Position numbers and translations under genes: made by a program
Assembly: GCF_027942865.1 (NCBI RefSeq)
Contig: NC_134524.1
Coordinates: 19,583,536-19,647,535, forward strand
Direction: 5' to 3'
Source of the DNA: Odontesthes bonariensis
Lineage: Eukaryota; Chordata; Actinopteri; Atheriniformes; Atherinopsidae
Length of the DNA stretch: 64,000 nt
The notes under the pieces: model-generated
Seen by the model: the letters and a program-made list of their open reading frames with translations, nothing else
The model's database searches: none
Told to the model about the DNA's origin: nothing
In this document: positions 1 through 64,000 of the stretch, piece after piece
Position numbering within the stretch: position 1 is the stretch's first letter
How the letters are laid out: each line of letters opens with the position of its first letter

Positions 1-3000
1 ATGCACAGCTGATTCAGAACAACAGCGACAGGTGAGGACAAGTTTTACTCTGTTTCAGCCTCTGAGCAGAGGACGTCATTTACCGCCACATTTCGGGGAC
101 TATAGTGCTCTTGTATTCTCCGCATATGTTCTTCGGCGGCATCCCACGTTGTAACCATCCGCACCCCGTAAAATAACATCTCCATGAACTGCATATACAA
201 TTGCAAAAACGAGTCCTCAAGGTGTATTTAACCCTACCTCCGACGCATGGCTTGTGCCTACGTCATTGTACACGCCCAGCATTTTATGTGTTTCGTGTGA
301 CGCTCTGCCACTAGGCAACGCCCCCTGAACTCGGCCTCAGGCGACACGGGTCACCTTAACACGCCAAGCGTTCACATTGCTCGACGCGGGTCGAAGGTGC
401 AATTTGGACCCACTAAGGTAGCGGGTCGCAGTGTGAAAGAGCTAATGACGCTGGCAGAGCCCGAAATAATTTTTGGGAAAAGCCAGTGTTTGTGTGACCT
501 ATATGACGAGCCTAACAAGGCGTCATATCTTATTGTGTCTGTTCCCAAAGTCTCCAGTTTGTGTTTCACGATGAGAATATTCTGAAACCTTCATGTTTGT
601 TGAACAATAAGCCAGACAAAATCTGGCTTTTGAGAGCTTTCGTCACCTTGGCATCAGTTGTGATGGAGTTTTTTTTTTTTTTTTTTAATGTTCTTGTTAC
701 TGTCTTGCTAAACCTCACAACAGTAACTTGTGTAATTATATTCCAGCCGAGATTACTGGAGCATTAAACTCCAAAGCTTAGTTTGATCTACAGGAAGGCG
801 ATTTCTAAAACACATGTGCTGTAAAGAGAAATCATCGCCTTGATGTGACTCAGATTGTCTAGAACACAGTCTGCGTTGCAGTTATGCTGAGAAATAACTT
901 TTTTTTTTTTACTTGATAGTTTTCATTTTAATGCTTTTCATATGCAGTTTACATATTTCAGTTTTCTTTTGAGTAGCATAATCTGTGTGAATTATCACAG
1001 ATGAAGCTCACTAGTTTAAAGACGTTAGACCTACTTTTACCAGTAGCCACTTTAAAGTTATATACTGTTCCTACATGTGTCTCAGCATTTGGAGTTCTCT
1101 TGCTTTTAGTGCTTCAAGTGTATTTTGAAGATGATATTTAAGAACATTTACTCAACAGAAATAATTGGACACTGTATTAGGGAAGCTTGTCGCAGACATT
1201 CCTGCACGGCATCAGTGGAGGCAGCAAATGCCCCGCAGCTGTAAACACAGAAACATTTGCACGCCACAAAGAGGGGAATTTGAAGAAGCACGTCCCGCTG
1301 CCTCCTTCTCTGATTCACTCAAACACGTCTATAGGATTAGTGTGAAAAAACCCCTCTCATCATTGATTTAATTTGAGGGGGATAAAGCGGCTTTTCTTTG
1401 TTGTCTCAGCTGTTGGGTTGGAGCTTTGCTCCATAAATGTTAAACAGTTTATGGATACAGTTACTCATCCAACAGCACAAAGCAGCTCTCTGCCTGTATC
1501 CCATTACTAGTCTTAGTAAAGTGTATTTCCTAACATTTGAGACACATGCTGTTTAAAGCAGGGGTTGCTATGGACGAGAGTGTCTGTTTACATGCACACA
1601 CCTACTGTACAGTCAACCATAGCACTCTGATTACTCCGCGTGTGTGTGCACGTGCTTTATATTCTCGATCTCCTCCCATCATCGAGTCACATCCTGAACA
1701 AAAAGGTTGCTGATTGTTTTCAGTCCTGCTCGTGCAGATTGTGAGCAAAGGCCAAAGACGTTCATGCTGCACAGAAGAAACTTTAGTAAGATTTTGGGTT
1801 TTCCACCAGTGCCACCATGAGGAGTAAACTCACATCTGTAGCTTGAGAGGCTTTTAAACAACCATGTCTCAGTACACTGATCAAAAATGTGATGCCAGTA
1901 ATACACTTAGACAGTGTACATAGACCCCCCCCCAAAAAACTGACATCTGGTTTTACGTTCTGATGTCTTCAGAGAAAGATGCAAAAGCCAACATCTGTGA
2001 TGGGGGTGCATCAGCGTTCACGGCACAGGTGACTGACATACGTGTGAACGAAGCATTAATGCTGGGGTGTTTACTGGAACTTTGGAGACATATGTTGCCA
2101 TCGACGTGACATCTTTCCCCTAAACCTTTTTTTGAGCGTCTTGCTGAGTCAAATTCCAGATTCGTTAATGTTCCAGAGACACAAAAAAGTTAATTAATGC
2201 AGACTGATTCATCTTAGTAGTTTTTTCCAAGTGAAGAATAATGTCAGGCTGGAGTCCATCCGCTGTAACACTGAGATTTATAACAGCCTTGATTACTTAC
2301 ATAGACACTAGATTTAGTCATTTAGCAGATTTGCCTTTTTCGAAGTATCCAAGTTTCAGTATTGTGTTCAGCTTGAATTTTTTAATTTTGGTATCAGCCA
2401 GCCTCAGTTGTCTCATCTGCAACTGGTGCAGAACACAGAGCAGAGCAAGTGGAACCGGAAAAAACAGGCATCATTACTCCAGTTTTAGCATTCCTGCGCT
2501 GACTTTCCCGAAAATACAGATTTTGAAAAACCTTTTGTTTTCAAAGCTTTGACTGATCTGCTCCCAACACATTCCTGAACTTCTCTGCTGTCACTCTGCT
2601 TCCAGACTTCTTAGTTTGTTACCGACTAACCAGCTTAGTAACTTATTCACTTAACTTATTGGCAACTAATCTTTAGTTGGGAAGGGAGATTGACAGTTTT
2701 CCACTGTCAATAAATGTTCCTCATCTGTTGAAACCTTTAAGACACAACAACAAGGGTTAGAGATATTTTTGAGCCTAGACTTCATAAGTGGCATTGCACT
2801 TTAGGGTACGTCCTCACTGGCTTTATGGGGATATTCTGTTGTCTTTTAAGTGGTATTGTGTCAATAGACATGGTTAAAGTGCTTACAGGCTGGAAAATCA
2901 GATGGTTTCCTGACAGGTGAGCTCAAGCTAAAAAGCTTCTCAGAAGAGGCCCGTGTGAGGAGGGAACTTTTCACCATCGAAAACAAAAATTTCTTCGTGG

Positions 3001-3937
3001 TTCGAGCACACCGCATAACTTCTGTGTCAAACAGTTGCCGTAGAGAATCGCAGCCTGGATGTTCAGCTATTGGGAAGATTTAATAACAACGTAACAACCG
3101 CCTGATGCTGAAGTTGAAGTTGTGTAGAAACCCACAATGAGGCATTTGCTCAAACTTCTTTGAATTTTTTTGAGCTCTGAGTTCTTTTACACGGACAAAA
3201 ATGAGCTTTTCTCATGGCTCTCCTCTGAGTAAATTTCAGAACGCTTAAACCCATATATAAAAAAAAAGAAAAGAATATCACTTTAAGGCGGACTCTGGAT
3301 GACTGTGTGCATTTTTATATACAGTGGGTTTCTATTTCTGTTCCAAATCACTTCTGCTATGCTGTACACATTCTCTCAAGCTTAAATTTGTATGTTTTCA
3401 TCGTCTGCCTACGATGTACTTGGCTTTATCATAATTTAAGTCGGTACCTCCAACCACACTTAAACTTCAACTTATATCAATGATCAAAAATCACAATATC
3501 TGTCAAAACAGATTTAACAGAGAATTTTTCTGCTTTTCTTTTTTTCCCCCCTGATAAATATTTCGTATAAAAATAAGCGTTTTTCCAATGAAAGTTCTGT
3601 TTTACTTTGTACAAATTCATAAATACAAAACAATGATGTACTGAAATTTTAAAGTTCAAAAATCAGGATACAGTGTGAGATAATACACAAGACAACGCGA
3701 TACAGCCGTTAACACGGAGTGAATAAATGATCTATAACTTTCTATTTGACAATCTTCATAAACAAAATATATAATTTTGGCAGATCCCAGCTCATTTCAT
3801 CACGTGAATCAACTGGACGCCACTCTCAACCTAAAATTACAAATTGTATCTGCAAAATAAAAAAAATAAAAAATCAGTATTAAGTTGCACTTTTTCTGCA
3901 GAGTTTCCCGTCACAACTTCTGGTTGATGATAAAGGT
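1..3937. other. 3' flank of abcg2, no gene recognised
   Basis: The first 450 bases are richer in CpG than the rest, but no coding exon could be supported. The short open frames show no family motif. The remainder is AT-rich with homopolymer runs (poly-T near 669-686 and 900-911). The abcg2 3' UTR must start below 3938, but I saw no AATAAA on the minus strand within about 700 bases of the stop. Confidence 0.5.
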
Positions 3938-5935
3938 CTAGGTGAACTTCCTGATGAAGCGCAGTTTGAGGTACGTGATGATGAGCAAGCAGATGGTCAT
4001 GATGGCAAGAGCCAGATGGTTCTGCCAGAGGCCCCAGGGGGAGTACTCGACGCCCTGCTCCTCCAGAAACGCCTCTCCTGTGCAGCTGGAGACGAACAAA
4101 GGTTATGTTATTGACAGCCTGAGAAGAGTTTTAACTGTGCAAGTAGGTGGTTGGTGATTGGCTGGCAGATTCACCTTTTTTAAAGGGGACACATTGTGCT
4201 CTGTTTTCATAAGCTAACACAATATCTTAAGGTCTTAAGAAAATGTCGGTGACGTGCTTTTATCGAAATGATAGACACAGAACAGCAGCTACTTCTTCCA
4301 TTATTTTCCACCTCTATTCAAACCGATCATTTTAGGGTGTGGAATGACCCACTTCGCCCGGCTCTTCCTTAGGGTCTGCCTGTTTAGAAATCTGTAGTAC
4401 TTCATAACCCTTATATAAGAGAGCATACACTCTCAGAAAATAATGTACAGAATTGTACCTTTAGGGGTACGATGGCTTGTCACTGGGGCAGTACCCTCAG
4501 AAGGTATAGTTTTGTACCCTTGTGGTTTGTACCTTACAGAGACCAATCTTGTACCTCTGGTGGCAATTTGGTACCCTTATACTGAAGTAGCCTAACACAG
4601 ACTGTCTATTGTACCCCAGCATGTAGAAAAAAAGGTACATATATGTACCTTTTACCATTTGAGTACATATATGTACCTTTTGGACCCTCAAAAAGGTACA
4701 TATAGGTACCTTTAGGTCCAATAATTAACCCTAGGGGGTACATTAGTATAGATTGTACCTCAGGGGACAAAAAAGGACTTGTACTGTACCCCTATTTCTG
4801 AGAGTGTACAGTGAATAGCCTGGGAGGTCAGACCACTCATCAAACTGAAAAATACTTTACTGGCAATTTCACTGCGCAACTGCCTTCTACTACTCACAGC
4901 TACTTCCATTTCCCACATCTGCAGCTGGATCATGGACAGATGCTAGGCTATTGATCCCTCTTTAAGGGACAATCGTGGGCCTAAAAGTCACCCATTTAAA
5001 GTTCCAAGATGTTAAATACGGAACATGTAACATAAAGACCTCTGACCGGTTAATAACAGTACTGAGACCATATGTCATAACTCCTCCGTCATATATTGGC
5101 TCCATAAACTCCGGACTTCCCTGCGTTCCTCTGCATTCTGTTTGCGTTTGTAGCGACCAGCATTAAAACTGCTGCTAATTTGGCCAATATTTCTTCTTCT
5201 TCAGTTTAGCAAACTGTATAACGAACGAGGAGAGTAAAAGAGTAAAAGAATTTCAACTTTCCACTTCTGAGGAGAAGCTGAAGTTAGGCAAAGATACAGT
5301 GATGGAGTGATGTATGTTTCCCCTGCAGACCGGAACAGCTCACTGAATGACACATTTTCCGATATATTGGGCCCCAAAAACAAAATGTCGTGCTTCAAAA
5401 CGTAGGACAAATAGAATCCCACTGTTAGTGGTGACTGGAAGACATATATTAACCCTTATTCTTGAGAAACCTAGTCTCAATAGCTTGAGATTATGAGATT
5501 TAAAGAACAATTTCAAGCATAGCTGCTCTTAGCTTCCGTAATAAACAGCAGCTTACCAGCGAACAAACCGGGTAACATTTATCAAACAAGTAACACTAAC
5601 TATGCAACTACTAAACTGACCAGCTCACACTTAATGTACAGTCATGTGAAAAAGAAAGTACAGCCTCTTTGCTTTCTAAAGTTTAGTAAAGGAGTAAAAG
5701 AGGAAGAACAACATGCTGGTTTGTACATCGGTGAGCGATCACTGTGGCAATCTGCTGATCTCTGACAGCACTGCGTAGCTGTTACTGTTAGACCAGTGAC
5801 ACCACGTCAGGCGTTAGTATCAATGCTCGGCTTTTGTGAGTGTGTCGGCGTTTCTTACGAGGATCCTGGAGGAATGGAGGAGCTATTCAACTCCTTACAG
5901 AAATTCAGCCCGGGGAACTCATTAGCCTGCAGAGC
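3938..5935 (-). CDS. abcg2: abcg2 last two exons: large extracellular loop, last membrane helix, stop
   Basis: Exon 17 (5859-5935) begins [13 protein letters not shown] and contains the sequon Asn585-Ser-Ser. Exon 18 (3938-4085) begins with the shared Ser codon, then [20 protein letters not shown], the final membrane helix and a basic tail ending in TAG at 3938-3940. The loop keeps Cys581 and Cys595 (matching human Cys592 and Cys608 by position) but has no counterpart of human Cys603. The intron between them contains the MITE at 4428-4806. Confidence 0.9.
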
Positions 5936-8900
5936 CTGCAGAGGGAGACAGATCAATCGACATCAACATTGTCTTGCTGCACTAAGCTTTAAACGTGTAT
6001 CTTTTAATTCTCAGACATCATCCTATAGGGTGATTAACTATGTAGCGAGGGCAAATTAGAATGTAGGCATGTATACTTACACTGAGGCCATATCTGGGTA
6101 TGCTGAGGTATTTTAACCAAGCAAGCCAGCTGACGATGGAGGGAAGATTCACCAGCAAGCCAGCAAAGATCTGCAGAAAAGATGAGAAATAAGTGGGCAG
6201 TATGCATGGTAAGGTTGCAGGATATTAATGGAGATCAGTTCACTTATACTCCACATACTCTTCTATTTAAAACAAATCAAATGTGCGCTGGTCTATCTGT
6301 AAATACAAAAAGCAGCATTGCTTTAACCCTACTGTTGTCTTGCGGGTCAAAAGTGACCCACTACCATGTTTAGCTGTAGAAAAAAATACCTTAAACTATC
6401 TTTTTCCAACTTGAAATTTTATGACTTTTCCTAAAGGGACATTAGAAAAAGTCATACTTTATTTTTGTTTATGTTTCCATGTGGGCTGTACACCACTGGG
6501 GTACAAAGATTGTCTTATGGGTCATTTTTGACCCGTGAATTATAAAAACATTTAAACACCAGAAAAAAGTTCACTGTTTTTTTCCCCTTTCAATATAATG
6601 AATTCAGAAGTAATTACTTCACATTTATATAATAGCAATAATAAACCTTTATTATGTAAAAGAAAACTGAGAAAACAAGAAAACTGTTGGTCTAGCTGAC
6701 AGTTGGTTTGTGGTAAAAAAAAAAAAAAAGTGTAATCCTGAAAACTGGTGATTGTCTTTTTGTATTGTGCAACAACAAATACATGATAAAAAATGTATTG
6801 AATTGAGTTGAATAGATACATAACAGGTGGTTTCATCATACAAAATAGATTTTGGATTTAAAATTCCATTAAGTTGCTTTATTTTGGGGCTTTGCTAGGA
6901 CGGGTCATTTTTGACCCATAGGACAAGGGGAGTAAACACAATGTTAAGACCGCACAAGGGTTATGTGTTAGCTTTTTTTTAGCTAACACATGTTAGCTTT
7001 TTTTCCCCTGGTTTTCTTCCTATTTGTAAAGTCTGAGCATTGCACTCTGCTACATGATGTAAATAAAGTTTGGAACAATCAATAGAATCCTTAGCTTCCT
7101 CTAGACATTCATCTTTATCCAACTGAGAAATCCTTGAGATCAAAATCTCTTTTAAAACGGAGACCTGAGCAGTGTTGCAGCCTTGGAACATATTAAAACA
7201 CAGCATGCAAAACATACAATAAAAAAGCCATATCCATAATGAATACATCAAACAGGCTGAAGCAATCTCAGCCTCAGTTTCGATATTCAAGGCAAACATA
7301 TTCAGCTCTGTTTTTTCCAGCATGGGATAATCTGGTCTATGTATTCTTGCCTTGACTACTATAATTCATTGTACACGGGTATTAGTCAGTTGGTTCAAAA
7401 CACTGCAGCTAGACTTATTACAGGGGCCAAACTGTTAGATTTCATATTGATTTGAGAGTCACTGGCAGGACTGCCTGGACGTTGCTGGCAGGAAGAAAGC
7501 ATCAGCGACGATCGATCAGAGCGATCACAAAATAAACTTTTGGGGAGCATACAAGCTTCACGTTTTTAATAAAAAAAATGGCCACTCTGTGCCACACCTG
7601 TTCATGATTTCAGCTGAAGACTGAAGGGAAATTTTTGACAGTACAAGGATAAAGTATTAGCTTCTTTAGTGTGTGCTGTTTTATGTAGATGTGCGGGCTT
7701 CACCATCATAAAGACGCAGGTGATGGTCATGAAGATATTGGCGATGGCCACCACCGTCTGGTCTGCTGAGATCGCGAAGGCCATGGAGGTGGCAGTGTAG
7801 GCCACCAGAGCAACGGTTAACATGAAGGTGAAGAAGGCCTCGACTGTGGCCTTCAGACCTGCAAACACACAAACAGGCAAAAATGGGCGCTTAAGTGACA
7901 AAGTTGGAATGCCAGCAAAATGTGCAATTGAAAGAAGTCTGTAAAAATGTGTACAAACAAAACAGATTCATTATTTGGTGGGGAAAAAAAAAGTAGCAGT
8001 AGTGCATATGGAAATAGTTTTTTCTTTGGCTTGTTTGTCTTCCACACACCTATCATGAAGTAAGCAACACAGCTGAAGACGATGGCGGGGATGGTCCTCA
8101 GTGTGATGATGTCAGACAGGATCTTACACAGGAAATACACGGAAACCCTGTAGTAACCGCTGATATACTCGTGACTGCAGACAAAGAAAAAACAATTCAA
8201 AAGTTGTAAGATTTCAAAGTATTCCATGAAAACGTACTAAACAAAGACATGCATCGCTGCGATGTTTAAATTTGTTTTGTACAAACTTATGTATCTATTG
8301 TGTAATCAACAAACGGAAAAAACGTTAAACTGGCGCGTTTAGTTTCAAAGTGTTTAATGACGAGAGGTTTTTTCATTTTCATTGTGACACAAATTTTCAT
8401 CAACAGAGGATATTTTCAATTTCACTGCTGTCCTGCAGAGGGCAGCAAAGTGAGACGTGAGCATTGATATCAATCCGACTGCTGTGTGTGAAGCTGGTGT
8501 TGGGACTACTTCTTGTTGTTCTTGTTCAGTTGGAGATATGTACCATTGTTAAACACACAGCAGGACAAGTGTTTAAGCTCATTACAAAATCTCAGAGCCG
8601 TCACACTGCTGTTCATGCTCCATTTTTTTTTAAATAACTTTAAATGCTTCGAGGGTATAGTTGTCATAGACATGAAGAGGTCTAATTTTGCCCCTTTGAA
8701 CAGAGCCAAGCTACTCGTTGTTCTGGTTCTGGGATTTAATTTCACTATTCTAACCAGGTCATAAAGACATGAGACTGATGTTGAACCATACGGCCTCTGC
8801 TTAAAGCAAAAGGAGATGTGCATCTCCAAAAAAAAAAAAAAAGTTAAGCTTTGTGGGGTCTAAAATGAAATAGAAAGCAAGGGTTTAAACAGATTTATGT

Positions 8901-11900
8901 CAATACAACGAGCACACACTGATATTGATTTTCTCTAATCTCATTCTGGGAAAGAATGTGAGGCTGCTACCCCCCCTCCAAAAAAAATTCCTGAAACCAA
9001 CTGTAAACAAGGAAGATTGTTGATCGCCAACCGAGTAATCACACACAGATAATAATCTTTTCACCTAACTTCAATTAAAGAAAGAAAGGGAAAAAAAGTT
9101 GGTAACCTTGTGGGGACCTGGTATCTGTCCCCAGCTGGGCCCCACATTGTCTACTCACATGTTGAGCACAGATTGGTCTTATTTTACCTTCAGCATGAAA
9201 GTAGAAGTTCAACAATTCTAGTGACCTTTCACATCCCTTTCAATAGTTAACTTTGGCCTGATTAATGTCCCAAGGCGGATACCAAGCCCCCAAAATGTGA
9301 CTGTTAAAGATTTTTGTCAATATGACCTCCCATTTTGATCTCCTCTTCTCATCCTCAAGAAAACAAGTAAATAAATAAATAACAAAAGTTAAAAAAAAAA
9401 TCACGAATTACTCATTAAAGGGCTGGTTTCAAGAAAACCTGCACCGCGTCCCCATAAGTGTACACATGTTTGTGTGTCAGACCCACATGAAGAGTTTCCT
9501 CTCTGTGATGAAGAGTTCAGCAGCCGACAGCGAGCTGAACATCTGATTCACAACGATGAAGAAGAGAGCGCCAACCCTGAAAACAAGCATCCAGTAAACG
9601 ACCTGACACAGTACAGACTTGAGACTCAGGCGCACAACAAATTCAATTATGTAATTCACTTTGGGCACACGTGATTCGTCCATTTTTACACAGTGGAAAG
9701 CACAGCCGGCTGGCAACACGCTGTAACCATTAGCAGTGTTTCAGTTATTACAGTTATGTATACTGCTGCTTTCAGTACTCCAGCAAGTATTTGATCTGTT
9801 TATTGTTTTTGAGACTTCTTTCAATTAATTTTCAAGATGTCATTACCAGTTTCGGGGCAATATCTCTAAAAGTCTCATCTGGCTTCTAGCCTCTCCTGTA
9901 AAATGTGTCAAACTTTTTTTTTTTTTTTTGCTGCACAATGCCTGTCTGTGATGTGCGAATGATGTGAAATAAACAAGAAAAAAATAAAAAATTATTGAGG
10001 TATCAGCGCTGCTCAACTGGTAAATGAAAGATGGGATACCTGTTCTGTATACCACTCTGATCGTCTTTGACATTGAAGAAAAGGGCTCCGACAACCAGAG
10101 CGAGGAAGAGCGTTACTGCAACCTGAACGACATTAAAAATGCAACAACGATTAAAAACAAGTTTCGACCGGGAATTTGCAGCCACCACGACAGCTGAACG
10201 CGAAAGGAACGTTACGGTTACAAACTTTAAGTGTCCGATACCGGCCAATCACAGGCCAATCGGCTTGCTCTGTTTGTCTACCTGAGCGATGGAGGTCTGA
10301 GGGTTGAGCAGGAGGTTGCGGAATGTTCTCTTGAGAACCCATCTGAACTGCGTCAGGAAACTGGTGTTGTAGGTGATGGTTCTGGAGGGAGCAGAGGAGG
10401 TTGCCTGCTTTCCCTGAGCTATCCTTTCTGAGACACAGAAGGTGCAACAAATTCATTCACAGCAAACATCTCTGCAAGTTGTTTCCCTCGGTTCATGTTT
10501 CTGTTCATTAGGTGTCCCGTAAAGTCTTAGTTTTGTGCGAAATTTAATCTCCATGAAGTTTTATTTTACCATTCATGATCAAATTACAATATAATTGTTT
10601 TATCCTAACATTGTTGTATTGTCGACGCTTCACACAAGAAGGAAAAGACAAAACATACCTGTTTGAGAGACTTTTTCTTCGTTGACTGTTACATTAAGCT
10701 ACCTGCTGAGGTCAAGTTCAAAATAAACTGTAAAACAATCTCAGCGCTGTCAGGACATTGGTGGTTTGAGCAGTAAATTCAGCTGCATTTACGCTTTACG
10801 GCTTTTACAAAAAGCAACTTTTTTACGTGGCTGTTTGGCATCTCCGTCTGTGGTCATGAATAGTCTGTTGTCATTTTGATTGTTTTGCTCCTCCAAAAGA
10901 CATTACTATTGTTTCTATCACTGTTTTGTGTCCTTTTTTGTGGTTATTTTGCGCTTCTTTGATGTCAGTTTCCTTCATTTCGCATATCTTTGTTTGCCTT
11001 CAGAGTTTGTTATTTTACAGTATTATGGCTTTCTGTGTCTTTCTGATCATTTTACCTTTTGTCGCCAATAAGTGTCTCTTGGTGGTCATTTTGTCGGCGT
11101 TTCCTTGTGGTCGTTTTGTCTCTATGCTTGTTTAGTGCCGCCGTGCGGCCGTATTGCATCTTCCATTTTTCCTACCTAGCAGGGATCTGATGGGCTTTAC
11201 TTGCAGATCAGCATCTTCAGATGTAACTTTTGTGTTGCTTTCATGTTTTTAAATAAGATTTTGGTCTCTTCCAGCACTTGTACTTTCTGTACTCCTTTAT
11301 TTCTCGTCTATGGCTCCTAAGTCTAAAAAAAAAAAGGACAAGATGGATGCTGATGATGTTATTTGCTCAAATATCTCAGAAAGGAAGCAATCTTTCTTTG
11401 GTTCTTGAAATTCACAACTTAAAATACTAACTCATGTGCATCGATTAGAGGTAATAATGGAGGGCTTTTGAATCCTAAAACTTTTATTGTCAGAGACTTC
11501 AGCACACTTTAAAAGGAGTTTTGAACCTAAGACTGAAACCTTTTTGTTACTTACCCAGCTCTGCTTTGGTTTGTTTGAAGAATTGGCAATTTCTGTACTC
11601 CTCCACCAGTTTTTCCTCGATTCCTATCCTGGACAACGACATGGAGTCTGCATCTGGACACGGACACAGAAAGAGTCAAGTCAGATAACCAAGTCCAAAT
11701 GACAGGGTCTGAATGACACTCATTCGGCATCCATCCCACTTTGGAAGGAGCAGCTCTCATTTCTAGAAATATGGATGAATTTATTTGCCACCCTAAAACA
11801 TGACAACCCAGGGCTCAGACCAGGATGCAGAGTTGTAGTCTTACACACTTCTCTGCAGCTTCCCACCTACTGCTACCCACCCAATCGATTAACACAAAAG

Positions 11901-14900
11901 GAGCAAATCCTCTTGTGCAAAAAGAAATTATTAAAACAAAAACTTTAACTGAACAAAAACATCAAACTATTAAATGTGGTTTGCTGAATATCAGATCTCT
12001 CCTTTCGAAGTCTCTGTTAGTGAATGAGTTGATTTGTGATCATCATATTGATATATTTTGTCTTACAGAAACCTGGCTGCAGCAGGAGGATCATGTTAGC
12101 ATTAATGAAGCAACTCCCTCTGACTGTTTAAATGTTCACGTTCCTCGAACCACAGGCAGAGGAGGAGGAGTGGCAGCTATTTTCAGATCAGGGTTACTCA
12201 TCAGTCCCAGACCCAAGATTAGTTTGAGCTCTTTTGAATATCTGATTCTCAGTTTTTCCCACGCAAAGTGGAAATCCCAGAAACCTCTTGTGTTTGTTGT
12301 TGTGTATCGTCCACCTGGCCCTTATTCTGAGTTTCTGTCTGAATTCTCAGAGTTTTTATCCCAGTTAGTGCTGAGTACAGATAAAGTCATTGTAGTGGGT
12401 GACTTTAATATTCATGTAGATGTTGAAAATGACTGCCTGAATATGAACTTTAATTCTATATTAGACTCTATTGGATTTTCTCAGAGTGTTCACGGACCGA
12501 CTCACTGCCTTAATCACACCCTTGATCTTGTTCTGACTTATGGCATTGAGAGTGAACAGTTAACAGTGTTCCCTCATAACCCTGTCTTATCTGACCATTT
12601 TCTGATAACCTTTGAGTTTACATTACTTGACTATACAGTTTCTGAGAAGAAATTTACATATAGAAGGTGTCTATCAGAGGATGCTGTAACCAGATTTAAA
12701 GAATTAATTCCATCATCCTTTTCTTCACTGCCATGTGCAGATATGACAGAGGACGACTACATAAACTTTACTCCAGCAGCACTTGACTCTCTTGTTGACA
12801 GCACTATAGTTTCAATGCGTACAGCACTGGACAATGTTGCCCCTCTGAAAAGGAAGGTAATCAGTCAGAAGAGGTTGGCTCCTTGGTATAATTCACAGCT
12901 GCGTGCTTTAAAGCAGACTGCAAGAAAGCTGGAGAGACAGTGGCGTTCCTCTAATTTAGAAGAGTCTCAGTTAGTCTGGAAAGATAGTTTAACAATGTAT
13001 AAGAAAGCCCTTCGTAAAGCTAGAACTGCTTATTATTCATCATTGATAGAAGAGAATAAGAATAATCCCAGGTTTCTTTTCAGCACTGTAGCCAGTCTGA
13101 CTAAGAGTCCGAGCTCTGCTGAGCCAGTTATTCCTTTAACTCTCAGCAGTGATGATTTCATGAGCTTCTTTATTAATAAAATTGTTTCTATCAGAGAGAA
13201 GATTGATGGAGTCCTTCCCACTATTATTAGTGATGTATCATCAAGTACAGCAGCTTTAGAAGTATCTTTAGAACCTGATTTGTATTTAGATGGCTTCTGC
13301 CCAGTTGATCTCTCTGAACTAACAACAGCAATAGTCTCTTCTAAACCATCAACTTGTGTTTTAGACCCAATCCCAACCAGACTGTTCAAGGAGGTTTTCC
13401 CATTAATTGACACTTCCATATTGGATTTGATCAATCTGTCTTTGTTGACAGGATATGTACCTCAGACTTTTAAGGTTGCTGTAATTAAACCTTTACTTAA
13501 AAAACCTACTCTTGATTCAGAAGTGTTGGCTCATTATAGACCTATATCCAATCTCCCTTTTATGTCTAAAGTTCTTGAAAAAATAGTTGCAGCTCAGCTT
13601 TGTGATCATTTACACAGAAATAATTTGTTTGAAGAGTTTCAGTCAGGATTCAGAGTGCATCATAGCACAGAAACTGCACTGCTGAAAGTTACCAATGATC
13701 TCCTCTTAGCCTCTGATAGCGGACTTGTGTCTGTGCTTGTCCTGTTGGATCTCAGTGCTGCATTTGATACGGTCGATCACAGTATCTTATTACACAGACT
13801 TGAACATGTTATTGGGATTAAAGGAACTGCATTAGGCTGGTTTAAATCATATTTATCTGATAGATTTCAGTTTGTTCTTGTAAATGAAGAATCTTCCTCA
13901 CACACCAGAGTAAGTCATGGAGTTCCCCAGGGTTCTGTGCTTGGACCGATTCTTTTCACTTTATACATGCTTCCATTAGGTAACATTATTAGACAGCATG
14001 GCATAAATTTCCATTGCTATGCTGATGATACTCAGCTGTACTTATCTATAAAACCAGATGAAACCAATAGGTTGGTCAGACTACAAGCATGTCTTAAAGA
14101 CATAAAGACCTGGATGACTCAGAACTGTCTGCTGCTAAATTCAGACAAAACTGAAGTCGTTATCTTTGGACCTGAGCGTTTCAGGGAGAAATTGTCTAGC
14201 TATATAGTTACTCTAGATGGTATTTCCTTGGCTTCTAGTTCTACAGTGAGGAACCTTGGAGTTATTTTTGACCAGAACTTATCATTTGACTCGCATATAA
14301 AACAGGTTTCTAGGACTGCCTTCTTTCACCTTCGTAATATTGTTAAAATCAGGAACATCTTGTCTCAGAGTGATGCAGAAAAACTAATTCATGCATTTGT
14401 TACTTCAAGATTGGACTACTGTAATTCTTTATTATTGGGCTGTCCTACATATTCTCTGAAAAGCCTTCAGTTGATCCAAAATGCTGCAGCCAGAGTTTTG
14501 ACGAGAACTAACAGGAGAGATCATATTTCTCCAGTTTTAGCTTCTCTTCATTGGCTCCCTGTTAAATTCAGAATAGAATTTAAGATTCTTCTCCTTACAT
14601 ATAAAGCTCTTAATGACCGAGCTCCATCATATCTTAAAGATCTCATTGTAAGATATTTTCCTAACAGAGCACTTCGTTCCCAAACTGCAGGTTTACTTGA
14701 GGTTCCCAGAGTTTCTAAAAGTAGAATGGGAGGCAGAGCCTTCAGTTATCAGGCCCCTCAATTGTGGAATAAGCTGCCAGTAAATGTCCGGGAAGCAGAC
14801 ACCCTTTCCACTTTTAAGACCAGGCTTAAAACTTTCCTTTTTGATAAAGCTTATAGTTAGGGATGGCTCAGGTGATCCTGAAACATCCCATAGTTAAGCT

Positions 14901-17900
14901 GCTATAGGCCTAGACTGCTGGGGGGCCTCATCTGACACACCTTTCCTCACTTTACTCTCTTTATGTATATGTGATATTATTGTGGTCATTAACTCGTGTT
15001 TCCCTGTTCCAACAGATATCCTTTGAATGGTGTTACAGTGCCGCCGTCGCGGTGGCCGTTGCGGTGGCCGTCGCGGTGGCCCCCTGCCCCCCCCCCCCCC
15101 CCCCCCTTTTCTGTCTTCTCAAACCCCAGCTGGTCGAGGCGGATGGCCACCCTTCCTGAGTCTGGTTCTGCCAGAGGTTTCTTCCTGTTAAAAGGGAGTC
15201 GTTTCTCTCCACAGTCGCCTCAGGCACGCCGCTCAGGCCGGGAGATTGGACCGAAAAACAAAAAGTTTTCAGTGCAATCTGTTGGTTTTCTTAGCTAGGA
15301 AATTGTTTTTGAATTGGCTCTATATGAACGAATTGGATTATTTTATGAATTATGATTATTATTAATTAATTGAATTCCAATTGGCTTGAATTGGACTTAC
15401 TATCTAAGTGCCTTGAGATGACATTTGTTGTTTTTGGCGCTATATAAATAAAAATGAATTGAATTGAATTGAATTCGAGGGTTAAAGGGCCCAGAGACAG
15501 GGGAGAGCTTTGCATTTCTTCTTTGCCAAATTTGATTTGATTTAATCTTTACCAAACCGTTTAATTTCAAGCCTTTTGTGTGCAATCCAGATGACAACGT
15601 TGATTTGACTGAACATCCTCATCTTTATTTTTTCCTCAGGGAACACTTCACAAAGTTTTATTCAGCAAAAATATTTTTTTCTGCAATATTTATAACAGGA
15701 TTATAGGAATTCGAGTTGAACTGCTCTTTGCAGCACTCACTTATGTGTAAAGGAGGACAAATAGAATTTGCCACCTAAAAACTGAACTGACCAAGTTTTT
15801 AACGTGCTCTGCTATAAAAAGAGGGGGGGGGGGACGACACACACAGAGTCTGCTTTAAACTGCTCCTCTTCCTGTCATCACTCACAGCCTGATAACTCCT
15901 CCCACCTTTTGTTCAACTGTTGTTCAGTCTGTCTGGATCTGCTGAAGGATCCAGTGACTATTCCCTGTGGACACAGCCACAGCAAGAACTGTATTAAAAG
16001 CTACTGGGATGAAGAGGATCAGAAAGGAATCCACAGCTGTCCTCAGTAAAGGGTGACCTTCAGAGCGAGGCCTCTTCTGGTGAAAAACACCATGTTTCCA
16101 GCCTTGGTAAAGAAGGTGAAGAAGGATGGAGTCCAAGCTGCTCCAGCTGATCACTGCTATGCTGGACCTGAAGATGTGGCCTGTGATGTCTGCACTGGGA
16201 CATGGTTGTCGTACTGAAGTATCTGTTATCTCTGCTCAATGGATGAACATAAAGGCCATGAAACAGTCCCAGCAGAAGCAGAAAGGACTGAGAAGCAGAA
16301 GGAGCTCGAGGGGAGAAGACAACAAATTCGGCAGAGAATCCAGGACCGAGAGAAAGATGTGAAGCTGCGAGCTGCAGCTAATTGTCTCTGAGCTGATTGT
16401 CATGGTAACATGGGGGTGCAGCTCCTGGACATCAGGTTTGGTGCAGAAAACCGTTTTATCTTATATGGGAGGGTTTTGATGCCAGCAGATCTGAAGATAA
16501 AGGATAAGACTGACGATGGTGGGTTCATTGTTGGCATATTCATTCGTCAGGTCATTTGAAAGAACCACATTGTGGCTAGACAGGTTCAGTCTGATTAGTA
16601 AATCTGAGTAATTTCCATGAGCTGCCTCGACCTTTCTGCTGCTGACAAGCAAGCAGATTTCAGAACAGATTTTCACTTTGAGAAGATTTCACAAAACGCT
16701 GGACCTCAGCTGCTATGGCTGTAGAAAAGTTAAGGGTTGTTGCAGCTTCCTATAACTACCGATGGGAATTCTAAAGGTTTATCTTGTTCAAAATCCGAAC
16801 TGCCTCAGCTGCAAACGTCTCACTGAAACCCTGTAGTTGCTTTTATTTTCCAGTGTTTTCTCCGTTTCCTGCGAATCCTGAAAACGCCAAACCCACCCAC
16901 CTTCTTCGTCGATGTTATTGTAAGCGACAGCGGTCGAGTCTCCGTTGATAACGTCCAAGAAGAAGTCAGCGGGGTTGTTGTGGGCCTCGCAGGTGTATCC
17001 TTGAAAACAGTTCCCCAGATGAGTTACAAAACGTCCCCCAAATATTCAACATCGCTTTGAAAATTTGATGTTCACATTCTCACCGATGTCCGAAAAATAC
17101 TCCAGCGCTGTCTGTGCTGGGCCGTGGTAAACCTGACCATTGTAACGACACATGAAACATTTAAAATGATGATAAACATGGTTCTTTCCATATGTTGACC
17201 GGGCTTCAAATTAAAAAAAAAAAAAATAAATAAAAAAAAAATCACTGGACAAATCTGGTAAAAACAGAAGTTGTGGTGACCTGTTTGCCGCTGACCAGCA
17301 GAGTGAGGCTGTCAAACAGCCGGTAGATGGAGTATCGAGGCTGATGGATGGACAGGATGATGTTGCGACCGTTGTTCGCCATCCTACAGAATTGGAAAGA
17401 ATAAAGAAACGTGGATTTAACTCAAATTCAATGTTTTTCCAAGTATTTTGTATGATATTTCCTTTGCTATGTGCCACCTCTAAACACTATTTCTCCAAGC
17501 TATAACAAAAACATTATTTTGTAGGTTTATTTTAGGGGGTATTTAGTTTTTTTTTTATATTTTATTTCCTGGATGATTTTATTTCCTAACATCACTGGAA
17601 TAAATAAACCCGACCGCTTTTATTGGAAGTACCACCAAAAAATAGCCCCTACAAAAAGTAATCCAACCTTAAAATGGATTTTAATCTGTGCTCCTTCATA
17701 TGAGCAATTAAAGGGCAAAAATCGCCCAAAGTACCAGTAAACTCAAAAGTAAAACCTTCCAACCGGGGCTGTTTTGGGGCATAAAATATCCGCCAAACTT
17801 CACTTAGTCCCTGGTCACTGTGGTGGTAATTACAGAATGAACTGGGACCTTCTAAAAGTCAATGCTGTATAAGAGTTTTCTACCTTTTTCAATCTGTCAG

Positions 17901-20900
17901 GTTTTTTCGTACAAACAGCACTTATTTGTAGCTTAAAGACAAAAGGTTTGGAGAATATTGATTTATTTTTAGTCTTCTAGTTGCTGTTTTTTTATGTGGA
18001 ACTGAGAACATCTCAGGGGACTTTGGGACATACCTTGCACGGGATGGGTTAGGGTTAGGGTTTCAGGGTTTTGAGTTAGAATCAGGTTTGGCGGGACATG
18101 AAGTCGGCGAGGATCCTCACAGCGACAGCAGTGTGAATGTGTGGGTGTGTTCACCTCTTCAGCAGCAGCAGCACAGAGTTAGCCGTGCTGGCGTCGAGGC
18201 CCGTTGTGGGCTCGTCCAGGAAAAGGACCGGCGGGTCGATGATCAGCTCCATGCCGATGTTCGTCCTCTTCCTCTCCCCACCGGAGATCCCCCGAATCAG
18301 CTGAGTGCCCACCTGCACAAAAACAGATGCCACACTTTCTGGTGCTCCCTTTCAGTCAGTTTTTTCAATTCTTTGTGTTTTTTCTTCATCTTCTTTCGCT
18401 TTTGTTTTAGATTTTTTCATATGTCTTTGATCCCATCCCTCACCACCCTTTACTTGCTTATTAATATTATATTTTCTGTCTTTGACTCCTTGCCTTTGAT
18501 GATCTTTCTCGTAACTTTCATTACCGTTTCTTTTCTTTAAGCCTTTTATTCTTTCTTGTTGTACCATCTGAAATGATCAGTGTACAACTTGCGTGCTTTA
18601 TTTTACTTATTTTCTTGATGTTTTTGTTTTCATCTCATGACTTTTCTATCTTATAAACAACTTTCTTTGTATCTCTGTCATGGTTCTCCGGCTTTTTTTC
18701 GCCTCTTACCGTCTCCTTTGACTGCATTTTGTACCTTTTTGGAGTTACAGCCTCTGTTGTTGCTTATCTTTTCTCCCACTTTTCTTTCTTTGTGCTCACT
18801 TTGAGTTTTATCTTATCTCTTCCTCGCCTTCTCCTCACCTTGGAGTCAGCCACTTTCCCCAGTCCCAGCTCCTGGATCAGTCTGTTGACTTTCTGCTCTT
18901 TCTCCTGCTGAGGGATGCTTGATGGGAGACGGAGTGCCGCTGAGAAAGTAAAGTTTTCTCGGACAGTGAGAGTTCCCATCACCACGTCGTCCTGCAGACA
19001 GGAAGCTGCGGCTTTAAACTGACAAATCTAAACTCAAACATTTACATAATGCTTGATGAAAATTTCGTTCAACAACATCTTTCCACATTGAATTTCATTT
19101 CCTTTCCTCTGATTCATGACCTCAGAGTTTCTAAAACAATTTTTGTTTTTAACAAGACTAAAACAGATTTGGCCGAAGCTGGTCTTATTGTTGCAGGCAG
19201 CCTCTTCCTTCCAGGAAACGCTCCTGAATCAAAGAAATTCTGGGCTGGCTGCTGCAGGTCTCACTTCCTGCTTACTGAACCCACCTGCACCACATATCCA
19301 GACAGACACTTGAAGTTCGGAGGCTGAGGAGCTCCGTCGATCAGGACTTCTCCTAACAGGCCCGAAGGGTCTTTTCTGGCAGCCAAAACGTCCAGAAACC
19401 TGAAGGAAAAACAGTTCAGAGAAGCCTGGTTTGGAGACAAAAAAATATATGAAAAAAGAAAATGCAACAACATGCAGCTTCTTTTCCTTTTTTTTCTTTA
19501 ATGGGCTATATTTTCCATGTGACATGTTAGGGAAAGAGAGATGTAACAATTGGATTGTGGACATGGATAGACAACATTTCAAGTTTGTATTTTCACGTAA
19601 ATACAGCTCTATGGAAGTTTTTCTGTGCCATCAGAGTTTAAATACGAATTTCTAATATTGAAGTTTTTACAACATCAAAATCAGACTTTGAATTTGAAAA
19701 ACCAACAGTGTAAAAAAAATATATCAATTTCTAATAACAAAAATCAGTGTAAAAAAATTCAACATCTAAAAATTCAGTGGAAAAAGAACCAGACTCAACA
19801 TCCGGGTAAAAAGGGGGGGGAAGCAATCGATCCCCGTCTCAATTCATCCGACGGAAGTTGAATTTTTTTACACAGATTTTTTTTTAGATGTTGAATTTTA
19901 GATGCTTTCTCTTCACCATGCAGCTGAATATGAGAAACTATGCAAAAACAGCGCCGTCTTTTACCTTTTTGTCCTCCCCACTTTTCCCGCACCAATTCAA
20001 TGCCATCAGCAAGGGAGTTAAGAGATGAACAAACTGCTAACACTGACAGATCGTTGCTTCATTTTTATATCTGGATGAAAACCTGACTCGTGTTCGCATT
20101 TGTCTTCGACGTTTTCTCTCCCGAGAAACACATTTGCAACACTCACGATGACTTGCCGCTTCCCGTCGCTCCCATGATGGCGTTCAGGCCTGGCTTCATG
20201 ATCCCACTGAGAAACACAGAGGAAACATTAACAGCGGGGAAATGCTATCATCATATACAGTTATAACAGTGCACAGAACCACGCCCTCTGCTGCAAGGCT
20301 TTTCAGAATACAAAGAAAAAATACGATCCAAGGTGCCTCCTTTCGCTTTGAATCCAGCTTTCCATAATTCAACTTTTACCACATGATCATGTTGTGGTCA
20401 GGTCAATGTGGCGGGAATGTTTTGTAAGCTGTCAGGACAAAAATAGGTTTCACCATCGCGTGAACCACAGACGGAACGCACCTTTCACTTTGTCAATGAT
20501 TACACAGACTGATCTGTAAAATACAAAAGAGAACAGCGCCTATAAACTGCCTGTACGCGAGCACACAGCGCCCTTTGACCAGTTAAGAGTTTTCATAACA
20601 TTTACACCATAAAAAGACATTTTCATAACAGAGCTTAGTCATGTACCAGTCACCTGTTCATACTTCAGCCATACAGCAATCACCAAGCCCTTATCTCACT
20701 TCCGAATTGTCACATTCCTTGACTCCTCACATCTTCGTCCCTCCCATCAGGGATGTGAGCAGAGGTGACGAGGAGATACACGAGGGGAGAGGAGGCGAGG
20801 CCACAGTCACATGTAGAAGTGAGATATCCTCAATTCAGAGCCAAAATGCTAAACCGACGTCAATTACCGCTGTATGACCTTATGTCAGGTTTTCACTTCA

Positions 20901-23900
20901 TGTGTTTGGGACATCGCATGAATTATGGTCAACTCTGGATTATTCTGAGGCTTGAGGATTATTCGGGGACAAGAACAAAAGTCAAACCCGACTGATCCAA
21001 ACCGCTTTCAGCAACAGTACAAGATCATTGAAAAGAGGAGAAATATCAGTAAATGACTGTTTATGATTTGTCACTCTAGCCAAATTTTGAATCTGCCAAC
21101 TAAAAATTCAGATTATGACTCTCACATTTAAAACATTTAAACAGAAGGGCATATCATACACATGAACAACATGCTGACGTAAACTGATGACATAACAAAG
21201 GTGATTTAAAAGCTTTACTTTTCATTTCTGATCAACGTTTGATTATCCTTTGCCGACACCATTTCAACATTTCCACAACCGAACAATGTTCTGAGAGAAA
21301 GATTAGTGCCAAAAGCAAATTATTAATGACGAGGATCTCTCGCTGAAAGAACACGGAGATTTACGCTCGTTAGAGATGCTTCTTTTGCCACATCTCTACA
21401 TTTCCTCAACGTTTTTTTTTTCTCCCACTTTTAAAAATGCTTCTTCCATAACGGTGATGCAGTTTTAGTTCTGCATTACTGGGATAATTAGCACCAAGTT
21501 GTCTTATTATTCGAGGAACTGAAACCGTTTTTTTTTTCTTTCCACCACCTCAGCAAACTGAGAAAGCAGTGCCTGCTTAATTGAAGCAGTCATGAAACTA
21601 TGACAACACCCCCCCACCAACATGTCAAGTCATCCAGTCAGGAAAGTCATACATTGCAGTCGTGACGCTGCAGTTTTTCTCTATGATGGCTCTTTCTTTC
21701 CCCTTTTTAGTCTCAGGTAATTCTTCTCTCATTTTTCATTTACACATTAAAATGGCGGCTTCACCACATTAAGAGGGTGTTCATTCGGGTTTTTGACATT
21801 AAAAGTCAAATGAGGATGGCGGCCATGGACAATTCTGTTTCGCTTTAACCTCTCAGCCTTTGGTGGACATTTTTCCAGTCTTTTTGCCGACTCTGACAAA
21901 CGCACGGAAAAGTAGCACCTCTCGGATCGCCTCTGTTGTGCAACACTCATCACTCATCGTTTGACCTTTTCACAGTCTTTGACGAATGCAGGGAGATGAC
22001 TTCCCTCCGTTCGAAGGCTGTAATATCATTTAGTCAGCAAATCTCAGAAAACATGACAAAACGCTTTAATTCCAGCTCTGGAAGTATGACGAGACATTCA
22101 CGAACGCATAAAGATGAGGATAGAGATGCACCTTGGGTGACAAAGGAACGGCGTAGAAAGGTGTCACAACAGGATGCCGGCTTCATTCTCAAGAGTACAG
22201 ATTCATTATAGCACAGACTGAACCCACCTTCAACTCTGTTGTCAATGATTACACGCAAGAGTAAATTACCAAAGATACGAGCCACTACTGACTATGTATT
22301 GTAAATTCAAACCGTAAAACACATGTAAAGAGACACAAAGTGCCCTTTGACCGATTACAGCTTTCATAACATTCGCACGCACATGAAAATTCTGTTTTCA
22401 TAACACTGTATAATCAAATACTAGTCACCTGCTGGTGATTGAGCCACAAAGCAAACATTTGAACAAAAAAATTTAAAAAACGTCTTCATTTGGGAGTCAA
22501 ACAGACTTAATGGGTTCTTCGAGTCTATGACTTGCTGGTAACTTGCACATATTGTATTCAGTTACTCATGTTATTTTATGTTAGCTTTATTTAAATTTTT
22601 TTTTTTTGTCTTTAGTACTTTCCCTCTTGTACCTTGACTGTTGCCCAGCAATTTCCCTCGGGATAAATAAAGCTTTTTGAATCTTGAATCTTGAATCAAA
22701 GTTCTGATACCAGTGGAGCAAAGGCTTGGACTGAACTTTTTCCTGAGTGTTCGGTTCTGGATTCATCAGAGAAGAGCACACTACACCAACCCTACAGTAG
22801 ACTAACATGATAATCCATCCTAAAGTTTTTGAGACATTTCAATCGAAACAATTGAAAGCTGAAAAATCAGTCACCAAATCTTTTTGAGAATCATGAATGA
22901 CTGAGTAAAACCAGAACTAAGCCTCGAGTAGAAGGTGGAAATTTGCTGGTTGTAGCATTCTCTCTTAATATTGGACAGATTCACAAATCTTTGCCTCTTT
23001 CAATCATTTATATCCTAAAAGACAAGAACATACTGTAGGTTCCAGATTTTAAATTACCAAAATCCAAAGTCAACAAGCTTCTGTGACTTTAACACGTGAA
23101 CTTTCTCACATAGAGAAGCTGCAAAGGTATCGAGGCAGGCCAGCATCCTGCCGCTGTGCCTGTTTGTTGGTTTAAGCTCAGAGTTATTGTCCTCTAACAA
23201 GGTATGTACATATGTGTGTGTTCCAGAAGCAAAGTGGAAACCTGAGTCTCCCCACCAATGAAACTTCCTTCCTCAAAACATGTGAGAGTATTGGATCCAG
23301 AACAGGCTTGATCGTGTCACGTTGGCTTCCCAGGTGGGCCACCGATGCCACGTAGACAAACAAACACACAATAACTGTTAATGCAGATTGTGCAACATCA
23401 GGTTACCAAACCGACGGCATACTCCACCTTCTCAGGAAGGAATAGAGTTTATGCAACTGAGCGCAAAAAAATACCACACCGTGACTGAATATAACAAAAC
23501 TGTACAACACTGACACCAGTCTTATCAGAGCCCTAACCAATAAAGACCAGCGACAACTAGAAGTATTTGAAATGGGACAGAATGCTGATCTAACACCTGT
23601 TACACGGTGTTAGAGGGTTTTTTGACAACTGTAAATGGCGCTTTCATAAACCATGCGATTTGTTGTCTCTTTCCATTAGCACCTAAGCTTAAAATGAGGT
23701 AATATGTTCACTTTGTGAGCACACATCACTGAATTTCACTATGACATGTGGCACAAGTGTCACCAAGAGTTGATACTACAGCTTAGTAAGACAGTTTCAT
23801 TTCCTCAATTGACAACTAAATTGGCAACTAAATACAACAGCAGGAAATAGTTTCAAAATCCTGTAACTCAAGCACTTGGTGGAGCTGCTGCAAAATTGCT

Positions 23901-24614
23901 TTGAAATTTTATCGCCGTGTCATGGTCTCCTACGTAGAAAAGCAGCTCTAACACCTTCTGAAATAAAGCCTTTGATCCGAGTCTTAGCTCTACATATGAT
24001 ATAGCAGAAAGAATATTTGGATGCTTTTTCTAAGGCAAAATAATGATTCTGTGGGCCAATAAAGGAAGCATCTTTTACTTTCAGATATTATTTCTCCCCT
24101 TTAGCTCTATCAAAACTGACAAAGATATCGCAAGATAAGAAGCTTTCCCTTATTCTCAAGCAAAACGTTCCTGTTGGTTTCGTCTTAGTTTTCACCAAAC
24201 ACGCTGGCTTTCCTCTTCACTCTTTAACTCTAATGAGGCATTTAAGAAATCAATTTAAACATAAAACTTGTTTTTGTTTTAAAAAGAAAATATATTTGGT
24301 GACCCATTGTGCTCCCCCGACGCCACGTTTTGGACACAGCATACAGAGTACTCACTTGAGGTCAACGAGGATGTCTTTGGTCGTGGTCTTCCGGGAAAAA
24401 CAGCCCCTTCCCTGTTTCACTTTGTAGTAAATATTGTGGAAACTGACAGTGGCACCATGCTTCTGTTGGTTTGAACCTGCAAACTGAATAAAAGGAGTTA
24501 ATTCACCCCAAGGCATCCTCTGTTACTAAAGTGCACAATGCTAGTGTGAAAAGAGGAAGTCACCTTGTGTTTGGAGTCTCCATTTAGCTCCATCTCAGTC
24601 ATCATGTGTGACAT
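3938..24614 (-). CDS. abcg2: ABCG2-like ABC half-transporter, complete, 18 coding exons
   Basis: Exons in transcript order: 24564-24614, 24356-24483, 20147-20206, 19285-19399, 18839-18991, 18155-18312, 17281-17383, 17084-17132, 16901-16999, 11555-11653, 10282-10427, 10040-10122, 9487-9576, 8050-8174, 7704-7858, 6081-6170, 5859-5935, 3938-4085. They sum to 1929 nt (642 residues plus stop), and every GT-AG junction keeps phase. Human ABCG2 has 655 residues. Family role: plasma-membrane homodimeric efflux pump for xenobiotics and urate, with the nucleotide-binding domain before the membrane domain. Visible motifs: Walker A GATGSGKS (residues 72-79), signature ISGGERKR (178-185), Walker B VLFLDEP with catalytic Glu203, switch His235, then six membrane segments from about residue 370. 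The start is the first ATG after an acceptor at 24630-24631. The short N-terminus (17 residues in exon 1) is the least certain part. Teleosts carry several abcg2 paralogues; which one this is was not decided. The ppm1k neighbour supports orthology. Confidence 0.95.
4428..4806. mobile_element. TA-flanked MITE (Tc1/mariner-like size and target)
   Basis: The element begins CACTCTCAGAAA at 4428 and ends with the exact inverse TTTCTGAGAGTG at 4806. The dinucleotide TA flanks both ends (4426-4427 and 4807-4808). The 379-bp interior is rich in the motif GGTACA and its complement, making it partly self-complementary. It has no coding capacity. It lies in the last abcg2 intron. Confidence 0.8.
5638..5710 (+). 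repeat. Fragment of a dispersed DNA-transposon-like repeat
   Basis: The stretch GTCATGTGAAAAAGAAAGTA followed by CAGCCTCTTTG matches the 5' part of a repeat also seen at about 36940-37010 in this window. Only the first 70 bases or so are recognisable. The class was not determined. Confidence 0.45.
6323..6964. mobile_element. piggyBac-type MITE with TTAA border
   Basis: The left end is TTAA followed by CCCTACTGTTGTCTTGCGGG; the right end is the inverse, CGCACAAGGG followed by TTAT (one change from TTAA). Near both ends there is a GGGTCA...TGACCC palindrome. TTAA target sites and CCCT ends are typical of piggyBac elements. There is no transposase inside, so it is non-autonomous. It lies between abcg2 exons 15 and 16. 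Confidence 0.7.
7330..7440 (+). mobile_element. LINE fragment (L2/CR1-type, C-terminal ORF2 region)
   Basis: The plus strand reads [20 protein letters not shown] followed by RLITGAK. This matches the conserved block after the reverse transcriptase in L2/CR1 LINEs; compare the block [13 protein letters not shown] in the intact copy at 11825-14860. It is an isolated scrap in an abcg2 intron. Confidence 0.7.
11555..11653 (-). CDS. abcg2: abcg2 exon 10, linker between nucleotide-binding and membrane domains
   Basis: This 99-nt exon encodes the poorly conserved linker; it reads [19 protein letters not shown] before the donor gtaagt. It was found by reading frame and position, because the linker is the most divergent part of the family. 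It is only about 170 bp from the start of the LINE ORF on the other strand, and the next upstream exon is 5.2 kb away because of that insertion. Confidence 0.85.
11700..15476 (+). mobile_element. L2-type LINE, nearly complete, inserted antisense in abcg2 intron
   Basis: The element carries an uninterrupted ORF (11825-14860) and a 3' UTR of about 600 bp. The 3' UTR ends with GGCGCTATATAAATAAAAAT and a GAATT-type tail repeat (15450-15476), which is the usual terminal microsatellite of fish L2 elements. The 5' border is uncertain: it must lie between the abcg2 exon ending at 11653 and the ORF start. The 3' UTR includes a GCGGTGGCCGTC-type 12-bp repeat and a poly-C run (15040-15106). I saw no separate ORF1. 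It sits between abcg2 exons 9 and 10 on the opposite strand. Confidence 0.88.
11825..14860 (+). CDS. LINE ORF2: AP endonuclease plus reverse transcriptase, 1011 residues
   Basis: The protein of a non-LTR retrotransposon: it nicks target DNA and reverse-transcribes the element RNA at the nick. N-terminal endonuclease motifs are visible in order: [29 protein letters not shown] and SDHFLI. The reverse transcriptase follows, with [21 protein letters not shown] (near residue 640), [10 protein letters not shown] and the catalytic YADDTQLYL (near residue 732). The C-terminal block has [13 protein letters not shown] and [20 protein letters not shown]. There is no stop or frameshift, so the copy is recent or still competent. 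L2 clade is my reading of motifs and 3' tail; CR1 is the alternative. Confidence 0.92.
15813..16375 (+). pseudogene. finTRIM-like RING/B-box pseudogene
   Basis: A RING finger is readable from 15921: [18 protein letters not shown], then [18 protein letters not shown], ending SCPQ and an in-frame TAA at 16047. The usual CGHSYCMNC segment reads CGHSHSKNC, so one zinc-binding Cys is Ser. Beyond the stop, linker and B-box remnants continue (LLVKNTM, then [20 protein letters not shown]), then another stop, [12 protein letters not shown] and a coiled-coil start with [15 protein letters not shown]. This is the layout of teleost finTRIM E3 ligases, without any B30.2 domain. At least two stops and a lost zinc ligand make it non-functional. 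A TATAAAAAG lies about 100 bp upstream (15812-15820). It lies in the same abcg2 intron as the L2 LINE, downstream of its 3' tail. Confidence 0.85.
17084..17383 (-). CDS. abcg2: abcg2 exons 7 and 8, H-loop, split by a 148-bp intron
   Basis: Exon 7 (17281-17383) has the switch histidine in LSIHQPR. Exon 8 (17084-17132, only 49 nt) reads [16 protein letters not shown] and continues directly into the exon at 16901-16999. The intervening intron (17133-17280) has a non-consensus donor, gtcacc, but reading through it breaks the alignment, so it must be spliced. Confidence 0.88.
18155..18312 (-). CDS. abcg2: abcg2 exon 6, ABC signature and Walker B
   Basis: This 158-nt exon encodes residues 170-222. 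It holds the ABC signature ISGGERKR, the Walker B strand VLFLDEP with catalytic Glu203, and the D-loop GLDAST. All residues expected for ATP hydrolysis are present, so the nucleotide-binding domain looks functional. It ends in phase 2 inside an Arg codon completed by the exon at 17281-17383. Confidence 0.95.
20147..20206 (-). CDS. abcg2: abcg2 exon 3, Walker A
   Basis: This 60-nt exon completes Asn60 across the upstream junction and ends within Ser80. It reads [20 protein letters not shown], so the phosphate-binding loop is intact. The acceptor is a tttctcag and the donor a gtgagt on the minus strand. It lies about 4.1 kb from exon 2, the largest gap after the LINE-bearing intron. Confidence 0.93.
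20460..22450. repeat. Diverged direct duplication inside an abcg2 intron
   Basis: Two blocks about 1.75 kb apart share the same ordered landmarks: TCAATGATTACAC, then GCCCTTTGACC, TTTCATAACATT, TTTTCATAACA and GTCACCTG. The first block is about 20480-20690 and the second about 22230-22450. Homology between landmarks is interrupted by indels. Both lie between abcg2 exons 2 and 3. Confidence 0.6.
22560..22697 (+). mobile_element. 3' end of a LINE with CTTGAAT tail
   Basis: The segment TTTCCCTCGGGATAAATAAA followed by three copies of a CTTGAAT-type heptamer is the typical 3' terminus of fish L2/CR1-like LINEs. No coding part is left. It is in the intron between abcg2 exons 2 and 3. Confidence 0.6.
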
Positions 24615-26139
24615 CGTTTTCACTGTCCTCTGCCACCCAAAGCACGGAAGAAACACTTTGTATTAACACTTCATTTACATTAAGGTGGATCATTAGAATA
24701 AAGTGAAACCTAAAAGATTTTCTGCAAATGCGTAAGTGGTCTGACTGAATCATTCACAGCTATTTTCACAGATGAACATCGGAGGAGAAAACTTGTCTGA
24801 CAAAGGAAAGAGAAAAGTAGGTGGATGAGAGCAGCTTTAAGGTGAATTTGGTTGTATTAATGAACAATACTGCTTTACTGTTTTTACAAAAAGATGCAAA
24901 GAGTGTGAACTTTGGAGGAGCGGAGCATGGTGATCCATTTGAGTCTAGTTGAGCATATATTCATGCAGAGCGATCTGAACCCAAGCCGCCGCATTATCTG
25001 GGTGTGTTTGTTAAGTTTTGAGAGCTTCCCATTTTATATGATTTTGTTCAGAGTAAAATACATACATGGTTTCTAAAAGTTTGGTTCTGGTCGGAGTAAC
25101 AGTAGATGTTATTTTTGAAGTTCGAGAATTCTTTGCAGTCTGCTTTAAATGTTCAAATTACAGGTTAAGAGTTACAACGAGCACAGGTATTTTGATAACT
25201 GCGGATTTTTCTGTGCATCTGCACCTGTTAAATCTAAATACAGATGTAGTTTTGGGCACTAAAAACAAAAGTTTTAGGAGAATGCACTAAAGGTGAAAAT
25301 TTTCTCAGACTTCAGCTTCAATGTTAATACTGGAACACCGGAGGCTTTGTCATGCAACATCAGATATCTTCTTGGTTTACCGTCACAAATATAAACCAAT
25401 CTCCCTGTTACTATGGCTTGTTAACAAGATATTTTTACATGTTTTGTACATAAAAATGCAGCTGTAAGCAGACTACATTAAGGAAATGAGGTGTAAGAAG
25501 TATTCTGCTACGTAAAACAACACTACACTCTTGCCAGTTATGGACTAGAACCGACTGGACCTTCAGTTTGTGGGACAACTTTGAGAAAGAAGTGTTTGCT
25601 GCTGAAGAGCGGCGACAGAATGTTTGTGTGTCCACTCTTTCACTGTTGCCTTTGATTGAAATGCTTCAAAACTACATTAAAAGGCAGGAAACTGTTATGA
25701 GATCACGTCAGGCCTGTCAAAAAGGTTTTTGTATGGAAAGATTAGAAAATATGTAGCTGCGGTTGTTATTTATATCTTTTCAAACAGCACATTTACGCTT
25801 TAAGTGACTGATATTCTTAACCCACAACTTGCACTTTTAAGTGAAAAGAGAAATAATTACTGCAAATCTCAATGTTGTTCATTGGCAACTACAGATCGGC
25901 TCTGTTATATGTCCAAAAATGCAGCTCACGTTGAAGCTGATGCTTATTTGGATGAAAACCCCATCGAAAGGCTTCATGTTTTTGTTGTGTTAAAATGCCA
26001 AAACTCCAAAGCAGCTAAATCTAATTCTTTTGTCTGTTTTCCCTCAGCGTAAACCATCCTCTACTCATTACATAACTCACGTTTAGACCTCAGACAAGTC
26101 TGTTTAAAAAGATGCAAGTTCAAATACTTTATTTCTTAC

Positions 26140-26250
26140 CTGCTTAAGTTGGTCAATCCCAGTGAGAACGGCCACTTACATCCAAACCACAGGCTGCTGA
26201 CGGGGTGAGTGAAGGGAGTCACACTGCAGAGATCAATGTGTGTTTGGCAG
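26140..26250 (-). other. abcg2: Possible noncoding first exon of abcg2 (alternative A)
   Basis: On the minus strand a strong donor (CAG followed by GTAAGA) sits at 26139-26140, after a stretch without upstream splice constraints. An acceptor just before the first coding exon (24630-24632) needs such a partner. This is position and consensus only; the GC-rich block at 27340-27560 is a competing location. Confidence 0.25.
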
Positions 26251-27339
26251 AGAGAACAGTTTGTTTAGTGTACAGCGAGTGTGCGCATGTGTGTGTTTGG
26301 TAAGCTTGATTTCATGACTAAGGCGTGATAAGATAAGTAGGGAGAAGGGCAACGCTGTCCGCAACTTTCTCCTCTTAAACCTCTGCAGTCATAAGAAAAA
26401 CCACAGTAAAGAGTAAAAGTGAAGCTGCTTAATGCTTCAGAGTCACATAACCAGTACATTACAGGCTTATCATCATTGTGATAACATCTGCAGAACATTT
26501 TTGCCAAACAGTAAACAAGCTTTGTTTGAAAATAAATTGGCCAGAGCTTTGATTTACTCCAGTTTTTGCTTGTCAAAAAGGCAAACTTTAGAACTCATTG
26601 AATAAATAATGGTAAAATTGTGAACAGATAAGTGGACTGAGCATCGCTTATCTTTCTCAGCGGTGCTTTATATAACAAGCCGCAATTACTAACGCACTAT
26701 ATGACACTCATAATAGTGATGATACATGAGAGGCAGTTTATGGGATTCGGTTTATTGCCGAAGGACACTACTGATCTCCCAGTTAAATGATGATATCATG
26801 AGCCATAAACTGCATTTCAACCACAGTTACCCTCAAGGTTTGTTCAGAATTTTGAAACTTTAGGGAACCCACCCTCCTCTTGCTGTGGGCTCAGCTTCAA
26901 ACCTTGTTACTGCTTGAATGGGAAGGTTTTTTTTCTTTCTTTTCAAGTTTGTATCGGACTCGCCCATTCTGTCATTGTGTTTTTTTTTTTTTTTTTTATG
27001 TAATGAGCTTTTTCAGAGGGTAAGAAGTGCAAGTAAGCAAGAAAATCCAACTGAAATCTTTTCAGCAGAGACAGGACATCTGAAGCCAATCAGGGGGCTC
27101 AAAAGTTGCCTGAAATGTTGACAAAGTGAAAATAAATCACGAGCTTATTTATCTAATTATCAGATACTCTCACCATGTGTCTGCTCAGAAGCACAGCCCC
27201 CCCACCCTTGTCCGGAGTCCTTCCTTCAGATCACTGATGGTTAAATAATCAACACAATGACCGCAGCAGTCTGGCGCACATCTGGCACGCGATAACACGC
27301 GTAACGTTACCGTCAGACTTAAACGCCACGCTGAAGACA

Positions 27340-27560
27340 GATCCTGATGAGGAAAAAAAAAAAGAAAGAAAGAAGAAGCCTGGTCGGGCAGAAACCGTCC
27401 GCTATTCCAAACCAAACCCCTACACATGCAGGACGAGCTGATTTCTTGCAGTCAGCAGTGAAATCCCGACCGGAGCAGAGGAGGAGCGGGCGGGGACAGA
27501 GCAGCGCAGAGCCGAACAGTTTCCAGCCGCAGGAAGTCAGAAGCACTCACATCCTGTTCA
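27340..27560 (-). promoter_or_regulatory. GC-rich candidate promoter of abcg2
   Basis: This block has clustered CpG and a GC box GGGCGGGG (27488-27495) in otherwise AT-rich DNA, about 2.7-2.9 kb upstream of the abcg2 start and between abcg2 and ppm1k. It is the best promoter candidate by composition. No TATA box was assigned. Confidence 0.35.
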
Positions 27561-27964
27561 ATCTAATTCTGACCAAATGAATCAGCAGCAAACCCATCCA
27601 TCTGCCCGTTCTCTGTTCCAAGCCGTTTTAATTGCGACACTCTTGAAATCCAGGCGATCGGTGATCGACCTGTTCCCGGTTCGGCATTTTTCATCATTTC
27701 TTATGTAAGTCAGGCAACTTCTCCATGCAGAGCAACAACTTTCACTACTATCCAAGTGACTGGGATTCTCACATCCCCACAACAGGCCACCGGATGTTAT
27801 TAGCACGTTTTTTTCTTCTTCATCAGCTGGAAAACGTTTGCTCTGTGATACTTTGTGAGCACAACCATTAAAAAAAAAAAAAAAGCTGTGCCACGTCCTG
27901 ATCCATCTCATAACCTATTTTACAGCGAGGTGTGGAAACTCAGAAAATAAGGAAGAAACAACAG

Positions 27965-28165
27965 AACAATATTTGCTTTGACCACCTTTAATCTCCAACA
28001 CAGCCTGGACCCTCTGAGACTGGCTTTCTTGTAATTTCTTTAAGTATTCTTCAGGAATAGTTCTCCAGGCTTCTTGAAGAACATTCCAGAGTTCTTCTTT
28101 CTTCTGTTGTTTGGTTCTCTGTCAAGATGATCCCACACTGCTTCAGTAATGTTGAGGGTCCGGGC
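27965..28165 (-). mobile_element. Tc1/mariner transposase remnant (C-terminus)
   Basis: The minus strand reads ELWNVLQEAWRTIPEEYLKK, then LQESQSQRVQAVLEIKGGQS and KY. This is the conserved C-terminal end of fish Tc1-like transposases. Stops occur just upstream in frame and no N-terminal or DDE part is present, so this is a degraded fragment. Confidence 0.75.
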
Positions 28166-28193
28166 TCTGGGGAGGATTCATCCCTCCATCAGA

Positions 28194-28814
28194 CCTGCTG
28201 CTGTCAGGATCTGGGATTTTTGTGATGTTTTTTGTGACTTGGTTATTGGTATTTTTGTTCAGTGCCTATTTGTGTTTTCTGTGTTGGATCAGTCTTTGTT
28301 TCATTTTGGTTCTGTTGTCTTGGTATTCAGTTGTTTAATTAATCCTTGTGTATTCTTTGTGTTAGATTAATTTTCAAGTTAGTATGCTCTCCCTCACCCT
28401 CTGTCTCCTGCCCTCTGCCCTCTTCACTCTCACCTGCAACCCATTACTAATCAGCCACCAGTTCCCACTCCAGCAATCACCTCCCCAGTGTATTTGCCTT
28501 TCTAGTTCCACCACTCCTCGCCAGATCCTCGTCCTATACTTCGGTATTCCTTGTCTAGTCTTATCTAAAATCATAGTGTGTATTCCTTATCTTCTATGTC
28601 TGTATTGTCTGTTCCTACGCCCCTGGTCCATGGTTTCCCTCGTCAGTCCTCTCTGCACGTATTTCAGTCTGTTTTGTTATTTTCTTAGTTTTATGTTCAG
28701 TTTAGTTTTTCAGTATTCCAGCCTTTGCTGCGCTTTTGTTTATAGCTTTGAAAATAAATCCATTAACTTCATTTTGGCTCTCGTCCGTGTCTGCACCTGG
28801 GTCCTCCCTTAACG
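28194..28814 (+). repeat. T-rich dispersed repeat, class uncertain
   Basis: This stretch begins TGTCAGGATCTGGG, is strongly T-rich on the plus strand, has an AATAAA near 28751, and ends TGCACCTGGGTCCTCCC then a CATGACA. The TG...CA ends would suit a solo LTR, but no target duplication was seen. The 3' end resembles that of another repeat at 59431-59770. Confidence 0.4.
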
Positions 28815-29040
28815 CACCATGACAGTTGCCACTGGTTTTCAGTCCACTTCTTGTGTCATTTGGCACACCTCAGCCTTTTCTCCCTGTTTCCCTTACATAA
28901 TAAAAGACCATTTCTCACCCTCATTGAGGCAAAAATACAGCACAATCACTGAGGTAAAAAGAGACGTATACTTAAGATACAATTTTCTTTCGTTGTATAT
29001 GTTGTCAGTTTTAACAGTTAGATAGTTGTAACTACAACTG

Positions 29041-29236
29041 GTGAGAGGCAAGGTTCCCCATGGACGGGCTTTAGAATCAGCAGTTAATCTAACATCCATG
29101 TGGTGGGAACCTGGAAATAACGTGCATGGGGAGATTGCACAAACTCCACATGGAAAGGCCCCAGCTGGTATTCAAACTGGGAACCCTCTTGTTTTGAGGC
29201 GACAGCTAACCACCACACCACCGTGCAGCCTCATAG
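29041..29236 (-). mobile_element. tRNA-derived SINE
   Basis: Read on the minus strand it starts GGCTGCACGGTGGTGTGGTG and GTTAGCTGTCGCCTC (A-box region), then a decayed B box (AGTTTGAATACC), then GGGGCCTTTCCATGTGGAGT. This order is that of a common teleost SINE. It ends near 29041 without a preserved tail. Confidence 0.65.
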
Positions 29237-30453
29237 AAATGTTCAAGCTTTCTGGATTTATGGACATTGCACACACAGTCATAACTGAATCGCTTCATTG
29301 GACACAGAGAAGAAACATGACTTATGGATAAGAGATCATAGCTTTTTAGAAATTAGTCAGTGAGAGTGAATTTGATCTGACATGTCTTACTTGCAGCCCT
29401 ACCACATCTCATGCAACATAATGCTAAAATCATTGTAGCCAATGTAATGGCAGGAGTGGTCCTGCCATTGAGCTCAGTCAAAATGCGAGTGGCTGCTGGT
29501 TTTCTAATAACAGACACGGCCATGATCTCAAAATGGAAAAGTTTGAACTGCTCTACTTCTCAGCCTGAATCAAGTTGTCATCATAAAATACAACAAATAA
29601 TGGATTAGGGACTTGCTTTTTGTTCTTAGAATATGACTTTTAAACATATTCAGGAATATGTATTTCGGACATCTGACCACTAGAGGGCAATAAAGTACCA
29701 TCTACATTTACAAGAACTTGTGAGTTATTTTTTTTAGTTTGAAATGGTCATATTTTAGGAGAAGGACATGCTCTTCTAGCATCACGTTGTTTTTTTTACT
29801 GCCCCAAATAGAACGAGTCTTCAGTGATGTGCTGACAAGCACGAAAGAATAAGAAGTGTAAAAAAATTTAAACTCTAAATGTCACACACTGAAATTGGTC
29901 CATACAAAAATAGCCACAGTTTCAAAACACACTCTAACATGGCTACTTACACCGAGGCATTTCCTGAAGGTCAGCACACGCGCAATCTATCACAAGGGTT
30001 TAAGGGTCCAGTAACAGTGTGTCCCCGGTTTGGGAGGTATTTTGTTTCACTGCACTTACTTAAATTTTAATGCGAGTATGTGTGCTGTTTGCACCTTCTG
30101 TCACCTTGAGAGAACTCAATGGATCTCAGTGGTTCCTATATTTATTCTCAATCATCTCAACGCGCGCACATTGGCAGAGCCTGAGATTCCTGTTACACTA
30201 TTGGCCGTCTAAGAGGGAAATCGGCTGCCAGTCAATTTTATGAGCTACTCGTCTTGCTGCCAGTGTTGTCAGTGTATTTTGAAAAGTTGGGCCTAAATAC
30301 AATGTGCTCTGTAAGGACTATATCACACAGCACGTGAGGTTTGGCTGGTGGTTATTAGAAACTGTAGCGATTATTTAGTCTCATGGTTGTATTAAAGAGA
30401 AAGAAAGTGAACTGTAAACGAGAAGAAGAAAAAATACAGTAGCTTGATTATCA

Positions 30454-30797
30454 CACTGGAAAAAATGCCCCTCCAAAAATAAGTAAAAAAAACAACGAAT
30501 ACAAGACGTTTTTGCTTGAAATTAGCAAAAAAATCTGCCAATGGAACTAGTGAAAATCAGCTTGTCAAGATTTCTTGAAATAAGATGTGATATTTACGAC
30601 TTTTGAGATAAAAGTGATCTTGAAATTAGCTTAAAAACCTCTTCAAATGTAAAAAAGATGTATTGTCTTCAAACAAGTCCCTATATCTGGCTGAAATAGT
30701 ACTTGTTAGGCAGTTGTGTCTTATATTAAGTGCAATGAGATATTTGGACTAGAAATGAGACAAATATACTTGGTAAGACTTTGATTTTTTTCCAGTG
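30454..30797. mobile_element. hAT-like MITE
   Basis: The ends are CACTGGAAAAAAT and its inverse TTTTTTTCCAGTG. The 344-bp interior is AT-rich with repeated TTGAAAT/AAGATTT motifs and has no ORF. The 8-bp flanks (GATTATCA and CAGGATCA) match only partly, so the family call rests on the ends and size. Confidence 0.6.
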
Positions 30798-31233
30798 CAG
30801 GATCAGTTCTGGAACTGAACAGTACCACGATGGGAAAAAGAAAACAGTTTCTTTAACAGTAGGTACTGATACTATCCTTCAGATAATGACATTTGTTGAA
30901 ATGCCACCTTTTTACTTGTAATTGAGTGTTTTTACTCTCATTTAACTTAGAAACTTTGTTCCTCTTGCAGGATCCACCTGCTGTACCATTTTTAATGCTG
31001 TCTGCCTACAAAGAGTTTAATTCTACTCTTACCTGCAGTGATCTCCATAAGTGCACCTATAACAGGTGTCCTGACTGATCACATGTGCACTGAAAGAAAA
31101 AGATAACCATCGATTGTACGGCAGCAGTAAATTTACAACGTTAACACAAACCTTGTGTAAAAAGTCAAAGCAAGCCTTCAAAATAACTTCGGAAGAAAGC
31201 AAAGGAAACAAAGCCAAGTTTAACATGTCAAAC

Positions 31234-31239
31234 TTTATT
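31234..31239 (-). terminator. Candidate poly(A) signal of ppm1k
   Basis: AATAAA on the minus strand, about 0.7 kb after the ppm1k stop codon. It is the first clear hexamer found by eye downstream of the gene; cleavage site not determined. Confidence 0.35.
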
Positions 31240-31945
31240 CTTCCCATGGGTTCAAAATTGGAGCCCAAAGGTCAGAAGTCTGAAGGTGGACGACATTCAG
31301 ATGCCGGTGGATATCTGACAGAGTGTTAGATCTTCCATACACCTTTTGTGTTTTTGCCTTCATATGGTACATAAATGTTGCCCCCTCTACTTGGCCCTAC
31401 CCCACCAATTTCCTTTCAGATATCTGGGAATACCCATCAACCAGCAAAAAGGATGGGTAGACCTACGGAAGTAGTCAGGGCACTTGGGGGAGATTGGTAT
31501 GAGACATTGGTAGCAAAAAAAACTATCTGCTGTCATTTGTCTTCGTTTAAATTATTGAAGCTTGATTCCTCTTCAAAGACAAGTCCACATTTAGGGGATT
31601 TGACATCAAATTTACTTGAATTCAGGGAAAACACATTCACCGTCTCTTTTACGCAAAAAACATGAAAGACATTGAAATGTTTTGCCAAAAAGCAAAGCAC
31701 ATGATATTAGAAATGTGACAAACTAGACGAACACTGCTGAAAATATCTCTGTATGTACAACATATCTTATCATACACTCTATTTACATTTTTGACAAGTC
31801 AGTGGAGAACTAATGTAGTGTTACTGCGAGGCCACAGCATCTTGGGATCTTGGGAGCACATGAATAAGTCTGAATTAGAAATGGATTTTTTGTGCACTTC
31901 AAGTTAAAGGCAGGTTAAGCTCGGTCATGTTTTTGCGTGAGCTTT

Positions 31946-34900
31946 CTACGCCCATCGGCCACTCGAAGCAAAGTTCCTGCTCATGCTGTAGATGGCAGTG
32001 GAGCTTTTGTGTTTCCCCCAGGCTCCAAGCGGGATGATGACGATAGTGGCGTTGTCCTCTGAGCCGTACTGCAGCGCCTGAAACACATATTACATCATTT
32101 TCAGCTTTCCATACTGGTCCAAACAATTATTATACTGCAATTTCATGTGTAATTTGTGTGACAGTTTGATGCACGCGTGTTTGATATCATAGTAATAAAA
32201 ACAAGGGGTTGATAAAGACACACCAATAGAAGGTGCAAAAAAAGTTTTTAAGGAAAATATTAATTTGCTATAAGCCATTTTTCCACAAACCAGATGTAGA
32301 TGCCCAGAATGATAGAGACACAAAGGAATTCATGGCATCATCAGTTTTATCTTCCCCCACTTGTTCTTACAATTCTGACAAAATATGTTTTTGAAACTCA
32401 TAAAAAAAATTTGTCTTTTAAATGATGATTTAGATCTAGGTCAACTGGACTTCTTCTTGGAGACGTTGCCCCTTATTCAAGCGTTTATGATTACTATGAC
32501 CTGGATCACTAAGAATCTTCATCAACATTTAGATCTAGAACTTCCATCTCATCGAATTGCTGTTGCTGAAAACCAATATGGGTGGATAAAGGTGTCCCAC
32601 AAGGATCACAATTAGGCCCACTCTTATTTACACTCGATTTGGCACTTTGATGAACCTTTCTGTGATGATGACATCATCCTTTATGCTAGTGGTTTTCCAG
32701 CTAGTCTTCATGGTAGCCCCCTATCATCTACAAAAAAGCTGCCCCCCCTCTTCCGCCAAGACCTCAATATCTAAAGTTTAAGTGAGGAAATATCATATAT
32801 GCTAATGGTCCATTAACCTCAATGAATGTTGATTTTGTTCTATGAATTCTTAAATTTACATCAAATATGACAAGCAAACCTGTATAACGGTGTGTTCAAA
32901 TATCTTTAACAAAGAATATATCTACCTGCTGAGCGATGACATCAGCAGCCTCAGTGGGGTCTTGGCACTGGCTGATGACATCACAGATCTCCTGATCACT
33001 CAGCAGGAAGTTGATGCCATCTGTGGTCAAAGCCAGGAAGGAGTCCTTGGCATGTTGGATCTGCGGAGACGAACAGATCAGGGCTCATCCAGTGCAGTGA
33101 TCTCATGGTATGTGAGCTGATTATCAATGGAATAATGTACTATAATGTACTAATGCAACTATGTTTAAGTCTGACATCTGAAATCCTACGCATCTGACTT
33201 GACTTAAGGCTCAGAGGTCACATGGCACTGCACTACTATATTCACCATGAGTCTTTGTGTTTCTGGTTCTGCAATCACACCACTGGACTTCAGGTGGAAG
33301 TCTCCGATGCTGCGTGTCATGGCGAGCCGCCCGTTAACGTTCGCCTGACCCACACTGTTCCACGTCACGAAGCCACCCAGCCTCTTGATCCTTAACACAA
33401 ATATACACAACAGTTTAGTTACTTCTCTGGGGAAAGTATAGGGTCTGAATTGGGCTGCACCAGGTGCTCAGAATGCATCTGAAGAAGATGGAGGTGAAAT
33501 GTGCAAAACAAAATATTTGGGATTCAGACAAAGAAGTAAACCTTAATGATTCGTACCAGCAGTTTTTAACATGAGTATACCAAATAGCATGGAAAAACAT
33601 CTGTTGAAGAATGGCCAGCTATGTGTCATAGTGCTCGTTTCAGTGGGTGTTATCATGTTGGGAGTCCTTAATCTATATTTGACCTTTTACAAAGCATCCC
33701 AAATTTGGAATTGGGAACGTACATTAAACACAATTTCATATCCACTCTTGTTAGGCCCACATTGCTCTCTGTGGAATGTCCCTGATGTTCGTGATCCTCA
33801 TCAAGATGTTTCCAATAGTGATAGACCAACAAACCTTGATAAGAGCAACTGTCACTGAGCTGCGTCAGTGGATGTTTGTTTTTGCATGTACAAAGTTGTT
33901 GCACGAACAATGACCGATCGATGCTGCATTTTACATGTCAAGTATATGATTAAATCATGAAAGGGGGAAAATCCATTACAAAACCAATCTAAGAAGCTGA
34001 AGCTACATAACATTTACAAAGCCCAAACAGCTGAAAGATGAGTCCTCCATACAAGGCTGGCCAGCTTTTGCAGTTTCTAAATAGTTTGGCTTTGGTGAGC
34101 TGGTTTCCTGTAAGAGATTCTGGAGCTGTTACATAGGGTAAAGGAAGACTGAGAGGGAGTGTAGATTTGACTAAATTCTTTCAGTCAGCTAGTCATATGT
34201 TACCTTACCTCAGCGGAGTGTCCGCTACAAAACCTTGACAACCTTAAGACGTAAATATCAACTAAATGCTTCGTGTTGCATAAGAAAATGTGTGATTCAA
34301 TTTAAATTTAATCACAGCTTAAATTTAGCAATGATTCTAATATGAAAGCTGCTGGAACTGGCTCCAAATGAGTGACATTTAAAGACAATTTAAAGTCTTT
34401 GACTTTGCATCTGCGTTTCACATACGCAGAAACTGAGCACCAAAGGGTTTGCATGTTTGATTGGTGTCCAGAGTTAAACTTAGGCTCGCCCTGCTGTTAC
34501 ATAACAACAGCTCCTTTTAGCTGAAGGGAATCCCAAACCTGTCGGCCCGCAGCTCTGCTCTTATTTCCACTATTAATAGAAGGTCGTTCCACTTTGGCAC
34601 ACTGAGGAGTCTATTTATACCTAAGGGCCTGACTGACTGCTGCTGGAAACCTGCACTGCTGCACTCTTTCCTCCGTGCTGTGCAGTGATTTTTGATGAAA
34701 AAAAGTGAGCATCCACCGTTACACTGACAATTCTCTGTTCTAAAGAGTAGCAAAAAATAAGACTAAATGCTTGTGACCAACCTATTGAGTTTTTTTGCAG
34801 TGTAGCTTTTAGCACTAATAAGAAAAACGAGTGCTGTAGAGACATTAATTGGGATTGGATGAATTTGACTAATTTGGATTTGAATTAATCTGATTTCTTT

Positions 34901-37900
34901 GAATTATGATTGTATTACAGTGAAAGTGGCTTGAATTGGACTGTATCTTTGAAGTGCCTTGTTATACATTTGTTATAATTCGGTGCCATATGAGTAAAAC
35001 TCAATTGAGTTCAATGAAAAGGAACCATGTACCGTTGAATCTCGTCTTTGCGGTCAGGTGTGTGGTCGATGGTGAGCTTTTTTGCTCGTCCCTTCCTGCA
35101 CAACATTGCCCGACTGTCACCAACGCTGCCGACCACCAGCTCCACGCCATCACGCAACATAGCAACTGTTGCTGTGGTACCAGCTGTCAGGAAGGAGGCT
35201 GGGGAGAAAGATATGAGACATGATTTTTCAAATAATAAGCTTAAAGTAAGTCATTTTCAAGCTAATGGCTTTGCACTCAAATTAAAGTACTTTTTGTTGT
35301 GATTTTTTACAGGGCAGCAGAAATCTCAAGCCTTTGTTGTCTCTCTTGTCAGATGACAGATGAGTATTGTCTCCATGTAGTCTGTCTGATAAATATGTGT
35401 TGATTTTTTTATGTTGATGACTCTCAGATTTACCTACCACTGAAACCTAGAGATTTTGGATGTTGAATGAAAAGTAAAAGCCAACTTTTTTCAGCTCAGA
35501 CTTTTAGAAAAGGTCAAACCTTCTCTTTCTTTGTATGACCTTGAGATGGCTGCTCATGCACTTATCAACTCTAGATTAAATTAGTCCAATCATTATGTGC
35601 TAGAATGTCCCAGGTGCTTAATTTCACTCATAAATGATAAAACGCTGCTTATTATATATAAATGCTTGAATGATCTTGTATAAACCTATTTGTCTGACGT
35701 ATAGTTGCCTTATGCTCCAGGCTCTACCCTAAGGTAATTGAATAGGGAGCTTGTAGCTGTCCGAGACCCAGATTTGTCTTCTACTCCCTGTAGAAATGTG
35801 AAAATTTAATTTATCCTGAAAGTCAACCATGCAGCTTTAGACTATTATTATCTGATAACTGATGGAAGATTTTGTGAATAAAAGCAACCCTGAGGTAAAA
35901 TGACTATATCTGTATAAGCATATCTCACCATTGTTGAAGTAGCCGAGATGCGTGTGCAGCGCCTTGTCAGCATCTAAAAAGGCTTTCTTTAAAACTCTCT
36001 CCAGATCATCGTCCTCCTCCAGAGCATCTCTGTACCAAAACATTCAGTAATTTCAGTAAGTGTGGTGGTTAAGTGTGTTGTGGTAGTTATTTCAGCAGTA
36101 AAAAGATAGATTCTCAACCTGATGAACTTTTCCATGAAGGTGTAGCAGTAGTCGGCAGCATGTGGGCCACCATGGCCGTCGAACACGGCGAAGTACAGCA
36201 GGTTATCGTGAATATGGGCGATACGGAGACGGTCCTCATTCTGCTTCCTGAGACCCAAAACAGATGCACTGCCGACCCGAGACAGACTGACCTGAGGTAC
36301 AAGGACAAACATGTCCAACTTTCATCTGCTTAAGCACACCAATGATGTAATCTGTCTTTTAATCCATTCTTTCATGTATTTATCCTTGCAATTATCTGTT
36401 TCTTCCACCCTTCATCTCATTGTGATGCCAATAATTCACACAATTATCTATCTACTTATTTATCAATCAAAATGCATACTTGTGGAATTGGTTTCCCATA
36501 TCTGATACTGGAAGGGAGCAGTATAGGTTCTTCTATCCGGTTGTCCCAAATACCGAACGAGTCCCAAGTCACCGGCCGACCGCTGCCATCACTGTCAAAA
36601 CGAATTGACCCACTGGCCCTCCGTACACCCACCACACCCAACAATGATACGCCCGCCTGAAGGACAATCATCCAGGAAAACAAAGGTAAGTCTGATGTGT
36701 ACCAACTGTTAGGTAAGAACCTGTTCAAAGACATTTTGTATTGCAAAAATTATTGCTAGAAACCAGTAGAAAGCATCTTGTGGATCTGGTCCTGAATATG
36801 ATGGGAAATTGTGTGACTAAAAAATGAGATGTGAGACCACCTTCCACTATGTGAAGTAATAGTTACCTTTGAAAAATTGGGTGATTGAGGAAGTATACAT
36901 GGCAAAGGTACTGATAAATGTTTCAGTCACATCCAGACATGTGAAAAGCAAAGTACAACCTCTCCCAATCCTATGGCTTTATGTATCAGGATGACAGACT
37001 GCTTAAAGACTGCCATCTTGTTTTCTACAAATGTAAGGCTGTGCATTATGACCCAACATTTATACTTTGGTTATCTATCCAAAGGACATTATTTTCCAGA
37101 AGTCTTTTTGTTTTTAAAGATGCAACATTGGAAACATAACCTGTGCTGCCATGTTCTTCTTAGAGAGAAGAGTTTTTTTTTCACAACCTCTTCAAACAAG
37201 CCGTCTTTGTTCAGTTCTTATTTAATTTTACTATCATGGACTTCAACATTTAATATGCTAACTGAGGCCTGTAGAGTCTGAGATGTAGCTCTTGGGTTTC
37301 CTCTTAGCAAAGTTGAATGACGGACTCTACATTGTTCGGAAATGGCCTGATAAGCCTTCCCAAATTGATGGGCAGCAACAATTGCTCACAGCTATTGCTG
37401 ATGTCTTTCCTCCTTGACATTGTGTTAACCAACAATTGAATGCTCCAGAAGAACAATCTGCCAAAACTTCTGCTTTTATAGTGCTCACATCTGCTGATGA
37501 CTGGTTGACCAAGTGCATTTGATTAACGTCACCTGGCTGCTACTCACTGTCTTAATTCCTGTGGAACCAGTAAAGTTTTTTGGTTGAATAAATAATGACA
37601 CAGTGTAATAAGTATAGTTGTTCCTCTGAGGTTGTCATTACCAAACTTTTAAACCTGGAAATGATCACATTAGTTCATTATGTCCTGTTATGTAAAACCT
37701 TAGATCTGAAAGAGGATGTACTTTGTTTCACCAAGTCATCTTTAGTAGTTGTAACCAAAATCTTAACTGTGTGCTCTATTCTTCAAAAAAGTAAACATGC
37801 TAACAAAGACACAGCTGTAGAGGTCAGATTCACCTGCCCATGCGTGGAGGTTTCCGCCGAGGATCGCACAGTGAGCAGGGTTTGTCTGCCAATAGAGCAG

Positions 37901-37941
37901 CGACCAGATCGCAACAGATTCAGCAGCAAAGAAGGCGACAT
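31946..37941 (-). CDS. ppm1k: PPM1K-like mitochondrial PP2C phosphatase, complete, 8 coding exons
   Basis: Exons in transcript order: 37834-37941, 36480-36656, 36119-36291, 35929-36029, 35033-35198, 33246-33390, 32926-33060, 31946-32077. They sum to 1137 nt (378 residues; human protein 372) with all phases consistent. Family role: Mg/Mn-dependent Ser/Thr phosphatase of the mitochondrial matrix that activates the branched-chain 2-oxoacid dehydrogenase complex. Metal-site motifs are intact: NEDR (113-116), DGHGG (133-137), GDSR (213-216), TRSIGD, TTDG with Asp304, and EDN with Asp343. The first 30 residues are rich in Arg, Ser and Leu with no acidic residue, fitting a transit peptide. The C-terminus FASSGRWA matches the mammalian protein. 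It lies upstream of abcg2 on the same strand, as in human. Confidence 0.96.
32400..32690 (+). mobile_element. LINE reverse-transcriptase fragment in ppm1k intron
   Basis: The plus strand contains a readable [15 protein letters not shown] block (about 32590-32635), the conserved motif before the YxDD box in L2/Rex-type LINEs. The surroundings carry stops and frameshifts. It lies in the last ppm1k intron. Confidence 0.65.
34845..35020 (+). mobile_element. L2 LINE 3' end fragment
   Basis: This stretch parallels the last 170 bases of the L2 copy ending at 15476. Shared features are alternating GAATTGG motifs, then AAGTGCCTTG, a decayed GGCGCTATAT, and a short AATTGAGTTCAAT tail. It directly abuts the ppm1k exon at 35033-35198, on its intron side. 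Confidence 0.6.
35408..35800 (+). mobile_element. LINE fragment with YVDD box
   Basis: The plus strand reads [13 protein letters not shown] from 35410, a reverse-transcriptase catalytic box. Decayed pieces of the C-terminal block follow (ALINSRLN near 35565, KCLNDL near 35660). Frames are broken. It lies in the ppm1k intron between exons 4 and 5. Confidence 0.7.
36940..37620. repeat. Dispersed DNA-transposon-like repeat
   Basis: It begins near CATGTGAAAAGCAAAGTACA, shared with the scrap at 5638. It continues through ATTTAATATGCTAACTGAGG, then CTTCCCAAATTGATGGGCAG, and ends near 37620. I recall this order of segments from a common teleost non-coding repeat, but its superfamily was not determined. 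It lies in the first ppm1k intron. Confidence 0.5.
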
Positions 37942-38008
37942 GGCTTACTGCTTTCTACAGTTGTGAAGATTTTACAAGGGGAAGAAAAACCTGGCCGGTA
38001 GTAGATTT
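37942..38008 (-). other. ppm1k: ppm1k 5' UTR part of the first coding exon
   Basis: An acceptor (CTTTCAG on the minus strand, 38009-38015) precedes 67 nt of leader before the ATG at 37939-37941. There is therefore a further upstream noncoding exon. Confidence 0.6.
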
Positions 38009-40182
38009 CTGAAAGAAAGGACAAAGAGGAAAACACTTTACAATAAATACTGAAGTTAAAGTAGCAGTATCAAAGGTATACCAATAAGAAACTGACACAT
38101 CGCAGGAATGAACTTCTTTTTTTTGCAGCCTGAGATAAGACTTTTAGGAACCTTTAGAATCTGTGATAAAAGATGCCTATCAAGTGTTTACTAATGAACA
38201 AGCAACAAGTACTTAGTAAAGGGAGAGTCATAATCTATACAAGCTGACTAAGGTAAAACCACATTTTTTTTACATAGTTATTTCTTTCATTTACCTTTTC
38301 TTTTTGTTCACATCCAGTTTTACTCCCTCTTTTCTTAACTTTAGCGACTACTCACTACTACAAGGTTAGGGTTTAGGCGCAAAAAGTGCTTGGCTAAGAT
38401 TTGGAGTACTCATTGCCTGGTGAGTAAAAAAAAAAAAAAAAACTTGTTTTGGGGTTAAACAAGATGTTAAGCCCAAAACAAATGTTGTTCAGTAGATGGC
38501 GTAGTTTAAATAAACCTTCAGGAGGAAAGTTCAGACTGGAGACAGTGGTGATTCTCAATATTTTAATCTTTTCCAGGTCAGACACATTCCCAAAGTCCAC
38601 CTCAGGTGAGCATGTAAGCGTCTTTTCTTGACTCTTTTAAATTGTTCTCAGCCTCATTTTCTAAATACAACTCAAAAAATGCAACAGAAACCTGACAAAT
38701 GACTCGAACAAACTAAACAAGTTGCTTAAAAAAGGCACCTTCTGATCTGGAAGCTGTTCAGCAGCCATTACAATTTATTGTATAAAGAAGAATGTTGCAT
38801 AAGTTCATCGGCATCATTGTCAATACTGCATAGGTACTACAAAACATAACGATTAAATCGCAGATTGTCTTCAGTCAGAGGCTTCTTCAGCTTTGACTCC
38901 ATAAGTACTGGTACAGAAGGATATTCCTGCCCATCAGCCTCATACAATGACTCTATACTCTTCTGCTTCCGCTTCTATTTTCATCCAGGAGTACTCTAAT
39001 TTAGGGATTCATAGCGTATTATTTACTTGAGTTCACTTCAACTGACGATGACTGGAGATATTTTGTTTCTTTTTGAGCAGGCCTCTGGAACTAACCAATC
39101 AGAGCACATTAGGTTATTTTTAGAGTGGGAGACAGTTTCCCAAAGTTCAACTTGAGTTTAATTTCACAAAGGCCAGTGACTTAGCGCTACCCGCCCATCC
39201 CTTACAAAAAATTCAACATTTTGCACTGACACGCATGTTATAATTTAACATTCACATTTAACTGTCATGTAAAACTGCAACATTTTGTGCGGAGAACCAA
39301 CAAAGGTATAACTCTCCTATTCCTAGGTATTTTAATAGAGGTCATGATGCCTGCTTGAACTAACAACCCATAGTCCTTAATTTGCAACAAGACAGTCTCA
39401 ACAAATTAGAGCAAGAATGTCATATTTCAGGCCATTTGGGGGCCCGTTACTCAGACTGAAGAAAAGATCGAGGATGTCAGCCGTTGGCTTGAGATGGAGT
39501 ATAAACATTAAAAATGATTGACAAGTTATTTTCCCAATTTCTCTATATTCCCATCACTCCATTTGTATTTGTGTGTTCCACAAACAGCCCTGCAACTCTT
39601 AAGTTTTGCATGACTTATTATCCGTTACACATAGATAACAGAACAGGCCAGGTTCTAAAAATACACAGACTGACTGCCTATAATGTTTGTATGCGTGTTT
39701 TGGTATCTAATATATCAATATACTATATCTAAAACCAAACACACACTCACACTGTAGTATGAAACTTTAAAATAACAACAAACTGTTGTTTCATCATTGT
39801 TTAATCTGCCTGTTATTATTTTCTTCTCATTCTGACAAAAGATTATTTTTAAAAAAGTACGAACAAAGTTGACTGCAGCTTCTCATAGAAAGATGAAGGA
39901 CTCAAACTTTGTTTTCTTTTACCTAAATTTCAAGCTCCAATATATTCAGTTTACGATCACGGCAAACATGATTCCTCACTTAAGAGTGACCCAAAGATAA
40001 TGTTAATGAATTCTATATTTAGACAATAGTTGCAGATCATTTTGCATAATCAAGTAATTCCTTAATTGACTGAATATATTTGATAAATATCAGTGTTGTG
40101 CTCTGTCATTTAAACCAAAACCACCTGTGGGAGTAAAGCTTGCAAATCATCAGTTTTAGATTATAATGATAATTCCACGCAC

Positions 40183-40330
40183 CTGTTTCTTTTGTTTTCT
40201 TCAACTGGTGATTTTCCCATTTACTGCCTTGGCAACAGGGGGCTGGAGTTCCATCTGCAGATGACTCAAGCCATCAGCCGCGCTCCTGCTGTGGCGCACA
40301 GGCAGCACGAAGGGATTTAAACCGACTGAC
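40183..40330 (-). other. ppm1k: Probable noncoding exon 1 of ppm1k
   Basis: The minus strand has a good donor (AAACAG followed by GTGCGT) at 40182-40183, closing a GC-richer stretch. It lies 2.2 kb upstream of the acceptor at 38009. No other strong donor with promoter-like sequence was seen between. The transcription start is not fixed. Confidence 0.45.
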
Positions 40331-40370
40331 GGCTCCAATCAGAACACAAGAAGCCCTGACGTCTGCACTG
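40331..40370 (-). promoter_or_regulatory. Candidate ppm1k promoter elements
   Basis: A CCAAT box (CCAATC, 40335-40340, on the plus strand, thus inverted relative to the gene) and a CRE-like TGACGTC (40357-40363) lie just upstream of the proposed exon 1. They are close enough together to act as a core promoter. This is inferred from consensus and position only. Confidence 0.35.
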
Positions 40371-41879
40371 AGCGCATGTGGAGGGGGTACCAGTTTCTAT
40401 TGATATAAAACATTGAGAAGACTCCACTTGGGTCCCTTTGCAAGAACACACAGTAATTTTAGTGATTTTATTGTTCTATGTTTTGATTTTCTTTATGACA
40501 AAATGATAAACAACCAGATTTATATCTTAACTCATGTTGTGAAAAAGATCAGAAAGCATATTCGACATAAAGTGAACAAACATTTATATGATTCTGACTC
40601 CAGTGGAACTTGTTTAGACTCTGTTTTGCTCAGTGCTGTTCACTGTGATCCTACATCTCCCTCTTCTGACCAGCTGGCAACACTGCAGAGATGTCATGTA
40701 CAGTCACTTCAGAATATATTCAGAACTCTCTAATTACACACTTTATGGTTCTGTAGATTATACTTGATCATTTACATTTATTTCTAAGATAGAATACGGT
40801 TCTGACCCTCACATGCCTCCAAATGATATGCCTCCTGTTAGCTTTGATGATCCTTTTGATGTCTCTTGAATACTATTGGCCTTCACCTGTTGGAAATCTT
40901 CACTGACATGCCAGAGTCTAGTAAGACGCGCTTGTGTCTAATATAGCATTCAAAGAGGTTCCACCACCTTCATTAGATGTTAGGACCAAAACCAAGGCAC
41001 GACATCCAAAACCTCTCCATTGGCCTCTTCAGTGAAATGTCGGGGTGGCATAGACCAGGACAGGACTTAGCCAGTACTCAATATGAGAAGTTGGTGTCTC
41101 TGTATTCACAGGTACTGTGAACTGAGCTGTTCATCTTTGATCCATTGGAGTGATTTATTGTTAAATCGTGTTGTTTGTGTAAATTTGTAGACAGAATGAC
41201 TGTAGCATTCACTGTCTGTTTTATCACTTTTCTTTTCATCCAAACAATAAGAGCAAAGTCACAAACTCTTATCTTTATCTAAATAACATAGAAAATAAGA
41301 CATATATTATTCAAGCATTTACAGTGATATAGTGGTGATTCGGATCATCTAAAGCCACCTTTTTAAATTGACATAAATAGAAAGTTATTGCTAATTTTTC
41401 ATCAGAGAAATCACGGTATGAATGCTGAATGTTATTGCATTGCATTTAAGATTTTTAGCCTCTAAGCTTAAACAGGCTTTCAGTGACACTTTAATAAAAC
41501 ATCCTCACTGTATGTGAGTGTGTTCTCCGTGTACATCTGAAGTACCAACTGAATAAAACATGGGAGACGGAGTTGCTAATATGAGGGTGACTTTAATGTT
41601 TCTGAATAATTCAAACAAGAGATCCGGCTCCATCTACAACACGAGTTCCTTCTGTAGGATGAAGGAGAAGTTATGAAAGCGTTTGGAGTAGAACGTCAAA
41701 GTCAGAAGAAAAGTGAGAAGTGGAAGGTGAGGAAAAGAAGAGACTGAAATGATGAAATAGACAAGTTTTCCCACCGAGGCCTTAAATATGACCACATGAA
41801 AAGAAAGACAGAATAGAAAAAGAAAAATGTTTACATACAGGTATGTCACACGAGTGAAACTAAAAATTACTCATGTAAA

Positions 41880-42660
41880 AAAAACTGTGGTGTCACCGTC
41901 CCAACCAGAGTAGGCCTGCTACTGCATTAAGTAACGACAATTAATCAGAGCGTAGTGACGATGAAAGAGAGAACGGAGAGAGAGCAATAAAAACAACAAA
42001 AGAAAAGAACAATTAGGACAAGGCAAAGAAAAGTAAGCTAAAGGAGAGAAAAATAAGCAAAGGGATTACACAGGTGAGAAAAGAAAAAGAGGAAAAGATG
42101 AGACAGGGAAATGAAAAAGGACAGGACGACAAGTAGGTAAAGGAGAAGAAAAAGAAAAGAGAGCTGAAGGGAAAAACTAAAAAATCTAAGGAATTAAAAA
42201 GGAAGATCATGAAAAGTAAGTCAGAGAAGAAGGGAATGGAAATGAAAGTTAAATGAGGTAAAGTGAACAAAGAGGCAAAAAGAAATCAAAGAAGAGAGTA
42301 CAAATCCAAAGAAAATAAGAAAGCGTGCAAAAGGAAGGAAAAAGAACCAAAGAAAGGAAATGCAGGGGACAAAGTAGGTAAGGAAATACATTTAGGACAA
42401 AGAAGAAAAGAAAAGGAAATATGCATGAGGAATGAAAATCAAAAGGAAATAAAGTATGGCAAGGAAAAAAAGGAAGTATGCATAATTAAAGGAGAAGAAA
42501 AGAAGTGTGCACAAGGAAAGACGATTAAAGGATGGGAAGCTAGGAAATATAAGTAAAAGGGAGTATGTATAAGGAAAGAAAGAAGAGAGGAAGGAAAGAA
42601 AAGAAAGAGGGAAAAAAGGAAAGAAAAAGAAATGTAAGTATGTATAAGAAAATGAAATGA
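41880..42660. repeat. Purine-rich low-complexity tract
   Basis: For about 780 bases the plus strand is almost entirely A and G (AAAGAAGAGA-type words) with scattered T and few C. It looks like a decayed GAAA/GGAA microsatellite field. Open frames on both strands here are composition artefacts (Lys/Glu-rich one way, Phe/Leu/Ser-rich the other). Confidence 0.75.
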
Positions 42661-43561
42661 CAATAACTTAACTAAGGGCTTTAGACTTGCTGAGCTTCTG
42701 GGTAAGTGCTTTGTGCAGTGTTTGGTAAAAAAAAGTGGATCAAATATTTAGGAGCAACAGAGGTGCTGTAGTCTCTGCTCAATGTCAACATGCACAGCGG
42801 CTTAAAACTGAACCTCGAACACCGGAGAACCAAAGTACCGACTCCTGCTGCTGTCTGATGAAACTGTAACACATATCCTGACGTGCTGACATAACATGAA
42901 TGCTGAAAAAGTAAAGCAGTGGATGCTGACAACATGTTAGGACGTATTAACACTAACAGATACATACAACAGGGATGCACCCCTGTTAAATATCAAAATG
43001 ATATCACCTCTCAGCTGTATTGAGTGTTTCCTAAAACCATGGGTGCAGTCAAATAAATGACCTCCTATAATCTTTTCCTAAGTACTATTTCTTGACCTTT
43101 TTTGAAAAATGTCAAGAAGATAAGTAAAGTTGCTAAAATGAATTTGTAAGGACATAGGAAAAGACAGTTGGGTTGCAACAAGAATCCAATCACATTCACA
43201 CTCAGGGTGTGGTCTCACTATGCAATCTAGTGTCCTGGTTTGGACCAAAGCGGAAAGGAATTCCAGTTTGCTCTACCGTTCTGGTTTGCGTTGAGCCATT
43301 GAAACACCAGATGCCCGATAAGAGAGTCATACCTTGATTAAGAGATACTCTTCTTTTTTGGTTTGTTTTACAAACTTTTGAAAGAATGCTCTATTTCAGA
43401 ATAAATGTGCTGCATGGATTCCTGTAAGACGGGCAACTTGACCAAGGTGTTTCAAGCATCCTGCCGATGGTAGCTGGATGATTTCACTTATGAATCTTAG
43501 GTGAAAAAGACTATTTGACCAGACCCAGTATTCTTTCTTTTTCTATAGATATAGCGCAAAA

Positions 43562-43975
43562 CAGATGGCGTTGGTGGTATAGTGCCTTCCAAGCAGTTGA
43601 CCCGGGTTTAATTCCCGGCCAATGCAGACTGTTTTAAGCGGCCATGGCTCATTGATAGATTGGGTCATCCAGTAACCTGTTGGCGGTTCGGCTCCTGCTC
43701 TCACTGCTCAAAGATTGGTGACAGCTGGTGGGGTGACAGTCCACCTCCTTGCCATGGCCAAGGTGCTCTTGAACAAGGCACCGCAGCCCCCCAACATCTG
43801 CTCTCCTGGCGCTGTAAATTGCTGCCCACTGCTCCAGTGAATATGGCATCTGCCCCATGAGTGTGTGACCCTGTGCATGTGCATGTGTGTTCCAACAGGT
43901 GCCAACCTGGATAGGTTAAATGCGAAGGAGTAATTTCACATATCTCAACATGATTAATAAAGTTTTTCAACTCAA
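43562..43975 (+). mobile_element. tRNA-derived SINE
   Basis: The head has an A-box-like GTTGGTGGTATAGTG and a B-box-like GGGTTTAATTCCCGG about 30 bases later. The body contains CAAGGTGCTCTTGAACAAGG, then CACCGCAGCCCCC and CTGCCCACTGCTCC, a combination seen in an abundant teleost SINE. The end (AATAAAGTTTTTCAACTCAA) lies near 43975. Confidence 0.75.
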
Positions 43976-44115
43976 CTTAAAGGCGGATTTAACCGCTCAA
44001 ATTGTTGTATTTCACATATCTAGTTTCTTTACCAGACATACAATGTTTTAGTGGACATCAGGTTTAGGAAAGTTGTTTAAACAAATCCTTAGATTGTAAA
44101 ATTAGATATTAGATA

Positions 44116-44165
44116 GATTAAATATAGCCTACAATGTTTATTATAATCGTGGGCTATATTTAATC
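44116..44165. repeat. Perfect 14-bp inverted repeat in the GPRIN 3' region
   Basis: GATTAAATATAGCC (44116-44129) and its exact inverse (44152-44165) flank a 22-base loop. On the minus strand the loop holds AATAAA (44137-44142), about 320 nt after the stop codon. A transcript could present its poly(A) signal on a stem-loop. Confidence 0.6.
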
Positions 44166-44458
44166 AAATTTTTTTTTTCACATGAAAATAGTCTGAACTT
44201 TTCGTGGCCAAAATCTAAACTGATGGACTACCTACAACTGAGCACAGTTGATACATTTAGCACTTCATTACAAACTAGAACAGATTTCTTTGTCAGTTCA
44301 AGAAGATCAGAAAAACAATTTGTGTAGGGTGTATTCTGCCTAAATATTGGGGAGGGACATAAAGAGTAAGTGCAGTAAACACTTTATGTGCAATGTTTGT
44401 GTGTGAATGATTGATCTAAAGTTATGTGTAACATAGGGGGGAATTTTCTGGACTGATC

Positions 44459-47821
<3,363 letters not shown>

Positions 47822-47839
47822 GATGATGTTGGTATCTGT

Positions 47840-48828
47840 CTGTCCAAGAAAAATTGGAAATAATTTGTTTTTGTAGAATTATTCCATTGAAAGTCAGCAC
47901 CTGATTGGACAGAAAGAGAAATAAATCATCAGTTGGAGAGGACTGAGATCAGAATATTAATATTACGCATTATGTTTCCGTATAAGAATAAAATAGAAAA
48001 ATAATTTCGTTTGACATAATAGTTAATGTGTTTGCAATTAGGCATTTATAAAGTCAGATATTTTTGCCCAAGACATAGGATATGTGATTAAATTGTGGAC
48101 ACAAGTTTTGATAACAGCATGATGTCATGAAGGTGGAGTGACTACAGTAAATTATATCCATCCATGGAAGCACCAACAGGGCAGTATGGGTTTACTCTCC
48201 CAATGTTGGGTCTGGAAGTGTTCCCGGGGTCAGCGTCACAAAGACAGTTATATTTGATGGTCCTGATTTGATGCAAGACAAAGAAAAACAAAGTCTTGCA
48301 GGCCTGTATGTTGTGAAAATTAAAAGAGGGGGCATCAGTTGTCCATTATGTAGCAGTGTGGCACATGGATAAACGAAGAGCTACATCAACATATTATTAA
48401 TTGTGCACTTTCTGTTAGAATTGCTGTGCCTTAGCTCCAAGGACAAAGATCACCTCAGCCACTTCAGGAATATCAAAAACAGAAAAAACACAAAACCTTG
48501 AAATTCTAACTTGCTGCTGTGAAGACAAACAAGATTAATTACAAACATTCAGACAATGACATTAACCAGAATGAAAAAACACATTTCAAGCACTGCCAGA
48601 CCAATGTGCACCAAACAAGAGTGGTGTCCAGTCTTGGTTAGAATTTTTAGTATGATTGATCAAGGGGATCTTAAGCAGTCGTTCACAATCACAACACAGG
48701 GATTTGTTCTTGCTTTTGTCAGGGATGGAAAGAGAATTTCACGAAGAGGTCTTTACAACCCTCGTACGGTTGAACTGTTCTGCAACAGCAGAGTTCAAAG
48801 ATGACACAGATGTTGAGAGGACGCTGGC
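47840..48828. other. Region upstream of the GPRIN coding start
   Basis: No coding exon was recognised. The first noncoding exon and promoter of the GPRIN gene should lie here or beyond the LINE at 48829-50953. Short frames around 48556-48889 have no recognisable motif. Confidence 0.45.
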
Positions 48829-50382
48829 GTGCATGTCGCCGCTTCTCACATCCAACTTTACTTTAACTTTACTTACTGGTTGCGAATAGATTATCATCAG
48901 ACTCTGAACGTTAGTGGCATTATTCTACCTACCGTGGATATTCTGTCATCTTCCATCTGGGTTCTTCTCTGCCGGCTGAAACATCCTGAACATCTTGTTT
49001 CACGTTTTGCCACGGCAAACTTTTTTGGTCTGTCAACACGGCTGGAGCTAGCAGACCGAGCTAGGATGTTAGCTACTGAACGCTGCTCCATGACTTTCAT
49101 CAAATACACTGCAGCGGAATTCAGGAATCTCAGTTCTTACTCGTCTCCGAACTGTCTTGCGGTGATAAAATCTCTCCGACTCCTGCGTCGCCCCCCCTAC
49201 ATGCATAGGGCTACCAGGCATAAGTTTGTTTACCGGGCTACAACTTCGGTCATACCAGCTGTCAGGATCCTTGCCTCAACATGGCGACGTCATCGTCCGA
49301 AGCCACGCCCACCGCCTGTATACCTGAGACCCCTGGTTTGTGTGGCGGCCAGCACTGTTACTGCTACCACAGTAGTGCCTAGACCTGCCACATTCATGCT
49401 ACTAAATAACAAAGCCTTACTCATCCATGATATCATCTCTGAAAGAAAACTGGACTTTCTCTGCCTGACTGAGACATGGCAGAGTCAACATGAATTTATC
49501 ACACTCAACCAAGCCACTCCCCCTGGATATTCCTATACTCAAAAGCCTCGCAGCTGTGGCCGCGGTGGTGGGCTGGCCGTCATACACTGCACAAACATCC
49601 CAATGAAAGAAATTCCAGTAAACACCACATCATTTGAGTGCCTTCACTTAATGTTGGCTGGGGCTAAGCAGTTCCAGGTGGTCCTTGTCTACCGCCCCCC
49701 AAAAGCCACCACCTGCTTTTTACCGGAGTTTTCTGAACTACTGGCCTCCATCTGCCCCATGTCCCCTACCACCATCTTACTTGGGCACTTTAACATCCAC
49801 GTGGACTCTAGCTGTTCCCTCGCTGCGGACTTCTTGTCAGTGCTGGACTGTTTTAATTTCACACAGCATGTACAGGGCCCAACACATGCTAAAGGGCACA
49901 CTTTGGATCTGGTATGCTGCGCTGGCTTGACCCCCTCCCATTTCCAATGCAGAGACCTGGCTGTTTCTGACCACCATGCCATCCTTTTCTCAGTCCCTGT
50001 GCCCCTCCCCAAGCAGTGCATAAAGCGGACCATCACTTACAGGAACACAAAGCGTGTGTGTATTCCTACACTGGCAAACACCCTAGCGATCAACCTTGCA
50101 ACCACCCTCCAAACCACACAGTCTGGTGGAACACTACAACACTGCTCTCACCCTTAGCCTGGACTCCGTTGCCCCTCTCATCACCAGATCTGTCTCCTTT
50201 GCCCGCCCTGCCCCCTGGTTTACCCAAGAGCTCCGGAGGTTGAAGGCTACTGGGCGCCAGCTTGAGAGGCTCTTCAAAAGATCTGGTCTATCTTGAAGCC
50301 TACAGGGACCATGTTCAGAGCTATAAAGAGGCTCTCTCCCGGACAAAAACACAATACTACTCCACACTCATCAACAATCAAC

Positions 50383-50415
50383 ATTATGCCCGACCGATTC
50401 TTGGTCGGGCATAAT
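50383..50415. repeat. Perfect 13-bp hairpin at LINE deletion junction
   Basis: ATTATGCCCGACC and its exact inverse flank a 7-base loop. It begins filler sequence (50383 to about 50500) that is not LINE-derived and contains GGGCGGGGCTAAGTTCGGCT. Confidence 0.8.
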
Positions 50416-50888
50416 GATTTCCTAACTGAGCAGAGCCAGACCGAACTTCCCGACTAAAACTTTTATGGGCGGGGCTAAGTTCGGCTGGCACCCAGGCTAG
50501 TCAAAGCACGCATCACCTATAAAATCCTTCTCTTGACCTACAAATCTCTCCACTCACTTGCACCTAAGTACATCTCTGATTTCCTCCACCCCTACTCCCA
50601 GTCGCGGCTTCTGCGCTCCTCAGACAAGGACCTACTTTCCGTTCCTCGCACCAGACTAAAAACATATGGAGATAGGGCCTTCTGTTCAACTGCCCCTACC
50701 CTATGGAACAATCTGCCACTTCACATCCGTTCTGCCCCCTCTCTACTACAGTTAAAAAATAATCTAAAAACACATCTCTTCTCCATGTCCTAGTCTTCTT
50801 AAACCCACCCCTCCGGCCCTACCCTTCCCCCCTTCTTTTCTTTTGTTAAGCGACCTTGGGTACCTTGAAAGGCACTATATAAGTCCAA

Positions 50889-50889
<1 letters not shown>

Positions 50890-50953
<64 letters not shown>
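50890..50953. repeat. (TTA)n microsatellite
   Basis: About 20 uninterrupted TTA units form the 3' tail of the LINE ending here. Confidence 0.95.
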
Positions 50954-50954
50954 A

Positions 50955-52599
50955 TAAATCTGCGATGCTGCTTGGTCTCATTGGTTCTTGGTTCAGCAGA
51001 TCTAGGAGAACAGTTCTTTTTGACACTCATTTAGTATTCCTTATCTGACTTTTTCCCATGGTTAGAAAATCCCACATATATCATTCCTTTATTAGACATA
51101 TACTATATATATTCAAAAGTATATCTTCATTGTAAGACTTCCCCATCAAGGTCAGAATTAACATCAAAGTGGGTCCACACTATTACAACGCTGGCGCTGC
51201 CTAAGTGAGTGGAGTCTGCACATGACATAAACAGTGTAACTATTAATTATTAATTATTAATTATTAAGACACAAGCTATATAAACTATATTAAGAATGTG
51301 TTGCTGTGCTTGACACATTCATTTTAAGGTCCAAATTTGATACATTAATTCACACTGATATGGCATCACGACTGTATTTAGGTTAGTATTTAACTTAATT
51401 ATTTATTTCTCTTCTTTTTTTTGTAAATATCAGTCCATCCACTTCATGCTGCATGTTTCTAAAAGGGAAAAATAAATCAGCACTGCCATCTCAATGCTGG
51501 TTACAACAGAAAGTCACTGCAGGAATACCACAACAATCTATGAGGGGTTTTATTCATACCTTACCAGAGCCCACAGACACCAGAGCTGGTTGACAGAGGC
51601 GTGGTTGATATCGGAGGTCTCGTCACAACTGCCTGCTGAGAAAATGAACAAATCTGCAGCATCTGCACCTTGTTTATTTTTCCTCGGTGCTTCAGAGGAG
51701 ACATCAATGAATAAATGAATAAAGGAGACAGAGAGTGAGCACAGAGCTACTTTTGCTCCTCCCACTCTTTTTCTGCCTTTCTCTTCAGTTACTCCCCTCC
51801 ATCAGTAGTCTCCTTTAGCTCCTCCTCTTTAAACCACTTTCCCCCTCCTCAGGGTTCTATTGTTGTTATTCATTTCTTCGTTTATTCTCTTTGACTTCCA
51901 TATATAGAATGTATGGAAAGGAGTTATGGTTTGTATCACAAACTGCAGTTGGCAATAAAATGAGTTGTGTAAAACATCCTGTAACATCCAGTTACCCAAA
52001 GATTATGCTGGAGCACCGCTGTGAGTTTAAAGCTGAAGCCCTTGGATGTCAGCATGTGTCTCTTTCATTGACATTTTGCAGGTGGAGCTCAGGGGGCCCC
52101 ATGACTGGTAGAGCCCGTGGGCCTGTGCCCCCCTGCAGACCCAGCACTACAATACAGAAAGACGACTTGGAAAATGTACATTATGCTTACAGTATTCTGT
52201 TCAGTGACAAAAAGCTGTGTTGCTTTGTCGCATTCAAGAATAATATCCTCTGTGATGTAATGCTACCTCCTCCTGCATTATTTTTCTTTGACCCCACACA
52301 TACAAATCTCATTTCCATGCAATAAAACCAAACTCTTTCATTTGTTAACCGTTTTAAACCTTATTTGATGAACACACGTCCAAGTAAATGATTTTTTGAA
52401 CTTCATTTCTTTCAGAAAATAGAATTAGATTTAAAATGTCCTACTAGCAACACCCTTAAACAACTATGTGAGTGTAAGGGCTAAGGACAGAAACCGTTGC
52501 TGGATGACCTTCGAGCTTTCAGGCAGCACTGCATGAGAAAATGTCATTCCACCGATGTAGCCACATGGGCCCAGGATTTCCTTAGAAAACTATCTTCAC
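50955..52599. other. No gene recognised
   Basis: AT-rich with a few short repeats (TATTAATTA units at 51239-51267). Frames at 51494-51718 and 51891-52325 are open but carry no motif. The first exon of the GIMAP gene might lie here but could not be identified. Confidence 0.4.
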
Positions 52600-53498
52600 T
52601 TAACCCATTTAGGCCTAAGACGCCTGGAAAAGAATGCCTGTAAAACCTATGGGCGATTTCAGAAAGACCCCCTAAAACCTGAAGTTTTTCTGGAAATTCA
52701 GCAATTACTAAATTATTGATTTCTCAGCCTCTGTAGCAGTTAGAAACAAAATTCAAAAAGTATTTGAGAGCTTACACCTGTGGCTTTCTTTGGAAATTGA
52801 GTTTATTTACATACACCTTCATGATAAATAGAAAATGTAAAAAGTAAAGTGCAGGAACAGCGCTATTTTCAATTAGAAAACAGTAATAAAATAAAATTTA
52901 ATTTAATTTACATTTAAATTATTTATTTATATATTTATTTTATCGCCAGTAATCTCTTCGTACTGGCAGCACAAGGAGTCCATACACATTCCAATAAACG
53001 TTTTCATCTCCGGCACAGTTACGTGTGACCACCTTGCCATCTTTGCTCGAGCTGGAGTCTGAAGTACCTGGTCACTGTATCTATTCGTCTCGGAAACGAA
53101 ATGCGCCCAAAGCTCCTCAGTAAAAATATGATTAAATGCCTGCAATGGTGTGGCATCTGCAGGTAAATCGACTTTCACCGCTGGTGTGCGGTTGAAATCT
53201 CTCCGTCGATTATGGTGGTAATTGTCAGTCTTCCACTCACATTCAAACCCTTCAAAATCATCCTCGCCGTTATCGTCATCTTCAAACATATGTGCTAGCC
53301 ATAAATCTCGATCAATTGGGTCAGCACGTTCATCAGCATCAATGATGCGCCATCATCAAAGCCAAGAAACTCCTCACAATCGCTACCGTCTGAAATGTCT
53401 TCCCACTGAAAGTCCTCCAAGCTTGTTCGATATAACTTAACTTCAAAACAATGACACGAGGAACATGACGACACTCTCACGTGTCTATTATAATGCAT
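52600..53498 (-). pseudogene. piggyBac-like transposase relic
   Basis: On the minus strand, 53498-53295 carries the acidic N-terminal segment DISDGSDCEEFLGFDD. After a frameshift, 53289-52927 carries TPLQAFNHIFTEELW, SETNRYSDQ and VTVPEMKTFIGM, the hallmark start of the piggyBac DDE domain. The catalytic part is absent. At 52600 there is TTAA followed by CCCATTTAGGCC, a good candidate for one terminus of the element. It is truncated and frameshifted. Confidence 0.75.
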
Positions 53499-53573
53499 TT
53501 AATTGGCGCAGAGGTCAATAATTGGTGCAAAACAACCTTATACATGAAAAAAGACGTGTACGCTTTCCCGGCC

Positions 53574-53877
53574 TTAAAGGGGAACTCCGGGGCATTTGAA
53601 GCGCGTTTCCATTGCTAGAGGTTGTCAAATACTGACAGTAGGACACAGAGAGGTGCAAATCTGCGCTCCCTGTGTGGAGATCGCGCTGTTCGCACAGCGT
53701 GTCATGCGAGGCTAATACGTGGTGGCTAAGGGGCAACTGCTAACCCTTCCACGTAAAACAACAACTTGCACACAGCAGAAACGCCACACCACTTTATAAA
53801 CCATCCGACAATAAAGTCACAAGCCTTACCATCAAAACTATATGCATGGTTCTCACATTACTGGCATGGGGACGTTA
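53574..53877. repeat. Dispersed repeat, uninterrupted copy A
   Basis: Starts TTAAAGGGGAACTCCGGGGC. About 305 bp match the sequence at 62573-62855 plus 63978-64000 with scattered substitutions. Shared landmarks are AGAGGTTGTCAAATACTGAC, then AATACGTGGTGGCTAAGGGG and ACCATCCGACAATAAAGTCA. Both copies start at TTAA, so this may be a piggyBac-type element. Copy A lacks the insertion present in copy B. Confidence 0.75.
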
Positions 53878-54293
53878 CAAAACAACTTTATAAACAGCAT
53901 GTAACTCACCGGCTGGTTGTAGGCTCGCGCATGTGAAAGCCCAAAAGAGTCGATGGACGATAATCCCATATACAAAACAATTATATTCTCTAGAAAAACT
54001 GCGTTCAAGTATTTAAAACATTACAACAATATTGCTGGGCATGTATTGTTGTAATTTTCTGACAATTTTCATTTGATTTCTGGAATCACGGAGGGTGACT
54101 GAAATTTTTTTTTTCTGCGTAGGTTAAAGAGTCTGGAATTAATGCACAAATACTGTTTTGATGGTATGCAAATGAACTTCCTGTTCTCACAGGCATGGTT
54201 TTTAAAAAAACTTGCAGCAGCAACAAAAGCAGAAGCTGTGGTCTTTAAAAAAATATTCTGTTTAACTATGAAAGTCAGTTGATTCAGTGACAG

Positions 54294-55367
54294 TTATATG
54301 GGAAAACTGTAGTTGGGAAAAGCAGCCTGGCTGAAACCATATTTGGAGAGGAAGTGTTTAAGATAAATCACACTGTAAACCCTGGAACAAGTGAATGTCA
54401 GCGTGAAACCAGAGAGATTAATGGAAGAAACATCACATTGATCGACACTCCTGGATTCTTTGACAATCGCAGGAATGAAGAGGGCCTGAAACCTGAGACA
54501 GCAAAGTGCATCACCGAGTGTCCTCATGCTTTTCTCATTTTACTTAAAGTGGAGAAATTTACGGAGCACGAGAAAGAGGTTGTCTCTAAAATAAAACAAT
54601 CTTTTTCTGAGGAAGCTTTCAAATATGCTGTGGTCGTCTTCACTCACGGTGATCAGCTCCCCGAAGGGATGACGATTGAAGAGTTTGTGAGTGAAAATAA
54701 GGATCTGCGTGATCTCCTGGAGAAATGTGGAGGCCGCTGCCATGTGGTTGACAACAAATACTGGAAGAACAACCAGCAGCATGAATACAGAAACAACCAG
54801 ATCCAGGTGGGAAATCTGCTCAACACAATAACAGAGATGGTAAAGACAAACAGTGGAGGTTTCTACACCAATAAGATGCTACAAGCAGTGAACAGACTAA
54901 TTCAAGAGGAGGAAAGACGCATTCAGTCATCATCAGGACATGTGTCACAGGAAGAGATTAAGAGTCAGGCAAAGAAAAATGTCTTCAATTTTCTCAAGAA
55001 AGCTGCAGGTATTACAACAGGAGTGTTGTTAGGAGCTCTGCTCGGTGTGCCTGTGATGGTTGCTTTAGTTGTCCGGGCATTGAAAGCTATGGGAACAGCT
55101 GAAGCAGAGGTGGTGAAGGTGGCAGTGGTAACGGCAGCTGGAGGAACTGCAGCAGCAGCAGCATCAGGTGTGGTAGCTGGTATCGCAGCAGGAGCTGCTC
55201 TTACAGGAGCGGCAGCTGGAGGTTATACTGGGTATTGTGAAGCTGATAAATCAGACTCGGCTGTAGAGGCGGTAATGAACACAGCTACGGCTGTTGGTGA
55301 GCTTGCTGCAGAGCTGATTCAAAAAAGTGTTAAATATAAAGAAAAATCAAAGCTCGGAGGACAGTAA
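54294..55367 (+). CDS. GIMAP/AIG1-type GTPase, main exon, 5' end not found
   Basis: The open frame encodes 357 residues to a TAA stop. Motifs of the AIG1 GTPase family: P-loop GKTVVGKSS, GTSECQRE (G2 region), LIDTPGFFD (G3), FTHGDQL (G4, the variant common in fish GIMAPs) and RCHVVDNKYW (G5 and conserved box). After residue 230 come two long hydrophobic Gly/Ala-rich stretches, which could anchor it in a membrane. GIMAPs are immune-associated GTPases acting on intracellular membranes of lymphoid and other cells. No in-frame ATG precedes the P-loop: a TGA lies at 54288-54290. The reading therefore starts either at an acceptor (CAG at 54291-54293) or from a broken 5' end. If no upstream exon exists, this is a 5'-truncated copy. 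Confidence 0.85.
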   Translation, partial: LYGKTVVGKSSLAETIFGEEVFKINHTVNPGTSECQRETREINGRNITLIDTPGFFDNRRNEEGLKPETAKCITECPHAFLILLKVEKFTEHEKEVVSKIKQSFSEEAFKYAVVVFTHGDQLPEGMTIEEFVSENKDLRDLLEKCGGRCHVVDNKYWKNNQQHEYRNNQIQVGNLLNTITEMVKTNSGGFYTNKMLQAVNRLIQEEERRIQSSSGHVSQEEIKSQAKKNVFNFLKKAAGITTGVLLGALLGVPVMVALVVRALKAMGTAEAEVVKVAVVTAAGGTAAAAASGVVAGIAAGAALTGAAAGGYTGYCEADKSDSAVEAVMNTATAVGELAAELIQKSVKYKEKSKLGGQ

Positions 55368-55634
55368 GGCTCTGTTAAACTAGGCTGCAGCTGAGCTTTT
55401 ATTAAAGGTGATAGAGAATGGTTGAATGGGGCATTAATCCTTGTTCTGTAATGTGATATGTAGCCCAAAAAAAATTGGTTGGGTCTGTAATGGCTCAGAA
55501 CCTCCCTAAAAGGCTCTCTGAAACAGCTGTTACTATGCTGGGTTTAGAATGCGTCTTTTTCCCTTATTGGCGTCGTTTCAGAGCTTATCTGGCAACCTCA
55601 TTATGAAATGCAGGTAGGTGTTGGCTCTATTCTA
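55368..55634. other. 3' flank of the GIMAP exon
   Basis: Unique sequence, with no AATAAA close to the stop. It ends where the palindrome begins. Confidence 0.4.
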
Positions 55635-55867
55635 TGAGGTGCCACCAGGGACATAAATCAGAATTAACTTCCATATACACATGTGAAATTGAACTCTTCC
55701 ACATACTATACTCAAAACCTTGCACAAACACTAGTGAAAAGCTCTCACATAAACTAGTGAAAACATTTACCTCTTATATAACCTACTCAAAAGCTCTCAT
55801 ACACACTACTGAAAAGCTTTCATATATACTAGTGAAAAGCTTTACCTTTCATATATACTAGTAAAAA

Positions 55868-57206
55868 CCTCTCATATACAATGGTCAAACCTCTCATATT
55901 CACATGTCAAACCTCTCGTACACATATGTCAAATCTCTCATACACATATGTCAAACCTCTCATACACATATGTCAAACCTCTCATACACATATGTCAAAC
56001 CTCTCATACACATATGTCAAACCTCTCGTACACATATGTCAAACCTCTCGTACACATATGTCAAACCTCTCATACACATATGTCAAACCTCTCATACACA
56101 TATGTCAAACCTCTCATATACATATGTCAAACCTCTCATACACATATGTCAAACCTCTCATACTCATATGTCAAACCTCTCATACACATATGTCAAACCT
56201 CTCACACTCATATGTCAAACCTCTCGTACACATATGTCAAACCTCTCATACTCATATGTCAAACCTCTCATACACATATGTCAAACCTCTCATACTCATG
56301 TCAAACCTCTCATATACATATGTCAAACCTCTCATACACACGTCAAACCTCTCATACACATATGTCAAATCTCTCGTACACATATGTCAAACCTCTCGTA
56401 CACATATGTCAAACCTCTCATACTCATATGTCAAACCTCTCATACACATATGTCAAACCTCTCATACTCATATGTCAAACCTCTCATACACATATGTCAA
56501 ACCTCTCATACTCATATGTCAAACCTCTCATACACATATGTCAAACCTCTCATACTCATATGTCAAACCTCTCATATACATATGTCAAACCTCTCATACT
56601 CATATGTCAAACCTCTCATACACATATGTCAAACCTCTCATACACATATGTCAAACCTCTCATACTCATATGTCAAACCTCTCATACACATATGTCAAAC
56701 CTCTCATACTCATATGTCAAACCTCTCATACACATATGTCAAACCTCTCATACTCATATGTCAAACCTCTCATACACATATGTCAAACCTCTCATACTCA
56801 TATGTCAAACCTCTCATACACATATGTCAAACCTCTCATACTCATATGTCAAACCTCTCATACACATATGTCAAACCTCTCATACTCATATGTCAAACCT
56901 CTCATATACATATGTCAAACCTCTCATACACACGTCAAACCTCTCATACACATGTCAAATCTCTCATACACATATGTCAAACCTCTCATACTCATATGTC
57001 AAACCTCTCGTACACATATGTCAAACCTCTCATACTCATATGTCAAACCTCTCATACACACATGTCAAACCTCTCATATACATATGTCAAACCTCTCATA
57101 CTCATATGTCAAACCTCTCGTACACATATGTCAAACCTCTCATACTCAAATGTCAAACCTCTCATACACATATGTCAAACCTCTCATACACATATGTCAA
57201 ATATTT
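55868..57206 (+). repeat. 22-bp tandem array, left arm, about 59 units
   Basis: Unit CATATGTCAAACCTCTCATA plus CA. Units vary mainly at the last bases (TACACA, TACTCA, GTACACA, TATACA), and a few are shortened to about 20 bp. From about 56400 to 56890 the TACACA and TACTCA types alternate regularly, giving a 44-bp higher-order unit. No unit contains a stop codon in any plus-strand frame, which produces three overlapping frames of over 440 codons that I do not regard as genes. Confidence 0.95.
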
Positions 57207-58122
57207 GTGGATTTCAGTTGAAACGGAAGGCATTTCAGTGAAACAGGAAGGTGTTTTATTAAACCGGGAGTTGTAGTTTTAAACAGAAGTCATTCTGGTT
57301 AGCTTCGTGCATTTTGTGCAATCTCCTGCCGGTATTTTATGAAATAAAATAAACGACAATTGCTCAGCCACCCGCTGAATACCGCACACAAACAGCGGCA
57401 TTACTCAACTTTATTTTGGCTTCAACGGAGACCCTGCAGCTGGCAAAGGCATGCTGCGCTGGCAGAACGGAAAAAGAGATGCTAAGCGGCTATCCACCGA
57501 GTCCGGAGCTGGAGTTGAAGTGATCGGTTGCTGCCCAAGCCTTGTAGCATTTGACAGGGTCCTGATCGTCTCCGTTGAAGCTAAAATACTGTAGACGCGC
57601 GCTCGATTTTCAAGTGTAGATCGCACGACCGTGCCTTTCCGAAGCGCAGATGGCGTGACCGCAGTCCGCTGGACACCTCACACAAGCAGTGGCATTACTC
57701 AACAATATTTTAGCTTCAACGGAGACGATCAGGACCCTGTCAAATGCTACAACGGAGACGATCAGGACCCTGTCAAATGCTACAAGGCTTGGGCAGCAAC
57801 CGATCACTTCAACTCCAGCTCTGGACTCGGTGGATAGCCGCTTAGCATCTCTTTTTCCGTCCTGCCAGCGCAGCATGCCTTTGCCAGCTGCAGGGTCTCC
57901 GTTGAAGCCAAAATAAAGTTGAGTAATGCCGCTGTTTGTGTGAGGTATTCAGCGGGTGGCTGAGCAATTGTCGTTTATTTTATTTCATAAAATACCGGCA
58001 GGAGATTGCACAAAATGCACGAAGCTAACCAGAATGACTTCTGTTTAAAACTACAACTCCCGGTTTAATAAAACACCTTCCTGTTTCACTGAAATGCCTT
58101 CCGTTTCAACTGAAATCCACAA
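57207..58122. repeat. Inverted core and spacer of the palindrome
   Basis: 57207-57593 is matched in reverse by 57704-58122. In the right arm a 33-bp segment (GGAGACGATCAGGACCCTGT followed by CAAATGCTACAAC) occurs twice in tandem (57720-57785); the left arm has it once. The spacer (about 57594-57703) is GC-rich. It contains CAGTGGCATTACTCAACAAT, a diverged direct copy of a piece of the left core (57391-57412). Confidence 0.85.
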
Positions 58123-58889
58123 ATATTTGACATATGTGTATGAGAGGTTTGACATATGTGTATGAGAGGTTTGACATATGTATATGAGAGGTTTGACATA
58201 TGTGTATGAGAGGTTTGACATATGTGAATGAGAGGTTTGACATATGTGTATGAGAGGTTTGACATGTGTACGAGAGGTTTGACATATGTGTATGAGATAT
58301 TTGACATATGTGTACGAGATAGTTGACATATGTGTACGAGAGGTTTGACATATGTGTACGAGAGGTTTGACATATGTGTATGAGAGATTTGACATGTGTA
58401 TATGAGAGGTTTGACATGTGTATATGAGAGATTTGACATATGTGTATGAGAGATTTGACATATGTGTACGAGAGGTTTGACATATGTGTATGAGAGGTTT
58501 GACATCTGTGTACGAGAGGTTTGACATATGTGTACGAGAGGTTTGACATATGTGTATGAGAGGTTTGACATATGTGTATGAGAGATTTGACATATGTGTA
58601 TGAGAGGTTTGACGTGTGTATGAGAGGTTTGACATATGAGTATGAGAGGTTTGACATATGTGTACGAGAGGTTTGACATATGAGTATGAGAGGTTTGACA
58701 TATGTGTATGAGAGGTTTGACATGTGTATGAGAGGTTTGACATATGTATATGAGAGATTTGACATGTGTATGAGAGATTTGACATGTGTATGAGAGGTTT
58801 GACATATGTGTACGAGAGGTTTGACATATGTGTATGAGAGGTTTGACATATGTGTATGAGAGGTTTGACATATGTATATGAGAGGTTTT
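58123..58889 (-). repeat. 22-bp tandem array, right arm, about 34 units
   Basis: The same unit in reverse orientation (TATGAGAGGTTTGACATATG). It has more shortened units and more AGATTTGACAT variants than the left array, and lacks the long alternating block. So the two arrays expanded or contracted independently after the palindrome formed. Confidence 0.95.
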
Positions 58890-59118
58890 TACTAGTATAT
58901 ATGAAACGTAAAGCTTTTCACTAGTATATATGAAAGCTTTTCAGTAGTGTGTATGAGAGCTTTTGAGTAGGTTATATAAAAGGTAAATGTTTTCACTAGT
59001 TTATGTGAGAGCTTTTCACTAGTGTTTGTGCAAGGTTTTGAGTATAGTATGTGGAAGAGTTTAATTTCACATGTGTATATGGAAGTTAATTCTGATTTAT
59101 GTCCCTGGTGGCACCTCA

Positions 59119-62100
59119 CACAAAGGTCTTACTGTTTATTGTTTTACTTCTGTAACTCCATTTAATGGAGTTTCTGTGTTGCCATTAAAAACAAAGATAA
59201 AAAATGCCTCTTTTTTGACTTGTGAAAATCTTTCTCTACCCCAAAAAGGCATGAAAAGGTGGAGCTGGTGTTTTACAAAACATATTCCATTGATATTATA
59301 TTCTTATTATGGACAACAATGTTGAAGGTTTTGTCATAGGGCCTGTTGCAGTAGGAAAAGATGTGTTTAAAATCCTGGATGATAGGAATCGGGTGTTTTA
59401 CAGTGAACAAGCATCACATCATGTCCCACATCAAACTGCTTATCTGTCACAGTCTGTGGGTTTTCCGTCATGAAGTTCGTGTTGTGGCTTGTTTCACTGA
59501 AATTGTTTTACTGTTTTAGTTTGATTGTTCTAGGTTCGTTGGTGTTTTTTTGGCTTAGTTCAGTTTCTGTCGTACATTTAGTTAGTTTTCCTTATTCTCC
59601 AGATCGCTGTTTTAGCACTCCCTGCGCTTTCATGGTTTCTGCTCAGCTCTGTTTCTTGTTTGTTTTGTTTCCAGCACATGGCACTGCTTTTAGTTTGTAC
59701 ATAATAAACATTAAGATTCTAACACCTGTGTGCCTCACACCTTTTTGCTCCTTGGGTTGGATCTGACACTTCTTCTTGGTAATATGGACTGTGACAGTAG
59801 AATCTCTCCACACCTGGACCCAACAGGCTACACTTTTTCCTTCCAGGAGGTTACTGAATCTGGCTTAGGATGCAAAAGGCTCACTTCAGCTAATTCTGGC
59901 TACACCATCATTCACCACACATGTTTAATCACATTTCTTGCTGGGACAGTGTCAGAGCCCATTTAGGGCCAAGGTTCACACCGCTGCAGCTCATGCCTGG
60001 CACAAAGCCTGAGCTTGTAGACAATGCCGAAAAGTTCTGATCTTGTCCCTGTCTAGGGCTCTACAGTTGACACCCGACATGTCCCCGTTCCTGTGCAGGA
60101 GTCTGTAGGTGCTATGCATGGCCAGAGACCAATCCACTATGCCAGAGCTAGGGCTGGAACCCATCATGATGATTTTGGGATCTTCCGACCCCCTGATCAC
60201 TTAACTTCCAGCACTCTGAGGTGGTCCAGGAGGAATAGTCATGCCTCAGCAAGTACTGTCATTCGCAAAAATACAGTGTAGGACAATACTACAAAACATA
60301 CATTCATCATTTATCTTCTGCTTATCTGAGGTCAGCCATGGAGGCAAAAGGTCCAGTAAGGAAACCTCTGGAGAATTATATGATACTGATACTGCCACTA
60401 CCACCAACAATAATAATAATAATGCTTGTGTGGCATGCCCAGCAACTCCAGTAAGGTGGGTTCAAGTTAAGACCAACAACGCCACCCTGGCAATTTCACC
60501 CAGGGAGGATTCCTTATTTAAGGATTTATGATATGTTTTATATATCATCCAAAAATATAATTTGTTTTACCCAGATACTGTCAAAAACACAAACAACACT
60601 TTTACTATTATAGCTGAGCAAAACCCGCACCAAGTCAGATTGCTCTGACAAGCCCAAAATAATGAAGTCAGAACGCTAACATGAAAGTTATGACCTCAAA
60701 ACAGGCCCAGCATCCCTGGCATGAATAAAACAGTCTATTAGAAAAGGATTTTTTTTGGAAGTTTTCATTTTAGTGGGTGTTACATACCGATCAGGCAGTG
60801 ACTCCCAACACAGGGGACAGCATGACACTTATCCAATTACCTGAGGTATAAACCTGAGGCAAAGCAACCACATAACCTCAAACGGTTCAAGGTTGATGAC
60901 AGATAAGAAGAAAAACCTACTGGGAACACTCGAGAGGAAGCCATACAGCGAGCTGATCTAAAGATGATTAAATACTCACGATAGGCAAATATTACAGAAT
61001 GTCTGAACGAGTGAAACACCACAGACACTCATACCTGCAAGAGCAACAGAAGTCAGGCAACAGGGCGTGCACTCAACACCAGAGGATACTATTTTAACGG
61101 AGCTGCACTGAAACTTCTTTAAAAGTAATTTCAAACTGATATCAGCTTTGCATGCAGTTGCTAAAGTTTATATTTGTTATGGTTTGAGGTAGAGTGTTTT
61201 TGAAAGAAATACAAATACAGATACAGCAAATGATCGGAGGTTGAAGGAAACTGAACTGATTTATTTAAATTTTAAACAAATGGTGAGGCCAAACCAGAAG
61301 TACATAAAAAAAATTAAAAATTAAAAAAATGCTGACAAAACATGAACAAAAAACTAGACTAATCAGAGACTAGAAACAAGAACTGGAACAAGTGGTTGTA
61401 ACAGCAAGGATCTGACAATTATTGAGAGAAAAGAGAGCTTAAATACTGAGAACTCATTGGTGAAAGGTAGCAGCTGAACAGAGGTGAGTGAGTGGAGTGA
61501 ATGACCTGAACATGGAAGCTGAGGAAACAATGGGTGAGAGATGTAAAACAAGAAATCTACATGATGACATACAAGGAAAGACAAAACAAAACCCAGAAAA
61601 AAATCCACAAAAACCAAAACAAAGTCCAAAAACAAATCCACAAACTCTAAAAATACTTTTGTAGGGTGAAAATGTTTGAACCCATTAAGACCTGATGTTA
61701 CATGTAATGTTTTCTGTCCACATTTAGAGGAAGTTTCAAGTCTTTGTGAGTTAAAACATTGTCAGAGGCAGTTTGAAACTAGCTCCGCCTCTAAAACACC
61801 ATTATTTTCCCCCAGTTATTGCATCTCGAGGAAGTGATTTGAACAGACGAGCTACAATCACAGCACAGAACGGAGCAGAGAACAAGTTCCAACAGATTTC
61901 CACTTTGATTTCTAAAATCATGGCGGGTGAGTAGAGATAATGAATATTTTTCTGTAGATTGAATGACTGAAAACATGAAGTGCTAAAATGTCTGAAATTA
62001 AAAACTTTCAAAGACATAAAATGCACAACACCAATATGTCAACTGAGCTGCACTGATAACACAAATACAATTAGTAGATCAAACAGATTCATGTTGATGA

Positions 62101-62572
62101 TGTATAAAATACAAGATTGATGGAACTTCTTGAATAATGTTTCTGTTTGAATTTGTTTTATGAAATGTTAATACTGAATGTACATAATACTGAATGTGTG
62201 TGTGAAAAATACTGTACACACTCTGTACACAAATATATAAAAACACTGTAAAAATGCTGCATCCAAAGAATCATTTGGACCAAACTCGGTGGAAACTTAA
62301 GACACTTGTTGGCAGGATTAAAGTGTAGATCACTGTTGGGCTGTGGTTCGTGGAGCGTGTCGAACAATGGAAGCAGGAATGAATACTTAAAGGTGGGGCA
62401 GTTAGAGGCTGACATGTCAGAAGGAAAAACCATAGACACAGACAAACTGTCTTTAAAAACACTAATCACACATTTTACAATTAGCATGTGACCCTCAACA
62501 TCTTTACTCAAATAGGAGAGCACACAGCAGGCTATTCAGATCTGCTAAAGGACACATGCACATATCTCACCA
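59119..62572. other. Intergenic, repeat-bearing, no gene recognised
   Basis: 59431-59770 is a T-rich repeat with AATAAA (59703-59708) resembling the one at 28194-28814. 61290-61650 is A-rich on the plus strand and looks like a similar repeat in reverse. A short AAT run lies at 60409-60423. At 61920 an ATGGCGG is followed directly by GTGAGT, which could be a first coding exon, but no partner exon was found inside the window. Confidence 0.45.
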
Positions 62573-62855
62573 TTAAAGGGGAACTACGGGGCATTTGAAG
62601 CGCATTCCCATTGCTAGAGGTTGTCAAATACTGACAGTAGGACACAGACCGGTGCAAATCGGCGCTCCCTGTGCGGCGATTGCGCTGTTTGCGCAGCCTG
62701 TAATGCTAACCAAATACGTGGTGGCTAAGGGGCAAGCGCTAAACCATCCACGTAAAACAACAACTTGCACACTGCAGAAACGTCACACCACTTTATAAAC
62801 CATCCGACAATAAAGTCACAAGCCTTACCATCAAAACCATATGCATGGTTCACAC

Positions 62856-63969
62856 CAGTGTTGTTTTCGTCAACGATGACGATGACGAAATCATTTCGTT
62901 GACGGCACTTTTTTTCATGACGATAACGAGACGGTGACGAGATAAACATAGCTGTCTGATGACGAAAACATGACGAGACGTGTGTGAGTTTTCATTGACG
63001 AGATGAGAATGGACGAAAATGTTAGTGGGTGATCTGTCAGACGTTTAAAATGCATGACATTTCTGCTTATTGTGTGTGTCAATTAAAACCTAAAAAGTAT
63101 CTGCTGCGGCACCTTAAGGCTCGCCACAGGGATATTTTTTCAAAGGTAAGTTACAAATGCTGTTAACATAATCGATAAATTTCATAGTATAGGGTGACCA
63201 TAGGTCCGTATTTCCCGGGACATGTCCGTATTTCACGGGACGCCCGGGACAGGAAGTGAAATACGGACATGTCCCGGGAAATACGGACGTATGGTCACCC
63301 TATCATAGTAAGCTAATACATTAGTACGTTTTCCACATACTCCTGGCGCAAATGGGCTGCTAACTTCAGGCTAAAGTTAGCTTTTGTTACGCTAACGTCA
63401 ATTCATTATGTGTGTGTTACTTTAGCAGCATGTTTAGCCATGTTTACATTCAGTGACGGTGTGGTTATCTCTTTGTGTGTACGTTCTGTCAGCACGTAAC
63501 TTGATATGTTAAACAGGTCGAGTTACTGTTATACTTAGAGTCTGCTAGCTTTAGCCTAAAAGCCACAAGTGACGTTGTGCAGCCCTAACCAGGACCTGTG
63601 CGTTTAGTGCGCTTACAGTAAAGTTGGGACACACGCACAGTACAGAATGAAAAATCAGAAAGCTTTAGTACAGGTCAGTTAATAAGCTATGTATTTTCGT
63701 TCTGCTTGTTTGATAGTTAAGACCATACTATTTTCTTAACACGGTAGACTATACTTATTTTTTCTCTTTTTTTTTTTACTAAAACTAGACTAAAACCTTT
63801 TTGACTTTTCGTCGACTAAAACTAGACTAAAACCCTTTTGAGTTTTCGTCGACTAAAACTGGACTAAAACTATCACATATAGAAGTGACTAAAATGTGAC
63901 TAAAACTAATAAGCATTTTAGTCCAAAAGACTAAGACTAAATCTAAGATGGTTGTCAAAAACAACACTG
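62856..63969. mobile_element. hAT-type non-autonomous element with 8-bp target duplication
   Basis: Ends CAGTGTTGTTTT and its exact inverse AAAACAACACTG. The 8-bp duplication GTTCACAC flanks it at 62848-62855 and 63970-63977. The left end has an imperfect GATGAC repeat, the right end GACTAAAACTAGACTAAAAC repeats. There is no transposase ORF. An 8-bp duplication with CA...TG ends fits the hAT superfamily. Copy A at 53574-53877 shows the unoccupied site. Confidence 0.9.
63190..63302. mobile_element. 113-bp palindromic MITE nested in the hAT-type element
   Basis: Begins TAGGGTGACCATAGGTCCGT and ends with the near-inverse TACGGACGTATGGTCACCCTA. About 45 bp on each side pair around a short centre, so the whole element folds into one hairpin. 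An 8-bp duplication TCATAGTA flanks it at 63182-63189 and 63303-63310. Confidence 0.88.
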
Positions 63970-64000
63970 GTTCACACATTACTGGCATGGGGACGTTACA

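Follow-up and report, generated by a model that had tools for sequence, protein, structure and literature searches.

In bacterial composite transposons, two related element copies move the intervening DNA as one unit. The P superfamily, to which the Drosophila foldback element Galileo is reportedly assigned, is marked by a P-type transposase with a THAP domain. Known foldbacks belong mostly to the Mutator superfamily, with exceptions, and can be orphans (available excerpts of PMC4079207). Tetris and Galileo resemble the element treated here in their foldback architecture and non-autonomous copies, and Tetris also in the tandem repeats of its inverted ends; it differs by its 8-10 bp target duplications and by its transposase copy, which its authors could not find (same excerpts of PMC4079207). 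The inverted ends of Tm1 (Mutator/foldback, root-knot nematodes) are likewise composed mostly of tandem repeats (~14 bp, in variable number) and the family includes transposase-coding and MITE-like members, while its 9-bp duplications and Mutator-type transposase set it apart (excerpts of PMC3169594). In the IS3EU superfamily (Repbase; with GingerRoot) the termini are always TA..TA, the duplications are usually 6 bp long and the transposases are related to IS3/IS481 (PMC10045372, in part), with fungal members ending in TAYGG..CCRTA (PMC12730594, in part).

Here we describe a palindrome from Odontesthes bonariensis, located in the 64,000-nucleotide stretch of DNA that was analysed as a whole (hereafter the window). 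In our view it is very probably a DNA transposon that is shaped as a foldback, lacks autonomy and belongs to an IS3EU-like family, with ends recognised by the DDE transposase of larger copies (the term 'foldback' being used as a description of shape).

Anatomy of the palindrome

The palindrome occupies positions 55633-59120 (3488 bp). These ends were set by comparison with other copies and lie two bases further out on each side than the limits originally predicted (55635..59118), within which the palindrome itself was correctly recognised. The inverse ends (55630-55969 and 58784-59123; 340 nt, 96%), the opposed 22-bp arrays and the inverted core (together with the adjoining array, 57058-57581 and 57746-58269; 524 nt, 98%) are all real, as is the arrangement of the core around a spacer, although the latter measures 160 bp instead of the supposed 110 bp or so. 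Read from the outside inwards, each arm opens with a tip of 232 bp, continues as a tandem array of 22-bp units and closes with a core arm (383 bp on the left, 379 bp on the right; Table 1), the outermost letters being TAT at 55633 and ACA at 59120.

The arrays hold 61.1 (left) and 35.1 (right) copies of a unit whose consensus, read round, contains a small palindrome (ACATATGT, read directly). The arms of the window copy differ by point changes, as had been claimed, and additionally by array length. A two-unit period (44 bp) is stronger in the left array (0.896) than in the right one (0.796), which fits arms that have changed independently. The palindrome region had no match in Rfam.

Table 1. 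Features of the palindrome and its left flank (positions within the window)
Feature	Position	Strand	Remarks
Left flank, part of a dispersed repeat cut off at the element	55402..55632	+	identity with four fetched copies 98.7-99.1%
Left tip of the terminal inverted repeat	55633..55864	+	begins TATGAGGTGCCACC; same tip at many loci
Left 22-bp array, ~61 units (AAACCTCTCATACACATATGTC)	55865..57201	+	tandem repeat detection, copy comparison
Left core arm	57203..57585	+	matches to the 11 kb copy: 1-234 left end, 234-383 inverted near right end
Spacer, 160 bp	57586..57745	.	holds part of a 33-bp tandem duplication
Right core arm	57746..58124	-	98.9% identity with left core arm
Right 22-bp array, ~35 units	58126..58888	-	tandem repeat detection, copy comparison
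Right tip	58889..59120	-	outer triplet ACA; ATA in most copies

Distribution of the family and target duplications

The genome (945 Mb, 187 contigs) was searched with patterns derived from the element, and the counts obtained for large families are lower bounds. Further copies with the same termini, which the original prediction proposed to seek with the tip, were plentiful: a 30-bp tip pattern (<=3 mismatches) was matched 217 times (110 forward, 107 reverse), far above the chance level set by the reversed-pattern control (0 matches), and all of the 100 matches listed were exact. The 81-bp end pattern was matched 177 times. The 66 distinct tips that were extracted differ pairwise by a median of 4.3% and a mean of 7.9% (the latter probably raised by truncated tips), and by this divergence the family looks young.

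In the fetched loci, the nearest paired tips lie between 438 bp and 11 kb apart, and the arrays (22-23-bp units), where detected, range from 2 to 107 units, usually with unequal arms (30 loci). The outer triplet is TAT in 58 of 64 distinct tips (loci L001-L058), corresponding to the TA..TA termini of IS3EU; CAT was found in three, CAC in one and TGT in two (the right end of the window copy and C2:17363893). A nested insertion was directly observed, in which the copy at C13:33905208-33907709 sits in the core of another copy and is flanked by the duplication CAAACA. The alternative of a free satellite was rejected as far as the listed places show: the exact two-unit word occurs 592 times (265 + 327), and among the 100 places listed 97 adjoin tips or element matches, three (C2:43379065-43379195) being left unassigned.

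Identical 6-bp flanks were recorded for 27 of 40 end pairs; three further pairs have one mismatch, one is exact at 7 bp and nine have no duplication. Of the 40, 18 are simple pairs, belonging to the window copy, the older copy L015 and 16 further copies; 3 are outer pairs of composites, and the 19 extra pairs were chosen from the listed tip or end matches and not at random. The set leaves out six inner pairs that adjoin composite junctions or cargo (L002, L044, L046, L049, L052, L058; duplication in 0/6), together with cross-pairs of nested copies and loci repeating one place. The pair L090/L091, which has no duplication and was kept in the set, borders on the inner flank found at L002 and is likely to be an inner pair as well. 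Random re-pairing of the ends gave 1.8% exact matches, of which about 1.7% is expected because some true pairs stay together. Ten of the exact 6-bp pairs were examined at 8 bp too, and over that length they show 2-8 mismatches. The target duplication that the original prediction proposed to look for is present in most of the pairs compared, at the 6 bp of IS3EU and not the 8-10 bp of Mutator foldbacks, and is missing from the window copy (flanks CTATTC / CAAAGG). The 217 tips and the 6-bp duplications support the foldback-like anatomy and mobility put forward in the original prediction; movement by enzymes supplied in trans is the likeliest reading.

Composite elements and the history of the window copy

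A fixed 31-bp junction (outside sequence plus tip) recurs at 13 genomic sites (<=3 mismatches), and these are composite elements carrying several kb of other DNA. One of them (C4:31178469-31188652) is a 10.2 kb unit flanked by the duplication GGGAGA. Its three parts are a palindrome truncated at the inner end, a relative with an internal deletion, and other DNA amounting to 5.2 kb. Exact 6-bp outer duplications were found in six of the seven composites compared (C2, C3, two on C4, C15 and C16; not C20). Parts of the carried DNA of the C4 composite are present, 96.6-98.3% identical, at C2, C3, C4:31712 kb, C7 and C15. It holds a 660-codon open frame, for which a single sub-threshold Pfam match and no solved structure (at E 0.001) were retrieved. 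Elsewhere in the window, positions 15094-15469 match part of this carried DNA at 93.6%, so the latter contains a dispersed sequence. In contrast to the bacterial composite transposons, the units described here reside in a eukaryote, have a foldback palindrome as one of their ends and carry no known selected cargo.

Composites that have a palindrome as one of their ends do occur, and the window palindrome could itself be one end of a larger composite and not a rearranged solo copy. A parallel is found at C2:17363893, where a palindrome that also has a TGT end and no duplication of its own serves as outer end to a composite of 24.7 kb (duplication GCTACC). We consider this unlikely for the window: when TAT tips next to CTATTC or CAAAGG were sought (20 bases, <=1 mismatch), four and three matches were obtained, respectively, all of them with one mismatch and none in the vicinity of the window (the sole one on C24 lies 8 Mb away), and the window flanks do not match the cargo of the composite.

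The left flank is the start of a repeat that extends over at least 800 bp in other copies, and its continuation was not found within the window. A search with the joined flanks listed 40 matches (from 696 candidates), made up of 38 other copies of the left repeat and the window's own two flanks, with no empty site spanning the joined flanks among these 40. The right flank matched itself alone among the 40 scored matches, which are mostly left repeat, and its uniqueness is not thereby established. The simplest reading is that the window copy inserted into the left-flank repeat and subsequently lost or exchanged its right side, which would account for the missing target duplication; having no duplication and abutting half of another repeat, the window copy was probably rearranged later.

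Two open frames of other kinds lie to the left of the element: one (54354-55364, +) encodes an AIG1 (GIMAP-type GTPase) domain (E 3.4e-38) and ends ~270 bp before it, and the other (52927-53289, -) matches DDE_Tnp_1_7 (E 3.1e-7) and is a fragment of another transposon type.

A larger relative encodes a transposase

The original prediction envisaged an element class without any transposase, a view that has to be abandoned: an integrase-type transposase is encoded by an 11 kb copy (C13:21886134-21897115, duplication CATAAC) whose ends are those of the palindrome. Its tips show 0 differences over 232 bp, its arrays count 29 and 10 units, and it has the same kind of left subterminal DNA as the palindrome. 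Among its open frames, Pfam recovers the integrase core rva_4 (E 1.4e-73) and, under the curated cut-off, the helix-turn-helix model HTH_23 (2.9e-4). Across the transposase pieces, Pfam gave rva_4, rve and HTH matches, the IS3 (1.3e-5) and IS481 (5.1e-4) models were matched only below their curated cut-offs, and the THAP domain characteristic of Galileo/P was not found. The two pieces look like exons separated by a short intron, and acidic residues spaced 56 and 32 are taken as the putative catalytic ones.

A 268-aa transposase piece is wholly open, at 99-100% identity, in two loci (C13 and C14), the C14 copy lying inside a 12.7 kb end pair with the exact duplication GCTCCC; altogether the piece has 143 matching places, mostly distant. 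Because a stop interrupts the frame of the C13 copy upstream of the first piece, its transposase is treated as a candidate, with no claim of activity. In six junction copies (C3, C15, C16, C20 and two on C22) the transposase piece is spread over two frames, with the break at one place (residues 146-155). For two open frames on the minus strand of this 11 kb element, a resemblance to fish HECT E3-ligase-like proteins was considered, but they matched nothing in Pfam and the resemblance is not claimed. A cluster of 28 distant transposase relatives (45-47% identical, most with 1-2 internal stops) is situated at C3 ~33.18-35.89 Mb.

Classification

We regard the family as IS3EU-like because it combines TA..TA termini and 6-bp duplications with a DDE transposase of integrase type that weakly resembles the IS3 and IS481 models. 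Against this classification counts the difference between the fungal IS3EU termini (TAYGG..CCRTA; PMC12730594, in part) and those found here (TATGA..TCATA). Furthermore, arms made largely of 22-23-bp arrays, palindromic foldback derivatives and composites with extra DNA do not appear in the portions of the IS3EU descriptions that were consulted (PMC10045372, PMC12730594), and the matches listed from the open-licence literature (titles and abstract openings) include no published description of a foldback IS3EU family.

The architecture, i.e. long inverted ends of variable-number short tandem repeats with a middle domain, is shared with foldbacks placed in the P superfamily (Galileo) or in Mutator (FB, Tetris, Tm1) (PMC4079207, PMC3169594, both in part), and membership in one of these superfamilies would account for it. 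Such membership is nevertheless very improbable, considering that the duplications are 6 bp long and not 8-10 bp (Tetris) or 9 bp (Tm1), that the transposase is an integrase-core protein and that the termini read TAT..ATA. Mutator is thus set aside on account of both duplication length and transposase type and, as judged from sequence, termini and duplication length point to IS3EU and not to the P or Mutator of known foldbacks.

Origin and inheritance of the palindrome

The subterminal DNA at the left end of the 11 kb copy corresponds to core positions 1-234 (88%). Core positions 234-383 (92%) and spacer positions 81-160 (90%) have inverted counterparts on the other side of that copy, the former near its right end and the latter in its right subterminal region. 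Thus, the palindrome looks like the product of an internal deletion and an inverted duplication of the left end, the latter perhaps made by a template switch or foldback repair. With a left core that diverges by 10.7-13.7% from those of the palindromes, and a right-end counterpart of core 1-230 that reaches just 69% similarity, the 11 kb copy is not the direct parent but a relative.

Left and right cores within one copy differ by 0.7-2.4% (11 copies with both arms), and cores of different copies differ by medians of 1.1-2.9% (these include both arms of the 11 kb copy). Since the divergence within a copy is about that between copies, the palindrome was most likely made once and then inherited by transposition, and a remaking or homogenisation in place of each copy is rejected on the same comparison. 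The two origins that had been offered as alternatives (movement in trans, or breakage and template switching) both partly hold, with a single formation, probably by breakage or template switch, preceding transposition. An immobile structure, produced by a single inverted duplication or as a mirror in the assembly, is a very improbable alternative, in favour of which the missing duplication of the window copy might be cited. It is ruled out for the family by the exact 6-bp duplications of 27 of 40 pairs, with the 217 tip sites, the nested insertion and its duplication and the array lengths that vary between arms and copies also speaking against it.

Proposed mechanism and implications

We reason that the ends (TATGAGGTGCCACC..GGTGGCACCTCATA) would be recognised by the integrase-type (DDE) transposase of larger copies with the same ends, which would act in trans on the palindrome, and that cut-and-paste insertion would generate the 6-bp target duplication. 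The palindrome most likely formed in a single event, by which the left end was duplicated in inverted orientation on either side of a segment taken from close to the right end (probably through a template switch or foldback repair), and was then multiplied by transposition. The arrays, whose variation is directly seen, would lengthen and shorten separately in each arm by slippage or unequal exchange, and the window copy was probably rearranged afterwards on its right side.

Any role of the arrays is conjectural. Tentatively, and with doubts that outweigh our confidence, we suggest that the foldback palindromes of this IS3EU-like family may serve as IS-like end modules which, with a transposase-bearing relative opposite, move kilobases of unrelated DNA (including the 660-codon frame) as composites, and that the 22-bp arrays may be adjustable platforms for transposase binding.

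One genome thus unites copies in palindromic form, target duplications and relatives that share the ends and code for transposase, and this makes two questions testable: how ordinary elements yield foldback palindromes, and whether arrays at the ends aid transposase binding. Multi-copy composite elements are documented in a eukaryotic genome, and the IS3EU type would join the superfamilies that yield foldbacks.
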